Assembly: GCA_015272165.1 (NCBI GenBank)
Contig: JACYMF010000106.1
Coordinates: 1 to 64,000, forward strand
Length of the DNA stretch: 64,000 nucleotides
Origin: Cyanobacterium sp. T60_A2020_053
GTDB lineage: Bacteria; Cyanobacteriota; Cyanobacteriia; Cyanobacteriales; Cyanobacteriaceae
Reading direction: 5' to 3'
Under the pieces are notes generated by a model. That model was not told where the DNA came from. It worked only from the letters and a program-made list of their open reading frames with translations, and ran no database searches. The stretch's first letter is position 1. Each line of letters opens with the position of its first letter. A program made the translations under genes and the position numbers. Below, in pieces: positions 1-64,000 of this stretch.

Positions 1-99
1 ACAGTTGTTTCAACCTATCAGAAAATTGCATATCATCCCGCAATGATGCAACGCCCCACCGTTAGTATCAAACACTAATTCCATGGCATTATCATTATC

Positions 100-131
100 G
101 GATTTCTGAGTTATTCAGGAAACCCTACTTA
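100..131. repeat. MITE-3 end remnant
   Basis: A short piece resembling the terminal repeat of the MITE-3 family (TTATTCAG followed by AAACCCTA) lies just beyond the stop codon of the ABC exporter. Only the terminus is recognisable, so this is a degenerate end rather than a full element. Confidence 0.4.
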
Positions 132-136
132 AAAGC

Positions 137-1954
137 CTAATATAAATCACCACTTTCCTGTAAAGAATGTAAACGATGATAAATTCCCCCTCGATGGAGT
201 AACTCCTCATGGTTGCCCACTTCCGCAATTTTGCCCTGATTTAGTACAATAATCTTATCCGCTTCTCTGACAGTGCTAAGACGATGGGCAATAATAATAG
301 TAGTGCGCGTACCAAAAATTGAACGCATCGCTAACTGTATTTCCCTTTCTGACTCATAATCAAGACTAGAAGTAGCCTCATCAAACACTAATATATCAGG
401 ATTAACTAATAGCGCCCGTGCAATACCCAAGCGCTGTTTTTGTCCCCCGGATAACCTTACCCCCCTTTCTCCTACGATGGTATTATATCCTTCGGGTAAT
501 CTTTGGATAAATTCATCAATGCGCGCAATTTGACAAGCATTTCTTAACTCCGTGGCAGTAACATCAGGATTACCGTAGATGAGATTATCTAAAATTGTAC
601 CGTTAAACATATCCACCTCTTGATGCACGATAGCTAAACGGCGACGATAACGAGTAATATCAAGACTGCGAATATTTGCCCCATCCACGAGAATTTCCCC
701 CTGTAAAGGTGCGAAATAACGAAACAATAATTTAACTAGAGTTGATTTTCCTGAACCAGAGCGCCCGACTAATGCTACTGTTTGATAAGGCTCAATGACA
801 AAGTTAATATTATCTAACACTAGATTATCAGGATGATAACCGAAAGAAATATTTTGAAAGTGTAATTTTCCAGTGAATTGATAGGGATTTTCTGACAAAT
901 ACTCAGGCAGTAAACTAGAGGCATCCTCTCCACTGGGTAAATTCATAAACTCATGGAAACGAATCATCGAAGCATAACGGCGTGCGAAAACTTCCGCTAA
1001 ATTGCTGAGGGGTTCAAGTTCTGAATACGCCATACTAGCAAGGGTGTAAGTAGTGATAAAATGCCCCAGCGACATTTCCCCTCGAAAAGTAGGAATTAAA
1101 ACACCGATAAAGACTAGGAATAATGATAATTGTACGACAGTGCGATTCCAAGTGGCTAACTTCACATAACCTAAGTGAATGCGATTAATTACCACTCGAT
1201 ATTCACGGTTTAAACGTTTCTTTTGTCGGGCTAATTCCCGCGCTTCAGTGGCAAAAGATTTGACCGTTTTTATGTTAGTAATAATTTCAGAAGTGCGACT
1301 TTCGGTATTTTCTTGATGGGTGTCTAAAAGTTGCTCTCGAATAATTAATTTTTTTAAATGAATAAAAGTCAAGGTTAAAATTAGGATAAAAGAAATAATA
1401 AAACCAAGAGCAATCCATTTTTCAATTAATAAAATAACTACAAAAATTCCTAATATTCTAATTAATTTAGGTAAAAATTCTCCTGCTATTTCAGGATAAG
1501 TCCAAGTATGGTTAGATATACCTCTGGATATTCTTCCAGCTATTCTACCCGGGTTATTTTCATCATAAAAATTAAGAGGTAATGTTAATATTTTTTCGAT
1601 TACTTTTTGGGAATGATCGCGCCGTGACTTTAGCGTAATTTCCCAATGAAACCAAGAACCTAGCCATGATTGGACGGGCGCTCTCACCACTGCAATTACA
1701 AAGATTAAAAGACAAATAGCGATTAAATTAACTGATTTTTCATTGGTAGATAAACTAGAAATAAAAGTAAATTTATTAATAATGTTTTGTAGAAAAATAT
1801 CAATATTTTGATTAGATAAAATGTTGAGTATTTGCCCAATTAAATAAGGAATAATAAGGTCAATTATTTCTAAAATACCAGCAGCACCAATGCTAAAAAA
1901 TACTGTTAATTTATATTTACTGTAATATCTTAGTAAATCTCGAAAAGAAGCCAT
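137..1954 (-). CDS. ABC exporter, fused membrane and ATPase domains
   Basis: This is a half-size ABC exporter of the MsbA/MDR type that would work as a homodimer in the inner or thylakoid membrane. Residues 1 to about 320 form the six-helix membrane domain. The ATPase follows, with Walker A GRSGSGKST near residue 396, signature LSGGQKQR near 500, Walker B ILVFDEATSSLD near 522 and the switch histidine in IIAHRLS. The length of 605 aa is normal for the family. It stands alone and is transcribed divergently from the mtnP-like gene. The substrate (lipid, peptide or drug) cannot be read from the sequence. Confidence 0.9.
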   Translation of the reverse strand: MASFRDLLRYYSKYKLTVFFSIGAAGILEIIDLIIPYLIGQILNILSNQNIDIFLQNIINKFTFISSLSTNEKSVNLIAICLLIFVIAVVRAPVQSWLGSWFHWEITLKSRRDHSQKVIEKILTLPLNFYDENNPGRIAGRISRGISNHTWTYPEIAGEFLPKLIRILGIFVVILLIEKWIALGFIISFILILTLTFIHLKKLIIREQLLDTHQENTESRTSEIITNIKTVKSFATEARELARQKKRLNREYRVVINRIHLGYVKLATWNRTVVQLSLFLVFIGVLIPTFRGEMSLGHFITTYTLASMAYSELEPLSNLAEVFARRYASMIRFHEFMNLPSGEDASSLLPEYLSENPYQFTGKLHFQNISFGYHPDNLVLDNINFVIEPYQTVALVGRSGSGKSTLVKLLFRYFAPLQGEILVDGANIRSLDITRYRRRLAIVHQEVDMFNGTILDNLIYGNPDVTATELRNACQIARIDEFIQRLPEGYNTIVGERGVRLSGGQKQRLGIARALLVNPDILVFDEATSSLDYESEREIQLAMRSIFGTRTTIIIAHRLSTVREADKIIVLNQGKIAEVGNHEELLHRGGIYHRLHSLQESGDLY

Positions 1955-2028
1955 TATCTTTACTGGGGAATTTTTCGTTAAATAGGTAAGTAAATAGCAA
2001 GGGAAGGCAAGATAAGAGAGGGGAAGGC

Positions 2029-2046
2029 AAGGGGCTTAAGCCCCTT
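2029..2046. repeat. Palindromic hairpin AAGGGGCTTAAGCCCCTT
   Basis: A perfect 18-base palindrome lies between two divergently transcribed genes. Its place between two 5' ends argues against a terminator. Related words (AAGGGG then CCCCTT) recur near 17270, 30487 and 62190, so it looks like a small REP-type repeat. Confidence 0.5.
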
Positions 2047-2186
2047 GTTATATCATTACTCATATACAATCAATTTTACCAAGAATTTATAGCGTTTTTC
2101 ACTGTGATGATATACGTCTAAAGCCTTATAATTGTTAATATTTCATTCTCCACTATAAAATTGACAGTAAATTCTCTTAGATAAAA

Positions 2187-3059
2187 ATGGAAAAAATCAA
2201 AATTGGCATAATTGGCGGTAGTGGGTTGTATAAAATGGAGGCCCTCGAAAATGTTGAAGAAATAGCCATAGATACGCCCTTCGGTAAACCTTCCGATAAT
2301 TTTATAGTTGGTACTTTAGACGGCACAAAGGTGGTATTTTTAGCCCGTCACGGTAGAAATCATCATCTTTTGCCCACTGAGTTACCCTTTCGTGCCAATA
2401 TTCATGGTTTTAAACAACTAGGAGTTGATTATTTAATTTCAGCATCGGCAGTTGGTTCATTACAACAACACATTAAACCCCTTGATTTTGTTATACCACA
2501 TCAATTCATTGATCGCACCAAATCCCGTCAAGATACTTTTTTCGGCAATGGTATTGTTGCCCATGTGGGTTTTGGCAATCCCGTATGTACTAAATTAGCA
2601 GATATTCTCGCTCAAAGCATCGAAAATTTACAATTAAGCGACCTTGACTATCATCAAGGTGGTACTTATGTATGTATGGAAGGACCTGCATTTTCTACGG
2701 TAGCAGAATCCCATTTGTATCGCAGTTGGGGCGCTGATATTATTGGCATGACGAATTTAACGGAGGCAAAACTAGCGAGGGAAGCGGAAATTGCTTATGC
2801 TACTTTAGCTTTAGTTACTGATTATGACTGTTGGAATCCTGACCATGATCAAGTTACTGTAGAAACAGTAATTCAAAATTTACATCAAAATGCTGTGAAT
2901 GCGCAAAAAGTGATTAGAGACAGTGTAAGATTAATCAGCGCCCACCCCTTCATCAGTGATGCTCATTCTGCGCTAAAAACATCGATTTTTACCCCTTTAG
3001 ATACAGCGCCCCTCACCACTAAAAATAATTTGTTACCTTTATTACAAAAGTATTTATAA
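2187..3059 (+). CDS. mtnP: S-methyl-5'-thioadenosine phosphorylase
   Basis: The enzyme cleaves methylthioadenosine with phosphate to adenine and methylthioribose-1-phosphate, feeding methionine and adenine salvage. The N-terminal phosphate-binding motif [10 protein letters not shown] is present, as is [12 protein letters not shown], followed by [16 protein letters not shown] and VTDYDCW, which fit MTAP rather than purine nucleoside phosphorylase. At 290 aa it is full length. The start at the ATG has only a weak ribosome site (TAGATAAAA). It lies directly before the methionine aminopeptidase gene on the same strand, but short repeats separate the two, so a shared transcript is uncertain. Confidence 0.9.
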
Positions 3060-3062
3060 CAA

Positions 3063-3155
3063 TAGATAATGGACAATGGATAATTGATAATGGACAATGG
3101 ATAATTAATTCTGCGCCTACCTATTCATAACTCATAATTCATAATTCATAATTAT
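3063..3155. repeat. Short tandem repeats (GATAATGGA and ATTCATA units)
   Basis: Two runs of near-heptameric units, first GATAATGGACAATG-like and then ATTCATA-like, fill the spacer between the two metabolic genes. The same units occur near 10790-10885, 11889-11930 and 53490-53512. They match the short tandemly repeated repetitive sequences known from cyanobacteria. Confidence 0.7.
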
Positions 3156-3181
3156 TTCTGCTTCCTAAAATCTAATCAAAA

Positions 3182-4039
3182 ATGAAACAACTAAGAGAAT
3201 TATTATTTAGACAACCGAAAAACCAGCGCCCTTCACCGCCCATAAAAACCAAAGGATTACCACCCATGAAAAAAACGGGGCGCGGTATCCAAATTAAAAA
3301 CGAAGGGGAAATCGCCATTATGCGTAAAGCTGGGCAAATAGTCGCCACAGTTTTAAAAGAAATTATGGAAATGACTAAACCGGGCATGACTACCGCCGAT
3401 TTGGATGCCTACGCAGAAGAAAGAATTAGGGCGATGGGCGCTAGTCCTAGTTTTAAAGGCTATTATGGCTTTCCTGCTTCTATCTGTGCTTGTCTTAATG
3501 ATGAAGTGGTTCACGGTATCCCCAACCATGATAAAGTGATTAAAATGGGCGATATTGTCAAAATTGATACGGGCGCTTATTATCAAGGATTTCATGGTGA
3601 TTCTTGTATTACCTTCCCCATGGGTACGGTAAAACGTAGTACACGTCAACTATTAGAAGTAGCTGAAAAAGCCATGTATTTGGGCATTGAGCAAGTTAAA
3701 GCCGGTAACTATTTAATGGATATAGCTGGGGCAGTGCAAGATTATGCAGAGAAAAATGGTTATTGTGTGGTAGAAAACTTTGTGGGGCATGGTGTGGGGC
3801 GCAGTCTTCACGAAGAGCCATCGGTGTTCAATTTTCGCACTAGAGATTTACCCAATGTTAAACTACAAGCAGGGATGACTTTAGCCATCGAGCCCATCAT
3901 TAACGCTGGTTCTAAACATACTAAACTATTAAAAGACCGTTGGACAGTTGTCACGAAGGATAAACAGTTATCGGCACAATTTGAGCATACCGTATTAGTT
4001 ACCCCTACAGGTTATGAAATTCTCACCGACAGGGGATAG
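3182..4039 (+). CDS. map: Methionine aminopeptidase, type I
   Basis: This metalloenzyme removes the initiator methionine from nascent proteins. The pita-bread fold ligands are visible: [15 protein letters not shown] supplies both aspartates, [12 protein letters not shown] the histidine, and AIEPII and QFEHTVLVT the glutamates. The chain is 285 aa, about 30 longer than the minimal bacterial enzyme because of an N-terminal stretch rich in Pro and Lys. Part of that stretch (NQRPSPP) is encoded by one copy of the dispersed 14-mer at 3224-3237. An internal ATG at 3268 would remove the extension. Neither start has a good ribosome site, so the start remains open. Confidence 0.9.
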
Positions 4040-4113
4040 ATAACGGCACATTTGCAACTTTGAACCAAAAATTTAAGTTTTGGAAAGGGAGGTAAGGGAG
4101 AAAGGACGCTTTT

Positions 4114-7100
4114 TTAAGTTAATAATTTAATCAATTCTGCCACTCCTTCGGGATTATCAAAATGCAAATTATGTCCTCCTTCAATAGTACATATTTGCTC
4201 CTTGACAAATACTTGTTTTTGTGCTAACAAATCTTCAGGGCGATTAAAATTACTTTGACTGCCATAGATAACGGTGGAGGGCGCCCTCCGCCGTGCTAAT
4301 AATTGTAAGTATTGATGACGAGGAATAGTATTAAAACCGACACCTACCCTTGTCGCCAAGAGAGGAGAATAAGTAAATGTCACCCCATTTTCCACAGATT
4401 TTGTCATTCTGGTGGCTAATTTTAAAGCAAAATCATCATCTAAATTAGGGCTAGTTTTTTGCAGTCTTTGCGCTACTGTGGCAACACTATCATAAACGGG
4501 TAAAGCAGGTATATTTAACAAATAATCTAGTTGACTGGTGAAACTTTCTAAGTCTTTTTCTCCTTTACTTTCTGCTGGTAAAATTGGTTCAACTAAATAT
4601 AATTGCTCGATTTTTTCTGCTCGTGTATTAACATAAATACTAGCAATCATTGAACCAAAAGAATGACCTAATAAATTAACTTTATTTTCAGCAGAAAAAT
4701 GATTAATTAAACAATCTAAATCAGCGACAAAATCTAGTAAATTATAAGCGCACCCCATCCCATTATGTTGCGATTTGCCATGCCCCCTTAAATCTGGAGC
4801 GATGACATAGTAACCTTTTTGAGCTAATTTTTGAGCAACTTTTTCCCATGCCATGCCCTGATCTAATATTCCATGAATAATAAACATGATAGGATTATTT
4901 TTATTACCCCAAGTGCAAACACATATATCTAAATCTCTAATTTTTACATAACTTTCTTCTACCTCAAAAAGTTGTGATTCTTGCGGTAAATTATAATTAA
5001 ATTTCTCAGCAAGTTGAATAGTTAAAGGATTAAGTAAAATTGGTAATTTGATATTTTGCCACTGAGTCGCCAGACTACTATCTATTTTATTTCTAGTATT
5101 AAAATTAGGATCACCCACTGACATGGATTGTTGATATAATCCCCCTGTCATTCTTTCCCCTTCGTAGGGATTTAACAAAGATTTATCAAAGTCAATTTCT
5201 AAGAAATTACAGATATTTTGCAATTCTTTTTCAGGATTAGTTACTAAATTTTCATAGACAACGGTTAATAATTTATTGTTGTCGATAACTTGATGAAATT
5301 TGCTAGTATTTTGATTACTTTGATACCAAATATTTTCCGCTATTTCATAAGGGTTAGCATCTTTTAACGCCAATAACTTATCCATTCTCATTCTCGCAAA
5401 AGATTCAATCACCGCATAAGGATGACGCACTAAATGGATATATTTAGCTTGAGAAAAAGTTTTTTCTGCATTAAATAAAGTCTCTTTACTATTAGCATAA
5501 GTGGGAGATTTATCAACTAAAATACGATTTTGACAGAAAGATTGCAAAATTTCATATACTTCCCCAATGGTTAAATTTTCCTCAATCCATTGGTTAATTA
5601 AATCCTCACTTTGTGCCACTGTAATTGATTTTAACTCCATCAGCGCCCTCACCAGTCCTTCTTGCAAGTGGGATGAGGCTAATTCCGTTTGTCTTTCCTG
5701 CATTGTCGCAAAAGGTAACAAGTGTAATTCTGGGGGAGAGACTAATTGCGGATGACTAGCTAACATTACTCGCAACAAAGTTGACCCAGAGCGAGGACTT
5801 GATAAAATAAAAACGATAGGCTGGTGATTAGTGGGATTAAAAGTGATTTTTTCCTCTGTCTTGTCTTCCTCTGGGGTAATGATTAAAGATTGAGTGGAAG
5901 GCTTAACGGCAGTTTTTTCCCCATGACTTACGGCAAATTCATCGGCAAGATAACTCGCTAAAGCAAAGAGTTGAGGGCGCTCGTATATCTCACGAGGGTA
6001 TAACATAATATTTAAGTCAGTTTTTAGGTGATTAATGGCTTCCATCACCATTAACGAATCCATCCCTAAATCCACCAGACTATCTTCTGCTTTTATCTCG
6101 TTTTTATCTTGGTGAAGTATCTTGGCAATGGTTTCCCTGAGATAGTCAATTAAAATATTTTCCCTTGCTTTAATATCTGTGGTAGTTTGTAAACGTTGAA
6201 AAATTAAGCCTTGTTTTTCTTCATCCGTAGAAGTCGGAATAAGTTTTTGTAGATAGGGAGAGGGTGGGAAATTTTGACTAATTTTTTGCCAGTCAATATT
6301 AAGTATTCCCACTTGTGGATTATTTTCTTGAAGAAGTTTACCGAGAAGATTAACAGCGCCCTCCGCCGAGATACTATTAACTCCCATATGATTAAGATGG
6401 GATTGAGTTGTGATTGCCATACCAATATCCAGCGCCCCCCAATTTATAGTTAAAGCAGGTAAATTGAGAGAGTGTCGATAATAGGCAAAACTATCAAGGT
6501 AACTATTAGCAATGGCGTAATTACTTTGCCCCATTGATCCTACCATAGAAGCAAGGGAAGAATACATAATGAAAAAATCAAGGTCAAAATCAAGGCTAAG
6601 TTGATGTAAATTATTAACACCCATAACCTTTGCGGAAATAACTTTGTTTAATTTTTCTTCTGTCATGGAGGCAATGACACCATCATCTAATACTCCAGCG
6701 CTGTGAATAATTCCTTTGAGGGGTGGTAAATTATTTTTGAGATGCTGGAAAATTTCTGTTAAGGAATCTAATTGATTAACGTCTCCTTGAGAAATAGTGA
6801 TATTAATTCCTTGTTGTTGCCATTGCTTAATTTTTTGTTGAGTTTCTCCATTAGGTTGACTGCGAGAAAGTAAAATGAGATTTTTTGCGCCTTGTTTGAT
6901 TAAATAGTTAGCGCTAACTAAACCCAGCGCCCCTAAACCTCCCGTAATCAAGTAGGATGATTTACTATCAAGGCTAAAGTCTTTTTTATTGTTAACGGTT
7001 AAAGATTTTCTTTGCAGACGACAATAATAAGGAAAATTATTTCTAATTGCCGTCATAGTTTCCTGTTGAGGATGATTCAGCAGATAATTAAAGAGATTGA

Positions 7101-7662
7101 GGGGAATATTATCGGAGTCTATATCAATCATACCGCCCCAATATTCAGGATGTTCTAGGGCGATAACTTTGCCTAATCCCCATAATCCGCCACCATCAGG
7201 GTTAATTTTTTCCTCGTTGTTAACTTGCTGACTTCGTTGAGTAATGAGCCATAACTTAGCATATTTTTGAGTATTTGTCAAGGTTTGTAACAAATTTATA
7301 ACAGGAAGACATTGTAAATAGTTATTTTCCTTGAGATTATTATTTTCTTGACTACTCCAAGTATAGATAATGTGACGGGGGAGGGCGCTGGAGATAATTT
7401 CCTCATACTGTTGACGATTATCGACATCAAGATAAAATATTTTTTCCCTGACTAAAACATCATCAGCTAATAATGTATTACCTTGATTGATAGAAAGATT
7501 ATCTTGTTTCTCACGGTGATAAATTAACGGCGACTGATTTTCTCCTTTTTCATAAACCACAGATACTTGATTACCAGCGAGGGTTAAATCTCTAGCCAAT
7601 TTTTCTCCTAATCCTTGTTTATCTGCAAAAATAAGAAAACTTTGAGTTTGATTGTCTGCCAT
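4114..7662 (-). CDS. ols: Olefin synthase C-terminal half: KR-ACP-sulfotransferase-thioesterase
   Basis: The order of domains matches the second half of the cyanobacterial Ols/CurM-type synthase, which converts a beta-hydroxyacyl chain to a terminal alkene by sulfonation, hydrolysis and decarboxylation. The ketoreductase occupies about residues 1-410 (GGLGALG near 244, YAIAN near 384). The acyl carrier protein has its phosphopantetheine serine in LGMDSLMV near 535. The sulfotransferase spans about 610-880 (PRSGST near 626, HLVRHP near 744). The alpha/beta hydrolase thioesterase covers 900-1182 (GHSFGS near 1000, catalytic His in EGGHNLHF). The acyl-ligase, ACP1, ketosynthase and acyltransferase half is not upstream: gcvT begins there on the same strand. 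PAPS for the sulfotransferase could come from the cysC product in this window. Function is inferred from domain architecture. Confidence 0.85.
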   Translation of the reverse strand: MADNQTQSFLIFADKQGLGEKLARDLTLAGNQVSVVYEKGENQSPLIYHREKQDNLSINQGNTLLADDVLVREKIFYLDVDNRQQYEEIISSALPRHIIYTWSSQENNNLKENNYLQCLPVINLLQTLTNTQKYAKLWLITQRSQQVNNEEKINPDGGGLWGLGKVIALEHPEYWGGMIDIDSDNIPLNLFNYLLNHPQQETMTAIRNNFPYYCRLQRKSLTVNNKKDFSLDSKSSYLITGGLGALGLVSANYLIKQGAKNLILLSRSQPNGETQQKIKQWQQQGINITISQGDVNQLDSLTEIFQHLKNNLPPLKGIIHSAGVLDDGVIASMTEEKLNKVISAKVMGVNNLHQLSLDFDLDFFIMYSSLASMVGSMGQSNYAIANSYLDSFAYYRHSLNLPALTINWGALDIGMAITTQSHLNHMGVNSISAEGAVNLLGKLLQENNPQVGILNIDWQKISQNFPPSPYLQKLIPTSTDEEKQGLIFQRLQTTTDIKARENILIDYLRETIAKILHQDKNEIKAEDSLVDLGMDSLMVMEAINHLKTDLNIMLYPREIYERPQLFALASYLADEFAVSHGEKTAVKPSTQSLIITPEEDKTEEKITFNPTNHQPIVFILSSPRSGSTLLRVMLASHPQLVSPPELHLLPFATMQERQTELASSHLQEGLVRALMELKSITVAQSEDLINQWIEENLTIGEVYEILQSFCQNRILVDKSPTYANSKETLFNAEKTFSQAKYIHLVRHPYAVIESFARMRMDKLLALKDANPYEIAENIWYQSNQNTSKFHQVIDNNKLLTVVYENLVTNPEKELQNICNFLEIDFDKSLLNPYEGERMTGGLYQQSMSVGDPNFNTRNKIDSSLATQWQNIKLPILLNPLTIQLAEKFNYNLPQESQLFEVEESYVKIRDLDICVCTWGNKNNPIMFIIHGILDQGMAWEKVAQKLAQKGYYVIAPDLRGHGKSQHNGMGCAYNLLDFVADLDCLINHFSAENKVNLLGHSFGSMIASIYVNTRAEKIEQLYLVEPILPAESKGEKDLESFTSQLDYLLNIPALPVYDSVATVAQRLQKTSPNLDDDFALKLATRMTKSVENGVTFTYSPLLATRVGVGFNTIPRHQYLQLLARRRAPSTVIYGSQSNFNRPEDLLAQKQVFVKEQICTIEGGHNLHFDNPEGVAELIKLLT

Positions 7663-7747
7663 GGGGTTAATTTTGTCTTGCCGTGAATAAATATCTCTTT
7701 GTTAACTTATATCATTATCAGAGGTCAAATTTGTAGATAATTCCCCC

Positions 7748-7775
7748 GTAGGTTGGGTTGAGGCAACGAAACCCA
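7748..7775. repeat. REP hairpin GTAGGTTGGGTT...AACGAAACCC
   Basis: This is one of four copies of a small inverted repeat whose arms are GGTTGGGTT and AAACCCA. Others lie at 45035-45066, 53399-53426 and, as a variant, about 62871-62901. Here it lies in the spacer upstream of the olefin-synthase half, near two copies of the dispersed GCGCCC word. Confidence 0.6.
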
Positions 7776-7915
7776 TAAAAATGCAACGCCCGAGGATTTT
7801 AATACAGGCTCAATCATTGAGGGAGTTTCTTTTTTAAATCCTTTTGATGATGATTTTAGACTAATTTAGTCAGCGCCCTTCACCATGGCGGAGGGCATTT
7901 AACCCAAAGTATCAA

Positions 7916-9031
7916 CTACCTATTTAAAATTTTGCCATTATAAAAAGGTTTTTTGACAACTTTAAGGGGGAATAATTTACCCCGTATTTCTACTTGTAAA
8001 GATTGCCCTACTTTTGCTAACTCTACGGGTAAATAACCTAAAGCAATGGGTTTACCGAGAGTGGGGGATAATGTGCCACTGGTGACAATACCAACAGTTT
8101 TATCATCTTTGATGAGGGGATAATCATGGCGCGGAATATAGCGCCCTTCACCTTCCAGAGCCACTAAACGCTTACTTACACCTTCTTTTTTTTGCCTAAC
8201 TAAAATATCTTTACCGATAAAATTGCGCCCGTCATCCACATTTACTAACCAACCCAATCCCGCTTCTAAAGGGGTGATTTTTTCAGTAATTTCCTGCCCA
8301 TAAAGACTCATACAGGCTTCTAGCCTGAGGGTATCCCGTGCTCCTAATCCGCAAGGAGTTACCCCCTGAGATGTTAATTTAAGCCAAAGATTCTGTGCAA
8401 GGTGGGGGGATACCATGATTTCAAAACCATCCTCTCCCGTGTAACCAGTTCGAGCTATAAAGACTATTTCATTGTGCCAATTAATAGTGAGATGTCCAAA
8501 GCTACTTAGTTGATTCAAGTCAACACTGAAAAAAGATTGTAAAGAATCCACCGCTTTTTTTCCCTGTAGCGCTATTAAGGCTAAATGATCAGAATTATCA
8601 ATTAATTCGATACCACTGGGCGATAAATGTTGTTGCAACCAAGCCCAATCTTTACTACAGGTAGAAGCATTAACAATCATTACCCCCGATTCTATTTTAT
8701 TTGAATCAATACCTTGATAATAAAAAATAATATCGTCAACAATGCCCCCTTGTTCATTTAACAATACTGAATATTGAGCTTGACCTGCTTTTAAATGACT
8801 TAAATGGGAGGGAATCAGATATTCAATCTGAGAGCGTAAATTTTGTCCCTGTAACTGAAATTTACCCATGTGAGAAATATCAAACATTCCTACGGTTTCT
8901 CTTACCGCTTGATGTTCTAGTTTTAGACTACTATATTGCACAGCCATTTCCCACCCGGCAAAGTCAGTGAATTTGGCTTTTGCTTTTAAGGAAAAAGAAT
9001 GTAAAGGAGTTTTTTTTAAATTTTCGCTCAT
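7916..9031 (-). CDS. gcvT: Glycine cleavage system T protein (aminomethyltransferase)
   Basis: GcvT transfers the methylene group from the aminomethyl-lipoyl H protein to tetrahydrofolate, which is needed for photorespiratory glycine breakdown. The chain of 371 aa begins with the typical TPLHSFSLKAKAKFTDFAGWEM and continues with VGMFDISHMGKF. The folate-binding region includes GYTGEDGFEI and the conserved GLGARDTLRLEACM. The C-terminal barrel contains TSGTLSPTLGKPIALGY. gcvH and gcvP are not in the window, as is common in cyanobacteria where the genes are scattered. The 253-base spacer to the downstream synthase gene suggests separate transcription. Confidence 0.95.
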   Translation of the reverse strand: MSENLKKTPLHSFSLKAKAKFTDFAGWEMAVQYSSLKLEHQAVRETVGMFDISHMGKFQLQGQNLRSQIEYLIPSHLSHLKAGQAQYSVLLNEQGGIVDDIIFYYQGIDSNKIESGVMIVNASTCSKDWAWLQQHLSPSGIELIDNSDHLALIALQGKKAVDSLQSFFSVDLNQLSSFGHLTINWHNEIVFIARTGYTGEDGFEIMVSPHLAQNLWLKLTSQGVTPCGLGARDTLRLEACMSLYGQEITEKITPLEAGLGWLVNVDDGRNFIGKDILVRQKKEGVSKRLVALEGEGRYIPRHDYPLIKDDKTVGIVTSGTLSPTLGKPIALGYLPVELAKVGQSLQVEIRGKLFPLKVVKKPFYNGKILNR

Positions 9032-9173
9032 TTAATATTAACGCATAGACTCTAATCATCAATTATATAGAGGTTGCCGAAAAAGTGGAGGGAAAAGAGC
9101 AAGGGGCAAAGGGCAAAGGAAATCATCAATATTAGAGTTGTTGCGAAATAGGAGATCATAAAAAAAAGCTGAC

Positions 9174-9231
9174 TGGCGTTACTGAATTGTGGCATGAAAC
9201 ATTAATGAATTACAGCAAATATATAATACTC
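9174..9231. repeat. 58-bp dispersed repeat, copy 1
   Basis: These 58 bases are identical, in inverted orientation, to 19651-19708. The neighbouring 9226-9290 also matches 29265-29330 closely. The match suggests pieces of one vanished mobile element; the second copy lies close to a dead transposase gene. The rest of the 309-base spacer between gcvT and miaB shows no gene. Confidence 0.8.
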
Positions 9232-9340
9232 AAAATATTATTACTATTCCCTACCCCAAGCAAAAACATATTTAAAATCAGCAATGTGAAAAACTAAATT
9301 AAGTTACAAATATACAATTAATTTTGTACCATAACTGACC

Positions 9341-10696
9341 TTAAATCGTCACCAAAGATAAAGCCTCCCCCGTAAGACTAAACGCCCTTACCTCAGTAAT
9401 TTTCACCGGCACAACTCGCCCTTTCAACTCCTCAATATTTCCAGCAAAGAAAGTTAAACGATTACCGTCAGTTCTGCCCACCACTTGCGTGGTATCTTTA
9501 GGGTTAACATCCTCTACCAAAACTTGTTGTACAGTGTTAAAATAACGCTGAGAACGCTCACCAGCTTTGATTGCCACTAGATGATTAAGCCGTTGTAAAC
9601 GATCACTTTTCACCTCCTCACTAAGCTGATTTTCCCATTCCGCCGCCGGAGTATTAGGGCGAGGAGAATAAGCCGCCGTATTTAATTGATCAAAACCAAT
9701 ATCTGCAACTAACTGTAACGTTTTCTCAAATTGCTCCTCCGTTTCCCCCGGAAAACCCACAATGGCATCAGCACTAATGGAAGCATCAGGCATATAACCA
9801 CGAATTTTGTTAATAATATCTCGATAACGTTCATGGGTATAACCCCGTTTCATGGCTTTTAAAATCTCATTATCGCCCGACTGGAAAGGGATATGGAAAT
9901 GTTCACACACTTTCGGTAACTCATGACAAGCACGAATTAAGCGCTCAGTAAAATAACGGGGGTGAGAAGTGGCAAAACGTATGCGCTCAATACCTTCCAC
10001 GTCATGGATAAAATAAAGTAAATCTGTTAAAGTGTGCTGATTTCTACCTGTTTCCGTTGTGCCGGGTAAATCTCGACCATAAGCATCGATATTTTGCCCT
10101 AATAAAGTTATTTCCTTAAAACCTTGACGGGCTAAGTCTTCAATTTCTGCTTTAATAACCTCTGGAGTGCGCGATTGTTCGACACCTCTAGTATTAGGTA
10201 CTACGCAATAACTACATCTTTCATTACAACCATAAATAATATTAACCCAAGCAGTAACAGAGCTTTCACGGCGAGGTTTGGTAATGTCTTCAAAAATATG
10301 CACTGCTTCCGTGGCTACAATCTGATTACCTGCAAATACTTGCTCAAGAAGGCTCTCAAGGCGATTAGCGTGTTGTGGCCCCATCACGAGGTCTAATTCT
10401 GGCACACGGCGTAATAATTGCTCTCCTTCTTGTTGTGCTACGCATCCAGCCACCACGAGGGTTAAATTAGGCTCTTGATGTTTTCTTTTTGCTTGTCTGC
10501 CGAGATAGGAATATACTTTTTGTTCCGCATTGTCTCGAATACTACAGGTATTATAAACTAATACTTGGGCTCGGTTGGGGTCTTCTGTGAAGGTAAAACC
10601 CATAGTTTCCAAAATTCCTGCCATTCTCTCGGAATCAGCTTTGTTCATTTGACAACCGAAAGTTGTAATGTTATATAGTCGTTGTTGATCTGTCAT
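9341..10696 (-). CDS. miaB: tRNA-2-methylthio-N6-dimethylallyladenosine synthase
   Basis: MiaB is a radical SAM methylthiotransferase that modifies A37 of tRNAs reading UNN codons. The N-terminal UPF0004 domain carries three cysteines for one cluster ([24 protein letters not shown]). The radical SAM cluster motif CNERCSYC is near residue 157. The C-terminal part contains the TRAM-like tail. At 451 aa it is the usual length, and the [14 protein letters not shown] segment separates MiaB from RimO. The gene stands alone, with repeats on both sides. Confidence 0.95.
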
Positions 10697-10774
10697 TTTT
10701 TATAGAAGTAAATGTAATAGAGATTAATTTTTGCTTAACCTTTATAGTATATATCAACAACAAAAACGAGGATA

Positions 10775-10884
10775 ATTAGTAATTGATAATTGATAATGGA
10801 TAATGGATAATTGATAATGGATAATTGATAATTAATTCTTTGCCTACCTATTCATTCATAATTCATAATTCATAATTCATAATT
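10775..10884. repeat. Short tandem repeats between miaB and the rRNA methyltransferase
   Basis: Alternating GATAATGGATAATT units are followed by ATTCATA units, the same two families seen at 3063-3155. The run ends at the stop codon of the methyltransferase gene. Confidence 0.75.
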
Positions 10885-11677
10885 TCCTTTGCCCTTCTTT
10901 AAATAATTGTCTTTGGTATTCTGCTAAGAGAAAAGCGGTGGCAATGGCAACGTTAAGGGATTCTACACCGTTGACGAGGGGAATTTTCACTTGATGGGTG
11001 GCAAGGTTGCTTAAATCGGAAGATAAGCCTTGAGATTCATTTCCTAATAAGATTAAAGTGGGTTGAGAAAAATCAATTTGTTGAGGGGTAAGATTCCCTG
11101 TTAGAGTAGTGGCGACAATTTGAAAGCCGAGATGACGATAGTTATTAACATGGGTAACCAAATCAGGCTCGGTTTTTGCTGGTAATTTGAACCATTCACC
11201 CACGGATGATCTTAACACTTTGGGGTGATCTAAATCAACGCTATCAGCACTAAGCCACAGCGCCCCTACCCCTACACCTACACTGGTACGAATTATTGTA
11301 CCTAAATTACCGGGGTCTTGAATAGTCTCCAATACCAAACCTAGTTTAATGTTTTTTGGGTCAATATTAATATTCAGTTGCCGTGGCGCACTAGCAACTA
11401 TACCATCGGGGTTGACGGTAGTAGCAATTACTTTCATCACTTCATGGCTAACGGTTTCCACTCTCTCGGCATTCTGTTGTAGTTTTGCCCACAAATCGGG
11501 GTATTTTTCTTGCCATTCCGGAGTAGCCAATAGGCAATGTAAGGGGTAGTTAACTTGCCAAGCCACTTCCAAAAGGTTTTTCCCTTCTAATAAGCATAAA
11601 CCCTCTTGATGACGGTGTGGAGGGCGCTGTAATTTTCTAATTTCTTTGATTAAAGGGTTTTTTGTGCTAGTCAGCAT
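10877..11677 (-). CDS. SpoU/TrmH-family rRNA 2'-O-methyltransferase
   Basis: This is a SAM-dependent RNA ribose methyltransferase of the SPOUT class. The first part of the protein is an RNA-binding substrate domain (TSTKNPLIKEIRKLQR, then LLEGKNLLEVAW). The catalytic knot includes LETIQDPGNLGTIIRTSVG, LLGNESQGLS and IPLVNGVESLNVAIATAFLL, all three diagnostic motifs. I start it at the ATG at 11677, giving 266 aa. The reading frame stays open for 74 more codons upstream, but these lie in a GGGGAGAC-type minisatellite and read as repetitive LPVSPSP, so they are unlikely to be protein. The exact RNA target (RlmB-like or other) is not known. Confidence 0.9.
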   Translation of the reverse strand: MLTSTKNPLIKEIRKLQRPPHRHQEGLCLLEGKNLLEVAWQVNYPLHCLLATPEWQEKYPDLWAKLQQNAERVETVSHEVMKVIATTVNPDGIVASAPRQLNINIDPKNIKLGLVLETIQDPGNLGTIIRTSVGVGVGALWLSADSVDLDHPKVLRSSVGEWFKLPAKTEPDLVTHVNNYRHLGFQIVATTLTGNLTPQQIDFSQPTLILLGNESQGLSSDLSNLATHQVKIPLVNGVESLNVAIATAFLLAEYQRQLFKEGQRKL

Positions 11678-11682
11678 TTTTA

Positions 11683-11872
11683 GAAGGGGAGACAGGGAGA
11701 CGGGGAGACGGGGAGACGGGGAGACAGGAAGACAGCGGAGACGGGGAGACAGGAAGACGGGGAGACAGGAAGACGGGGAGACGGGGAGACAGGAAGACGG
11801 GGAGACAGGAAGACGGGGAGACAGGAAGACGGGGAGACGGGGAGACGGGGAGACAGGGAGACAGGGAAGCAG
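11683..11872. repeat. Minisatellite of 8-base units GGGGAGAC / AGGAAGAC
   Basis: About 190 bases are made almost entirely of two alternating octamers, GGGGAGAC and AGGAAGAC. The array begins only a few bases upstream of the methyltransferase ATG, so it occupies the promoter/leader position. It keeps all frames largely open and produces artificial open frames on both strands. Confidence 0.9.
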
Positions 11873-11888
11873 AGGAAGCAGGAGAGGA

Positions 11889-11930
11889 TTATAATTCATA
11901 ATTCATAATTCATAATTCATAATTCATTAT
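11889..11930. repeat. ATTCATA heptamer array
   Basis: Five or more tandem ATTCATA units abut the stop codon of the solanesyl diphosphate synthase gene and join the octamer minisatellite. They belong to the same heptamer family as 3127-3150 and 53490-53512. Confidence 0.75.
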
Positions 11931-12898
11931 TTGATGCGACTGAGGAGATAATCAGTTAATTCTAATAACGCTTCTGCGGAGGGGGAGTTACTTAAACAAT
12001 CCAGATTTTCCCTTGCTAAATCACTATGATAAGAAGCCAGCGCCCTCGCCCTTTCAATACCATCACTATCTTTAACCAATTCTAGGGCTTTCTCTAAATC
12101 CCCATCCTCGCTAAATTCCCTCTCAATTAACATGGTGAGACTCGGTTTTTCCTCCATGGCAAAGATGACGGGCGCTGTGAGATTACCACTGGCTAAATCT
12201 GAGCCTGATGGCTTACCTAATACCTCCGTAGGGGAAGTAAAATCTAAAATATCATCAACGATTTGAAACGCTAAACCCAAATTTTTACCATAATCATAAA
12301 TTTTGTCCGCTACTATCGCCCCTGAATCACTCAAAATTGCTGCCGCTTTACTACTATTGGCAATCAAGGAAGCGGTTTTAAAATAACTTTTCTGTAAATA
12401 CTTTTCTAAAGATACATCTGTATCAAAACAACTCAAACCCTGCTGAATTTCTCCCTCTGCAAAATCCCTAATCACTTCCGACAGTAATTTGACTACCTGT
12501 AAATTATCCAAATTAGCTAAATACCAAGAAGACTGGGCAAACAAAAAATCTCCGGCTAATACCGCAATACGATTGCCAAATAAACTATTTACCGTAGGCA
12601 CTTGACGGCGCAATTCGGCATCGTCCACCACGTCATCATGCACTAAACTAGCAGTATGTATCATCTCCGTAATTTCCGCTAAACGCCGATGACGCGCCGT
12701 AATTTCTTTACCCTCCATAGTAGCACGAGAAACTAATAAAACAATTGCCGGGCGGATTCTTTTGCCTCCCGCACTGAATAAATGTTCTGCCGCCGCCCCT
12801 AAAATGGGGTGCTGGGCGCCCACCAATGCAGTTAAATTGTCAATCAACAGGCGCAAATCGCTTTCAACGGGATGGAATAGGGAAGTTACAGTTGTCAT
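11927..12898 (-). CDS. sds: Solanesyl diphosphate synthase (long-chain trans-prenyltransferase)
   Basis: The enzyme condenses isopentenyl diphosphate units to make the C45 side chain for plastoquinone, so it serves photosynthetic and respiratory electron transport. The first aspartate-rich motif is in VHDDVVDDAELRR and the second in FQIVDDILDF; GGKRIRPAIVLL near residue 49 is the substrate-binding lysine/arginine segment. The chain is 323 aa and matches cyanobacterial solanesyl diphosphate synthases in its N-terminus (LFHPVESDLRLL). A shorter GGPP synthase role is less likely given the overall similarity to the plastoquinone-type enzyme. Confidence 0.9.
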   Translation of the reverse strand: MTTVTSLFHPVESDLRLLIDNLTALVGAQHPILGAAAEHLFSAGGKRIRPAIVLLVSRATMEGKEITARHRRLAEITEMIHTASLVHDDVVDDAELRRQVPTVNSLFGNRIAVLAGDFLFAQSSWYLANLDNLQVVKLLSEVIRDFAEGEIQQGLSCFDTDVSLEKYLQKSYFKTASLIANSSKAAAILSDSGAIVADKIYDYGKNLGLAFQIVDDILDFTSPTEVLGKPSGSDLASGNLTAPVIFAMEEKPSLTMLIEREFSEDGDLEKALELVKDSDGIERARALASYHSDLARENLDCLSNSPSAEALLELTDYLLSRIK

Positions 12899-13144
12899 TG
12901 ATGAGTTAGCAAAAATAGTTTACGAAAGTTTACATATCTTATTATTATTCTAAGCTATGGTTTACTTACTGTGTCAGTAAGTGTTGATCATATCTCAAGA
13001 CTGGGTAAAAAGAAAGGCTGAAAAGCTAGATAATGTAATGGTTATGGTGCTGTTAAAAAAAAATATTTTTTTTCTAATTTTTCTCATATCTGTGTTATCA
13101 TAATCTTAGGGAATGATAAACATTCCTGAAATAAGAGAAACTAA

Positions 13145-13339
13145 AACAGTCGTGATAGTTTGGGCTTTGTTTTGTCGTTAATGGATGAACGAGCTTTCGA
13201 CTGTTAGTAGGTTTTTAACTTCATTGTGATGAGAGTCAGGAAAAACAAATCAACTTCCCCAGTGGTTGATTCTATTTTGCCTTGTTTTCTGTTCTAAATC
13301 GAGATTTACTTTTCCGTCAATGTTGAAAGGTTGATCAAC
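13145..13339 (+). other. Structured spacer, candidate leader or small RNA
   Basis: Several perfect inverted repeats occur in a stretch with no gene. AACAGTCG at 13145 pairs with CGACTGTT at 13198. AATCAAC at 13248 pairs with GTTGATT at 13265. A palindrome GTTGATCAAC at 13330-13339 could compete for the AATCAAC arm. A further small hairpin (GGAATG/CATTCC) lies just upstream, near 13111-13126. The remaining 12899-13542 sequence has no convincing ORF of ordinary size. Direction and RNA nature are inferred only from the downstream small gene. Confidence 0.3.
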
Positions 13340-13542
13340 AATTTAGCATCATTATCAATTAATTTTATCCTTTATGGCTTATGCCAGAACCAAGGAAGTC
13401 AGCCTCTCTTTTGATGGTTTGATTTTCATTGCTATGGATTGCTGTGGATTGAATGCCAGAACGATAATATCAATATTTGTTGGTATTTTTCAGCGCCCTT
13501 CCCTAATTTTTTATTCACTCTTAACTCTCTGGAGGATTTTCC

Positions 13543-13638
13543 ATGTTGATTCCATTTCTCGCCCTTGTCTATGTTCTTTTGATATATTTATTATTAACCA
13601 TTGCCCAGAAGTTAAGAAAAGTCAATGGTAATGGATAA
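13543..13638 (+). CDS. 31-residue single-span membrane protein, unidentified
   Basis: An ATG lies seven bases after a perfect GGAGG ribosome site (13531-13535), which is stronger than most sites in this window. It opens a 31-codon frame. The product has an uninterrupted hydrophobic core (IPFLALVYVLLIYLLLTIA) followed by a basic tail (QKLRKVNGNG). Size and shape resemble the very small subunits of cyanobacterial photosystems, cytochrome b6f and NDH-1, but I do not recognise a specific family. A truncated MITE-3 begins about five bases after the stop codon. It is too short for ordinary gene calling. Confidence 0.55.
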   Translation: MLIPFLALVYVLLIYLLLTIAQKLRKVNGNG

Positions 13639-13642
13639 TTAG

Positions 13643-13735
13643 GTGGTGCTGAAAAAGTATCTTGGTGAGGGGAGGTGTCAGGCATCAGGTGTTAGGTATT
13701 AGGTTAAAGAATTGACAAAAAACATATCTTAATTG
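13643..13735. repeat. MITE-3, truncated copy
   Basis: Starts with the family terminus GGTGGTGCTGAAAAAGTAT and the CAGG(C/T)NTCAGGTGT-type tandem words, then loses similarity. It lies directly behind the 31-residue membrane protein gene. Confidence 0.7.
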
Positions 13736-13799
13736 ATTTTTTATGTTCAATTCTTTGAGCAAATTATATAATCGTCTGAAACCTGCAACATGAAACCTA

Positions 13800-14726
13800 T
13801 TATCCTTCAATGGTCGAAAAAACTTGATAATCTCGGTGTGCCAAGACGGTGAAAGCTACTAAACAACCAAACAGCGCCCCCCCCACCGTATGATGTGCTA
13901 CGGTTAAAGGCTCAACCTGTAAATGAAAATAAAAAGTAGCCATACCTAATAATAGTTGAGAAATTAGTAACAAGGCGATCATTTGAGCTAAATTACGCAA
14001 TTTTGTTGCCAAGGCTGGAGTGCGCCAAGCTAAAACAACTAAAATAACACTGCTAATAGTGGCAGGAAAAACCCCGATAATGTGGCTATTCATGACAAAA
14101 CAAAGCTCTTTTGCACCCCAACACTGATGCGCCGCCCATTGAGTGGCAACTAATCCCCCCAATAAACATTGTACATAAACAAAAATTGCCGAGATTAAAC
14201 TAACTATTTTCAAATTTCCTACGGTGGCAGTACCTTGATAAGGAGTTAATCGACAGGCAATGGTTACTAGGGTAGCAAAAAATAATAAAGCCGTGGCGAG
14301 GTGCGCTGTGACAATATCAAAACGTAATAATTGGGTAACGGTTAACCCTCCTAAAACTCCTTGAATAATAATTAACAGGAGAGCAAAACTACAAGCCCAA
14401 GGCAACCAACGGGGTAAAGCTGACTTTTGCCACCAACTATAACTCACTAATCCCAGCGCGCTCAACCCAATCAGAGAAGCATCGAGACGATGAAACCACT
14501 CTAAAAATACCTGTAAATTCATTTGCTGAGTAGGTACTAATTGCCCATAACATAAGGGCCAATCAGGACAAGCTAACCCAGCATTCATAACTCTTGTGGC
14601 GGCACCGATAGCCATTAAGATTAGAGTAGCTATGGCCATTTTCCATACTAACCATAACACAATTTTGGCAGGGAGGGCGCTGGGTGAAGGGCGCTGGAAA
14701 GATGTTGATAAGATTGAATTCGTCAT
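13800..14726 (-). CDS. ctaA: Heme A synthase (COX15/CtaA family)
   Basis: CtaA oxidises heme O to heme A for the aa3-type cytochrome c oxidase. The protein has eight predicted membrane segments. Conserved features include the early RVMNAGLACPDWPLCYG loop with its cysteine pair and the histidines in FHRLDAS and AHHTVGG. The length of 308 aa fits the family. In many cyanobacteria ctaA precedes ctaB and sits opposite the cox operon; here neither is adjacent. The N-terminal FQRPSPSALP segment is encoded by a copy of the dispersed 14-mer at 14683-14696. Confidence 0.9.
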   Translation of the reverse strand: MTNSILSTSFQRPSPSALPAKIVLWLVWKMAIATLILMAIGAATRVMNAGLACPDWPLCYGQLVPTQQMNLQVFLEWFHRLDASLIGLSALGLVSYSWWQKSALPRWLPWACSFALLLIIIQGVLGGLTVTQLLRFDIVTAHLATALLFFATLVTIACRLTPYQGTATVGNLKIVSLISAIFVYVQCLLGGLVATQWAAHQCWGAKELCFVMNSHIIGVFPATISSVILVVLAWRTPALATKLRNLAQMIALLLISQLLLGMATFYFHLQVEPLTVAHHTVGGALFGCLVAFTVLAHRDYQVFSTIEG

Positions 14727-14844
14727 GATTACTCAGCAAAATAAGTATTTAATCCTAGCTTAAGGTCAATTCTCCTTAAACTCACTAATTTTTTACATTT
14801 TTACCGTATTTTTGTTACAAAACTTAATAAGTTTAAAACAGTTT

Positions 14845-14975
14845 GGCTCTTCTACAGTGGTTATGATAAATTCATGAAAAACAATGGCTAAAACGCTTAT
14901 TTTAGAAACTTTATACTATTATCAAAATATAAATCTTAATTATGTATAGCAGTCCTAAGTCATTTGTGAGAACTT
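14845..14975. repeat. MITE-1-like left end
   Basis: The sequence around 14946 (TATAGCAGTCCTAAGTCATT) matches the MITE-1 terminus. The preceding words CTCTTCTACAGT also precede the MITE-1 copy at 17504. The other terminus is missing. This explains much of the 315-base spacer 14727-15041, where I see no gene. Confidence 0.55.
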
Positions 14976-15041
14976 ACCATACATAAATATTTTGGCAAAA
15001 TTAAAATACTATTTTTTTAAATTCTTAGAGAATCAAAATTA

Positions 15042-15296
15042 ATGAAATTACCCGATCTTACAACAGCAGAAATTGACCGTATTATTGAAATGGCATGGGA
15101 AGATCGTACCCCATTTTCTGCCATTGAATTACAATTTAACCTCTCGGAAAAACAGGTTATTAAGTTGATGAGACGGGAAATGAAAGAATCCAGTTTCAAA
15201 ATGTGGCGCAAACGAGTCTCAGGAAGACAAACCAAACATCTTAAGAAACGCAGTTTTATCGAGGGAAGATTTCGCTCCGCTAACCAAAATAGTTAA
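15042..15296 (+). CDS. TIGR03643/DUF2805 family small basic protein
   Basis: The 84-aa protein begins with LPDLTTAEIDRIIEMAWEDRTPF and carries LSEKQVIKLMRREMKESSF and the basic WRKRVSGR segment, which is the hallmark of the TIGR03643/DUF2805 family. The predicted helix-turn-helix-like fold and basic C-terminus suggest nucleic acid binding, but no function is established. It stands alone upstream of ycf45 on the same strand, separated by tandem CAGG-type repeats (15315-15400). Confidence 0.8.
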   Translation: MKLPDLTTAEIDRIIEMAWEDRTPFSAIELQFNLSEKQVIKLMRREMKESSFKMWRKRVSGRQTKHLKKRSFIEGRFRSANQNS

Positions 15297-15483
15297 TAAT
15301 TGACAATGGATAATGGATATGTAAAGGTTTCAGGTATCGGGTGTTAGGTATTAGGTTTGAAAATTACACCGCGAAACCTGCAACCTGAAGCCTGAAACCT
15401 CGTTAACTTTGCTCTTTTAAGTTTTGTTGCAAAAATTCACGCTATGATGGGATACGACAAGTCCTCATGGTTATTGTTTAAGA

Positions 15484-17220
15484 ATGGAAGAAAGATTGCC
15501 CACTCATCGCATGGAGATCACAGATGATCTCCATAGACTTTTACAGATATTGCCGTTAAATATTCAAAATGCCATTGCTTCTCACCCTAATCAAGAAAAT
15601 TTGATTGAAATTGTTTTAGATTTAGGCAGAAAACCAGAAGCTAGATTTGTCCAGCGCACGTCATACCTCAGTGAGCAACCCGTCACGAGAGAAGACCTTG
15701 AACACTGTATCGCTAGGATAGGACATTTCAGCGCTGATAACCGTGCCGGAATTGAAAGCACCTTGCACCGTATCAGTGCCATGCGCAACCGCCAAGATAA
15801 AATTATTGGTTTGACCTGCCGTATCGGTAGGGCGGTATTTGGTACAATTTTGATGATTAAAGAATTGGTAGAAAGTGGGCAATCTATCTTATTATTAGGT
15901 CGCCCCGGAGTAGGAAAAACTACCGCTTTGCGTGAAATAGCAAGGGTTTTAGCCGATGAATTAGAAAAAAGAGTGGTTATCATCGATACTTCCAACGAAA
16001 TCGCTGGAGACGGAGATATACCCCACCCTGCCATCGGTAGAGCGCGCCGAATGCAGGTAGCGCACCCCGAACTACAACACAAGGTAATGATTGAAGCCGT
16101 AGAAAATCATATGCCTGAAGTGATCATCATCGATGAAATCGGTACAGAATTAGAAGCTCTCGCCGCGCGTACCATCGCCGAAAGAGGTGTACAGCTAGTG
16201 GGTACAGCGCACGGCAACCACCTTGAAAATCTCATCAAAAACCCGACCCTCTCCGATTTAATTGGAGGCATTCAATCCGTTACTTTAGGTGACGATGAAG
16301 CCAGAAGGAGAGGATCGCAAAAAACTGTTTTAGAAAGAAAAGCGCCCCCCACCTTTCAAATTGCTGTGGAGATGTGGGAGCGTCAAAAATGGGTAGTCCA
16401 TGAAGATGTGGCTCAAACCATCGATCATATTTTGCGCGGGAAGCAAACTATTCCCCAACTGCGCCAAGTGGATGACGCTGGAGAAGTTTCTATTACCAGA
16501 GACCCCAGTTTAGCACCCGTCAATGACATTGCCAGACCCCAAGAACCCACTTGGGCAACTATGATGGAAGCGCCCCCCAGACCAACCGGATTAAGGGCTT
16601 CAGGGAAAATGATCCCTTTGCCTAGTCCTGATTTTGAGCAAATGTTGGCTAACTCTTGGTATCAAGAGGATGAAATCATTAATAAAGTGCGCACTCCCGG
16701 ACCCAATGGGGAAGATTGGCCTGTTTACGTTTATCCTTACGGTGTCGGGCGCTCACAATTAGAGCAGGTGATCAGTGTTTTGAAAATGCCTGTAGAGTTA
16801 ACGAAAGATTTAGACTCCGCTGATGCGGTGTTGGCTTTACGTTCTCAAGTGAAAAATCATGGTAAATTAATGGAGTTGGCGAAAAATCGTCAAGTACCTA
16901 TTTATAGCATCAAATCCAATAGTATTCCCCAAATTACGCGCACATTGCGTCAGTTGGTGAATATGGATAATCCAGACTCACCCGAATCCGCAGATTTACG
17001 TCTATTTACTAAAGCTGGTAATGATGACGAGATTGAGGCATTGGAGGAGGCGCGCTTGGCAGTGGAGCAAATCGTTATTCCTCAAGGGCAACCAGTGGAA
17101 TTATTACCCCGTAACGCTAAAGTTAGGAAGATGCAACATGAACTAATTGAGCATTATCGCTTACGTTCTGATAGTTTTGGGGATGAGCCTAATCGCCGTT
17201 TGCGCATTTACCCGGCTTAA
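15484..17220 (+). CDS. ycf45: Ycf45-type AAA ATPase with R3H domain
   Basis: The N-terminal half is a SpoIIIAA-like ATPase, with Walker A LLGRPGVGKTTAL near residue 139, Walker B VIIIDEIG near 213, and the conserved AHGNHLENLIKNPTLSDLIGG region. The C-terminal end is an R3H single-stranded nucleic acid binding module (HELIEHYRLRSDSFGDEPNR, with final RLRIYP). At 578 aa it matches cyanobacterial and plastid Ycf45. The role is not firmly known; binding of RNA or single-stranded DNA is inferred from R3H. It is monocistronic, with a spacer full of repeats downstream. Confidence 0.9.
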   Translation: MEERLPTHRMEITDDLHRLLQILPLNIQNAIASHPNQENLIEIVLDLGRKPEARFVQRTSYLSEQPVTREDLEHCIARIGHFSADNRAGIESTLHRISAMRNRQDKIIGLTCRIGRAVFGTILMIKELVESGQSILLLGRPGVGKTTALREIARVLADELEKRVVIIDTSNEIAGDGDIPHPAIGRARRMQVAHPELQHKVMIEAVENHMPEVIIIDEIGTELEALAARTIAERGVQLVGTAHGNHLENLIKNPTLSDLIGGIQSVTLGDDEARRRGSQKTVLERKAPPTFQIAVEMWERQKWVVHEDVAQTIDHILRGKQTIPQLRQVDDAGEVSITRDPSLAPVNDIARPQEPTWATMMEAPPRPTGLRASGKMIPLPSPDFEQMLANSWYQEDEIINKVRTPGPNGEDWPVYVYPYGVGRSQLEQVISVLKMPVELTKDLDSADAVLALRSQVKNHGKLMELAKNRQVPIYSIKSNSIPQITRTLRQLVNMDNPDSPESADLRLFTKAGNDDEIEALEEARLAVEQIVIPQGQPVELLPRNAKVRKMQHELIEHYRLRSDSFGDEPNRRLRIYPA

Positions 17221-17310
17221 AATTTCAGTAAAAAGTAAGACGTTTTTGACTTACTTTTTCTATTGACAAGGCAAGGGGATGTGCGCCCCTTGTTACCTCC
17301 TGCCCTGTTT

Positions 17311-17428
17311 CATCTTCGTAATTTACCCACCGTGTAATGAATTACACGGCTAACAAGTTTACGTTCAATAAATTGAACTAAGATTATTTTTAATTGATTT
17401 GTAAGTGATCAAATGAACCTGATATTAA
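17311..17428. repeat. MITE-2, copy 1 (left end eroded)
   Basis: Carries the family hallmarks: the near-palindrome CCGTGTAATGAATTACACGG, then GTTCAATAAATTGAAC, then GTAAGTGATCAAA and a right end resembling CGAACTTGATAT. The left terminus is replaced by unrelated sequence. Confidence 0.8.
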
Positions 17429-17503
17429 TTATTAAAAATTGTGACTCTTCTACAGTAGTTAAGATGAATTGGCAGAAAATAATTCCTATGAATATTACTG
17501 ACA

Positions 17504-17819
17504 TATAGCGATCCTAAATCATTTGTGAAAATCTTAACGTGAGTTCCCCCCTTTTTAAGCAGGGCGTTTTCATTCTCAAAAATGTTAGTTTCTCAAACTA
17601 GCCAATAATCTGAAATTCAGAGGTTTTTAACTACTAATAAATCAATTAATAGTAAAAAATCCTCCTGTCTCCCTGTCAACCTGTCTTCTTGTCAAAAACA
17701 AATCAATTTTGATCCTGACTTTGAAAACGCCCTGCTTTTTAAGGGGGGTTAGGGGGGATCATATATGGCTCTGCGCCACTTCGTGATCGATTTCTCATAA
17801 CTCATTTAGGACTGCTATA
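17504..17819. mobile_element. MITE-1, copy A (316 bp)
   Basis: Imperfect terminal inverted repeats TATAGCGATCCTAAATCATT and, at the other end, the complement of TATAGCAGTCCTAAATGAGT bound the element. An inner inverted pair (CCCCCCTTTTTAAGCAGGGC and its complement) is nested near each end. There is no coding capacity. It is near-identical to copy B at 22133-22420 apart from an extra segment of about 28 bases near the right end. Confidence 0.85.
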
Positions 17820-17910
17820 GCAAAATAAAAATTATAAATTATTAAATAATAATTTCCTGTTGCCTACCTTAACTAACAATTTACAAACATAAAATAAAAG
17901 AGCCAAAATT

Positions 17911-18570
17911 ATGACTATCACCCCAGAATCAGTACACAATTTATTACATTCCGAAAATTTTGGAGAGCGCATCAAAGGTATTAATCAATTACGAGAATTA
18001 GATACGAATATCGCCTATGAATTGATCCTTCCTCTAATTAAAGATGATAACGTGCGAGTGCGCTATGCCGCCGTTTCTCAACTGGATACCTTGGGGGGCG
18101 CTAATCTTGATCAATGTCGAGAAATATTATTAGATCGTTTGTACCATGACCCTGAGTCAGATGTGAAGGCGGCGGCGGCGGATGCCATTGCAGGATTGAA
18201 GTTGACTTCTGCTTATCCTGATTTGGAGAAAGTTTACTATGGTTGTGAAGATTGGTTAATTCAATTTAGTATCGTGGCGGCGCTAGGTGAGTTGGGTGAT
18301 ACCAGAGGTTTTGATTTATTAAAAAGCGCCCTCCAATCAGACAATAGTTTATTACAGACAGCAGCCATCAGCGCATTAGGTGAGTTGGGTGATAATCGAG
18401 CGGTGGATTTATTAATCCCGTTTGTGGATAGTGATGATTGGCAAATTCGCCATCGTTTGGCAGGGGCGCTGGGCAGATTAGGGGGGGAGGGCGCTAAAAT
18501 TACTTTGCAAAAGTTAACCGAAGATAAATCAGATGCTGTGGCAGAAGAAGCAAAAAATTACCTTGTTTAG
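17911..18570 (+). CDS. nblB: HEAT-repeat protein, NblB-like
   Basis: The 219-aa protein is a chain of HEAT/PBS-lyase repeats, with units such as DDNVRVRYAAVSQLDTLG, AALGELGDTRG, AISALGELGDNRAV and LAGALGRLGGEGA. Size and composition match cyanobacterial NblB, which binds chromophorylated phycobilisome subunits and promotes antenna degradation under starvation. Phycobilin lyases of the CpcE/F type share the repeats but are usually longer and beside antenna genes, which are absent here. The gene is alone between repeat-rich spacers. Confidence 0.75.
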   Translation: MTITPESVHNLLHSENFGERIKGINQLRELDTNIAYELILPLIKDDNVRVRYAAVSQLDTLGGANLDQCREILLDRLYHDPESDVKAAAADAIAGLKLTSAYPDLEKVYYGCEDWLIQFSIVAALGELGDTRGFDLLKSALQSDNSLLQTAAISALGELGDNRAVDLLIPFVDSDDWQIRHRLAGALGRLGGEGAKITLQKLTEDKSDAVAEEAKNYLV

Positions 18571-18808
18571 TTCGGGATTGCTGAAAAACTTTTGTTGTTA
18601 AGAGAGGGAAATGGATAGGGAAAGAGGAAAAGCGCCCTTCACCCTTGCAAAAAATTATAAAATAACAACCAGCCCCCTCAACTTTTCCTGATTTTTTAAT
18701 TATTTTTGTTCCTTCTTATTTTTTCTAATCTTTACTTTTCATTGATAATATTCACGACATTTTGCTGGTAAATATTGTAATATTTCTTCTCTGTCTTTAT
18801 TCATATTT

Positions 18809-19068
18809 AGGGTCTGCTGAATAAATCAAAACCCTTGTTAAATAAAGGCTTCAAGTCTATTCTACATAACAAAAAGTGTCATAAATTGACTTTTTTTTCC
18901 AAAAATACTGTATTTCCTTCTTCCCTATCAAAAATTGTTGATACAAATGAGCAATCTATGAAAAGTAACTATTTGGCTAAAGTCTTTAATTTATAAGCAT
19001 TTCACCTGAAACCTGACACCTGAAGCCTGATACCTCCCCTCACCAAAATACTTTTTCAGCACCACCTA
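18809..19068. mobile_element. MITE-3, full copy (260 bp)
   Basis: Starts AGGGTCTGCTGAATAAATC and ends with the inverted terminus TACTTTTTCAGCACCACCT. The middle holds the family-specific GTCATAAATTGACTTTTTT, TTGATACAAATGAGCAA and a run of CCTGAAACCTGACACC-type tandem words. No open frame of any size. It fills part of the 1.26-kb gene-free stretch 18571-19828. Confidence 0.85.
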
Positions 19069-19158
19069 TTTACTATTCCTTCTTTCTCATTTATTTTTAC
19101 CACATGAATTCCTTGTAAACATTGAAATCACTCATTGTTACCTTATCTGTTCTTTTTC

Positions 19159-19538
19159 CTAATTAAGGTTTATCTGATATTGTTTGATAACTTGTAAGAC
19201 TATTTCTATAAATAATTCTGTTGATCCATACTCATATAACTCATCCAGTTTCCTTCGTAATTTATCGTCATTTAAGTATTCTTTTTTTACATTTTTCCTA
19301 ATAATTTTTCTAGGGCTTTATCATTAAAAAATTCTGAAAATAAGTACAGAGGTTGAGAAAGAAAGCCCAAACCATTGAGAATCATTGCTTTTACCACTAA
19401 TCCTTTACTAATTTTTTCAGTAGCAATAAAGGGAAATTTTTGCTAAATAATCTCCACAATCCCTATATCATCAATTATTCCAGCTATGATACCTAAATGG
19501 TCAAGATTTTGTACTTCTACATTTACGAATTGAGACAT
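19159..19538 (-). pseudogene. IS1634-like transposase remnant (DUF4277 N-terminus)
   Basis: Reading the minus strand from the ATG at 19538 gives MSQFVNVEVQNLDHLGIIAG, then after an in-frame stop FIATEKISKGLVVKAMILNG and LGFLSQPLYLFSEFFNDKAL. After a second stop and frame change comes EYLNDDKLRRKLDELYEYGS, ending at 19159. This is the N-terminal DUF4277 region of IS1634-type transposases, broken by an internal stop and a frameshift and lacking the whole catalytic part. It is therefore a dead fragment. Confidence 0.75.
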
Positions 19539-19650
19539 TTCTTCTGCCTAATTTGATAATGACAATTAATTTACCCTATTTTCTGGCTACTTCTATTCTT
19601 CTTTGTTGTCATATTTTTGCTTTTTTTTGAAGTATGCGGAAGGTGGGTTT

Positions 19651-19708
19651 GAGTATTATATATTTGCTGTAATTCATTAATGTTTCATGCCACAATTCAG
19701 TAACGCCA
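19651..19708. repeat. 58-bp dispersed repeat, copy 2 (inverted)
   Basis: Identical in inverse orientation to 9174-9231. It lies about 110 bases upstream of the dead transposase start and is preceded by ATGCGGAAGGTGGG, which recurs as GTGCGGAAAGTGGG at 29253. It may be the eroded end of the same element. Confidence 0.8.
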
Positions 19709-19828
19709 AAATACCTTGTCAGGTTTTAAAAGAAGGGTTTTTAAAACTTTGATTATTGGATAAGGCTAGAATTGTGATACCTAAGTTTTGTTATGGTAAA
19801 ATGTAACAAAATATTAAGAATGTGAGAG

Positions 19829-21901
19829 ATGACAAAAGAAAATAACCCTTTGCTAATTGGTCAGGGATTACCCCAATTTACAGAGATAAATCCAGCGCAC
19901 GTCACCCCGGCTATAGAACAATTATTACCCACTTTACAAGCAGAATTAGAGCAGTTAGAGAAAACATTTACACCGACTTGGGAAGGCTTAGTAAATCCCC
20001 TCAATCGTATTGAAGAAAAATTACGTTGGACTTGGGGTATAATTGGGCATTTAATGGGAGTAAAAAATAGCCCTGAATTACGCACCGCTTACGAAACAGT
20101 ACAACCAAAATTAGTACAATTTGCCAATCAATTAAGCCAAAATAAAGCCATTTACGAAGGTTTCAAGCAAATTCGTCACAGTGAAACATGGCAAAATCTT
20201 GATGGCGCACAACAAAGAATTATTGCATCAGCGCTAAAAGATGCGGAATTATCAGGAGTTGCTTTAGAAGGAGAGAAAAAAGAGCGTTTTAATCAAATTA
20301 AGCTCAGATTAGCAGAATTAAGCACCAAATTTGGTAACAACGTTTTAGACGCAACCAAAGCATTTAAACTAAAACTGACAACCGCCGAAGAAGTGGCAGG
20401 ATTACCAGCTAGTTTACTGAGTTTAACTGCACAGATGGCGCGCGCCGACGGCGAAGAAAACGCCACCCCCGAAAATGGACCTTGGTTAATTACCCTTGAC
20501 TATCCCAGTTTTGGTCCTTTTTTGAAATTTAGTGACAGACGAGAGTTGAGAGAAAAAGTTTATCGTGCCTTTGTGACGCGCGCTAGTAGCGGAGAATTTG
20601 ACAATAATCCTTTAATCACCGAAATTTTAACCCTCAAACAAGAACAAGCAGAGATTTTAGGTTATGCTAACTACGCTGAAGTTAGTTTAGCTCGAAAAAT
20701 GGCGGATACCGTTGCCACTATCGAGAAATTATTGGAAGAATTACGAGTCGTTAGTTATCCTCAAGCCGAAAAAGAGTTGGCAGAATTAAGAGAATTTGCC
20801 CAAATGGAAGACTTGCAACCATGGGATGTGAGTTATTGGGCAGAAAAACGCCGAGAAAAGCTGTTTGACTTCACTGAAGAAGAATTACGCCCTTATTTTC
20901 CCTTAAATCAAGTATTAGAAGGGTTATTTGGCTTGGCAAAACGAATTTTTGGCGTGACAATTTCCAGCGCCCCTCACCATGTACCCCTATGGCACGAGGA
21001 TGTACAATATTTTCAGGTAGCGGATGAAAATGGCGAAAAGTGTGCTTATTTCTATCTCGATGCCTATTCTCGCCCTTCGGAAAAGAGGGGAGGGGCTTGG
21101 ATGGATGATTGTATTGGTAGAGCAAAAATCATCGAAAACGGCAAGGAAATCACCCGTTTACCCGTAGCTTATCTTACCTGTAACCAATCCCCCCCAGTAG
21201 ATGGCAAACCTAGTTTAATGACATTTTCAGAAGTGGAAACCCTTTTCCATGAATTTGGTCACGGTTTGCAACATATGCTTACTAAAATTGATTATATTGG
21301 CGCTTCTGGTATCAATAATGTGGAATGGGATGCCGTGGAGTTACCCAGTCAATTTATGGAAAACTGGTGTTTAGAAAAAAATACCCTCTTTGGCATGGCA
21401 AAACACTATGAAACAGGGGAAACATTACCTCAACACTATTATAATAAGTTAGTTGATAGTAAAAACTATATGAGTGCTTCTGGAATGTTACGTCAGTTGC
21501 ATTTTAGTTTACTAGATTTGGAATTGCATTCGAGTTATCGAGTTGGTGACGGAGAATCACCCCACGATGTCGCGCGCCGTTTGGCAGAAAAAACACTGGT
21601 GATGAAACCCTTACCAGAAGATAGATTTTTATGTGCCTTTGGGCATATTTTCGCGGGGGGATATTCCGCCGGATACTATAGTTATAAATGGGCAGAAGTA
21701 TTAAGCGCTGATGCGTTTTCAGCTTTTGAAGAAGCTGGTTTGCACAATGAAGAAGCCATCCAAGAAACTGGTAAACGTTTTCGTGATACCGTCTTAGGTT
21801 TAGGGGGAAGTATCGCACCTATGGAAGTATTTAAGCAATTCCGAGGACGTGCGCCTCAAACTGAGGCATTATTAAGACATAGTGGTTTACTCGCTTCTTA
21901 A
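19829..21901 (+). CDS. prlC: Oligopeptidase A, M3 family zinc metallopeptidase
   Basis: This thimet-type cytosolic peptidase degrades short peptides, including signal-peptide remnants. The zinc site HEFGHGLQHML lies near residue 474, with the downstream glutamate segment in the NVEWDAVELPSQFMENW block. The typical C-terminal segments HIFAGGYSAGYYSYKWAEVL and FRGRAPQTEALLRHSGL are present. At 690 aa it matches oligopeptidase A. The ATG follows GAGAG a few bases upstream. A GGTGGGC hairpin follows shortly after its stop. Confidence 0.95.
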   Translation: MTKENNPLLIGQGLPQFTEINPAHVTPAIEQLLPTLQAELEQLEKTFTPTWEGLVNPLNRIEEKLRWTWGIIGHLMGVKNSPELRTAYETVQPKLVQFANQLSQNKAIYEGFKQIRHSETWQNLDGAQQRIIASALKDAELSGVALEGEKKERFNQIKLRLAELSTKFGNNVLDATKAFKLKLTTAEEVAGLPASLLSLTAQMARADGEENATPENGPWLITLDYPSFGPFLKFSDRRELREKVYRAFVTRASSGEFDNNPLITEILTLKQEQAEILGYANYAEVSLARKMADTVATIEKLLEELRVVSYPQAEKELAELREFAQMEDLQPWDVSYWAEKRREKLFDFTEEELRPYFPLNQVLEGLFGLAKRIFGVTISSAPHHVPLWHEDVQYFQVADENGEKCAYFYLDAYSRPSEKRGGAWMDDCIGRAKIIENGKEITRLPVAYLTCNQSPPVDGKPSLMTFSEVETLFHEFGHGLQHMLTKIDYIGASGINNVEWDAVELPSQFMENWCLEKNTLFGMAKHYETGETLPQHYYNKLVDSKNYMSASGMLRQLHFSLLDLELHSSYRVGDGESPHDVARRLAEKTLVMKPLPEDRFLCAFGHIFAGGYSAGYYSYKWAEVLSADAFSAFEEAGLHNEEAIQETGKRFRDTVLGLGGSIAPMEVFKQFRGRAPQTEALLRHSGLLAS

Positions 21902-21925
21902 TAATTTAGGTGTCTTAATAATTTA

Positions 21926-21942
21926 GGTGGGCAATGCCCACC
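21926..21942 (+). terminator. Hairpin downstream of the oligopeptidase gene
   Basis: GGTGGGC and GCCCACC form a perfect 7-bp stem with a three-base loop, 25 bases after the stop codon. No strong T-run follows, so it may instead be a REP-type repeat. Confidence 0.4.
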
Positions 21943-22132
21943 CTACAAAATCTTGTGTATAGCAATCAGGAATGATTCGTGAAAAATCAATTATTAAAAA
22001 AAAGCATCAAATATACTATCCCTGTTGCCTTTTGCCCCTTGCCTCTTGCCTCTTACGATAAGATAATTCTCATGACTCGATTACCATTGCTATATCGTTA
22101 TCTTTTGCTTAATATCAGTGAACAATTTATCA

Positions 22133-22420
22133 TATAGCGATCCTAAATCATTTGTGAGAATCTTAACGTGAGTTCCCCCCTTTTTAAGCAGGGCGTTTTC
22201 ATTCTCAAAAATGTTAGTTTCTCAAACTAGCCAATAATCTGAAATTCAGAGGTTTTTAACTACTAATAAATCAATTAATAGTAAAAAATCCTCCTGTCTC
22301 CCTGTCAACCTGTCTTCTTGTCAAAAACAAATCAATTTTGATCCTGACTTTGAAAATCCCCTGCTTTTTAAGGGGGGTTAGGGGGGATCAATTTCTCATG
22401 ACTCATTTAGGAATGCTATA
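22133..22420. mobile_element. MITE-1, copy B (288 bp)
   Basis: Second copy of the element at 17504-17819, in the same orientation and nearly identical over most of its length. It ends just before the 3' end of the ABC ATPase gene. The sequence 21943-22132 before it contains only short repeated words and a weak TATAGCAATC-type end near 21959. Confidence 0.85.
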
Positions 22421-22446
22421 TTTAGACCATTTCCCTCATTTTTTAA

Positions 22447-23517
22447 TCAACCGCTAAATAATCTTGATTTAGTTTCTATACCAAACCAGTGAAGACGAGA
22501 AGGATTTAAGGCAAGAGACAACCCTTTTTTATCCCAATCGAAAGCAGGATTAATTAATACCCTTAAAACTTCATGGGAATTTTGTACTTTCAAACTAACT
22601 AACAATTCTCTGCCAAAATTTTCCACTAAAAAAACATCCCCTTTTACTACTAAGTGATCGTCCTTTTTAGCTAAAGTTAAATCTTCAGGGCGAATACCAA
22701 AATAAATCATCTCTTTATCATAGGAATCATCTGGTAAAGGAATAGAAAACTCACCGAGAAAGGCTTGTTTCTGATCGCATTTTAAAGATAATAAATTCAT
22801 CTGAGGACTACCAACAAAACTGGCTACAAATTTATTAGCAGGATAAGAATAAATACGTTCTGGGGGATCGAGTTGTTGTATCATGCCATCAAGTAAAACT
22901 GCCACCTTAGTTGATAAAGTCATGGCTTCTGTTTGATCATGAGTGACATATACTACGGGCTTATTTTGACTTGCAAATAACTGTTTTAACTCCTCCCGAA
23001 CTTGTTCCCGAAGTAGTGCATCAAGATTACTTAAAGGTTCATCTAGCAAAAATACCTCTGGTTTGCGCACCAATGCCCTCGCTAAAGCCACTCTTTGCCG
23101 TTGCCCTCCTGATAGTTTACCCGGTTTGCGATTCAATAAGGTAGTTAAGCCCAAATTTTCACTAACAGATCCTACCCTTTCTTTGATTTCTGGTAGGGCA
23201 ATTTTGCGTATCTTTAGGGGGGAGGCAATGTTTTCCCATACCGTCATGTGAGGGTAAAGGGCATAACTTTGAAATACCATTGCCATGTTACGATCACCCG
23301 CAGAAAGAGATGTTAAATTATTGTCACCAAGAAAAACTTGTCCTTGACTGGGTTTTTCTAGCCCCGCAATTAATCTCAGTAAAGTAGATTTTCCGCATCC
23401 AGAAGGACCTAAAAGAGTTAAAAATTCCCCATCATTTACTATTAGAGAAATATCCTTGACTGGAATAACATTTGGAGCAAATTGTTTACGCAGATTTTCT
23501 AATTTTAATTGTGTCAT
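22447..23517 (-). CDS. Sugar/osmolyte ABC transporter ATP-binding protein (MalK/UgpC/GgtA type)
   Basis: This ATPase powers the importer encoded by the three genes upstream of it in the same operon. It has Walker A GPSGCGKST near residue 39, signature LSGGQRQRVALARA near 133, Walker B VFLLDEPLSNLDALLR and the VTHDQTEAM switch. A C-terminal MOI/TOBE regulatory region (about 235-356) places it in the CUT1 carbohydrate group. In Synechocystis the corresponding ggtA gene is separate from ggtBCD; here the ATPase is the last gene of the operon. The substrate is not settled by sequence. Confidence 0.9.
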   Translation of the reverse strand: MTQLKLENLRKQFAPNVIPVKDISLIVNDGEFLTLLGPSGCGKSTLLRLIAGLEKPSQGQVFLGDNNLTSLSAGDRNMAMVFQSYALYPHMTVWENIASPLKIRKIALPEIKERVGSVSENLGLTTLLNRKPGKLSGGQRQRVALARALVRKPEVFLLDEPLSNLDALLREQVREELKQLFASQNKPVVYVTHDQTEAMTLSTKVAVLLDGMIQQLDPPERIYSYPANKFVASFVGSPQMNLLSLKCDQKQAFLGEFSIPLPDDSYDKEMIYFGIRPEDLTLAKKDDHLVVKGDVFLVENFGRELLVSLKVQNSHEVLRVLINPAFDWDKKGLSLALNPSRLHWFGIETKSRLFSG

Positions 23518-23576
23518 GATTTTTTATATTTATAAACTAAATGACTTATTTTTTATGACTAATTCCTTATTAAGAT

Positions 23577-24416
23577 TTATCCTTTAACTGCTCCTGCTGT
23601 GATACCTTGAATGATACGTTTTTGAAAAATAAGAACCAAAATTACAAGGGGTAAAGTGCCAACAACAGTTGCAGACGCAATGGCACCATAAGGAATTTCA
23701 AAAACACTTGAACCGCCAATTTTAGCGACAGCAACGGGGATAGTTTGTAAAGATTCTTTGGTGATAAAAGTCAGGGCAAAAATAAATTCATTCCATGCAA
23801 AAATAAAAGCTAAAATACCTGTAGTAATAAGAGCAGGAGTTGTTAAAGGTAAGACAATCTTTAGTAAAATTGGGATTGTTTTATAGCCATCCATTCGAGC
23901 TGAATCTTCTAAGTCTTTTGGTAATTGTAGGAAAAAACTGCGTAAAATTAAAATAGTTAAGGGTAAATTAATCGCAGTATAAGGAATAATTAATGATAAA
24001 TAGTTATTACCTAATCCCAAAAATTTAACTATTTCTAATAAACTGAAAAATAAGAGGACATAAGGAAATAAACTCACTACTAAAATGAAAGCAAGAATAA
24101 CATTTTTTCCCGGTATATTGAGCCGTGATAGAGTATAGGCGGAGGGCGCCCCCAACCCTAAGCAAAGCATTGTAGAAATAAAAGAAATAATGGCACTATT
24201 GACTAAATAAAGAAGAAAATTTAAACCTAAATTATTATACTGTGTTAAAGTTAATTGAGCAAAACTAGGAAAATAAACTGTAGGAATTTTGATAATAGCT
24301 TCATTGGTTTTAAAAGAAGTTAATAATTGCCATAAAACTGGAGTAATGCAAAATAAAGTTATAAAAATAATGCCTAACCAAAGTAATAGTTTATTTTTGT
24401 TAATTGTTGTATTCAT
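23577..24416 (-). CDS. Sugar/osmolyte ABC transporter permease, MalG type
   Basis: One of two inner-membrane permeases of the importer. Six membrane helices are predicted, and the EAA loop that docks the ATPase is in LEDSARMDGYKTIPILLKIVLP. The length of 279 aa is usual for the MalG/GgtD side. The gene follows the MalF-type permease with a spacer of 48 bases and precedes the ATPase with one of 59 bases, so all four genes are probably one transcript read leftward. Confidence 0.9.
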   Translation of the reverse strand: MNTTINKNKLLLWLGIIFITLFCITPVLWQLLTSFKTNEAIIKIPTVYFPSFAQLTLTQYNNLGLNFLLYLVNSAIISFISTMLCLGLGAPSAYTLSRLNIPGKNVILAFILVVSLFPYVLLFFSLLEIVKFLGLGNNYLSLIIPYTAINLPLTILILRSFFLQLPKDLEDSARMDGYKTIPILLKIVLPLTTPALITTGILAFIFAWNEFIFALTFITKESLQTIPVAVAKIGGSSVFEIPYGAIASATVVGTLPLVILVLIFQKRIIQGITAGAVKG

Positions 24417-24464
24417 ATTTTTAAATTTTAGTAAAGTTAATAAAAATTAAATTAAGTAATAAAA

Positions 24465-25370
24465 TTATTTTTCACTAGAAATATCAACGTTTGTTTGAGA
24501 AAGGAAAAAAGCAATAATTCCCACCGTCAAAATTAATAAGAAAAAAGTTACCGTCACCAAAGACGAACCATAACCAAAATCTAAATAGCGACGAATGGTA
24601 GCATAGATATAGATAGCAATAGTTTCCGTTGCACCGGCTGGGCCTCCTTCTGTCATCACTTGCACCAAATCAAATACCCCAAAAGATTGAGCAAAACGAA
24701 ATAAAAGAGCAATCAAAATTTGTGGAGTTAACAAAGGTAAAGTTATCTGCCAAAAACTCTGCCAAGAATTTGCCCCATCCATTTCATGGGCTTCATATAA
24801 TTCAGAAGAAATAGACTGCAATCCTGCTAATAAAATCAGGGCAATAAAAGGAGTTGTTTTCCACACATCCGCCACAATCAAAGAAAACATTGCCGTCAAA
24901 GGTTGCCCTAACCAAGGAATACCCTCTTGAATCAGATTAAGACGCATTAAAATGTCATTAACGACACCATATTGATCATTAAAAATCCAAGCCCATGCTA
25001 AACCCATGACGGCGGTAGGTAAAGCCCAAGGAATTAAGGAAATCGTGCGCACCAACCCCCTTCCCAAAAAGGCTTGATTTAACACAAGGGCAAAAATCAT
25101 GCCGAGAATTAATTCCCAGAAAATACTAACACCAGAAAAAATCACGGTATTGCCCAAACTTTGCCAAAAGCGCCCGTCACCCATGAGCCGATTATAGTTG
25201 CTTAATCCCGTAAAAATTGGTTCTAATTCTGTACCTAAATTTTGCTGAAAAAAACTCATCCAAAAAGAATGAATAATCGGATAAATAAAGACTAAACCTA
25301 ATACTAATAAAGCTGGAATAATCAGTAACCATCCAGTTTTTTGTTCTTGATCATAATTTTTGATTTTCAT
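24465..25370 (-). CDS. Sugar/osmolyte ABC transporter permease, MalF type
   Basis: The partner permease, 301 aa, with six predicted membrane helices after a short cytosolic N-terminus. The EAA loop reads LYEAHEMDGANSWQSFWQ followed by ITLPLLTP. WKTTPFIALILLAGLQSI is typical of CUT1 permeases. It begins 33 bases downstream of the binding-protein gene. Confidence 0.9.
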   Translation of the reverse strand: MKIKNYDQEQKTGWLLIIPALLVLGLVFIYPIIHSFWMSFFQQNLGTELEPIFTGLSNYNRLMGDGRFWQSLGNTVIFSGVSIFWELILGMIFALVLNQAFLGRGLVRTISLIPWALPTAVMGLAWAWIFNDQYGVVNDILMRLNLIQEGIPWLGQPLTAMFSLIVADVWKTTPFIALILLAGLQSISSELYEAHEMDGANSWQSFWQITLPLLTPQILIALLFRFAQSFGVFDLVQVMTEGGPAGATETIAIYIYATIRRYLDFGYGSSLVTVTFFLLILTVGIIAFFLSQTNVDISSEK

Positions 25371-25403
25371 AACTGATAATTTTCATCTTGACAAATATTG
25401 CGA

Positions 25404-26696
25404 TTATCTACCTAACAATCTTCTAGTTTCATTGGCTGCTTGTGTCATAGCATTTTCCGGTGTCATTGTCTGAGTTAAAGCCGCACTTAAATAACGTTGT
25501 AAAATATCCGACGCTTGGGCATATTGGGGGATTGGAGGGCGCAAAACAGCATTTTCTACCACAGCAAGTAAATCAGGGTAATAATCATATTTAGCAACAA
25601 TTTGCGGATCATTAAAAAGAGATCGTAAACTAGGAACATAACCAGTTTCCAAGATAAATTGCCGTTGACTATCTTCCCTCGTCATAAACTCAATAAAACG
25701 CCATGCTTCTTGGGGATGACGACTAGATGCCGAAATACCAAAACCCCAACCTCCTTGACAAGCACCACTTTGATAATTAGGTTGATGCATCATCGGTTTT
25801 AGGGCAAATTTACCTCGAATATCCGACTGAGAAGCTAAACCAGCCACATAGGGCCAATTTCGCAAAAATACGGTATCTCCCCCTTGAAAAAGCCGACGAG
25901 TTTCTTCTTCTGCGTAGGTAGTCACTCCAGCAGGAGAAATCCCTTTTTCAATGGTATTCAACAAAAATTTGACTCCTTCAATGGCTTGAGGAGAATCTAA
26001 GCCCACCTCAAGGGTATCAGCATTAATCCAATAAGCACCAAAACCCTCTAAAATTTCGGTAAACATGGCAGAAAGTCCTTCATATTGTCTTCCTTGCCAA
26101 ACGTAACCCCAACGGGCAACATTTTTATTTTGTAAATCTTTAGAAATGTTAATTAATTCCGCAAAAGTATTTGGGGGATTGTAGCCATTTTGTTCTAACA
26201 AATCACTGCGATAGTATAGCATTCCAGCATCAGAACGAAAAGGCATTCGATATAGTTGGTTTTTATATTTTCCCCCCTCAATGTCGCCCCTTAAAAAAGT
26301 CTTCATTTGTTCATCTGTGACAAACTCATTTAAAGGTTTTAACCATTTGGCGGCGGCAAATTTTTGCACCCAAACAATATCTAAATAAACTACATCATAA
26401 GGGGAATCTCCTAATAAAAAAGCGGAAGTATATAAATCTTCGACTAAATTGGTGGCATTAGGTGCAGAGATTACTTCTAATTCAATATCAGGATTTTCCT
26501 GCTCAAATTTTCTAACTAAAGACTGCCATTGTTGTGCTTCTAAGGCTTGAAGCATTACCGTAATTTTTGTCTGCCCTTGACTAAAACTAGAGTGTGCTAA
26601 AGTCGAGGTGACAACAATTATGAGAATAAAAAGGGTAATAAATTTTAATTTTTGTTTGACCAGATTAAAGAAGGTATTGATCACTGTTAATATCAT
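25404..26696 (-). CDS. Extracellular sugar/osmolyte-binding protein (family 1)
   Basis: This is the periplasmic binding protein that feeds the importer encoded downstream. A hydrophobic N-terminal segment (FITLFILIIVVTSTLA) acts as signal peptide or anchor; there is no clear lipobox cysteine. The mature part starts with TKITVMLQALEAQQWQSLV and has GGWGFGISASSRHPQEAW, typical of MalE/GgtB-like proteins. I start at the second codon of the open frame (ATG at 26696) because the first is GTG. Trehalose/maltose-like sugars or glucosylglycerol are both possible substrates. Confidence 0.85.
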   Translation of the reverse strand: MILTVINTFFNLVKQKLKFITLFILIIVVTSTLAHSSFSQGQTKITVMLQALEAQQWQSLVRKFEQENPDIELEVISAPNATNLVEDLYTSAFLLGDSPYDVVYLDIVWVQKFAAAKWLKPLNEFVTDEQMKTFLRGDIEGGKYKNQLYRMPFRSDAGMLYYRSDLLEQNGYNPPNTFAELINISKDLQNKNVARWGYVWQGRQYEGLSAMFTEILEGFGAYWINADTLEVGLDSPQAIEGVKFLLNTIEKGISPAGVTTYAEEETRRLFQGGDTVFLRNWPYVAGLASQSDIRGKFALKPMMHQPNYQSGACQGGWGFGISASSRHPQEAWRFIEFMTREDSQRQFILETGYVPSLRSLFNDPQIVAKYDYYPDLLAVVENAVLRPPIPQYAQASDILQRYLSAALTQTMTPENAMTQAANETRRLLGR

Positions 26697-26748
26697 CACT
26701 GATTTTCACCTTTGAATCTTTATCCCTTAATGATACCAAAGAATCTCC

Positions 26749-28923
26749 CTATGTCCCTGATGTCTCCAGATAAATTTGCCACATTTGTTGATAAGCGCCC
26801 TCCATCTCTTGCGCAAATTGTCGAGTATTCCATAACGGTGACGTGCGCTTGGATTGTTTCAACTTCCAACTAATATCACGGCGCAAACCCTCATCAGCGC
26901 CCATCCTGATACCCCAGTGGATATATTCTTCCTCACTCCACGCTATACCTTCCGTGATACCGGCATTCACCAAATAAGTATAACTATTGCGTGCCGCAAA
27001 ACTTTCCCCTACCCTCGTCACTACGGGAATTTCTCGCCATAACGCCTCTAGGGTTGTCGTTGAACCATTGTACGGGAAAGTATCAAGCACTACATCAGCA
27101 ATACCCATATTAGCACGGTGAGTTTCTACACTAGCATCGGATTTAAGGAAGCGTAATTTATCAAGGGAAATATTATTTTCCTTCGCTACCTCTGTAACTA
27201 AATCCTTTAACACTCTTTCGTCCTTTCTAATTTTAGTAAATAAATAGCCTTTTGGGGTTGCTTCAATGATTTTTAATTGACATTTTAAAATATCAGGATT
27301 TAATTTAGCAGGATTTTGTAAGTTCATAAATACTACTGCGTCTTGTTCAATGTCTAAATCTTCCCTTGTGAGGGTGGGAGTGCCAACTTCAAAACCGTCA
27401 ACGGCTAAATAGGTATGGGGTAAGCGCCAAATTTTTTCTTGATAATATTTTTGGGCATGGTCTGGTAAAACGTAGGGATCAGCGATAAAATAATCAATAC
27501 TGGGTAATCCGGAAGCATCTAACCCTAACCATGTCACTTGGACGGGCGCCGGTTTACGACATAAAATCAAATCAGTAATATTGCCCGTAATACTATCCAC
27601 ATCCACCAAAATATCAATTTGGTCTTGATTAATTTTATGACCAATTCTGTTAATGTCTCTATCTCCAAAATAAAACTCTTTAATTTTGCTGGATTGATAC
27701 CATCTTTTGGTAACATCATCTTGATGTCCTTGCACTAAATAAACATAATTTTCCACTTTTTCAGGATCAGAATGATGTAATAACCAGCGCCCGAGAAACC
27801 CCACGGAATGACGGCGAAAAGTATGCCCAATATAACCAATTTTTAACGGTCTGATTTCTTTTGTTTGGGCATAGGAAAAAACATTTTCTTCTGGGGGTTT
27901 ATGAAAATCATAAAAGATTTTCGCAATATTATTACATACCGTGCGATAATTATTTAAGCTATCTTCTAAATACAATGAAGGCATTAAGTAAGATAAAAAT
28001 GCTTGTTTAAAAGTGCTATTTTTTAAATCTGGTGTATCATTAATAAAATCTTGCCAAATTTGTCCTTGTTGCTCTCGAATGTTAACAATTTTTGACCATT
28101 GTCCTGACATCATATAACCTGTAAAAAGTAAACTATTGGCTAAAATAGTATCTTGTAGTTCTGATGATTGAGCTTTTAATCTTTGGGCAATATCAATGGC
28201 TTCTGGATATTTATTAACGGGAGTATAAAGGTGAAATAAAGCATGATAAAACTCAACATATTTTGGAGCATATTCCAGCGCCATTTTCAATAAATCAATA
28301 CTGTAATTATGGTATAAATTTTCCATCGCCATAAATTGCGAACAGTATTTAATTTTTTCTAAAGTTTTTTGATCTGCTTTAGTGTAAATTAAGCAACTAC
28401 GGGCAAAATCAATGCTAGTTTTATTAGCAACTCGTAATACTTCCCCTAAAACTTCTAATAAAAAATCTAAGTCAATTTCTGGGGGATTATCACCGCTTAA
28501 AACCTCTAAAATATCAGATTCAGTAATAAATTCAAGCTCAAATATTTTGAGAGTAATTGACAATTCAACTATTAATAATTGATTATGAATACTACTGGGA
28601 TTAATGTCCTTAAGAGTTTGACAAATACCCCAAGCAAGGGCGTTATTATCTTTACTTTGTAGCGCCCTCCCCTCGTCAAATAAAATCTTAGTAAGTTGCT
28701 GAGTATATAATTCTTCTTCCGTTTCGTCAGCTTCACTAAAAGGGATAAACCAAGTGGTTTGCGCTTCCGCTTCTTGCTCATTTAATAGGTATGCTAAACC
28801 TAAATACCAATAATTTGTAACCTCATCGGGGTTATTTTCGATGATTTCTTCGTAGTGTTTGATTACAGCAGAGTAATTATTTTCGGTGAGAAAGTCGGTG
28901 ACGGCAGAATCCCAATTATTCAT
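26749..28923 (-). CDS. SPINDLY/OGT-like glycosyltransferase with TPR region (GT41)
   Basis: Residues 1 to about 340 are helical repeat sequence with TPR-like units (NPDEVTNYWYLGLAYLLNEQ). From about 360 the catalytic GT41 region begins (LKIGYIGHTFRRHSVGFLGR), with TWLGLDASGLPSIDYFIAD and the donor-site segment DVVLDTFPYNGSTTTLEALW near residue 610. The family transfers GlcNAc or fucose to Ser/Thr of proteins; the bacterial targets are mostly unknown. It lies 49 bases upstream of the binding-protein gene on the same strand, so it may be cotranscribed with the importer. Confidence 0.85.
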   Translation of the reverse strand: MNNWDSAVTDFLTENNYSAVIKHYEEIIENNPDEVTNYWYLGLAYLLNEQEAEAQTTWFIPFSEADETEEELYTQQLTKILFDEGRALQSKDNNALAWGICQTLKDINPSSIHNQLLIVELSITLKIFELEFITESDILEVLSGDNPPEIDLDFLLEVLGEVLRVANKTSIDFARSCLIYTKADQKTLEKIKYCSQFMAMENLYHNYSIDLLKMALEYAPKYVEFYHALFHLYTPVNKYPEAIDIAQRLKAQSSELQDTILANSLLFTGYMMSGQWSKIVNIREQQGQIWQDFINDTPDLKNSTFKQAFLSYLMPSLYLEDSLNNYRTVCNNIAKIFYDFHKPPEENVFSYAQTKEIRPLKIGYIGHTFRRHSVGFLGRWLLHHSDPEKVENYVYLVQGHQDDVTKRWYQSSKIKEFYFGDRDINRIGHKINQDQIDILVDVDSITGNITDLILCRKPAPVQVTWLGLDASGLPSIDYFIADPYVLPDHAQKYYQEKIWRLPHTYLAVDGFEVGTPTLTREDLDIEQDAVVFMNLQNPAKLNPDILKCQLKIIEATPKGYLFTKIRKDERVLKDLVTEVAKENNISLDKLRFLKSDASVETHRANMGIADVVLDTFPYNGSTTTLEALWREIPVVTRVGESFAARNSYTYLVNAGITEGIAWSEEEYIHWGIRMGADEGLRRDISWKLKQSKRTSPLWNTRQFAQEMEGAYQQMWQIYLETSGT

Positions 28924-28995
28924 ATTATTTCTTGATGTGACATTAAAGCTATTATGCCCATATTGTAGTGAATAATGATATTAAGTTCTGATAAA

Positions 28996-29335
28996 TATAG
29001 CAGTGCTAAATCATTTCTAGCCCATTTGCAAGTATGTATCTAAACCAGTGATAATAATGGGATTTGCTCCTACCTGTAGATTAAAGTACAGGGCACCACC
29101 ACTAAGCCTACCAGTATTCCTAGGAAAGAAAATGGTTAAACTAGCGTTAGAGAGAATTGCCAGTGGATAGAAACACAAACTGGCAATCATTTTCACTGAA
29201 ATGATTACCAATAGGGTGTTCTCTTTGTGTACTATAATTTATTATTAGATGAAGTGCGGAAAGTGGGCTCAAAATATTATTACTACTCCCTATTCCCTAC
29301 CCCAAACAAAAACATATTTAAAATCAGCAACGCCT
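28996..29335. repeat. Composite repeat region with MITE-1-like end and hairpins
   Basis: The left edge TATAGCAGTGCTAAATCATT matches a MITE-1 terminus. The middle holds two adjacent hairpins: TTGCCAGT (29157) with ACTGGCAA (29179), and AATCATTT (29185) with AAATGATT (29199). The right part (29265-29330) repeats 9226-9290. I see no gene in this 435-base spacer; a 64-codon open frame here shows no recognisable protein. Confidence 0.5.
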
Positions 29336-29358
29336 AAATTTGCCTTTTCACCTTTTGA

Positions 29359-29961
29359 CTATAGTTTAACCATGAGATGGCGCCCTTCATCGAAGCTGAT
29401 AAAACCCTGTTTTTGCAAATCCCCTAAAAGACGAGTGACAGTGACTCTAGTAGTGCCGATGGCGCTGGCAAGATTTTGATGGGTAAAACGCACCGTTAAA
29501 CGTTTTTGAGAGTTAACATTTTCGCCAATATGATCAGCCAATAATTTTAGCAAAGAAATTAATTTATCTTCCACTCTTCTTAAACCAGCAATAGCCACTA
29601 ACTCTTCCGTTTGACGAAGGCGAGAGATGGTTTGATTTAAAACTAACTGAGCAATTTCGGGAGAATTTTCAATTTCTTTGAGACTATACCATTGTAAATA
29701 AACGTCACCGTGAGCCCTTGCCTGAAAATTATCCAAAGAAGTTAACCAAAGCCCAAAAAAATGATCTGTATGTGCCCACCCCAGCCAAGTTTCCTCCCCT
29801 TCGCTATCCATTTTCATTAACTGTACAAAACCTCTACTAACCTGCCAAACTCCTTGGGTTAAAAGAGGGATTTCTTCTCCTTTACTATAAAAATGCAACT
29901 TTCTTTCACCCGGTTGGATTCTTGTGTTTAAATGCTGTTTACTAGGATAACTAACTAACAT
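29359..29961 (-). CDS. Crp/Fnr-family transcription regulator
   Basis: The N-terminal part (about 20-110) is a cyclic-nucleotide-like sensor barrel, lacking an obvious cAMP phosphate cassette. The C-terminal winged helix-turn-helix contains FTHQNLASAIGTTRVTVTRL followed by LGDLQKQGFIS. The recognition helix TTRVTVTRLLGDL is almost the same as in NtcA and similar cyanobacterial regulators, so the DNA target may be NtcA-like, but the sensor domain is too different to call it NtcA. Length 200 aa. It stands alone between repeat regions. Confidence 0.85.
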   Translation of the reverse strand: MLVSYPSKQHLNTRIQPGERKLHFYSKGEEIPLLTQGVWQVSRGFVQLMKMDSEGEETWLGWAHTDHFFGLWLTSLDNFQARAHGDVYLQWYSLKEIENSPEIAQLVLNQTISRLRQTEELVAIAGLRRVEDKLISLLKLLADHIGENVNSQKRLTVRFTHQNLASAIGTTRVTVTRLLGDLQKQGFISFDEGRHLMVKL

Positions 29962-30040
29962 GGTGGTGTGCGCTGGATTACATGAGTTTAACCACTAGCA
30001 TAAAAGACCAAAGTTAATAACAGGTAATGAATAGTTTAAA

Positions 30041-30435
30041 TTTTGGTGAGGGAAGGTGTCAGGTTTCGGGTGTCAGGCATCAGGTGAAATGCTTATAAAT
30101 TAAAAACCTTCGCCAAACAGTGACTTTTTATAAATTGCTAATTTGTATCAATAATTTTTGATAGAAAAGAAAGAAATACGGTATTTTAGAGAAAGAGAAC
30201 TATGTTTAGCACTTTTTTTGAGTTTTATTGTGCTTAAAATCTTTATTTGATAAGAGTTTTGATTTATATCAAGTCTGCTTGGTCACTTACAAATTAATTA
30301 AAAATAATCTTAGTTCAATTTATTGAACGATCGGGCCATTAGCCGTGTAATTCATTACACGGTGGGTAAATTGCGAAGATATAATCTATTTGTAACTAAT
30401 TATCCGAACTCTTGATATTACTCAGCAGATATTAA
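30041..30435. mobile_element. MITE-3 interrupted by a MITE-2
   Basis: MITE-3 sequence starts at 30041 (TTTTGGTGAGGGAAGGTGTC) and runs in inverted orientation to its terminal repeat GAGTTTTGATTTAT. The expected next bases TTCAGCAGACC appear only at about 30419, as ACTCAGCAGATAT. Between them sits the MITE-2 at 30266-30418. The spacer 29962-30558 holds nothing else recognisable. Confidence 0.75.
30266..30418. mobile_element. MITE-2, copy 2 (153 bp, both ends)
   Basis: Termini ATATCAAGTCTG and the inverted CGAACTCTTGATAT bound the element. Inside are GTTCAATTTATTGAAC and CCGTGTAATTCATTACACGG, so this copy is inverted relative to the one at 17311. It sits inside a MITE-3 terminus. Confidence 0.85.
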
Positions 30436-30558
30436 GTAGGTAATCAAAATTAATTGTGATTTTTATTTTTCTCGAAGCTATGACAACAAGGGGTTTATGC
30501 CCCTTGCCCTTTTCCCTTCACCTATTTATGACACAGGGATAGTAAAACCTCATCATTC

Positions 30559-33117
30559 TCAATTTTCAGCGCCCTCCTCCTCATCCTCAACCATTGGAGG
30601 CACAAGGGCAATCCCAGCAATAGCATCATCACCATCAAGTTTCTGCACCTTCACCCCACTAGCATTACGAGATTGGAGAGAAACCGCATTAACATCACAG
30701 CGAATGATGATACCACGGGTGGTAATAATCATGAACTCATCATCACCATTAACAATGTGTAGCGCCGCTAATTCTTCATTAGACTTACGGAAACGAATCG
30801 CTTTTAAACCCAACCCAGCGCGCCTCTGTAGCCTAAACTGAGACACTGGCACTCTTTTACCATAACCACTGCTAGTTACCGCCAAAGCCCAAGGAGCATC
30901 CTTCGCCGAATCTTGGCTTAACTCTTCTTCGTTATCATCATCTACCTCATTTTCCTCAGCTTCCTGAATCTGTGCTACAATTTGAGAAGGAAGAATATCC
31001 ATACTAATAATCTGATCTCCTGAACGTAATTTCATGGATTTAACACCCTTTGCCGTACGTCCAAGGGGTCTTAGTTGGTTGTTATCCGCATAGAAATGGA
31101 TTGCCATACCGCGCCGAGAACCAATTAAAACACTATCTTCCGCCGTCGCTAACCTTACCCAGCGCAATTCGTCTTCATCATTTAAACCAATGGCAATTAA
31201 ACCGTTACTGCGAATATGGGCAAAAGCAGAAAGGGCAGTTTTCTTAATTAAACCCTGCTTAGTCAACATTACCAAGTATTGATTATCGGTAAATTCACTC
31301 ACTGCCACAATGGAAGTAATTTTTTCTGAGGCAGAAATGGGTAATTGAGAAATAATCGGTACACCCCTTGCGGTGCGAGAACTTGAAGGGATTTGGTACG
31401 CGCTCAGGGCATAAACTACCCCACGATCACTAAAAAATAGAATGGTATCATGTTCACATCCCGTCAAAAAATGTTCTACGAGATCATCATCTTTCATTTT
31501 TGCCCCTGCTTTACCTCTGGTGGCGCGGTTTTGAGCCTCAAAGGTATTAACGAGCATTTTTTTCAAATAACCTTGTTGAGTTAAAATAATTGCTACTTGT
31601 TCATTGGCAATTAAATCAATATCAACTAAATCACCATCCCCTTGAATAATCTCCGTGCGTCTGGGGGTAGCGTGAATATTACGAATTTCGGTTAATTCCT
31701 CTTCGATAATGGCGTTAATGCGTTCCCGACGGGCTAAAATGTCTTGATAGTCGGTAATTTGGGTCATCAAGTCTTGATGCTCGGCTTCGATTTTTTCTGC
31801 TTCTAAAGCCGTTAATCTTCTTAATTGCATTTGCAAAATTGCATCCGCTTGAAATTCAGATAAAGATAAATCTGTCACTAATTGCTGTTTTGCCGTAGCA
31901 GAATCCGCAGCGCCCCTAATCAGTCTAATTACTTCATCGAGATTTCCTAAAGCAATTAAAAGACCTTGTAAAATATGATCTCTTTCTTCTGCTTTTCTGA
32001 GTAGATAACGGGTGCGTCTGGTGATGGCTTCCACTCGAAATTCGAGGAAAACTGATAAAAATTTGCTTAAAGTGAGTAATTGAGGCTCATTGCCCACCAA
32101 TGCCAACATATTTGCCCCAAAATTACTTTGAATGCCTGTTTGTTTGTAGAGGTTATTTAAAACTACTTTGGCGTAAGCATCCCGTTTCAATTCAATGACA
32201 ATACGCATCCCGGTGCGATCGCTTTCATCTCGAATATCGGAAATACCGTCAATTTTTTTATCATTAACCAACTCGGCAATTTTTTCAATGAGGGCGGCCT
32301 TATTGGTTTGATAGGGTAACTCGGTGACGATAATCGCTTCTTTGTCTTGTCGCCCTCTCGCTGATACTGTTTCAATATTAGCTACACCACGCATAGTGAT
32401 GGAACCGCGCCCGGTTGTATAGGCATCTTTAATACCTTGTCGTCCGAGAATTTGCCCTCCAGTGGGAAAATCAGGACCGGGGATGTATTGCATCAATTCC
32501 ACATCGGTCAAATCTGGGTTATGAATCATGGCGATAGTGCCATCGATCAATTCCCCTAAATTGTGGGGAGGAATATTGGTAGCCATACCCACAGCGATGC
32601 CGGTAGTCCCATTTAATAGTAACTGAGGGATGCGCGCTGGTAATACAACGGGTTCTTGTTGCGATCCGTCAAAGTTATCAATCCAATCCACTGTTTCCGC
32701 TTCAATGTCTCGTAATAAGCCGTTGGTAGCGAGGGATTGCAAACGACATTCAGTATAACGCATGGCTGCCGGCGGATCGTTATCCACACTACCGAAGTTG
32801 CCATGACCATTGATTAGAGGGTCACGCATGGAAAAATCTTGAGCCATTCTCACCAGCGCATCATATACCGCCGTATCACCGTGGGGGTGGTATTTACCTA
32901 ATACTTCCCCTACTACCCTCGCACATTTACGGAAAGGGCGCTCTGGGATGAGTCCTAGTTCATACATGGCGTAGAGAATACGGCGATGCACTGGTTTTAA
33001 ACCGTCCCTAGCATCTGGTAGCGCCCGTCCCACGATGACACTCATGGCATACTCTAAATAAGAGTTGGACATTTCACTGGTTAGATTTGTAGGGACAATA
33101 CGTTCTTGAATGGTCAT
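30559..33117 (-). CDS. gyrA: DNA gyrase subunit A
   Basis: GyrA is the DNA breakage-reunion subunit that introduces negative supercoils with GyrB. The N-terminal region has [20 protein letters not shown] and the catalytic tyrosine in [10 protein letters not shown] near residue 121. The quinolone-pocket region [17 protein letters not shown] has the susceptible-type residues in the usual places. The C-terminal beta-pinwheel begins after about 510 with the variant GyrA box QNRATRG. The length of 852 aa suits gyrase; a ParC role cannot be wholly excluded. The C-terminus is very acidic ([10 protein letters not shown]). Confidence 0.95.
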
Positions 33118-33394
33118 AGGTTATAAGTCACGAAATTAACCTTATTTTATCACATTCTCAGTTTTTCTCTCCTTGGTGGAGGGCGCTTTTTCCATGTCAG
33201 TATCGAAATTGATTTGTTTTGCACACAGTGGAAAGGGTAGAAAGGAAGACAGGATGATACTTTTTATTAACTGAGCAATTATTTATAGCAATTCCCGTTT
33301 TGGTGAGGTACAAAAATTTTTGTTGAAAGGCAAGAGGCAATTTAAAAAAAGTACCTCATTATGATGAAAAATACTATAGTTCATGAACTCTAAA

Positions 33395-33769
33395 TTATCT
33401 CAATTTATAAGTGAGAGGTTCACAAAAATCATCAATGCCTTTTTTGACTGCATAAATCACCACTGGAGTCACCAACAACGGTGGACAAATTTTCAACTCA
33501 AGAAGATACTTAACTGTAGCCTCAATGTAGTTATCTTGTAAATCTGCTCTTAATTCCTCACGACACAGAGCGACACGACAACGTTTGGCTAAACCATCTA
33601 GCCAATCAATGCGATCTGGAGTTTGCCCTATGGCTAAAGCCATAGTGGTGGCAGAGTCTTCTAAATCACCCTCACCATCGGCGATCATTTCCAGCGCCCT
33701 CAACCCTATTGCACAATCGGCTAACTGTTCTTGATAATAGCTTATTTCTTCTGGTGTTAATAATTCCAT
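33395..33769 (-). CDS. Conserved hypothetical protein
   Basis: A soluble 124-aa protein that I do not recognise by name. It opens with MELLTPEEISYYQEQLADCA and contains LDGLAKRCRVALCREELR and LKICPPLLVTPVVIYAVKKG. I choose the ATG at 33769; the open frame extends six codons upstream to a TTG with no ribosome site. It is probably a cyanobacterial family protein because the frame is well conserved in codon use, but no motif suggests a reaction. Confidence 0.65.
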   Translation of the reverse strand: MELLTPEEISYYQEQLADCAIGLRALEMIADGEGDLEDSATTMALAIGQTPDRIDWLDGLAKRCRVALCREELRADLQDNYIEATVKYLLELKICPPLLVTPVVIYAVKKGIDDFCEPLTYKLR

Positions 33770-33845
33770 AGTTTTAATAAAGGGCAAAGGGCAAAGGGGA
33801 GAAAAAATTTAGAATTTAGAAAACAATTACTTCTACACGGTGAAA

Positions 33846-33862
33846 CAGGCATCTTGCCTGTA
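33846..33862. repeat. REP hairpin ACAGGCATCTTGCCTGT
   Basis: A 7-bp stem ACAGGCA/TGCCTGT lies between the pentapeptide-repeat gene and the conserved hypothetical gene. It resembles the CGGGCTTCTAGCCCG class at 37675, 38741 and 40036 in layout. Confidence 0.5.
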
Positions 33863-33914
33863 TTTCTGGAGAGGTCTATTCTACATTCTGCATTCCTTCC
33901 ATTATCAATTGTTA

Positions 33915-34349
33915 TTAGTATTCTCCACCAACGCCAATTTTAGTATTATAAATGGTAGCCGATTCAATATTAATATTATCTAAAATTGCGTCATCGATTT
34001 GCACATCGTAAAGAATGGCATAACTCAAATCAGCGCCCCTCAAATTAACATCATTCATGGTGGCGTTAGTTAAGAAAGCCTCGTGTAAATCTGCATTTCT
34101 TAAACTCGCACCATCTAAATCTGCCCCTTCGAGGTTAGCACCTTGCAAATTAGCACCTCGTAAATCTGCATTTCTTAAATCTGCACCGATGAGGTGCGCA
34201 CCGCTTAAATCTGCTCCTTTTAAGTCACAGCCCATACATTGATTAGTTTCTATTAATTGCTTCACTTGCTCTATATTTCCTGCTGTGACGGGGTGAAGGG
34301 CGCTGAAACTTAGGGCGATACTACCTACTACTGCTAAAATCTTTTTCAT
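33915..34349 (-). CDS. Secreted pentapeptide-repeat protein
   Basis: The 144-aa product starts with a signal peptide (KKILAVVGSIALSFSALHPV) and then has a run of A(D/N)LXX repeats (GADLRNADLRGANLQGANLE), which build a right-handed quadrilateral beta-helix. A CXXC pair (NQCMGCDLKG) lies just before the repeats, as in a class of cyanobacterial lumenal/periplasmic pentapeptide proteins. The biochemical role is unknown. The SALHP part of the signal peptide is encoded by a copy of the dispersed 14-mer at 34292-34305. Confidence 0.85.
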   Translation of the reverse strand: MKKILAVVGSIALSFSALHPVTAGNIEQVKQLIETNQCMGCDLKGADLSGAHLIGADLRNADLRGANLQGANLEGADLDGASLRNADLHEAFLTNATMNDVNLRGADLSYAILYDVQIDDAILDNINIESATIYNTKIGVGGEY

Positions 34350-34516
34350 AATGATTTTGCCCTCTTACTTTTTAATCTACCGCTATTATAACATATTTAC
34401 CTTTGTTTTAAAATCTTATAAATATTGTTGATTTATATATAAATATAGATTAATCACAGAGTGATTTATTATACTTAAAGCCCAATAATAAAATTATATT
34501 ACAAACTAATAGAATC

Positions 34517-35638
34517 ATGTCAAAAAAGAGAGATCATTTATTTTTATGCCTAGAAGTTTTTTTACAAGAAGGGGGAATACAGTCCTATTTACAGGATGTC
34601 TTTCATGCTTATAGCAAATTAAACTATCACGGGGAAGTATGGGTTTTAAGAGATAAATTTACACCAGAAAATCATAACTCTTTTGCTGGTTTAAAATTTC
34701 GTTGTTTTGCCCACCAATCCCCAATTATTGGACGCTTAAATTTTACAAGAGCGTTGTTACAATACTTAATTTTCCAGCGCCCTTCCCATGTGTATTGCAC
34801 CCATATTAAATTAGCTAATCTCACTGGTTTACTATGCAATACTTTGCAGATTCCCTACACAGTTTTAACCTATGGTAAAGAAGTATGGAAACAAGTTAGT
34901 ACAAATGAACGACAAGCCTTAGAAGAAGCCCAAGCCATTTGGACAATTAGCAATTACAGCGCCCGTCTCACCGCTTTACATAATCAACTTAATGCCGATA
35001 AATTTCGCCTTTTGCCCTGTGTAGTGGATGAGGAAAAATTTACCATACAACCCAAACCACCGCAATTATTAGCAAAATATCAATTAACTAATCAGCGAGT
35101 TTTATTAACCGTAGCGCGCTTGTGGGCTACTGATATTTACAAAGGTGTCGATGTCACCATTCGGGCGCTACCGCAGATTTTAGCAGTATTTCCCGATGTA
35201 GTATATTTGGTGGTGGGTAGAGGAAATGACCAACCCCGTTTAGCCCAACTGGCAAAGGATTTGGGGGTAGAAAAACAGGTGATTTTTGCAGGATTTATCC
35301 CCAATGATGAATTAGTGGCTCATTATCAAGTCTGTGATGCTTATATTATGCCCTCCCAAGAAGGTTTTGGCATTGTTTACTTAGAGGCAATGTGTTGCGG
35401 AAAGCCCGTTCTCAGTGGTGATGATGATGGTTCGTCAGACCCTTTACAGAATGGACGTTTGGGGTGGCAAGTTCCCCATCGTGATGTAGATGCTGTAGCA
35501 CAAGCCTGTATGGAGATATTACAGGGTCATGATGTTAGGTGTGACGGGCGCTTTTTAAGGGATGAAACCATTAAAAAGTTTGGTCAAACTATCTTACATC
35601 AACGTTTACAAGCATTAATTATGAATTATAAATTATAG
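34517..35638 (+). CDS. Glycosyltransferase family 4 (GT-B fold)
   Basis: The 373-aa enzyme has the two-domain GT-B architecture of GT4, with the N-terminal acceptor domain containing LEVFLQEGGIQSYLQDV and the C-terminal donor domain containing LLTVARLWATDIYKGVDVTI. The E-x7-E motif appears in PSQEGFGIVYLEAMCCGKPV. Such enzymes build cell-wall or exopolysaccharide chains from nucleotide sugars. There are no polysaccharide genes around it, so the product cannot be guessed. A copy of the GCGCCC word encodes FQRPS in the acceptor domain. Confidence 0.85.
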   Translation: MSKKRDHLFLCLEVFLQEGGIQSYLQDVFHAYSKLNYHGEVWVLRDKFTPENHNSFAGLKFRCFAHQSPIIGRLNFTRALLQYLIFQRPSHVYCTHIKLANLTGLLCNTLQIPYTVLTYGKEVWKQVSTNERQALEEAQAIWTISNYSARLTALHNQLNADKFRLLPCVVDEEKFTIQPKPPQLLAKYQLTNQRVLLTVARLWATDIYKGVDVTIRALPQILAVFPDVVYLVVGRGNDQPRLAQLAKDLGVEKQVIFAGFIPNDELVAHYQVCDAYIMPSQEGFGIVYLEAMCCGKPVLSGDDDGSSDPLQNGRLGWQVPHRDVDAVAQACMEILQGHDVRCDGRFLRDETIKKFGQTILHQRLQALIMNYKL

Positions 35639-35845
35639 ATTATTACATATCTCCTTTACCCTTTGCCTTTTTAAGGCTATTTTTGTTCAAACAGCGTTGT
35701 TTATGCCTATTTTTTGACCCTTGTAATATGCAGAAAACCTTAATAATTGTTATTTTTTATTCTCATTCGCAAACTCTAAGTAGGCATAGTCCAATAAATT
35801 AGATTAAACTAAAGTTACTAAAAATCTTCTTGTTAAAATTTTGAA

Positions 35846-36061
35846 ATGAATAAATTAGACATAATTGAAGCGAAATCTAATCTATCAAAACTTCTTGATT
35901 TGGCTATTCAAGGAGAAGAAATCGTTATTACTCAAAATAATCAACCCATAGCTAAAATCTCTCCGATTAAACGGCTATTAAAGCGAGGAAGTGCTGAAGG
36001 AAAAGTATGGATGAGTGACGACTTTGATCAACCACTAGAAGATTTTATGGAATATATGTAA
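35846..36061 (+). CDS. Antitoxin of the Phd/YefM type
   Basis: This 71-aa protein has the Phd/YefM N-terminal DNA-binding fold (MNKLDIIEAKSNLSKLLDLA, then GEEIVITQNNQPIAKISPI) and an acidic C-terminal tail that would wrap a partner toxin. Its stop codon overlaps the start of the PIN gene (TAATG). Such modules repress their own promoter through the antitoxin. The partner gene is truncated, so this may now be an orphan antitoxin. Confidence 0.85.
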   Translation: MNKLDIIEAKSNLSKLLDLAIQGEEIVITQNNQPIAKISPIKRLLKRGSAEGKVWMSDDFDQPLEDFMEYM

Positions 36062-36360
36062 TGAACTTTTTATTAGATACACATATATTTCTTTGGTTTG
36101 TTAATGACAATCCTCGATTGAGCAATAATCTTAAAGATGTGATCGAAAATGAGAGCAATTTTAGCTATCTTAGTGTGGCAAGTCTTTGGGAAATGTCTAT
36201 TAAATACAGTTTAGGAAAGTTAAAATTAGAACCTTCTTATGAAGATTTTGTCGAGAAAGAGGTAAAAGAAAGTAATATTATTTTACTAGATATTGAGTTG
36301 AAGCATCTTGAAATTAACGCAACTCTCCCTTTCTATTTTCTTCCTAAAAAACTAAATTGA
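36061..36360 (+). pseudogene. VapC-type PIN toxin, C-terminally truncated
   Basis: The first 90 residues are a good PIN domain, with the first acidic residue in FLLDTHIFLWFV and the second in VASLWEMSIKYSLGKL. Family members of this type continue after the LPFHH-like strand with a (R)DPFDRLIIAQA segment that supplies the remaining acidic ligands. Here the frame runs through LPFYFLPKKLN and stops at 99 aa, and that segment is not found in the following bases in any frame I read. The nuclease is probably inactive. Confidence 0.7.
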
Positions 36361-36575
36361 AAAGCCAAAATAAGGGAAATATAAAAAAAATATAAAAAGA
36401 AATTCTTATTCATGGTCAAAAGTGACATTCATTAGCTACATTAGAAGTCAACTATTAATCTCGTTTGATTGTGGGCAAATTTAGTATTGCAGGTCACAAA
36501 TTTAGTTAAGAATAAGTGATTTATTAAATATTGTCTCAAAACAACGGGACTGCGTTAAAAAGAGGAGTAATCAAA

Positions 36576-37661
36576 ATGAATCAGTTAATCAGCGCCCTTC
36601 ACCTCCATAATGAAGCAATCAACACAGAAACAGACCGAGATTTGACAGAAATCATTGCCGAATACACTGACGAAATCGATGCGAAAAAATCAAGGGGAAA
36701 TAGCCCCAAAGCAGAAGATTCTGTAGGTTCTTTTTTCAAAGAAATGGCGCGCTACCCCCTCCTCAGTGCCTCAGAAGAAATTGATCTCGCCTATGCTGTT
36801 AAATTTTTAATGGAATGCGAAGAAAAACAACAGTTGTTACATCATCAATTACAGCGCACTCCTAGTAAAAAAGAACTAGCTCAAGTGATGGGCTTAGAAA
36901 ATGAGCGTCAATTAGACAATCGCTTGTATAAAGGAAGAGTTGCCAAACGTAAAATGATTCGCTCTAACCTGCGTTTAGTAGTATCCATTGCCAAACGTTA
37001 TCTTAATCGTGGTGTGCCTTTCTTGGATTTGATTCAGGAGGGCGCTATTGGCTTAAATCGCGCCGCCGAAAAATTCGACCCCAACAAAGGCTATAAATTT
37101 TCTACCTACGCCTATTGGTGGATTCGTCAAGCTATCACTCGCACCATCGCCAATGACTCTCGCACCATTCGTTTACCCATTCATATCGTTGAAAAACTAA
37201 ATAAACTCAAAAAAGCTCAACGGGAATTAAAACAAGACTTACAGCGCAACCCCACCGAAACCGAATTAGCGGACGAAATGGGCATCAATCAACAGGGTTT
37301 ACATCAGCTATTGCAACTAAAAAGACAATCTTTATCACTTAATCATCGAGTGGGGAAAGGAGAAGACACCGAATTATTAGAATTACTGGAGGACACAAAC
37401 TTACTACTGCCTGAAGAAAAAATAAATGAAGCGATGATGCACCAAGAAATCGTTTCTGTGTTAACCGACGTTTTAAGTGAAAGAGAAAAGGAAGTAATTG
37501 TTTTGCGCTATGGTTTAGCTAGTTCTAAACCCCATACCTTAGAAGAAGTGGGACAAATTTTTGATCTGTCGAGGGAGAGAGTGCGCCAAATCCAAACTAA
37601 AGCAATGCGTAAACTTAGAAGACCTCAAGTTGCTAGACGTTTAAAAGGTTGGTTAACTTAA
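36576..37661 (+). CDS. RNA polymerase sigma factor, sigma-70 group 2
   Basis: A 361-aa alternative sigma factor of the primary-like group. Region 2 contains NLRLVVSIAKRYLNRGVPFL, then DLIQEGAIGL and FSTYAYWWIRQAITRTIA. Region 3 follows, and region 4 ends with LSEREKEVIVLRYGL and the helix-turn-helix LEEVGQIFDLSRERVRQIQ. I start at ATG 36576, which has AGAGGAG eight bases upstream, rather than the TTG at 36531. The SALHLH residues near the start come from the dispersed 14-mer at 36590-36603. Which cyanobacterial Sig class (B to E) it belongs to is not clear. Confidence 0.9.
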   Translation: MNQLISALHLHNEAINTETDRDLTEIIAEYTDEIDAKKSRGNSPKAEDSVGSFFKEMARYPLLSASEEIDLAYAVKFLMECEEKQQLLHHQLQRTPSKKELAQVMGLENERQLDNRLYKGRVAKRKMIRSNLRLVVSIAKRYLNRGVPFLDLIQEGAIGLNRAAEKFDPNKGYKFSTYAYWWIRQAITRTIANDSRTIRLPIHIVEKLNKLKKAQRELKQDLQRNPTETELADEMGINQQGLHQLLQLKRQSLSLNHRVGKGEDTELLELLEDTNLLLPEEKINEAMMHQEIVSVLTDVLSEREKEVIVLRYGLASSKPHTLEEVGQIFDLSRERVRQIQTKAMRKLRRPQVARRLKGWLT

Positions 37662-37674
37662 ACAAACACCGTAT

Positions 37675-37693
37675 ATCGGGCTTCTAGCCCGAT
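37675..37693. terminator. Hairpin ATCGGGCT-TCT-AGCCCGAT between convergent genes
   Basis: A perfect 8-bp stem lies between the convergent sigma factor and UPF0016 genes, touching the stop codon of the latter. Similar hairpins occur at 38741-38759 and 40036-40055. A bidirectional transcription barrier is plausible; there is no T-run. Confidence 0.45.
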
Positions 37694-37962
37694 CACTCAT
37701 CCCAAATATTATTGAGAGCAATTAAAATAAAACCAATGGCAGCTAATCCTTTGAGTAATTTTACTGGTAAAAATTCACCGATGGCAACTCCAGCAATTAC
37801 TCCCAAGAAACTAGCTAGAATTAGGGCAACGATTGAACCAAAAAAGACGGCTTGAGGTGATTTTGAACCACCACTGAGGGCGATGGCAGCTAACTGGCTT
37901 TTATCGCCTATTTCTGCGACAAATACGGTGACAAAGGTTAGGCTTAATAATTCCCAATCCAT
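37693..37962 (-). CDS. Single-domain UPF0016 (GDT1/TMEM165) cation exchanger subunit
   Basis: The 89-aa membrane protein has one copy of the family signature E-x-G-D-(K/R)-(T/S), in VFVAEIGDKSQLAAIAL, and three hydrophobic segments. Normal UPF0016 transporters for Mn or Ca have two such halves in one chain. Single-domain cyanobacterial forms are thought to pair with a second half protein, as reported for hemi-manganese exchangers. No second half lies nearby: the next 340 bases are a MITE-3 and a phasin-like gene. Mn transport is inferred from the family. Confidence 0.8.
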   Translation of the reverse strand: MDWELLSLTFVTVFVAEIGDKSQLAAIALSGGSKSPQAVFFGSIVALILASFLGVIAGVAIGEFLPVKLLKGLAAIGFILIALNNIWDE

Positions 37963-38047
37963 AATATTTTTTGTTAAATGTTTCCTTCCAAGAAATTATA
38001 ACACTGGTCAAAAGCGCAACGACTTTAATAATTTATAATTCATGATT

Positions 38048-38306
38048 AGGGTGTGCTGAATAAATCAAAACCCTTGTCAAATAAAAGTTTAAAGTCTATT
38101 CTACATAACAAAAAGTGTCATAAATTGACTTTTTTCTCTAAAAATACTGTATTTTTCCATGCCAATCAAAAATAATTGATACAAATGAGCAATTTATGAA
38201 AAATAACTATTTGGCTAAAGTCTTAAATTTATAAGCATTTCACCTGAAACCTGACACCCGAAGCCTGACACCTCCCCTCACCAAAATACTTTTTCAGCAA
38301 CCCCTA
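38048..38306. mobile_element. MITE-3, full copy (259 bp)
   Basis: Termini AGGGTGTGCTGAATAAATC and the inverted TACTTTTTCAGCAACCCCTA bound a copy very similar to 18809-19068. It ends two bases from the stop codon of the phasin-like gene. Confidence 0.85.
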
Positions 38307-38307
38307 C

Positions 38308-38643
38308 TTACTCATCCTCATCGCAGATAATTTCAATGGTGCGGGGTTGAGATGACTCTTTTTCTTCCTTTACCGTATTATTTTGTTTTGCTTTAGCTTG
38401 GTTAATGGTTTCATCAACAAATTTTCGAGCTTCTTCCGTTGTCATTTTGCCTTTATTCACCATATCATCTGCCATTTGCTGGATTTCTTGAGCAAAATTA
38501 GGATTATTGATAACTCTCTCCGCATTTTTGCGCACCTCCTCTAGGGTGTCTCCCGCTTTTTCGGCAGCATAACCAGCAATACCAATACCTAGATATAAGG
38601 CTTTTTGTAAGAAGTTTTCGGGTTTGTTTTCAGGGGCGCTCAT
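38308..38643 (-). CDS. Phasin-like small helical protein
   Basis: The 111-aa product begins with LQKALYLGIGIAGYAAEKAG and continues as an amphipathic helix containing MVNKGKMTTEEARKFVDETI, followed by an acidic end (TIEIICDEDE). This pattern resembles the phasin/PhaF-like family of small helical proteins that coat polymer or associate with membranes. No polyhydroxyalkanoate genes are in the window, so that link is weak. Its 3' end touches the neighbouring MITE-3. Confidence 0.6.
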   Translation of the reverse strand: MSAPENKPENFLQKALYLGIGIAGYAAEKAGDTLEEVRKNAERVINNPNFAQEIQQMADDMVNKGKMTTEEARKFVDETINQAKAKQNNTVKEEKESSQPRTIEIICDEDE

Positions 38644-38740
38644 TTTTCCTAACTCTTGTATAGATTGACAGTATTATCCTAGCTTATCCTCATATTCTCG
38701 ACCGATTAAAATAATGTCGTGATTCCCCCACAGTGTGATA

Positions 38741-38759
38741 TTCGGGCGAGAAGCCCGAA
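38741..38759. repeat. REP hairpin TTCGGGC-GAGAA-GCCCGAA
   Basis: A 7-bp perfect stem lies just after the stop codon of cydB and could terminate the cyd operon. It is the same class as 37675-37693 and 40036-40055. Confidence 0.5.
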
Positions 38760-38778
38760 ATATGGTCGATGTCTATAA

Positions 38779-39780
38779 TTATTCTGCCGTAACTTTTCCT
38801 CGAAATACAAAATAATTATAAATGTTATAAAACAACATAATAGGGATTAAAAATCCAATAAACACTAACATAAATACCAAAGAACTAGGAGATGCGGCCG
38901 CTTGATATATGGTAATACTAGGGGGAATAATATAGGGAAAAACTACCAAAGCTAAACCCACAAAAGTTAACAAGAAAATTAGGATAGTAAGAATAAAAGG
39001 AGTTCTTTCTTGCTTTTTGTTTAGGCTAATAAATAACAAAACAACTAAACCTAATCCAATGATGGGAATAGCACTGAAAATATAAATAAAAGGTTCTTCA
39101 AATAGTCGATTTCGTGCAAAGATAGAAAAAATTGGGGTTACTGTAGTAATGGCAATAGCACCTAGTAAGGTAGTAATCGAGGCAAGTTTAGCAGTTTTAT
39201 AATGGGTTTGCTGTAAACTACCAGAAGTTTTCATAATCAGATAACAAGAGCCAATCAAAACATAACCTTGGATTAAGGTTAAGGCAATCACCACACTACG
39301 CCAGTTAAACCAATCCCAAGTTGAGCCGATAAAATGCCCTGTTTCATCCACATGGATTCCTTCGATTACACCAGCAAGGGCAAAACCTTGCCCTATAGTT
39401 GCAACTAAACTACCAATGCCAAACGCTAAATTCCAAAAAAACTTTTGGTCAGAATTTTCTCGAAACTCAAATGCTACCGTGCGAAATACTAACCCCATTA
39501 CCATCATCATAATAGGAATATAAAGAGAGCTTAAAATAGTGGCATAGGCAAGGGGAAAAGCCCCAAATAAACTACCCCCCATCAAAATTAACCAAGTGGC
39601 ATTAGCATCCCAAACGTTACTTAAACTTGTCATTAATATTCCCCTCCTCTCCTCAGTAGAAGAAGTTAGGGAAAGAATGCCTACCCCCAAATCAAAACCA
39701 TCTAACATCACATACATGAACAAAAATAACGCCAAAATGGCAAACCACACTAGGGGCAGTAAATAGTCTAATGATTCCAT
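38779..39780 (-). CDS. cydB: Cytochrome bd quinol oxidase subunit II
   Basis: CydB is the structural partner of CydA in the bd oxidase. The 333-aa chain has about eight to nine membrane segments and the conserved N-terminal LFMYVMLDGFDLGVGILS and VWDANATWLILMGGSLFGAF. It lies downstream of cydA on the same strand, but 320 bases separate the two genes, of which about 180 are a MITE-2. The operon is normally tight, so the insertion may uncouple the subunits or change message stability. Confidence 0.95.
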   Translation of the reverse strand: MESLDYLLPLVWFAILALFLFMYVMLDGFDLGVGILSLTSSTEERRGILMTSLSNVWDANATWLILMGGSLFGAFPLAYATILSSLYIPIMMMVMGLVFRTVAFEFRENSDQKFFWNLAFGIGSLVATIGQGFALAGVIEGIHVDETGHFIGSTWDWFNWRSVVIALTLIQGYVLIGSCYLIMKTSGSLQQTHYKTAKLASITTLLGAIAITTVTPIFSIFARNRLFEEPFIYIFSAIPIIGLGLVVLLFISLNKKQERTPFILTILIFLLTFVGLALVVFPYIIPPSITIYQAAASPSSLVFMLVFIGFLIPIMLFYNIYNYFVFRGKVTAE

Positions 39781-39855
39781 TACAAAATTCCTCGCAATTA
39801 ATCGATAATTGTTGTTAGTTGATACTTGAAACGTAACTATCCAATATTTTTAGTA

Positions 39856-40032
39856 ATATCAAGTTCGGATAATTAGTTACAAATAGATTAGCTCTTCGCA
39901 CTTTACCCACCGTGTAATGAATTACACGGAACCAATAGGTTTACGTTCAATAAATTGAACTAAGATACTGATATTACTAATTTGTAAGTGATCGCGCAGC
40001 GGCAGCCTTCGGCTGATCAAACAGACTTGATG
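39856..40032. mobile_element. MITE-2, copy 3, between cydA and cydB
   Basis: The left terminus ATATCAAGTTCGG, the CCGTGTAATGAATTACACGG near-palindrome, GTTCAATAAATTGAAC and an end GACTTGAT are present. An extra hairpin (CAGCGGCAGCCTTCGGCTG) has been added near the right end. The rest of the 320-base spacer is a further REP hairpin at 40036-40055. Confidence 0.85.
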
Positions 40033-40100
40033 TAATCGGGCTAGAAGCCCGAAATACAGTCAAAAAAGGCTACTTTTTACAGAAGTTTATCCCTTAGCCG

Positions 40101-41537
40101 TTAATTAATAGGGCGACTATTAGGAATATGTTTAGCTGGATTTACTTCTAAAGGTGTTACTTTTTCTGTAGCGCCCGGCAAAGGCAAATCAAAATCAGGT
40201 CCTTTTCTGATGATGCGACTGCCGAAATATAAGGCAGAAAAGAAAAGTAAGGTATAGATAACTAGAAAAATGCTTAAAGAGGTTAGCACATTTCCTGATG
40301 GTAAATTAGATACGGCATCGGCGGTGCGAATTTGCCCATATACTACCCAAGGTTGTCGGCCTACACAGCGCACGATCCACCCTGATTCTACCGCTAAATA
40401 ACCAGTAGGGGCGCTGAATACCCATGCCCACATTAATAGTTTTTGATTAGCTAAATTTTCGGGGGTGAATTTGCCCCTAATCCATTGAATTACTGACACT
40501 GCCATGATGCCCACAAACAAAAAAGCAATGCCACTCATGAGACGAAACGCATAATATACTAAACCTACCATGGAGGGACGATCTTCAGGTTTCCACTCTT
40601 TTAAACCCATGACAGGCTCACTGAGACGGGGTTTAAATTCTAAGATATAACTTAGGGCATTGGGTACTTTGATTTCCCAGTTGTTACTTTCTGTTTGATT
40701 ATTTGGGGAAGCCAAAAGACTCCAATCTGCTTTCTCCCCTGCTGGTACCGTATCCCACAACGCTTCCATGGCAGCTAATTTGGTGGGTTGATAGTGATAT
40801 ACTTGCTCGGCGCTTAGATGCCCGACATAGACTTGTAAGGGGGTAATGGCGATGGCTATTACTAACACAATTTTAAGGGAGCGAGTAAAAAAAGCCTGAT
40901 GATGTTTTTTGAGTAAATACCAAGCACTAATGCCTCCAATCACGAATAAGGAAGTTTCAAGGGTAGCCAAAAACATATGGGAAACACTTTTCACCATGAA
41001 AGGGTTTAACATCCCTTCAAAATAGTTACTTACCACAAATTTTCCTTCCACAAATTCACCACCGGCAGGGGTTTGCATCCAAGAATTGGCGATCAGAATC
41101 CAAAAAGTAGAAAGGTTTGCCCCAACTGCTACTAAAATAGTCGCCATGTAGTGGATAACGGGGTTTACCCTTTCCCAACCGAATAGCATGATGCCCAAGA
41201 AACCAGCTTCTAGCATGAATGCCATGGTTGCTTCAAAACCAAGAATACTACCAAAAAAGTCTCCTACTGACTCGGAGAAGGGCGCCCAGTTAGTGCCGAA
41301 TTGAAATGCCATGGGTGAGCCAGAAGCCACGCCAATGCCGAAGTTTAGCACATACAATTTAGCCCAAAAACGAGCGTGGTAGTAGTAATCTGGATTTTTA
41401 GTTTTTAGCCATAATCCTTCCACAATTACTAAATAAATTGCCATGCCCGTAGTTAATACGGGCCACAGCATATGAAAAATTGCAGTGAAGGCAAATTGCA
41501 TTCTTGATAAAACTAGCGTGTTTGAAAGAAAGTCCAT
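40101..41537 (-). CDS. cydA: Cytochrome bd quinol oxidase subunit I
   Basis: CydA carries the hemes b and d and oxidises plastoquinol while reducing oxygen to water. Conserved features are the N-terminal histidine in RMQFAFTAIFHMLWP, the histidine in SVSHMFLATLETSLF, the glutamates in GFEATMAFMLEAGFLG, and GRQPWVVYGQIRTADAV. The 478-aa chain has a short quinol loop compared with the E. coli enzyme, close to the cyanide-insensitive type. In cyanobacteria this oxidase serves as an alternative electron sink. It is the first gene of the cyd pair. Confidence 0.95.
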   Translation of the reverse strand: MDFLSNTLVLSRMQFAFTAIFHMLWPVLTTGMAIYLVIVEGLWLKTKNPDYYYHARFWAKLYVLNFGIGVASGSPMAFQFGTNWAPFSESVGDFFGSILGFEATMAFMLEAGFLGIMLFGWERVNPVIHYMATILVAVGANLSTFWILIANSWMQTPAGGEFVEGKFVVSNYFEGMLNPFMVKSVSHMFLATLETSLFVIGGISAWYLLKKHHQAFFTRSLKIVLVIAIAITPLQVYVGHLSAEQVYHYQPTKLAAMEALWDTVPAGEKADWSLLASPNNQTESNNWEIKVPNALSYILEFKPRLSEPVMGLKEWKPEDRPSMVGLVYYAFRLMSGIAFLFVGIMAVSVIQWIRGKFTPENLANQKLLMWAWVFSAPTGYLAVESGWIVRCVGRQPWVVYGQIRTADAVSNLPSGNVLTSLSIFLVIYTLLFFSALYFGSRIIRKGPDFDLPLPGATEKVTPLEVNPAKHIPNSRPIN

Positions 41538-41629
41538 AGTTATAGAAGTGAGGAATTACATTCTCTTTTATTCTAATCACTATTTTTCTTTGACTAACTG
41601 TCTTTTTTTGTAAATTGATGATTTATTCA

Positions 41630-41662
41630 CGGTGTTATGAATTAAACGGCTAACAAGTATCG
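41630..41662. repeat. MITE-2 remnant
   Basis: A decayed piece of the MITE-2 middle (CACGGTGTTATGAATTAAACGG, broken by changes in both arms) lies between the fasciclin gene and cydA. No termini remain. Confidence 0.5.
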
Positions 41663-41667
41663 CTCCA

Positions 41668-42072
41668 TTAGCCCATTAAAATAACATTATCGATAACGTG
41701 AATAACGCCATTATCTGCTTCAATGTCACTGGCGATAACGGTGGCATTTTTTACCTCAAAACTTTCATCATTACAATCAATAGTAATGGGAGAACCTTCT
41801 ACAGATTCCACTTGATCAAGTTTTTCTAAGTCTGCTTTAAATAATTTTCCTGATACCACATGATAGGTTAAAATCCGAGCTAATTGGGGAGGATTTTGTA
41901 CTAAAGTTTGTATGGTGCCGGGGGGAAGTTTGGCAAATGCTTCATCAGTGGGGGCAAATACGGTAAAAGGTCCGGGACTTTTTAATACTTCCACTAAGTC
42001 GGCAACCTGCACGGCTGTCACAAGGGTTTTGAAGTTATCGTTATTAACAGCGATTTCAACTATATTAGGCAT
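41668..42072 (-). CDS. Fasciclin-domain (FAS1) protein
   Basis: A single FAS1 domain fills the 134-aa chain: H1-like [19 protein letters not shown], then [15 protein letters not shown], ending with [11 protein letters not shown]. No signal peptide is seen, unlike many extracellular FAS1 proteins. FAS1 domains mediate adhesion or protein contact; the cyanobacterial role is not settled. It begins just 15 bases downstream of the fibrillin-like gene on the same strand, so the two may be cotranscribed. Confidence 0.9.
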
Positions 42073-42087
42073 TTTCTATTATTGTTG

Positions 42088-42822
42088 TTAACTAATTCTA
42101 ATAGCTATTGTATAGGATGGTCGTTGATTTTTTTCTCGATAAGTTTTAACTATTCTTAAGTTGTCGCTCATATAAATATGTTCAAAATATGGTTTAGCTT
42201 GGGCTGTTGTTTGTAGTTTTTTGTACCATTTTTTATTAAATCTATTTTCTTTTACTTGTACTGATTCGGGATTAAGTTTGTTTTTTTTATCCAAATTTTT
42301 AAGGGTTTTGTTAAACCATTTTTCTGCTTTTTCTTGGTTAAATGATGATAAGTTTGCTAACGATATTTTTTGATTGACGGCAATATTTTCAATTACCCAT
42401 TGTTGATTTTCAATGTAATATTTTTGAATGATCATTAAGTCATAAGCTGGGGAAAATATTTTTTTGAGAAAATTAATGCCATTTACTGGTAAATATCGAG
42501 CTATATTAGCATAATAATTTTCGTTAAATATTTGATAGGATTGATTGCCAATACGACCGGGTATAATGTCCACAAAGGGAATTGTTGTCCACAGGGGAAG
42601 CCAGACACCGATGAGGGGCGCTGTTTGATTCTCTGGATTCGGAAATTTTGATGCTTTTTTTAGGTTCTCAATGATTGGTAATAATGTTTGTTGATAGTAG
42701 TCATTTTTTTGTTTGAGGGGTTCAGTATCTTTGTTAATTATTAGGTTTATTAATTCGGCTTCGGGCGCTGAAAATTTTGTTTTATCTATTATTATTTTAT
42801 CTTTATTTTCTGTTTGTAACAT
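42088..42822 (-). CDS. Possible plastid lipid-associated (PAP/fibrillin) family protein
   Basis: The 244-aa soluble protein shows the general pattern of PAP/fibrillin domains: a helical N-terminus (APEAELINLIINKDTEP), a NPENQTAPLIGVWLPLWTT-like strand region, and a final strand with LRIVKTYREK. The match is only moderate and I cannot name a subgroup. Fibrillins associate with thylakoid lipids and plastoglobules in plants. The local sequence is more AT-rich and Lys/Asn-rich than its neighbours. Confidence 0.5.
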   Translation of the reverse strand: MLQTENKDKIIIDKTKFSAPEAELINLIINKDTEPLKQKNDYYQQTLLPIIENLKKASKFPNPENQTAPLIGVWLPLWTTIPFVDIIPGRIGNQSYQIFNENYYANIARYLPVNGINFLKKIFSPAYDLMIIQKYYIENQQWVIENIAVNQKISLANLSSFNQEKAEKWFNKTLKNLDKKNKLNPESVQVKENRFNKKWYKKLQTTAQAKPYFEHIYMSDNLRIVKTYREKNQRPSYTIAIRIS

Positions 42823-42959
42823 TTGTTTTTGTTTTCATGAAATAAACTATTAAAATTAACTAAAAATACTTAAAATTTTATCAGATACAACAGTTTTACT
42901 CCCTTAAATCTCTCTTTGAGTAGTAGTAAATTTTTTTTCGTTGATCTCAAAATACTTTG

Positions 42960-43171
42960 CCCTCTCCCCAACCCCTCTCCCACAGGAGAGGGGAGTAATA
43001 TTTTCTAATAATTGATTAGTTTGAGAAACTAGGATTTTTGAGAATGCAAACGTTTTGGTTAGTAAGGGGAGGAAGGGAGAAGATTTTTTTAATTTATAAG
43101 AATTTCACCTGAAACCTGACACCTGAAGCCTGACACCTCCCCTAACCAAAATACTTTTTCAGCAAACCCTA
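42960..43171. repeat. Chimeric remnant of MITE-1 and MITE-3
   Basis: The middle part GTTTGAGAAACTAGGATTTT is MITE-1 interior in reverse, and 43095-43171 is the tail of MITE-3 (CACCTGAAACCTGACACC words, TACTTTTTCAGCAAACCCTA). The last bases include the phoH stop codon. A CCCCTCTCCC-AGGAGAGGGG hairpin lies just before. No gene is seen in 42823-43168. Confidence 0.65.
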
Positions 43172-44125
43172 ATTATGATTATTTTCATAGGCAGAGACAA
43201 TTTTTTGGACGAGGGGATGGCGAATAACGTCGGCTTGGGTTAGGTAGCAAAAACCAATGCCTTCGACATTTTTGAGAATGTGACTGGCAACGATTAAGCC
43301 TGATTTTTGATTGGTGGGTAAGTCGGTTTGGGTGACATCTCCTGTTACTACCATTTTTGAGCCAAAACCAAGACGGGTTAAGACCATTTTTAGTTGTGCT
43401 GGGGTGGTATTTTGGGCTTCATCCACGATAACAAAAGCGTTACTTAAAGTTCTACCTCTCATGTAGGCGAGGGGCGCTACTTCAATTTTGCCTTTTTCCA
43501 TCAATTCGGGAATTTTGACGGGATCGATAAATTCATATAAGGCATCATAAAGGGGGCGCAAAAAGGGATCAACTTTTTGTTGTAAGTCACCGGGTAAAAA
43601 GCCTAGTTTTTCTCCTGCTTCTACGGCAGGGCGTGTTAAAATTAATCTCTCACACTGATTTTGGAGTAGGGCTTGTGCGGCTAAAACGGCGGCGAGAAAA
43701 GTTTTTCCTGTACCAGCTGGACCGATCCCAAAGGTTATATCATGGGTTTGAATAGTTTTAATGTACTGTTTTTGTTTGAAGGTTTTAGCTCGGATAGATT
43801 CGCCGTTACGGGTGCGCGCTAATACTTCTTGTTGTATGGTTTGATATTCGCCCATTTGATCGGTATTGAGGGCATGGAAGGCGGTGAGAATATCAGGCTC
43901 TGTAATTGGTTTACCCTCTTGCCAGTAAGTTTGAAGGGCGCTGATAATAGCTAAACTACGCTTAACGGCGTTGGTTTTACCATAAACTGCTACTTCTTGC
44001 CCTTGTAAAGATAATCCAGCGCCCGTCATCCTAGCAATATATTTTAAATTTTCTTCATTACTACCAGCCAAAGCGATGGCACTTTCAATACTAGGAAGGG
44101 CTATAGTTTGATTATCTTCACTCAT
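43169..44125 (-). CDS. phoH: PhoH-family ATPase
   Basis: The 318-aa protein has an N-terminal KH-like segment (LKYIARMTGAGLSLQGQEVA) and the PhoH ATPase core: Walker A GIGPAGTGKTFLAAVLAAQA, then LTRPAVEAGEKLGFLPGDLQ, and Walker B FVIVDEAQNTTPAQLKMVL. Members are linked to RNA metabolism; despite the name, phosphate control is only known for the E. coli prototype. Its stop codon TAG falls within the terminus of a MITE-3 remnant. Confidence 0.95.
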   Translation of the reverse strand: MSEDNQTIALPSIESAIALAGSNEENLKYIARMTGAGLSLQGQEVAVYGKTNAVKRSLAIISALQTYWQEGKPITEPDILTAFHALNTDQMGEYQTIQQEVLARTRNGESIRAKTFKQKQYIKTIQTHDITFGIGPAGTGKTFLAAVLAAQALLQNQCERLILTRPAVEAGEKLGFLPGDLQQKVDPFLRPLYDALYEFIDPVKIPELMEKGKIEVAPLAYMRGRTLSNAFVIVDEAQNTTPAQLKMVLTRLGFGSKMVVTGDVTQTDLPTNQKSGLIVASHILKNVEGIGFCYLTQADVIRHPLVQKIVSAYENNHN

Positions 44126-44195
44126 TAGCTATTTTGTCGATATTTTATTTTTTACTCTATCATAATTTATAAGGTAGGAGAGCAGTTGAGTGCTT

Positions 44196-44330
44196 CGTTA
44201 CAAATAGATTATATCTTCGCAATTTACCCACCGTGTAATGAATTACACGGCTAACAGTATTTCGTTCAATAAATTGAACTAAGATTGTTTTTAATTTATC
44301 TATTTATAGGTGATCAAACGAACTTGATAT
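44196..44330. mobile_element. MITE-2, copy 4
   Basis: Contains CCGTGTAATGAATTACACGG, GTTCAATAAATTGAAC and the right end CGAACTTGATAT. The left terminus has changed, but the internal TTACAAATAGATTA segment remains. It lies in the spacer between phoH and the ccb gene. Confidence 0.8.
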
Positions 44331-44346
44331 AATGCCAATGAAAACT

Positions 44347-45009
44347 TTATTTCTCAGGATATTTTTCATCTAACGTTAAAGCAATTTTAGAGCTAATACC
44401 AGCCAACCAATTTTCATCCTGTTTGCTATAACTGCGAGGGATATTAGTTGCCATCATCATCACTCCATCATGATTTAATGGTAAACAAATTAAACCTTGA
44501 ATATTATCAGGAAAATAATCAAATTCTACTTTACCCGGATAGTGTTTTAAATCCACTAAATAAACTGGCTTCTGAGTCTTAATTACTCTTTCAGTAATTG
44601 CTCCTAATTTTATTTCTTTTTTATTACTTAAAATACCTCTTCTTAGTAAAGTTTTACCTTGATAAAAAATAATAATAGATTTAGTTACTGTATTATTAAT
44701 AATTAAATGACTAGCCCAAGCTAATTCAGTTTTCAATGATTCTGATAAATTTTGCTCCAATTCAAAGCCTTCTTCCCCGTTTAAAATTACACTCTGAGGA
44801 GGAACTGAATTAATCTCTCTAGCTAAAATGCTAGTCAGAAGTAACATCGCACATAATAAGATACCGAGAGCGTCGGAGCGCGCTTGAGAGTCTAAAAGAG
44901 TGGGAGTAACTAATCGATTAATCATTAATAAAGTTCCCCCTAATATTCCAGCGATTAAGGGTAAGTTTTTTAATAATTGATTGGTGTCTGATTTTTTACT
45001 CTTTGTCAT
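44347..45009 (-). CDS. ccbB: Cofactor assembly of complex C subunit B (Ccb2/Ccb4 family, DUF2930)
   Basis: Two hydrophobic segments near the N-terminus (LIAGILGGTLLMINRLVTP and GILLCAMLLLTSILA) are followed by a GAF-like soluble part of about 130 residues containing SLKTELAWASHLIINN. The pattern matches the cyanobacterial homologs of Ccb2/Ccb4, which attach heme c(i) to cytochrome b6. The gene lies 65 bases after rpaB on the same strand, with a REP hairpin in the gap. Confidence 0.75.
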   Translation of the reverse strand: MTKSKKSDTNQLLKNLPLIAGILGGTLLMINRLVTPTLLDSQARSDALGILLCAMLLLTSILAREINSVPPQSVILNGEEGFELEQNLSESLKTELAWASHLIINNTVTKSIIIFYQGKTLLRRGILSNKKEIKLGAITERVIKTQKPVYLVDLKHYPGKVEFDYFPDNIQGLICLPLNHDGVMMMATNIPRSYSKQDENWLAGISSKIALTLDEKYPEK

Positions 45010-45034
45010 ACAAAAAGATTATTAAGTTAATAAT

Positions 45035-45066
45035 GTGTTGGGTTTCGTCTGCTCAACCCAACCTAC
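45035..45066. repeat. REP hairpin between rpaB and ccbB
   Basis: GTTGGGTTT and AACCCAAC arms form a stem in the gap between two genes of the same direction. It is the same family as 7748-7775 and 53399-53426, and may act as a processing site or attenuator. Confidence 0.55.
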
Positions 45067-45074
45067 ATAATATT

Positions 45075-45818
45075 TTAATTAGTGGGAACTCTTTTTTCTC
45101 CCGGTTCTAGGATACGCTGAAATAAATATCCTGTACCTCTAGCGGTGAGGATTAATTCAGGATTACTAGGGTCCTCCTCCAATTTAGCGCGCAAACGGGA
45201 AACATGGACATCCACCACTCTAGTATCCACATGACGCTCAGGGGTATAACCCCATACTTCTTGTAATATTTCGGAGCGTGAAAAGGCATCGCCAGATTTG
45301 CTCACTAATAATTCTAATAGGCTAAACTCCATCCCTGTCAAGCGAATGCGTTGATCTCCTTTATAAACCTGTCTTTTGTTGGTATCGATACGGATGGCGT
45401 TAACAGAAATCACCCCAGAACTAGGTATTCCAGCGCCCCCCTCCTTATCCACACGTCTTAAAACTGACCTAATTCTCGCTTCTAATTCTTTGGGGGAAAA
45501 GGGTTTAACCACATAATCATCAGCGCCTAACTCCAAACCCGTAATACGATCAGCTACATCACCCAGAGCGGTTAACATGATGATAGGAATATCTGATTCT
45601 TTGCGTAATTCCTGACAGACACCATAACCATCTAATTTGGGCATCATGACATCTAACACCACTAAATCAGGTTGGGTTTCATGAAAAGTAGCAATGGCAT
45701 CTTCCCCATCGGCGGCGGTGACTACGTCATAACCAATCATGGATAAACGGGTTTCGAGAATCCGTCTAATACTGGCTTCATCATCAACTACTAATATTCT
45801 TTCTTTTTGGTTTTCCAA
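45075..45818 (-). CDS. rpaB: Response regulator RpaB (OmpR family, Ycf27-like)
   Basis: RpaB is an essential cyanobacterial regulator of high-light and photosystem genes, paired with NblS. The receiver domain has the phosphoacceptor aspartate in DLVVLDVMMPKLDG near residue 56 and the acidic pocket VVDDEASIRRI. The C-terminal winged helix contains LTGMEFSLLELLVSKSGD and VDVHVSRLRAKLEEDPSNPE. The 247-aa length and these segments match RpaB closely; the paralog RpaA differs in the linker and DNA helix. The 458-base upstream region holds short AAGGGCAA words and a MITE-3 fragment (about 46010-46140). Confidence 0.95.
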   Translation of the reverse strand: MENQKERILVVDDEASIRRILETRLSMIGYDVVTAADGEDAIATFHETQPDLVVLDVMMPKLDGYGVCQELRKESDIPIIMLTALGDVADRITGLELGADDYVVKPFSPKELEARIRSVLRRVDKEGGAGIPSSGVISVNAIRIDTNKRQVYKGDQRIRLTGMEFSLLELLVSKSGDAFSRSEILQEVWGYTPERHVDTRVVDVHVSRLRAKLEEDPSNPELILTARGTGYLFQRILEPGEKRVPTN

Positions 45819-46009
45819 TGAACTAAACTCCTTTGTTCTTTAATCCTTAAAATTAATTATATGTTGATCAAAATTAATTTATATTGTTTGCTTTGTTAAA
45901 CGCTATATTAGTAATTTACAATAATTTGGCTTAATTTTAGTGATCTAAGTCAAAAATCAGGTAAAGGGCAAGGGGCAAAGGGCAAAGGTTAAAATGCTTT
46001 AAAATAAAT

Positions 46010-46140
46010 GGCATTAAGTGATACGTTTACAGTGCATCAACTGTTAATCTATATCAATTATTTTTGGTAATGGTGTAGGAAAGAGGATATTTTTAGAGAA
46101 AAAGGTCAATTTATAGCACTTTTTGTAATGGAAAATAGAC
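46010..46140. repeat. MITE-3 fragment upstream of cysC
   Basis: Interior MITE-3 words in reverse (ATCAATTATTTTTGGTAATG, AGAGAAAAAGGTCAATTTAT, GCACTTTTTGTAATGGAAAA) without termini. It lies between the divergent rpaB and cysC starts, so it may have altered either promoter. Confidence 0.55.
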
Positions 46141-46276
46141 CTAAACCTCGTCTTTTCAGAGGTGAGCAAATTTAATGGCAATCCAAGCTATCTTTAAATT
46201 TACCTTTGCCCTTTGCCGTTTTGAGAGTACAATATTTTAAGCAAAAAATTGATTATAAATAAAAAGTATAAATATA

Positions 46277-46807
46277 ATGGAGCATAAAGGCGTAACAATT
46301 TGGTTTACGGGGTTAAGTGGTGCGGGAAAAACCACCATTAGCCAAGTGGTAGCCCAAAAACTGAAAGATGCTGGTTATAAATTAGAAGTGCTTGACGGCG
46401 ACATCGTGCGCACTAATTTAACTAAAGGATTGGGTTTTAGTAAGGAAGACAGAGACGAAAATATCCGCCGTATCGGTTTTGTCTCGAATCTTTTAACCCG
46501 TAATAATGTGATTGTCATTGTCTCTGCCATTTCTCCTTATCGTGCGGTTAGAGAGGAAGTGAGGGAAAAAATCGGTAATTTTGTGGAAGTGTTTGTTAAT
46601 GCACCTTTAGCTACTTGTGAGGAGAGAGACGTTAAGGGTTTGTATAAAAAGGCGCGCGCCGGGGAAATCAAGATGTTTACGGGAATTAGTGATCCTTATG
46701 AAGCGCCCCTCACCCCTGAAATTGAATGTAGGACTGATTTAGAGGAGTTGGACGAAAGTGTTAACAAAGTTTTAGATAGTCTCAAAAATTTAGGTTATCT
46801 TAGTTAG
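46277..46807 (+). CDS. cysC: Adenylylsulfate (APS) kinase
   Basis: CysC phosphorylates APS to PAPS. The P-loop GLSGAGKTT is at residues 11-19, LDGDIVRTNLTKGLGFS and EDRDENIRRIGFV follow, with the lid/APS region FVNAPLATCEERDVKGLYKK. At 176 aa it is a stand-alone kinase. PAPS is the sulfate donor for reduction and also for sulfotransferases, including the one in the olefin-synthase half in this window. It is transcribed alone and away from rpaB. Confidence 0.95.
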   Translation: MEHKGVTIWFTGLSGAGKTTISQVVAQKLKDAGYKLEVLDGDIVRTNLTKGLGFSKEDRDENIRRIGFVSNLLTRNNVIVIVSAISPYRAVREEVREKIGNFVEVFVNAPLATCEERDVKGLYKKARAGEIKMFTGISDPYEAPLTPEIECRTDLEELDESVNKVLDSLKNLGYLS

Positions 46808-46896
46808 ATTATCGCCCTTTGCCCTTTTGACAGGTAGAGGGCAGGGGAAAATATTTAGGCTAAGATAATGTTAAATGTTTACTTTCCGATGAAAAT

Positions 46897-47088
46897 ATGC
46901 AAGGAATTGATTTTGTAATTGACGAAAAAGGCATCAAAAAAGCTGTATTAATCGATTTAGAACAGTGGGGAGAAGTTTGGGAAAATTTTTATGATATTCT
47001 GGTTTCAAAACAAAGAGACGATGAAGAAGAAATTTCATGGGAGGAATTAAAGCAAGAATTAGAATCTGAGCAAAATTTACATGATTGA
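46897..47088 (+). CDS. Antitoxin partner of a RelE/ParE toxin
   Basis: A small acidic 63-aa protein (DEEEISWEELKQELESEQ at its end) precedes and overlaps the toxin gene by eight bases. The N-terminal half (MQGIDFVIDEKGIKKAVLID) resembles RelB-like antitoxins of the type with a short DNA-binding arm. The identification relies mainly on the partner gene. The start has no clear ribosome site. Confidence 0.75.
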   Translation: MQGIDFVIDEKGIKKAVLIDLEQWGEVWENFYDILVSKQRDDEEEISWEELKQELESEQNLHD

Positions 47089-47344
47089 ATATCAAATAAA
47101 GTTCAAATCATCAACAGTTAAAGAGTTTAAAAATTTACCCTCAAGTATGCAAAAGCGTATTGGTGATATTTTAGAAAAAATGAAACAAAATCCTCGAACT
47201 TCTGGAGTATTAAAACTGAAAGGGGATAGCCAACTATACAGAGTTAGAGTAGGAGATTATCGTATAATTTTTAATATTGATGATGAGCAAAAATTAGTTA
47301 AAGTTACTAGAATTAGACATCGTCAAGATGTTTATAAAAAATGA
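47081..47344 (+). CDS. RelE/ParE-family toxin
   Basis: The 87-aa basic protein matches the RelE/ParE fold: IEYQIKFKSSTVKEFKNLP at the start, an L-K-G segment GVLKLKGDSQLYRVRVGDYR, then IIFNID and VTRIRHRQDVYK at the end. RelE toxins cut mRNA in the ribosome. The conserved C-terminal arginines and the tyrosine near the end are retained, so it could be active. The stop overlaps the next start as ATGA. Confidence 0.85.
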   Translation: MIEYQIKFKSSTVKEFKNLPSSMQKRIGDILEKMKQNPRTSGVLKLKGDSQLYRVRVGDYRIIFNIDDEQKLVKVTRIRHRQDVYKK

Positions 47345-48099
47345 TTATTTTTGATAGTATAAATTGGTCTAATCCTTGGTTAACCGCCGTAATTTTAAAT
47401 ACCATTTTAATTATTTTGGCGTTTATTTTGCCCAAAAAGTTATTAACCGTCATGGGTTATCTTAATGCTTGGTTTTTGGGGATAATTGTCTGGGGTTGCT
47501 TGGGGTGGCAAGGTTACACGGTGGTGATGTTTTATTTCCTCGTGGGTTCAACGGTAACGCGCATCGGGAAACAGGAAAAGGAGGCGCTGGGTATTGCGGA
47601 AAAGCGTGATGGCATGAGAGGCCCTGAAAATGTGTGGGGGAGTGCGCTGGTGGGCGCTTTATGTGCTTTAGGGGTGTTATTTGTTTCTACTTCTTGGCAA
47701 TCTTTATTAATTCTTGCTTATGTAGCTAGTTTTGCCACGAAGTTATCGGATACTTCTGCTTCGGAGGTGGGTAAGGCTTACGGTAAAAATACTTTTTTGA
47801 TTACTACTTTTCAACCCGTCAAAAGAGGCACGGAGGGCGCTGTTAGTTTAGAGGGGACGGGCGCTGGAATTATTGCTAGTATATTAATCTCTCTGGTGGC
47901 TTTATCTCTAGGCATGATTTCCCCTATGGGAGTTGTAATCGCAATAATTGCTTCTTTTATCGCTACCAATATTGAAAGTTTTATCGGTGCTACTTTGCAA
48001 ACTAATTTCGATTGGTTAACTAATGAGTTAGTCAATGTTATTAATACACTGGTGGGGGCGCTGGTGGCGATTTTACTAGGTTATTTCTTCATTCTTTAA
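47341..48099 (+). CDS. DUF92 membrane protein, phytyl-phosphate kinase-like (VTE6 type)
   Basis: A 252-aa protein with six or seven membrane segments. The conserved stretch FATKLSDTSASEVGKAYGKN and then TFQPVKRGTEGAVSLEGTGA is the CDP-alcohol/DUF92 signature shared with plant VTE6, which phosphorylates phytyl phosphate for tocopherol synthesis. It probably recycles phytol from chlorophyll in the thylakoid. Translation is coupled to the upstream toxin gene by a 4-base overlap, which is odd for a housekeeping enzyme. Confidence 0.8.
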   Translation: MIIFDSINWSNPWLTAVILNTILIILAFILPKKLLTVMGYLNAWFLGIIVWGCLGWQGYTVVMFYFLVGSTVTRIGKQEKEALGIAEKRDGMRGPENVWGSALVGALCALGVLFVSTSWQSLLILAYVASFATKLSDTSASEVGKAYGKNTFLITTFQPVKRGTEGAVSLEGTGAGIIASILISLVALSLGMISPMGVVIAIIASFIATNIESFIGATLQTNFDWLTNELVNVINTLVGALVAILLGYFFIL

Positions 48100-48222
48100 A
48101 ACTATTATCCCCCTCTCCTCCCGCTTGAAGATCAGGGTTTTTGCCAAATTAAACCAAAAATCTAAATTTTTGGAAAGGGAGGCAGAGGAAGAAAGAGAGA
48201 AAATTAATTATCCATTATTCAT

Positions 48223-49281
48223 TTATAAAACATCTTGCAGATTAACACCGACGGTGGAAATTTCTAAAAATGCTGAACCCATTTTCTTTGTTTCAAGGCG
48301 CTCTTTGACTTTAGTATAAACAGGACTAGGGAAGGTAATATAACCAGACTCAGCAACCAAATCTCCATTAGCTTCATCAGCATAATAGTTAGCAAATGCC
48401 TGAACCTCAGCGCGCGCCAACGCAGATTCACTAACATAGATAAATAAAGGACGAGCTAAAGGCTGATAAAGTCCTTGTTCCACATTGGCAACAGTAGGCT
48501 CAACACAACCATCACCGCCATCATTAGGGTCTTCATTATCAATATTAACACCATGAATCTTGTCTACATTTTCCTCTAAATAGGCTAAACCGAAATAGCC
48601 CAAACTACCAAGGTCACCACTGACACCCTGCACAATAACGTTATCATCTTCCGTAGAGGTGACGTCTCCCCTAGCAACCCCTCCGTCACCATTGATAGCT
48701 TCCGTAAAGTAATCAAAAGTACCCGAATCAGTACCCGGTGCATATAAACTTAAAGGTTGGTCAGGAAAATTATCTCTAACTTGATTCCAGTTAGTAATTT
48801 TACCTTGTGCTCCTGGTGACCAAACCTTTTTCAATTCAGCGGCGGTTAAGCAATAAGCCCAATCATTATCCTTATGCACCACCACAGAAAGGGCATCAAA
48901 AGCCACAGGAATTTCAATGAAGTTGATACTATTTTTAGCGCACTCCTCCGCCTCTGAAGGTTTAATGGGACGAGAAGCATTGGAAATATCCGTTTCACCA
49001 GCGCAAAACTTCTTAAAACCGCCCCCAGTGCCAGATACACCTATGGCAATCCTCACATCAGGGTAACTATTTTGAAATTCCTCACTCATGATCTCGGTGA
49101 GAGGGAAAACCGTGGAAGAGCCATCAATACTAATCGAACCACTCAGACTAGAAGTTTTATTCCCCGTAGAATTATTGCCCGAAGTGGCTGTAGTATTGTT
49201 ACTGGCACAACTGCCTAAAACTCCAGCTAATATCAATGGAAAAACTAAGTAAAATTTATTTTTAGAGTTACTCACAAACAT
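48223..49281 (-). CDS. pstS: Phosphate-binding protein PstS
   Basis: PstS is the periplasmic phosphate-binding lipoprotein of the Pst importer. The signal peptide ends with the lipobox [12 protein letters not shown] (cysteine near residue 25). Phosphate-site segments [37 protein letters not shown] and TDSGTFDYF are all present. The length of 352 aa is typical of cyanobacterial PstS. It is transcribed away from the permease and ATPase genes; Pho-box-like repeats lie in the 197-base divergent spacer. Confidence 0.95.
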
Positions 49282-49379
49282 TGTGTTTTTTCCTGTATTA
49301 TTCTATGCAATTAAGTTTCTTTTACACTGTTTAGCATAGAATATTTACATTAAGATTAAGTTAAAAAAATATAGTTTAA

Positions 49380-49398
49380 AAGTTAAGATAAAGTTAAG
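49380..49398 (-). promoter_or_regulatory. Pho box (two direct octamers) upstream of pstS
   Basis: Read on the minus strand, CTTAACTT repeats twice with three bases between, matching the cyanobacterial Pho box (PyTTAAPyPyT/A in direct repeat, SphR-bound). A weaker octamer follows towards pstS, and AAGTTAA-type words lie on both sides. It lies about 100 bases upstream of pstS and about 80 bases upstream of the divergent operon. Confidence 0.65.
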
Positions 49399-49478
49399 GA
49401 AAAAAATACTTGAAATAAGTTAATAATATCCTTACAATTGGTTTAAATAGACTGTAACAATTATATTAAACACATCCA

Positions 49479-50615
49479 ATGGCTACTATATTAACGGAAA
49501 AGGTAAAAACTTTAGCGGAGTTACCCTTCGATAATTATCGGGTAAATGCAGATGTTTTAACAGGAATGGTGGAGAATCATTTATTGGAAAACCCCACTTT
49601 ATCTGGGTTTTTTATTCTAAAAAATAATGATATTTTTGGAATAGTATCTCGCCGAGATTTTTTTGAGTTAATGAGTAAAGAATATGCTAGAGATATTTAT
49701 ACAAAAAGACCTATTGAGTTATTAAATAACAGTTATGATAAAAAACCATTAAGAATTGATATTGATACGGAAATTAATGAAGCAGTAAAATTTGCTTTAG
49801 AGCGCCCTCCAGAAACAATTTATGGACCCATTGTGGTAGTAAGAAATGGTTTGGAAGTGGGAATGTTAGAATTAAGTGTATTAATTTTAGCCCAAGCCCA
49901 AATGTTTTCTAGTATCAATGAAAAATTAGTGTTACAAGAACAAGATTTACGGCGCTACGCTCAAAAAATTGAAAAGGAAAAGCAGAAAGTAAAAGAATAT
50001 TCCGAACAGTTAGAAGAACAGCAAGTAGAGTTGAGAACTAGCAACGAATTACTAAAAGTACAAACCCGAAAATTAGAACAAAGTAAGGAAGAAATTTCTC
50101 GCAAAAGTGAAAGAATTGGTAATCTTAACCGCAGTTTTGCGGAATTGGGGATGTTATTGTCAAAAGAGGGTAGAAACACCTTTGATGCGCTTGGTAGCGG
50201 TGTTACTTCCATGGTTAACTTTAGTGAAGAAATCGCTAAAATTTGTGATAGTTTTCGGGATAAATTTAAAAGCATCGATCATGGTACTTTCTTAATTCAA
50301 AGAATCAGTAAAAAAGTAGATAATTTATCTCATCAAACATCGATTATTGCCGCTGGTTTACCTGCTGATGATAGTCGGGCTTCTTCTTTTAATATGATTG
50401 CCGAAGAAATCAAAAATTTGAGTCAGCAAATTGCCGAAGCCAATAGCACCATTAACAGCATGGCACAACAATTAAAACCAGAGATTAAGTTTTTGTTGAA
50501 AACCTCTGAAAAAAATAAGACTGTGGTTAAAAGTTTAGAACGTAACTCTCAGGGTACGCAATCAGCTCTGGACAGTTTAGCAAACTTAATCGATCAGGGG
50601 CAAGGCAATGAATAA
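49479..50615 (+). CDS. Soluble CBS-like, coiled-coil, chemoreceptor-like protein in the Pst operon
   Basis: The 378-aa protein has no membrane segment. Residues about 20-140 resemble a CBS-like sensor (LSGFFILKNNDIFGIVSRRD, then FFELMSKEYARDIYTKRPI), a module also found in front of GGDEF and kinase domains. Residues about 145-225 are a strong coiled coil. The C-terminal 140 residues look like a divergent chemoreceptor signalling hairpin (DNLSHQTSIIAAGL, then IAEEIKNLSQQIAEANSTIN). It overlaps the permease start by eight bases, so it is translated with the transporter. I infer a regulatory or sensory role near Pst; no direct homolog is known to me. Confidence 0.65.
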   Translation: MATILTEKVKTLAELPFDNYRVNADVLTGMVENHLLENPTLSGFFILKNNDIFGIVSRRDFFELMSKEYARDIYTKRPIELLNNSYDKKPLRIDIDTEINEAVKFALERPPETIYGPIVVVRNGLEVGMLELSVLILAQAQMFSSINEKLVLQEQDLRRYAQKIEKEKQKVKEYSEQLEEQQVELRTSNELLKVQTRKLEQSKEEISRKSERIGNLNRSFAELGMLLSKEGRNTFDALGSGVTSMVNFSEEIAKICDSFRDKFKSIDHGTFLIQRISKKVDNLSHQTSIIAAGLPADDSRASSFNMIAEEIKNLSQQIAEANSTINSMAQQLKPEIKFLLKTSEKNKTVVKSLERNSQGTQSALDSLANLIDQGQGNE

Positions 50616-52527
50616 TACAGAATTAAACAACCAAACTAACATTTGGGGAATATTCAAGAAATACGGTTTGGAAGGGTTAATTGTTTTTGTGGGTTTTGTC
50701 CCCATTTTAATCACTTTCGGTATTTTATTTATTTTCCTCACTCAAACTTGGGCATTTTTTAATGTAGTTTCTTTGGTGGATTTTTTCACCCAGAGGGAAT
50801 GGACGCCTGATTTTACTGATCCCCAATATGGCATTATTGTCTTACTATCAGGAACTATTTTAGTGACCGTTATCGCCTTAGTTGTTGCCATACCTTTAGG
50901 CATTTTGGCGGCGATTTATCTTTCTGAATACGCATCCACTAATGTGAGGCGAGTTTTAAAAATTGGGTTAGAATCTTTGGGCGGTATTCCGGGAGTTGTC
51001 TATGGTTATTTTGCTTTATTATTTTTCACTCCTTTGTTAAAAAGTTGGTTTTTTCCTGATTTGGGTACTTTTAATGCGCTGAGTGCTGGGCTTTGCGTAG
51101 GCATTTTGATTACGCCAATTATTTCTTCTTTAACGGAAGATGCTTTAGCTAATGTTTCTGATGACTTGCGCAATTCTGGTTACGCTTTGGGGCTAACTAA
51201 GTTTGAAATTGTCAGCAAAATTTTGCTACCTTTGTCATTCCCGACAATTCTTTCTTCTCTCACTTTAGCCACTTCCGTGGCGCTGGGGGAAACTATGATT
51301 GTAACCATTGCATCTGGACAAAGGCCAAGTTTGACCTTTAATCCTTTAGATCAAATTGAAACTATTACTTCTTTTATTATTAGAGTTAGTTTGGGTACGG
51401 TGCAGTTTGATTCTATTTTGTTTAAAACAATTTTTACTTTAGGTTTTATTTTATTTGTAGTTACTTTTAGTTTGAATAGTCTTAGTTATTGGTTGCAAAA
51501 TCGTGCGGAGAAGAGGTTATTTTCTATTAATCAAAGTGTTGTCGGGGATCAGAAAGTAACGAGGAATGATGCTATTATTGAAGACTTAGCGCCCATCGTT
51601 AGTAAATACCAGCGCCCTTCACCATTACCAAAACCAGCAGTTGATTTAATGGCGGATATTCCCCCAGTCAGATTATGGCTGAATCGTCTATTTGGGTTAC
51701 TAACTTTAATGGCTGGGGTGTTTGGGGTGGTGTTTATTGCCGTGTTTCTCTGGGATTTGGGACAAATGGGATTAAGTAGAATTAACTGGACTTTTTTAAG
51801 TAGTTTTGCGTCTCGCCGTGCGGAGGAGTCTGGTATTTTGAGTGCGCTGGTGGGTAGTTTATGGCTATTCATCCTCAGTTTAATTATGGTGATTCCTTTG
51901 GGGGTTGGTAGTGCGGTATATTTACAGGAATACGGTAAAAATACTAAATTAGATCGTTTTTTGAAAGTTAGTATTGCTAATTTGGCGGCAATTCCTTCCA
52001 TCCTTTACGGTTTGTTAGGATTAGAATTATTTGTACGCCTTTTGCGTCCTATCACGGGAGGAACAACTATACTATCAGGGGCGCTGGTGTTAACGGTGAT
52101 GATTTTACCGACTCTCATCATTGCCAGTCGCACTGCCATCAAAAGTAGTGGTAAAAAATTACGCGCCAGTGGTTATGCTTTGGGTATGACGAAAGAGCAA
52201 GTTTTGATGCGTTTGATTTTACCTTCTGCTTTACCCGGTATCCTCACGGGAGTGTTATTGGCACAGGCAAGGGCGCTGGCGGAAACGGCAGCGCTGATTG
52301 GGGTGGGTGCCGCTGCCTCCGTGCGTTTTTTACCGCCTTTGTCATGGGAAGGCTTACAAAGTAGTTATACGACTTTACCAGTACAAATTTTTAACTGGTT
52401 GAAGACTCCCACCGAAGAAGTGCAACAGTTAGCGGCGGCGGCGACGATTATTTTGGTAGTTATCTTAATCATTATCAATTTATTTTCTGTTTTAATCAGA
52501 GAATTTTTCAGTCGTAATCAGGATTAA
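50608..52527 (+). CDS. pstCA: Fused phosphate permease PstC-PstA
   Basis: One 639-aa chain holds both permease halves of the phosphate importer. The first half (about 1-305) is PstC-like with EAA loop SGYALGLTKFEIVSKILLPL. The second (about 345-639) is PstA-like with SGYALGMTKEQVLMRLILP and AETAALIGVGAAASVRFLPP. The linker (about 310-345) includes KYQRPSPLPKPAVDLMADIP; its QRPSP part is encoded by an exact copy of the dispersed 14-mer at 51610-51623. No frameshift or internal stop is seen. Normally these are two genes. It is followed by pstB after 34 bases. Confidence 0.9.
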   Translation: MNNTELNNQTNIWGIFKKYGLEGLIVFVGFVPILITFGILFIFLTQTWAFFNVVSLVDFFTQREWTPDFTDPQYGIIVLLSGTILVTVIALVVAIPLGILAAIYLSEYASTNVRRVLKIGLESLGGIPGVVYGYFALLFFTPLLKSWFFPDLGTFNALSAGLCVGILITPIISSLTEDALANVSDDLRNSGYALGLTKFEIVSKILLPLSFPTILSSLTLATSVALGETMIVTIASGQRPSLTFNPLDQIETITSFIIRVSLGTVQFDSILFKTIFTLGFILFVVTFSLNSLSYWLQNRAEKRLFSINQSVVGDQKVTRNDAIIEDLAPIVSKYQRPSPLPKPAVDLMADIPPVRLWLNRLFGLLTLMAGVFGVVFIAVFLWDLGQMGLSRINWTFLSSFASRRAEESGILSALVGSLWLFILSLIMVIPLGVGSAVYLQEYGKNTKLDRFLKVSIANLAAIPSILYGLLGLELFVRLLRPITGGTTILSGALVLTVMILPTLIIASRTAIKSSGKKLRASGYALGMTKEQVLMRLILPSALPGILTGVLLAQARALAETAALIGVGAAASVRFLPPLSWEGLQSSYTTLPVQIFNWLKTPTEEVQQLAAAATIILVVILIIINLFSVLIREFFSRNQD

Positions 52528-52561
52528 TTTTTTATTATTTATATTTTATCAAGAGGTTATT

Positions 52562-53362
52562 ATGAGTCAGCTAAACGGTATTATTAATGTGGAGAACGTA
52601 TCTATTTTTCATGAAAGTACCCCTTTGGTGGTGGGCGCTAATATTGAAATTAAACCTAACAAAGTTACAGGTATAATCGGGCGCTCTGGTTGCGGAAAAA
52701 GTATGTTATTAAGATGTTTAAATCGTCTTAATGATTTGGTAGAAGGTATCAATGTCAGTGGAAAAGTTTATTTTAATGGGCAGGATATTTATGGTAGTCA
52801 GGTTAATACGGTGCAGTTGAGGCGCGCTGTGGGTATGGTATTCCAGCGCCCGACACCGTTTCCCACATCGATTTATGAAAATATTGCCATGGGCTTAAAA
52901 GTCAACGGCTATGAGGGTAATTTAGATGAAGTGGTGGAAGATGCCTTGCAAAAAGTCGGTTTATGGCATGAAGTGAAAAACAAACTACGCAAAAACGCCA
53001 TGATGCTTTCTGGAGGGCAAAAACAGCGCCTTTGTCTGGCGCGCGCCATTGCACTGCAACCGCAAGTAATACTCTTGGATGAACCTTGTAGCGCCCTTGA
53101 TCCTATTTCTACCCTCGAAATTGAAAATTTACTCTATGATTTAAAGAATGAATATACTATTGTGATGAGCGCCCATGACTTGAAGCAAATTGCGCGGGTG
53201 TGTGATGAGGTGGTATATTTGGATGTGCAAGAGGATGACATGGGGCATCGTGTGGGTTTTGTGGTGGAGCAAAATTCAGTGGAAACAATCTTCCTTAATC
53301 CCACCCAAAGTGAGACTCTTAATTATACCAGAGGTGGTATTGCCAATCCTTTTAATAATTAA
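52562..53362 (+). CDS. pstB: Phosphate import ATP-binding protein
   Basis: PstB energises the permease. It has Walker A GRSGCGKSM near residue 39, signature LSGGQKQRLCLARA, and Walker B VILLDEPCSALDPISTLEIE. VFQRPTPFPTSIYENIAMGL is the PstB-specific Q-loop segment. The residue after the P-loop Ser is Met where most family members have Thr, a mild change. The length of 266 aa is typical. A ribosome site (AGAGG) precedes the ATG. No phoU follows. Confidence 0.95.
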   Translation: MSQLNGIINVENVSIFHESTPLVVGANIEIKPNKVTGIIGRSGCGKSMLLRCLNRLNDLVEGINVSGKVYFNGQDIYGSQVNTVQLRRAVGMVFQRPTPFPTSIYENIAMGLKVNGYEGNLDEVVEDALQKVGLWHEVKNKLRKNAMMLSGGQKQRLCLARAIALQPQVILLDEPCSALDPISTLEIENLLYDLKNEYTIVMSAHDLKQIARVCDEVVYLDVQEDDMGHRVGFVVEQNSVETIFLNPTQSETLNYTRGGIANPFNN

Positions 53363-53398
53363 TGCGGTGGAGGGCGCTTTTTAAGTAAAAAGGAAAAA

Positions 53399-53426
53399 GT
53401 AGGTTGGGTTGAGTAACGAAACCCAA
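53399..53426. repeat. REP hairpin after pstB
   Basis: GTAGGTTGGGTTGAG and AACGAAACCCAACA arms form a stem shortly after the pstB stop, followed by an A-rich tract. It may act as terminator for the Pst operon. An ATTCATA heptamer array follows at 53490-53512, right before the kinase start. Confidence 0.55.
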
Positions 53427-53516
53427 CAAAAAGTAATAACCAATAGTGTGATTCTTTTTGGAGATGGGGAGACAAGAGGATTATAACTCATAACTCATAA
53501 TTCATAATTCATCCCT

Positions 53517-54881
53517 ATGTTTCAAGCCACCCGCCGAAGACTAGCTTTATACTACACAATCGTTACAGCCGTATTGTTGATAATTTTTGCAGTGGGCATC
53601 TATAGCTATGTGTATAAAACGTTGATTGATCGTATTGATGATACCCTCAAACACGTTATGGAAATAGTTGAACCTTCTTTGGTGATTGAAGAAGTGAGTT
53701 TAGCAGAAGGAAAATATCAAATTAATCTCGATGCTAGTTTTCGACAACATCCTAATACTATCAATAAAGTAGAAGATGACCACATCGATTTAGAGTGGTT
53801 TGATGCAAATGGTGAGTTAGAGTGGCAAACCCTCGAAAATCCTCTCCCCATACCCCTTTCCTTTCACTCCGGAGGGAAAACTATTCGTATTTCTAGCGAT
53901 TACCTCTTGCGCCAAGTTACCAAACGTATCGAAATCGGGCGCTATGTTTTAGGTTATTTGCGTGTATCTCATCCTCTTTTTGACGTAGTTAAGCCCATCC
54001 GTGAATTAGTCATTGATCTTAGTATAGCCGTTATTTTTTTGATTAGTTCGGTGGGCGCTATGGGTTGGTTTTTATCGGGTTTAGCCATGGAACCAGTTAA
54101 AGAGTCTTATCAAAGTTTAAAACAATTTACTGCCGATGCTTCCCATGAATTGCGCAATCCTATTGCCACTATCAAAACTAATGTTCAAACTCTGTTAAAT
54201 TATCCTGATATTGATCAAAAAACCCAAACTAAACAATTAGAAATTATCGATCGTTTAACCGCTAGATTAACTAATTTAGTCAATGATTTGTTGTTTTTGG
54301 CGCGCGCCGATAGCCGAATTAATTCCCCTGAATTTGAATTAATTCCCCTTGATTCTCTTTTGTTGGAAGTGGTAGAAGAACAAAAAATTATTGCTCAACA
54401 AAAATCAATCAATCTGCAATTAAATATTATTGAAAGTAATATTTCTTTAGGACCTGAAGATGAAAAAAATCAAGAAATTTTGTATAACTTAGAAGGAGAT
54501 TGGCAACAATTAAATAGACTTTTTAGTAATTTAATTAGTAATAGTTTAATTCATGGGTTTCCTAACGATTCAAATTTTATAAAAAAACTGATTAAAGTTA
54601 ATTTAGAAACTATTAAAAAACAGCAAAAAAGTTACTATCAAATAGAAATAAGTGATAACGGCATTGGTATTAAATCAGAAATTTTACCTTATATTTTCGA
54701 CCGTTTTTATCGAGGAGACAGCGCCCGTCACCGCAACACGAATACTAGCACAGGATTAGGCATGGCTATTGTTCAGGCTATCGTGGAAAATCATCACGGT
54801 ACCATAAAAGTAGAAAGTCAACCATCACAAGGTACAAAAATAATCATCATTTTACCTATACCTAAAAACGAAAATTATTGA
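53517..54881 (+). CDS. Two-component sensor histidine kinase
   Basis: A 454-aa membrane kinase with an N-terminal hydrophobic helix (LALYYTIVTAVLLIIFAVGI), an extracytoplasmic region of about 130 residues, a second helix near 170-190, and then the phosphoacceptor histidine in FTADASHELRNPIATI (His near residue 210). The ATP-binding part has NLISNSLIHGF, DNGIGIK and TGLGMAIVQAIVENHHG. The N-terminus resembles NrsS/RppB-type kinases of cyanobacteria. No response regulator is beside it. Its last codons and stop merge into MITE-3-like sequence. Confidence 0.9.
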   Translation: MFQATRRRLALYYTIVTAVLLIIFAVGIYSYVYKTLIDRIDDTLKHVMEIVEPSLVIEEVSLAEGKYQINLDASFRQHPNTINKVEDDHIDLEWFDANGELEWQTLENPLPIPLSFHSGGKTIRISSDYLLRQVTKRIEIGRYVLGYLRVSHPLFDVVKPIRELVIDLSIAVIFLISSVGAMGWFLSGLAMEPVKESYQSLKQFTADASHELRNPIATIKTNVQTLLNYPDIDQKTQTKQLEIIDRLTARLTNLVNDLLFLARADSRINSPEFELIPLDSLLLEVVEEQKIIAQQKSINLQLNIIESNISLGPEDEKNQEILYNLEGDWQQLNRLFSNLISNSLIHGFPNDSNFIKKLIKVNLETIKKQQKSYYQIEISDNGIGIKSEILPYIFDRFYRGDSARHRNTNTSTGLGMAIVQAIVENHHGTIKVESQPSQGTKIIIILPIPKNENY

Positions 54882-54996
54882 TGCAAATGAGCAACTTATG
54901 AAAAATAACTAGGTGTTGCTGAAAAAGTATTTTGGTGAGGGGAGGTGTCAGGCTTCTGGTGTCAGGTTTCAGGTGAAATCCTTATAAATTAAAAAG
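54875..54996. repeat. MITE-3 fragments after the kinase gene
   Basis: An interior MITE-3 segment (ATTGATGCAAATGAGCAACTTA) starts within the kinase stop region and is followed directly by an inverted MITE-3 end (AGGTGTTGCTGAAAAAGTAT plus CAGG words). The two parts are rearranged relative to a full copy. Confidence 0.65.
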
Positions 54997-55025
54997 TTAA
55001 GCCTTTAAACCTTTGCCCTTTTAAC

Positions 55026-55871
55026 TTATTGCCAAGATTTAGCCCATAATCCTGTTAAAACACCTTGACTAGGACTAAATAAAAAAGCTAATAAAAATTG
55101 TATTGTTATCACTAAAACAATAGTAGCGCCCGAAGGTACATTCCAATGGTAACTCAAGTAAATACCCAGCGCCCCTCCCACCGAGCCAAAAATACTGCCA
55201 AGAATCATCATTTGATGTAATTCCTTTACCAATAAATAAGCAGTAATACTAGGACCTACTAATAAAGATACCACTAAAACCACTCCGACCCCTTGCATAC
55301 TGGCAATAATCGTTAAAGTAATGGCTGATACTAAGCCTAAATTAATTAATGTTACCGGTAAACCTACGGCACGGGCGCCGAGAGGATTAAAAGTATAAAA
55401 AAGTAAATAAGGATAAAATAATTTAGTAAAAATAATGATAATTACAGCAATAAAAAAAGTACGCCATAAATCAAAACCCGTTACACCTAAAATATCACCA
55501 AATAAAAATTTGTGTAAATCAATATTACTTCTCAATAAACTAATTAATAAAATACCCAAGGCAAAGAAACCAGAAAAAACTAAAGACATAGCCACATCAA
55601 CTTTAACTCTGGAATTGGCTTGAATCCAAGCAATAATTAAACTGCTAAACATTCCCGAAATAAAAGCCCCAATAAAAATATCAATGCCCACAAAAAAAGC
55701 AATAGCTAAACCCGGTAACACAGCATGGGCAATCACTTCACCCAGAAAACCCATTTTTTGTACGATTAAAAAACTACCTGTAATAGAACAGAGAATGCCC
55801 AATAAAACTATCATTATTAAAGCATTACGAATAAAACCAAATGATAAAGGTTCAATAAAAAAATTAATCAT
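55026..55871 (-). CDS. Mn/Zn ABC transporter permease (ZnuB/MntB type)
   Basis: The 281-aa protein has eight or nine membrane helices and belongs to the ABC-3 permease family for Mn, Zn or Fe. Landmarks are ILCSITGSFLIVQKMGFLGE, AHAVLPGLAIAFFVGID and GVGVVLVVSLLVGPSITAYL. An ATPase and a binding protein would be expected next to it, but neither is here: rpe lies upstream and a kinase gene lies downstream. Metal preference cannot be decided without the binding protein. Confidence 0.85.
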   Translation of the reverse strand: MINFFIEPLSFGFIRNALIMIVLLGILCSITGSFLIVQKMGFLGEVIAHAVLPGLAIAFFVGIDIFIGAFISGMFSSLIIAWIQANSRVKVDVAMSLVFSGFFALGILLISLLRSNIDLHKFLFGDILGVTGFDLWRTFFIAVIIIIFTKLFYPYLLFYTFNPLGARAVGLPVTLINLGLVSAITLTIIASMQGVGVVLVVSLLVGPSITAYLLVKELHQMMILGSIFGSVGGALGIYLSYHWNVPSGATIVLVITIQFLLAFLFSPSQGVLTGLWAKSWQ

Positions 55872-55966
55872 TATTGTTTAGATGAAGGGCAAAGGGCAAG
55901 GGGCAAAGGTGAGTAGGTTTCAGGTTGCAGGTTTCAGGTGTAATTTTCAAACCTACTAATACCTAA

Positions 55967-56112
55967 CATCAAGTCGGCTTGAACACTTACAAATCAATTA
56001 AAAACAATCTTAGTTCAATTTATTGAACGATCGGGCCATGAGCCGTGTAATTCATTACACGGTGGGTAAATTACGAAGATATAATCTTTTAATAACTAAT
56101 TGCCAGAACTTA
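55967..56112. mobile_element. MITE-2, copy 5 (inverted)
   Basis: ACATCAAGTCGGC at the left, GTTCAATTTATTGAAC and CCGTGTAATTCATTACACGG inside, and CCAGAACTTAAGAC at the right. It sits between the metal permease and rpe genes, in a 350-base spacer that holds nothing else apart from GCGCCC words near 56173. Confidence 0.8.
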
Positions 56113-56223
56113 AGACAATTCTACCTTTTGATTTATTTAGCAAACCCTAATTAGGATTTTAGCTAAAAAAGAAGCGCCCTCCACCGCAGGGAAAAGCGCT
56201 GATTATAAAATTAATAAAAAAGA

Positions 56224-56919
56224 TTAAGCAGTAACTAATTCTTTTTGAGGACGTTTACTATTACGGATACCTTGGATAGCTTCCGCATAATCAGGAGCTT
56301 TAAACACCGCAGAACCAGCTACAATGGCATTAGCGCCCGCCTCCAATACTTGCCAAGTGTTGCTAGGTTTCAAACCGCCATCAACCTCAATCCAAGGGTC
56401 TAAGCCTCTTTCATCACACATTTGACGTAAAGCTCTAATTTTAGGCACAACACCCGGAATGAAACTTTGACCACCAAAACCGGGGTTAACACTCATAATT
56501 AACACCAAATCGCAAACATCGATGACATACTCAATCAATTCCAAAGGAGTAGAAGGATTTAATACCACTCCAGACATTTTACCAAGTTCTCTAATTTGGC
56601 ACAAAGTACGATGTAAATGAGGAGAAGCGTTATGTTCAGCATGAACAGAAATAATATCTGCTCCAGCCTTAGCGAAATCCTCTACATATTTTTCAGGTTC
56701 AACAATCATTAAATGAACATCTAAAGGCTTTTTAGTATAAGGGCGGATGGCGCTAACAATTAAAGGTCCAATGGTAATATTAGGTACAAAGCGCCCGTCC
56801 ATTACATCCACATGAATCCAATCCGCACCAGCTTCGTCAACTGCTTTAATTTCATCCCCTAAACGACTGAAATCAGCCGACAAAATAGAAGGAGAAATAA
56901 CTATTTCTTTTTTACTCAT
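56224..56919 (-). CDS. rpe: Ribulose-phosphate 3-epimerase
   Basis: The enzyme interconverts ribulose-5-phosphate and xylulose-5-phosphate in the Calvin cycle and pentose phosphate pathway. The (beta/alpha)8 fold shows [61 protein letters not shown] and [10 protein letters not shown], covering the metal and catalytic residues. I use the ATG at 56919, giving 231 aa; the frame stays open for 50 more codons upstream but that stretch has no similarity and a poor composition. Confidence 0.95.
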
Positions 56920-57070
56920 AGTATTTTGGTAATATTTTTTTTTAGTATGGTATTGATTATCACAAAATGTACTAATCTTTTTCATTTTATCAGCTATTGA
57001 CTCAATCACAAACAGGAAGCAGGAAAGGGAAGAAATGAATAATTTACCTTTGCCTTTTGCCCTTTTCACG

Positions 57071-57336
57071 AATTAGGTTTGCTGAATAACTCAGAAACCT
57101 AATTAAACAAAGACTTTAAGCGTAATTTGCATTAAAAAAAGTGCAAAAAATAACGTTTTTTCTTCAAAAATACTGTATTTCTTAGTTACGAATCAAAAAT
57201 AATTGATACAAGTGAGCAATTTATGAAAAATAACTATTTGGCTAAAATCTTTAATTCATAAGCATTTCACCTGAAACCTGACACCCGAAACCTGACACCT
57301 CCCCTCACCACAATACTTTTTCAGCAAACCCGAATT
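57071..57336. mobile_element. MITE-3, full copy (266 bp)
   Basis: Bounded by AATTAGGTTTGCTGAATAAC and the inverted TACTTTTTCAGCAAACCCGAATT. The right boundary overlaps the stop codon of the sigma factor gene. The interior matches 18809-19068 and 38048-38306. Confidence 0.85.
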
Positions 57337-58531
57337 ACCCAATTAATTCCAAATAATCTTGTAATTGACGGCGGTTATTAGGCTCTTGTAACTTAGACAG
57401 CGCCCGTGCCTGTATTTGGCGCACCCTTTCCCTAGACAAGTCCATGATTTTTGCAGTATCACTGAGAGAGTGACTTTTGCCATCCTCAAAACCGTAGCGT
57501 AAACGGATAATTTGCGCTTCCCGATCATTTAAACTAGCTAGTAGATGGCGCAAGTCACGCCCCATTGCTACCATCATCAAATTTTCTTCGGGGGTAGCCG
57601 AATTGGTTTCAATCAATTCGATTAACTCGGTGTTAAAATCATCGCCTACTTTAGTTTCTAGGGAAATAGAGCGAGGAATTTGACTGAGAAAAGTCCTTAA
57701 ATCTGCCGTTGTCATCTTCATGGCTAGCGCCAACTCTTCCGCTTGGGGATTTCTCCCGAGGGATTGAGAGAGGTTTCTCTGGGTTTTTTTGAGTAAATTT
57801 AATCTTTCCGTGATATGAATGGGAATACGAATAGAGCGACTTTGGGTAGCAATTGCCCTTGTCATCCCTTGACGAATCCACCAATAAGCATAGGTGCTAA
57901 AGTGATAACCTTTGGTATAGTCAAATTTTTCCACTGCTTTTTCTAAACCAAGACTGCCTTCTTGAATTAAGTCGAGTAAATCTAAGCCCCGATTTTGATA
58001 TTTTTTGGCAATGGATACCACTAAACGCAGATTAGCGTTAATCATTTGTTGTTTTGCCTGTTTGGCTTGGGTTAAAATCTTCTCTAATTCAGTGACGGTG
58101 ATATTAGCGAGGTTTGCCCATGTTTCTTTGCCGGTTTGCAATACTTTCTCTAATTGAAGCGGTGTGAGATTAAGTTGCTTTGACCATTTTTTCAGCCGTA
58201 GGGTGGCAGGAATATTTTGGGGGAGAGATTCATAAACTTGCAAGGCGCTGATGTAGGGGTGGAGGGCGCTGGTTTGTTTTTCTCTCAGTTGTATTAGCTG
58301 TTTGGCGTTGTGAATTTTTCGGGCTAACTCTATTTCTTCTTGTTTTGTGAGTAACGGTATTCTACCAATGTCTCGTAAGTAAAGCCGAACCGAATCTCTA
58401 GCGTAGGGATTATTTTCTGGTATCTTCTCGGCAAAACTCACCGTTTGAGATTCGTATTTAGGAGGGGAAGGAGAAAACTCTTGAGTTGAGGAGGCGGTGT
58501 AATTTTCAGGATGAAAATAGAATTTTGACAT
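57335..58531 (-). CDS. RNA polymerase sigma factor, sigma-70 group 2
   Basis: A second alternative sigma factor, 398 aa from ATG 58531 (AGGAAAGAG just upstream; an in-frame GTG lies two codons earlier). Region 1.2 has DSVRLYLRDIGRIPLLTKQE, region 2 NLRLVVSIAKKYQNRGLDLL and YHFSTYAYWWIRQGMTRAIA, and region 4 ends with DLSRERVRQIQARALSKL. A central segment with TWANLANITVTELEKI resembles SigC-like factors, but the class is not certain. The stop codon sits at the terminus of a MITE-3. Confidence 0.9.
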   Translation of the reverse strand: MSKFYFHPENYTASSTQEFSPSPPKYESQTVSFAEKIPENNPYARDSVRLYLRDIGRIPLLTKQEEIELARKIHNAKQLIQLREKQTSALHPYISALQVYESLPQNIPATLRLKKWSKQLNLTPLQLEKVLQTGKETWANLANITVTELEKILTQAKQAKQQMINANLRLVVSIAKKYQNRGLDLLDLIQEGSLGLEKAVEKFDYTKGYHFSTYAYWWIRQGMTRAIATQSRSIRIPIHITERLNLLKKTQRNLSQSLGRNPQAEELALAMKMTTADLRTFLSQIPRSISLETKVGDDFNTELIELIETNSATPEENLMMVAMGRDLRHLLASLNDREAQIIRLRYGFEDGKSHSLSDTAKIMDLSRERVRQIQARALSKLQEPNNRRQLQDYLELIG

Positions 58532-58723
58532 AATCACTCTTTCCTGCCGAAATTAATTATTCGATTTCTCTCAATATACACCATAAAAATCATCTCGCTA
58601 ACATTTGCCCTAATCTTTTTCAACATTCCTTCACAAAAGTTGATTTTTTGTATTGCAAGGGCAAAGATAAATTTAAAGATGGCTCGAACTACCATAACAA
58701 TCTTGTATGATTAAAGACAACAT

Positions 58724-59084
58724 AATTAGGTTGTGCTAAAAAAGTCTTTCGATAAGGATAGGTGTCAGGCATCAGGTGTCAGGTTTTAGGTTAAAGAAAG
58801 AAAAATCAAGGTTTTGAAGCGTTATATTTTTAACGAAAACACAAGTGTATTGTGAATAATTAGATTTGAAATGCTCAGTTTTTAAATCAAAATTGCCAAA
58901 AATAATCTTTTTTCTCCAAAAAATCTGTATTTCTACTATCAGAATCAAAAATAATTGATACAAATGAGCAATTTATGAAAAATAACTATTTGGCTAAAGT
59001 CTTTAATTTATAAGGATTTCACCTGAAACCCGAAACCTGAAACCTGAAACCTCACCCGAATACTTTTTTAGCAACCCCTAATTA
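58724..59084. mobile_element. MITE-3, long copy (361 bp)
   Basis: AATTAGGTTGTGCTAAAAAA at one end and TTTTTTAGCAACCCCTAATT at the other, with CAGG(T/C)-type tandem words inside both ends rather than only one. It fills most of the spacer between the sigma factor and the DUF4230 gene, just upstream of the latter. Confidence 0.8.
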
Positions 59085-59115
59085 ATATACTTCTATTATT
59101 ATTTTTTACTTCATT

Positions 59116-59799
59116 ATGAATAGCTCAAAAATTACTCCATATTCTCCAGATAATAAAATATTTCCTTTTCTTAAAAAAAGCGCCCTCACCGCAGTTTTAG
59201 GCGTTGGTGTTGTTAGTTTATGGCACATGGGCAATAATTTAATGCAAAGTTGGCAAAATCTTTTTCCTAGAATAGAAAATCAAGTGGATGTTTCCAGCGT
59301 CATTGTGCAGAAAATTCAGGGCGTGAGTGAATTAACTACTACTATATTTACCATGGATGCGGTTGTGCCGACTTCTTCAGAGCGTAAAATAATGGGAGAA
59401 ATGGTAATTGGTAAAACCAATTTGCTTTATTTGGCAAGGGGTGAAGTCAAAGCTGGATTAGATTTGAGTCAAATTAGCCCCAGTGATATTACTGTTAGTG
59501 AAAATACCATTAAGGTTAAACTACCGGCGCCCCTCATCCTCGACTCAAAAATTGACGTTAATCAATCACAAGTCTATGAATATAATCGAGGTTTTCTCAG
59601 TTTAGGTCCTGATGTTGCCCCCACATTATACAGTCAAGCGCAACAAGAAAGCCTTTTAAAAGTACAAGAAACAGCTTGTCAACAGGGGATTTTAACCCAA
59701 GCTAATCAACGCGCTGAAATTACCGTTAAAGCATTGTTGGAGGGCGCTGGTTATGACAATATTGAAGTAGAAACCACCAAGCCTAAAATGTGTCAATAA
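59116..59799 (+). CDS. DUF4230 membrane-anchored protein
   Basis: A single N-terminal membrane segment (LTAVLGVGVVSLWHMG) precedes a DUF4230 domain of about 170 residues, with VQKIQGVSELTTTIFTMDAV, GKTNLLYLARGEVKAGLDL, ITVSENTIKVKLPAPLILDS and LLEGAGYDNIEVET. The function of the family is unknown. The protein probably faces the periplasm or lumen. A GCGCCC word lies inside the coding part twice. Confidence 0.8.
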   Translation: MNSSKITPYSPDNKIFPFLKKSALTAVLGVGVVSLWHMGNNLMQSWQNLFPRIENQVDVSSVIVQKIQGVSELTTTIFTMDAVVPTSSERKIMGEMVIGKTNLLYLARGEVKAGLDLSQISPSDITVSENTIKVKLPAPLILDSKIDVNQSQVYEYNRGFLSLGPDVAPTLYSQAQQESLLKVQETACQQGILTQANQRAEITVKALLEGAGYDNIEVETTKPKMCQ

Positions 59800-59920
59800 A
59801 ATGAATCTGGTTCTATTACTTTGAGTATCATCAATTATTGTGGTTGGGTTACGCTTTCATTAATATGAAATGTTTAAGTTTTGTATAATTATTAAGTAAT
59901 AAACAAAATATAAAAAAGAA

Positions 59921-60364
59921 ATGAAAATTAAATTTAATCTAATGGCTTTGTTTAGTGGTTTATTATTTGGTTTGGGTTTATCTATTTCTCAGATGGTGGA
60001 TCGAAATAGGGTAATTGGTTTTTTAGACGTAACTGGAAATTGGGACCCATCTCTTATTTTTGTGTTGGGGGGCGCTGTAGGGGTGACAGTAATAAGTTTT
60101 CGCTTTATTTTACCGCTTAAAGAACCTCTTTTCGCTCATAAGTTTTATTTACCCACCAGAAATGATATTGATTTACCGTTGATTCTTGGGGCAGGAATTT
60201 TCGGCATTGGTTGGGGTTTATCTGGTTATTGTCCAGGTCCTGCAGTTACTTCTTTAGTGCAAATGAATCTTAATCCTTTTGTTTTCTTAGGAGCTTTTGT
60301 CGTGGGTTCTTTTGCTTTTAAAATCTATAGTGATAAAAAGAATCAATGTACTTCAAAAGGTTGA
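59921..60364 (+). CDS. YeeE/YedE-family half transporter (DUF6691-like)
   Basis: The 147-aa membrane protein has four hydrophobic segments, the GLSISQMVDRNRVIGFLDV pattern and the cysteine motif GLSGYCPGPAVTSL, as in one half of YeeE/YedE transporters associated with thiosulfate or sulfur import. A partner half is usually adjacent upstream; here none is present, since DUF4230 occupies that place. Its 3' end overlaps the convergent phosphoribosyltransferase gene by 22 bases. Confidence 0.85.
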   Translation: MKIKFNLMALFSGLLFGLGLSISQMVDRNRVIGFLDVTGNWDPSLIFVLGGAVGVTVISFRFILPLKEPLFAHKFYLPTRNDIDLPLILGAGIFGIGWGLSGYCPGPAVTSLVQMNLNPFVFLGAFVVGSFAFKIYSDKKNQCTSKG

Positions 60365-60804
60365 ATAATCCAATCATCAGCAGAAGTATTACAGTAAAAA
60401 AAATCAGGAACAAATTTACTATGATTCTTGTGCCAAATTACCGCAGTTTCTACAGTAACAAAAAAATCAGTAATTAACTGATCTCGCACCATTTGAAGCG
60501 TTACCCCAGTATCTACCAAATCATCCACTAATAAAATATGTCCTTGGGGTTTTTCGACAAAAGACAGCGCCCCTATCCTTATATCATGTTGTTGGTGGTT
60601 CTCATCACCGTAACTTTTAACCGCAATTACGGCTAAAGGTATTTGTAAATGGCGAGAAATGTAATCACCCAAATAAAATCCTCCTCTAGTAATAGCGATT
60701 ACCTGCTGATAAGTATTACCAGCCACTAAAATTTGCCTAGTAATGTCATGGCAGTAACTCCAATACTCTTGCCAACTATAGCATTGAAAATTTTTCGTAT
60801 TCAT
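60343..60804 (-). CDS. Purine-type phosphoribosyltransferase (Gpt-like)
   Basis: A 153-aa type I phosphoribosyltransferase. The PRPP-binding motif is in HILLVDDLVDTGVTLQM and the N-terminal loop in IAITRGGFYLGDYISRHL. It resembles the xanthine/hypoxanthine salvage enzymes more than pyrimidine ones, but the substrate cannot be fixed by sequence alone. It converges on and overlaps the YeeE-like gene by 22 bases at their 3' ends. Confidence 0.85.
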   Translation of the reverse strand: MNTKNFQCYSWQEYWSYCHDITRQILVAGNTYQQVIAITRGGFYLGDYISRHLQIPLAVIAVKSYGDENHQQHDIRIGALSFVEKPQGHILLVDDLVDTGVTLQMVRDQLITDFFVTVETAVIWHKNHSKFVPDFFYCNTSADDWIIQPFEVH

Positions 60805-60816
60805 AATTTCGGTATT

Positions 60817-60972
60817 ATATTAAGTTCGGATAATTAGTTGTTAACAGATTATCTCTTCGTAATTTACCCACCGTGTAATGAATTACACGGAACCAACAGT
60901 ATCACGTTCAATAAATTGAACTAAGATTGTTTTTAATTTATCTATTGATAAGTGATCAAGGAGACTTGATAT
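60817..60972. mobile_element. MITE-2, copy 6
   Basis: Left end ATATTAAGTTCGG, the CCGTGTAATGAATTACACGG near-palindrome, GTTCAATAAATTGAAC and right end GACTTGATAT are all present, making this one of the best-preserved copies. It lies directly upstream of the phosphoribosyltransferase start codon. Confidence 0.85.
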
Positions 60973-61064
60973 TAAATTTAACTCTCACTTCACTCTAAAG
61001 TTAAAGGCATAATCTAATTATGCCCCGACAGAAATACGATTTGATGGCAAAGCTGAAATTATTA

Positions 61065-61907
61065 TTACTTGCGCACGAGCAACACAGGACAATTAGCATT
61101 AACTCGAATATAATCAGAAAGGGAACTTCCCAACAATCGGTCTAAGTCCACTAAACTTTTCGCAATAGAAGGACGACGATCTGGCGACCCTAATAATAAT
61201 AAATCAATATCCTTTTCTTCCGCAATTTGACAAAGAGTTTTACCCGGCTTACCTCCCTTGACAATGCAAGTGGTATCAATACCAAATTTTTTCGCTTTTA
61301 ATAGCGCCGGGGCAAGGATAGGATTTTGTTCCATTTCTGTGGTGGTGAGTTCTACTTTAGCATCTAAGTCCGGGTTAACTCTGGCTAAATATAATTTGGC
61401 TTCTCGATAATCTTTCAAAATATTAAGGGTTAAATCAAGGGCATAATCCGCCGCCTCTGATTTATCTAAAGCTAACATCACTCTTTTGATACGGCGAATA
61501 TAAATATCATCTTTGACTAGCAACATGGGGCGATCGCTTAACTGAAAGACATATTGACTAACCGAATTTTCAAGAAAAGATTCAAGACGTTTTAAGCCTC
61601 TTGAACCCATTAAGATTAAATCAGCGTCGATTTCTTGGGCAACCTGACAGACGGTATCTTTAGGATCACCTTGTCTTAAAATGGTGGATACCTTCGCAGG
61701 ATCGATATTGACATTTTCAATCACTTCTGCCAATATTTTTCCCCCTTCTTCCCATTTAGCCGCTAAAGCATCGGCGGAAGTTTGGGGAGAGACAACGTGT
61801 AAAATAGTCAGATTGGTATTTTGAAATGCGGGAATATCCTGTAATATTTTTAACATTTCTTGGGTATGACCATTTCCTGAGTCGGCGTATAAAATTTTCT
61901 TTAACAT
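61065..61907 (-). CDS. Universal stress protein, two tandem Usp domains
   Basis: The 280-aa protein holds two UspA domains (about 1-135 and 138-280). Each ends with an ATP-binding-like loop: MGSRGLKRLESFLENSVSQY in the first and LGSPDRRPSIAKSLVDLD in the second, the latter altered. Tandem Usp proteins are common in cyanobacteria and respond to stress; the precise role is unknown. The gene stands alone upstream of tRNA-Ser. Confidence 0.9.
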   Translation of the reverse strand: MLKKILYADSGNGHTQEMLKILQDIPAFQNTNLTILHVVSPQTSADALAAKWEEGGKILAEVIENVNIDPAKVSTILRQGDPKDTVCQVAQEIDADLILMGSRGLKRLESFLENSVSQYVFQLSDRPMLLVKDDIYIRRIKRVMLALDKSEAADYALDLTLNILKDYREAKLYLARVNPDLDAKVELTTTEMEQNPILAPALLKAKKFGIDTTCIVKGGKPGKTLCQIAEEKDIDLLLLGSPDRRPSIAKSLVDLDRLLGSSLSDYIRVNANCPVLLVRK

Positions 61908-62024
61908 TGCTTTTATTCCTTATAGTTTCTTATCTACCTTTAAAATACAGTGGGAAGGGCGCTGTTTATTTGAAATTTTGTAACGTTGTCATCTCAGTCC
62001 ATGAAAAGTAAGACTGTCACCATA

Positions 62025-62111
62025 CGGAGAGAGAGGGATTTGAACCCTCGAAGGAGTTACCCCCTTAATAGTTTTCGAGACTATCGCATTCAACCACTCT
62101 GCCATCTCTCC
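62025..62111 (-). tRNA. trnS: tRNA-Ser (CGA)
   Basis: Read on the minus strand, the 87-nt molecule starts with GGAGAGA and ends TCTCTCCG, so the acceptor stem pairs over seven bases. The anticodon stem ATAGT/ACTAT closes the loop CTCGAAA with anticodon CGA, reading UCG. A long variable arm (AAGGGGGTAACTCCTT) is typical of tRNA-Ser. The T-arm contains GGTTCAAATC. The CCA end is not encoded. Confidence 0.95.
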
Positions 62112-62287
62112 TTGATACAGAAAATAATTATAACGTAGATTTACTTTATTTAGACAGTGTTCTGACTATAGAATAGGTTGGTAAGGGGTTTCAACCCCTT
62201 ATATATTATTGGTTTCGTCTCTATGAGTAGATGAGTTGCGAAATGTTAAATACTTTGCTATAATTGTTACTCAGTTAAACAACATTT

Positions 62288-62358
62288 GCGGGTGTAGTTT
62301 AGTGGTAAAACCTTAGCCTTCCAAGCTAATGATGGGGGTTCGATTCCCCCCACCCGCT
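62288..62358 (+). tRNA. trnG: tRNA-Gly (UCC)
   Basis: The 71-nt gene begins GCGGGTG and ends CACCCGCT, forming a seven-pair acceptor stem. The anticodon stem TTAGC/GCTAA closes CTTCCAA, giving anticodon UCC. The T-loop GGTTCGATTC is standard. CCA is not encoded. A promoter-like TTGCTATAAT sits about 30 bases upstream. Confidence 0.95.
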
Positions 62359-62374
62359 TAGTAATACAGTATCC

Positions 62375-62764
62375 TTAACTATTTTGTAGGTGCCTTTCCA
62401 CAAGAATAATCGCTACAATGTCATCGACGGGCGCTGGGGGTACTCTTAATGGCTTGGGTACTAATCTTTGTAATCCTTGGGGCGGATTATAGTGCCAATA
62501 TCTCTCCCTTGCTTCCACTGTGCTATTACGTTCATCTACTAAAAAAACTGATAAGTTTATATTATCTCTTAGCTCTTCTTGCCACTGTTTAGATGTGGTC
62601 TGATTTCCCATAATTAGAGCTTCAGGGTGATATTTACCCATTAATACCTTAATTTCTATCAAAGCATTAGCAGATTCTATTACTTTTCTATATAGAATTT
62701 GCTTATCTTTGGTAATAACGGCGATGCCACATTTATCTCGTCCGGGATCAAAACCAATTAGCAT
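62375..62764 (-). CDS. RuvC-fold protein of the YqgF/RuvX-like class
   Basis: I use the ATG at 62764, giving 129 aa and starting with MLIGFDPGRDKCGIAVITKD, the first acidic strand of an RNase H-like fold. FLVDERNSTVEARERYW and PAPVDDIVAIILVERHL supply the other acidic residues. It resembles the cyanobacterial YqgF-like nuclease family more distantly than standard RuvX. Involvement in RNA or Holliday-junction processing is inferred from fold only. It faces tRNA-Gly tail to tail. Confidence 0.8.
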   Translation of the reverse strand: MLIGFDPGRDKCGIAVITKDKQILYRKVIESANALIEIKVLMGKYHPEALIMGNQTTSKQWQEELRDNINLSVFLVDERNSTVEARERYWHYNPPQGLQRLVPKPLRVPPAPVDDIVAIILVERHLQNS

Positions 62765-62937
62765 GGTTAATGAATAATAAATAATCAATCATTATAGTTT
62801 TAAAATGGTGGAGTATGTATTTTAGAGCATGAGATGGAGGGCGCTCTTCTTCGTTTTGCCATAGCATGATATTGGGTTAGCCATAGCGTAACCCAACTTA
62901 TACAGATAGTTTAGAAATATATTTAGAATAACCGTAA

Positions 62938-63576
62938 CTAGAGAGTTACATTACTAAAATCGAACTCAGTTGTTGAAGTTGTGCCGTTTTCATTTTTGGT
63001 AATTTTACGGTTGGTAAGAATATAGTAACCACCGATTTCGGTAAAGGTATCCTCAAAAACGGTTTTTCCTCCTTTTGGTTGTAGGGTTTCAGCATCTAAA
63101 TAAATGGAGTCATAGCCAGTGGAAAGATAGCCTTTTTCGGTGTCTAAAAAGCCATAGGTATCAATGGAAACAATTCCAGCGCCCATGCGCCGATACACAA
63201 AGGTAACGTGTTTATCTTTTACTTTATAGCGATTACCGGCAGAAGCGCCCCCCACTACAATTTCTACTTCTCCATCTTTGCTGTCACCAAAACTAAAGGT
63301 ATTGTCACCATGACTTTTGGCAAAACTATGGTTAACTCGGTGGATAGTGATTTCCCATAGCTGTTGAGTAATCGCTTTTTTGGCGCTGTCATCTTCTACC
63401 CCGGTGACTTCAAATTTCAACTCACTATCGATGGTGGCATGGGCGCTATAACTACCTTCTGGGGTTGTCATGGTAACGTCACAACTATAACCCGGAAATT
63501 GTGCATCCCATGTATAACGGTTTTCGTAGGCACTGCGAAACAAATCTTCTGCTGTTAATGTTTGAGTTTGTGTCAT
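62938..63576 (-). CDS. DUF3386 family protein
   Basis: The 212-aa soluble protein starts at ATG 63576 (MTQTQTLTAEDLFRSAYENR) and contains YTWDAQFPGYSCDVTMT, YRRMGAGIVSIDTYGFLDT and GGYYILTNRKITKNENGTT. These segments are characteristic of the DUF3386 family of cyanobacteria and plants. No enzymatic motif is visible and no function is established. The open frame extends 13 codons upstream over an AT-rich stretch that I leave out. Confidence 0.85.
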   Translation of the reverse strand: MTQTQTLTAEDLFRSAYENRYTWDAQFPGYSCDVTMTTPEGSYSAHATIDSELKFEVTGVEDDSAKKAITQQLWEITIHRVNHSFAKSHGDNTFSFGDSKDGEVEIVVGGASAGNRYKVKDKHVTFVYRRMGAGIVSIDTYGFLDTEKGYLSTGYDSIYLDAETLQPKGGKTVFEDTFTEIGGYYILTNRKITKNENGTTSTTEFDFSNVTL

Positions 63577-63633
63577 AAAATTATTGAGAATATTTATTAT
63601 TAAAATTAGTAACAATTATAACGCAAATCAAAT

Positions 63634-63808
63634 AATTAGGGGTTGCTGAAAAAGTGGAGTGGTGAGGGGGAGGTTTCAGGCTTCAGGTTGCAGGTTTCAG
63701 GTGTAATTTTCAAACCTAATACCTAACACCCGATACCTGACACCTTTACAACTGTGCTTAAAACCTTTATTAGACAAGGGTTTTGATTTATTCAGCAGAC
63801 CCTAATTA
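63634..63808. mobile_element. MITE-3, short copy (175 bp)
   Basis: Bounded by AATTAGGGGTTGCTGAAAAA and the inverted ATTCAGCAGACCCTAATT. The interior keeps the CAGG tandem words but lacks the middle section seen in full copies. Confidence 0.85.
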
Positions 63809-63858
63809 AGGTTTAGTGATGAGGGAAAAAGTTGAATGAAATTTCCCTGGTCTCCCCA

Positions 63859-64000
63859 TCAGTTTCTGTCGGGAAAAGGGGAAGGGCGCTGGGAACTCCA
63901 TGCCCACCAAACTTCGTCACATTCACAAAGATAAAATTCTTGCCATTTTTTTTGATAATTTTCCATAATTACGGGGGCATAACGATTAAACCAAACCCTT
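63859..64000 (-). CDS. C-terminal end of an unidentified protein (cut by window edge)
   Basis: On the minus strand an open frame runs from the window edge to a TGA at 63859-63861. It contains IMENYQKKWQEFYLCECDEV and ends WWAWSSQRPSPFPDRN. Codon use looks natural and the QRPSPFP end comes from a GCGCCCTTC copy. The rest of the gene lies outside the window, so I cannot name it. Confidence 0.5.
   Translation of the reverse strand, partial: RVWFNRYAPVIMENYQKKWQEFYLCECDEVWWAWSSQRPSPFPDRN

Follow-up and report, generated by a model that had tools for sequence, protein, structure and literature searches.

Recently found small membrane proteins of cyanobacteria have roles in electron flow, ATP synthase control, and light acclimation. 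The locus described here, a 31-codon open reading frame (ORF) behind a long leader, lies in a 64,000-nt stretch of Cyanobacterium sp. T60_A2020_053 DNA (hereafter the window) and resembles several described systems. In Synechocystis sp. PCC 6803, SliP4 (HliR1) is a 37-aa one-helix membrane protein with its own promoter, first recorded as an RNA (excerpts of PMC5126843 and PMC12850537). It is encoded upstream of sodB and starts with MSNLIAVAF (read from a primer), and the excerpts of the 2016 report used here state that no homologue had been found outside Synechocystis (PMC5126843). We considered and rejected identity with SliP4/HliR1, given the different start and the different neighbours (here sds and murI). 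Norf4 from the same strain is also a one-helix membrane protein, has 31 aa, and is conserved in other cyanobacteria, but it starts with MTADQLL (again read from a primer) and its mRNA overlaps gap1 (same excerpts of PMC5126843). A further likeness is ncl0160, a peptide likewise small and conserved, which has been predicted within an RNA shared by many cyanobacteria. It is set apart from our family by length only (23–25 aa versus at least 27 aa here), and in the part of PMC4734099 drawn on it always has a possible ribosome site, whereas no clear Shine-Dalgarno sequence was seen at most of the Nostocales microprotein starts listed. The small subunits PetL, PetN, PsbT, PsaM, NdhP, and NdhQ are alike in length and in having a single helix (lengths as tabulated in the excerpts of PMC5126843) but differ in that our microprotein has no PDB sequence match and a patchy distribution.

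Chr_ORF_2, an unnamed 36-aa prediction for PCC 6803 in a table of PMC5126843 (as excerpted), could be the same gene; we considered it because one copy of the microprotein (in G049) is 36 aa long. In PCC 6803, Chr_ORF_2 neighbours psaM; in G049 the distance between psaM and sds is about 232 kb. The literature searched, with many subscription papers and supplements beyond its reach, contained no such microprotein family. The family described below spans a whole order, is nameless in the libraries searched, and has an unusually long leader of definable length; both the microprotein and the leader RNA are open to direct test and to lookup in existing RNA-seq and proteomics data. Taking all parts together, we favour, with somewhat more confidence than doubt, the reading that the locus is a stand-alone gene, with its own promoter and long leader, whose product, a single-pass membrane microprotein from an undescribed family, acts as an accessory or regulatory subunit in an amount set by the leader.

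The microprotein and its conservation

The ORF occupies 13543–13638 on the plus strand, begins with ATG, and translates to MLIPFLALVYVLLIYLLLTIAQKLRKVNGNG. A GGAGG ribosome-binding site at 13531–13535 (+), 7 nt before the ATG, is also present in four relatives of the genus. The product has a hydrophobic core and a basic C-terminal tail (KLRK), and AlphaFold2 models it as one helix over residues 3–29 (mean pLDDT 87.9). On these points (the 31-codon frame, a ribosome site at ideal distance, and a hydrophobic core with a basic tail), an earlier note made from this DNA alone proved accurate. That note had also named loss of the frame in the closest relatives as a refuting test; when the test was run with a 27-row profile at E ≤ 0.001, all 15 family genomes (the host's own among them) proved to have the microprotein. 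The host genome (3.36 Mb) contains one copy by single-sequence search, and the same kind of search, at a loose threshold of E ≤ 10, gave matches in 49 of 60 genomes when the host's own is counted. Across the phylum, 292 genomes were drawn for the profile search: 162 matched at E ≤ 10, a good many of which must be chance hits, and 75 at E ≤ 1e-3. Of these 75, 69 came from the same order (83 genomes in the draw), five from other orders of the class, and one from outside the class, which we take as chance.

Substitution patterns point to selection on the protein. Between the window and three genus members (L034–L036), dN was 0.25–0.26 and dS 1.28–1.72, giving dN/dS of 0.15–0.21 for these pairs, in which dS was not saturated; for the fourth member dS was saturated. 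Mean entropy at codon positions 1, 2, and 3 across 84 distinct cores was 1.28, 0.63, and 1.71, with the third position varying most and the second least. Tyr10, Tyr15, and Leu18 are invariant in alignment A1, which holds 27 of 30 microprotein loci (L036 and L049 were omitted as near-duplicates and L044 for having no ATG at its start) and in which long C-terminal tails were trimmed in a few rows. The pattern used to pick cores, both for the 84 distinct ones and for the helix moment, requires Tyr at position 10 and one of a few residues at positions 15 and 18, and a core fitting it is contained in all 86 loci (one genome is present twice, as L041 and L110). Invariance of Tyr10 among the anchored cores is partly built in and is therefore taken from A1, which is unanchored.

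A chance open frame in an intergenic region might be suspected from the shortness of the ORF and its variable tail, but conservation across the family, the order, and the sds loci refutes this, as does dN/dS, and we give the idea virtually no credence. The ORF is clearly beyond chance and, by these comparisons, is a real protein-coding gene under purifying selection. The tail is variable in A1, and family members are at least 27 aa long and mostly 30–50 aa. In the window the protein has 31 aa versus 37 aa in the four genus relatives, and the end of a dispersed repeat (13637–13799, with at least 10 other matches in the same genome) abuts its stop codon, for which reasons we suggest that insertion of this repeat may have trimmed the tail.

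Conservation falls on one side of the predicted helix. The conservation moment at 100 degrees was reached by 28 of 20,000 shuffles for cores anchored on the Tyr10 pattern and by 79 of 20,000 for the 27 unanchored rows of A1, and the conserved face lies around I3, A7, Y10, I14, L18, and A21, with Y15. Such one-sided conservation suggests that the helix docks to a partner in the membrane. Under the positive-inside rule the basic end of a membrane protein is cytoplasmic, and the basic tail therefore suggests a cytoplasmic C-terminus for the microprotein. Neither the window sequence nor the profile matched any PDB chain at E ≤ 10, and the window microprotein matched no Pfam or NCBIfam family. Other members gave weak matches to unrelated families in these two libraries, the best being TMEM154 (6 of 27 members, E 0.01).

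Promoter and leader RNA

An extended −10 promoter element, TGTGTTATCAT, lies at 13091–13101 (+), with TG-n-TATCAT at 13093–13101, and an A/T tract upstream of it (13055–13073, +) is kept in the genus. With the transcript start inferred from the −10 element, the leader RNA would span 13108–13542 (+), or about 435 nt. Of 107 sds-upstream regions, 50 carry the motif T(A/G)TG(C/T)TAnnnT at a distance of 80–330 nt from the start of sds. On the opposite strand 1 region of the 107 has it, and in the 250 nt beyond 15 do, some of which are the same promoter placed further out. In Nostocales the promoter motif stands further from sds and reads TGTGTTAcgCTAaaAT..AGGaATTT.

The motif was found in 72 of 86 loci, where the leader, counted from 18 nt after the motif start to the start codon, measures 262–1070 nt with a median of 445. 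More than one match occurred in 4 of these 72, and using the first or the last gave the same range and median. The motif was not found in the remaining 14 loci, nor in G036. When only sds-selected loci are counted, 44 of 56 have the motif and the leader range is unchanged. Among the 17 Nostocales loci, the distance from motif to ATG is 495–554 nt in 15, the exceptions being L125 (816 nt) and L147 (474 nt, an earlier ATG having been taken), and the distance from sds to motif runs from 314 to 1073, about a threefold spread; three of these loci have two motif matches, of which the one nearer the ORF was used.

Promoter and leader are also kept with the ORF in Microcystis-like genomes, where the microgene lies away from sds. 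Here the motif precedes the matched frame by 279–282 nt in three genomes and by 504 nt in the fourth, and the DNA beyond the promoter is alike for ~50–70 nt within two strain pairs and otherwise unlike. As judged from this comparison, the leader is part of the microgene and stays with the ORF when the neighbour changes. These four loci, L206–L209, are those of G141, G285, G143, and G269, and L208 has an insertion of some 220 nt in its leader.

By itself the window leader showed no significant folding energy (z −1.41; 8 of 100 shuffles did as well), and support for structure comes from comparison. Across 44 sds-selected loci, leaders had a mean folding z of −2.91, compared with −2.23 for the antisense strand and −1.19 for an equal length of sds coding RNA. 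The leader thus folds better than either (Wilcoxon p 1e-6 versus coding RNA, 0.012 versus antisense). A genus-conserved structured part of the leader (13111–13284, +; model R1) contains a stem around AACAGTCG/CGACTGTT, an inner stem, and an AATCAAC/GTTGATT hairpin, and takes in the CAGTCG stem. Over five genomes this structure comprises 46 pairs, with pairing in 92.9% of cells and double changes at 7 pairs, and 0 of 500 shuffles equalled either the pairing or the double-change count, figures that come from five sequences, three of them close, and from the same alignment in which the structure was derived. Searched over 68 sources, R1 matched only its five training genomes. The next best candidate (L049, E 0.035) was rejected as lying on the opposite strand and off position.

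Nostocales leaders contain a different element, a mid-leader hairpin of about 80 nt with the form GCAGAYY...GGTCTGC and inner AGTT..AACT and TTGC..GCAA stems. In 11 sequences it has 23 pairs, 97.2% of cells paired, and 7 double-change pairs, and pairing drops to 27–41% when the structure is slid by one column. The corresponding model, R2, gave 13 matches over 88 sources, all in Nostocales (L124, L125, L126, L128, L130–L136, L139, and L152), of which 11 are its training rows. Of the two others, L125 matched at E 2e-18 and L130 at E 1e-6, the latter being no training row of R2 but present in alignment A5 when the region was chosen; A5 is without L125, which has an insertion, and alignment A6 comprises 11 of the 16 rows of A5. 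R2 did not find the hairpin in L147, L154, L156, and L159 of Nostocales. No structure common to both clades was found with R1 over 68 or R2 over 88 sources, and Rfam 15 at gathering score recognized only the tRNAs of the window, with the leaders of the window and L126 at chance level. Compensatory base-pair changes exceed controls in the window's genus and in Nostocales separately, and on this comparative evidence the leader RNA is folded, differently by clade.

These results agree with the earlier note's description of a structured spacer: the leader is long, its folding z is below that of sds coding RNA, and it covaries in two clades. The several inverted repeats reported there are present where described, including AACAGTCG/CGACTGTT at 13145–13152/13198–13205 and AAAAACAAATCAAC/GTTGATTCTATTTT at 13241–13254/13265–13278 (79% complementary). 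Of the two hairpins that the note regarded as possibly mutually exclusive, one is conserved. The first, AATCAAC (13248–13254)/GTTGATT (13265–13271), spans 13248–13271 (+) and is kept in the genus with compensatory double changes, as the covariation check suggested in the note brought out. The second, TGTTGA/TCAACA (13321–13326/13335–13340; 13321–13340, +), has no counterpart in the alignment with four genus relatives, which is weak there. GTTGAT at 13265–13270 is able to pair also with ATCAAC at 13334–13339, but a conserved switch is not indicated because this alternative partner lacks a genus counterpart. The comparison does not support a two-hairpin RNA switch, the alternative helices not both being conserved in the genus, with the alignment weak at the second.

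Genomic neighbourhood and an HLR1-like box

The divergent neighbour of the microgene is sds, encoding solanesyl diphosphate synthase (11927–12898, −; TIGR02749, E 1.7e-162), and a convergent COX15/CtaA gene (PF02628) follows downstream. Beyond sds, a minus-strand ORF (10877–11899) has PVSPSPRLPV-like repeats at its start (11646–11899), and its true start may be further in. We compared 110 regions, including 80 named loci fetched by sds alone (PCC 6803 is not among them) and 30 picked for holding or adjoining the microprotein; because of this preselection, rates of presence are taken only from sds-selected loci. The microprotein occurs in 56 of 77 such loci with at least 700 nt upstream, in a scan of both strands that placed all 56 matches on the strand divergent from sds. 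The 21 loci without it include Pseudanabaena, Thermosynechococcus, and Acaryochloris.

Among the 70 sds-selected loci with at least 2500 nt upstream, 51 have the microprotein. The glutamate racemase gene murI lies on the far side in 35 of these 51 and was not found there in the other 16; among the 19 loci without the microprotein, 5 have murI. This distribution suggests that sds–microgene–murI was the ancestral gene order. The window has ctaA where murI would stand, and the microgene remains beside sds. The converse arrangement, with the microgene beside murI, occurs in G036 and in four Microcystis-like genomes of one genus (G141, G285, G143, and G269), and sds was not found in the 3.5–7 kb read around the microgene in these five genomes, where two of the stretches end at contig ends. 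In G141, sds, whose DNA is 97% identical to that of Microcystis novacekii, lies 1.3 Mb from the microgene. Linkage of the microgene with sds is common, not obligatory.

Between sds and the microgene, 20 nt upstream of the sds start, lies an HLR1-like (RpaB-type) direct repeat, TTTACGAA-AG-TTTACATA (12919–12936, +), which agrees with the HLR1 consensus KTTACAWW-N2-KTTACAWW (as given in the excerpt of PMC13421787) at 15 of 16 letters. The motif alone is weak, with 50 sites at one mismatch or fewer in the host's own genome versus 36 for the reversed pattern, and 12 sites at two mismatches or fewer in the window versus 8.6 expected. A box matching at least 14 of 16 letters occurs in 94 of 109 sds upstream regions versus 10 of 901 control stretches. 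The putative sds box suggests that RpaB, and with it light and redox state, may control plastoquinone side-chain synthesis; a link of the box with the microgene would be conjectural.

Possible roles of the protein and its leader

The neighbourhood raises the question of whether the microprotein serves sds, anchoring or tuning solanesyl-diphosphate/plastoquinone side-chain synthesis as part of a co-regulated divergent pair. Divergent linkage in 56 of 77 loci speaks for this, as do its retention in the 16 of 51 loci where murI was not found on the far side and the frequency of HLR1-like boxes upstream of sds (94 of 109 regions). However, much of the linkage is accounted for by gene order inherited from a common ancestor, as 35 of 51 loci also have murI; in G036 and the four Microcystis-like genomes the microgene stands by murI with no sds in the stretch read; and the window's box is closer to the sds start (20 nt) than to the microgene −10 element (about 155 nt). 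We regard a role in sds function as quite unlikely. Our assessment is also low, and we would be surprised by such an outcome, for an overlooked small subunit of PSI, PSII, cytochrome b6f, or NDH-1: the conserved helix face would suit one, and the size and one-helix build are like those of several small subunits (lengths from the excerpts of PMC5126843), but no PDB chain matched by sequence or profile at E ≤ 10 and the distribution is patchy. The earlier note had compared the layout with that of small photosystem or NDH subunits, a comparison that turns out to be analogy only, with no PDB match at that threshold and 21 of 77 sds loci without the protein.

The length of the leader directs attention to the RNA itself, which might be a regulatory RNA (possibly released as an sRNA) with the microprotein ORF at its 3′ end as a second product. 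Such a dual role would account for a Nostocales leader that is nearly constant in length and far exceeds the ORF, for the better folding of the sense strand than the antisense (p 0.012), and for the well supported mid-leader hairpin of Nostocales, and it has a precedent in the norf4 transcript, for which the excerpts of PMC5126843 suggest both roles. Against it, sequence and structure of the leader vary between clades, which those of the protein do not, and no Rfam family matched. We consider a dual-function RNA possible, though unlikely. A combination of these ideas is to us rather doubtful: one transcript would carry a clade-specifically folded regulatory leader and, at its 3′ end, the frame of a microprotein that attaches to a membrane complex, photosynthetic or quinone-related, and the cell would have two linked outputs from a single promoter.

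We return to the stand-alone microprotein gene with a dosage-setting leader. Comparison across genomes, our ground for these statements, shows an extended −10 promoter belonging to the gene itself, a long leader that accompanies the ORF, purifying selection on the protein, and a predicted helix with one conserved face. Most probably the microprotein is an accessory subunit in a membrane complex, and its production is controlled post-transcriptionally. In this model, the basic C-terminal tail would point toward the cytoplasm, and the conserved face would pack against a larger membrane protein, making the microprotein an accessory or regulatory component of a thylakoid or plasma membrane complex. 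The amount of protein would be set by the folded leader, through mRNA stability or translation. AtpTheta, a small cyanobacterial protein controlled chiefly by mRNA stability, provides a precedent (excerpt of PMC9241938). Control through mRNA stability, or through protein or RNA binding, seems more likely than simple hiding of the ribosome site because the start region is on average not closed by the leader. We rejected simple hiding on this basis: over 72 loci the start region is on average more, not less, open, with a mean unpaired fraction slightly above that of the rest of the leader (0.44 versus 0.38). In single loci the leader does close the start region, which is less open than average in L033 and L126.
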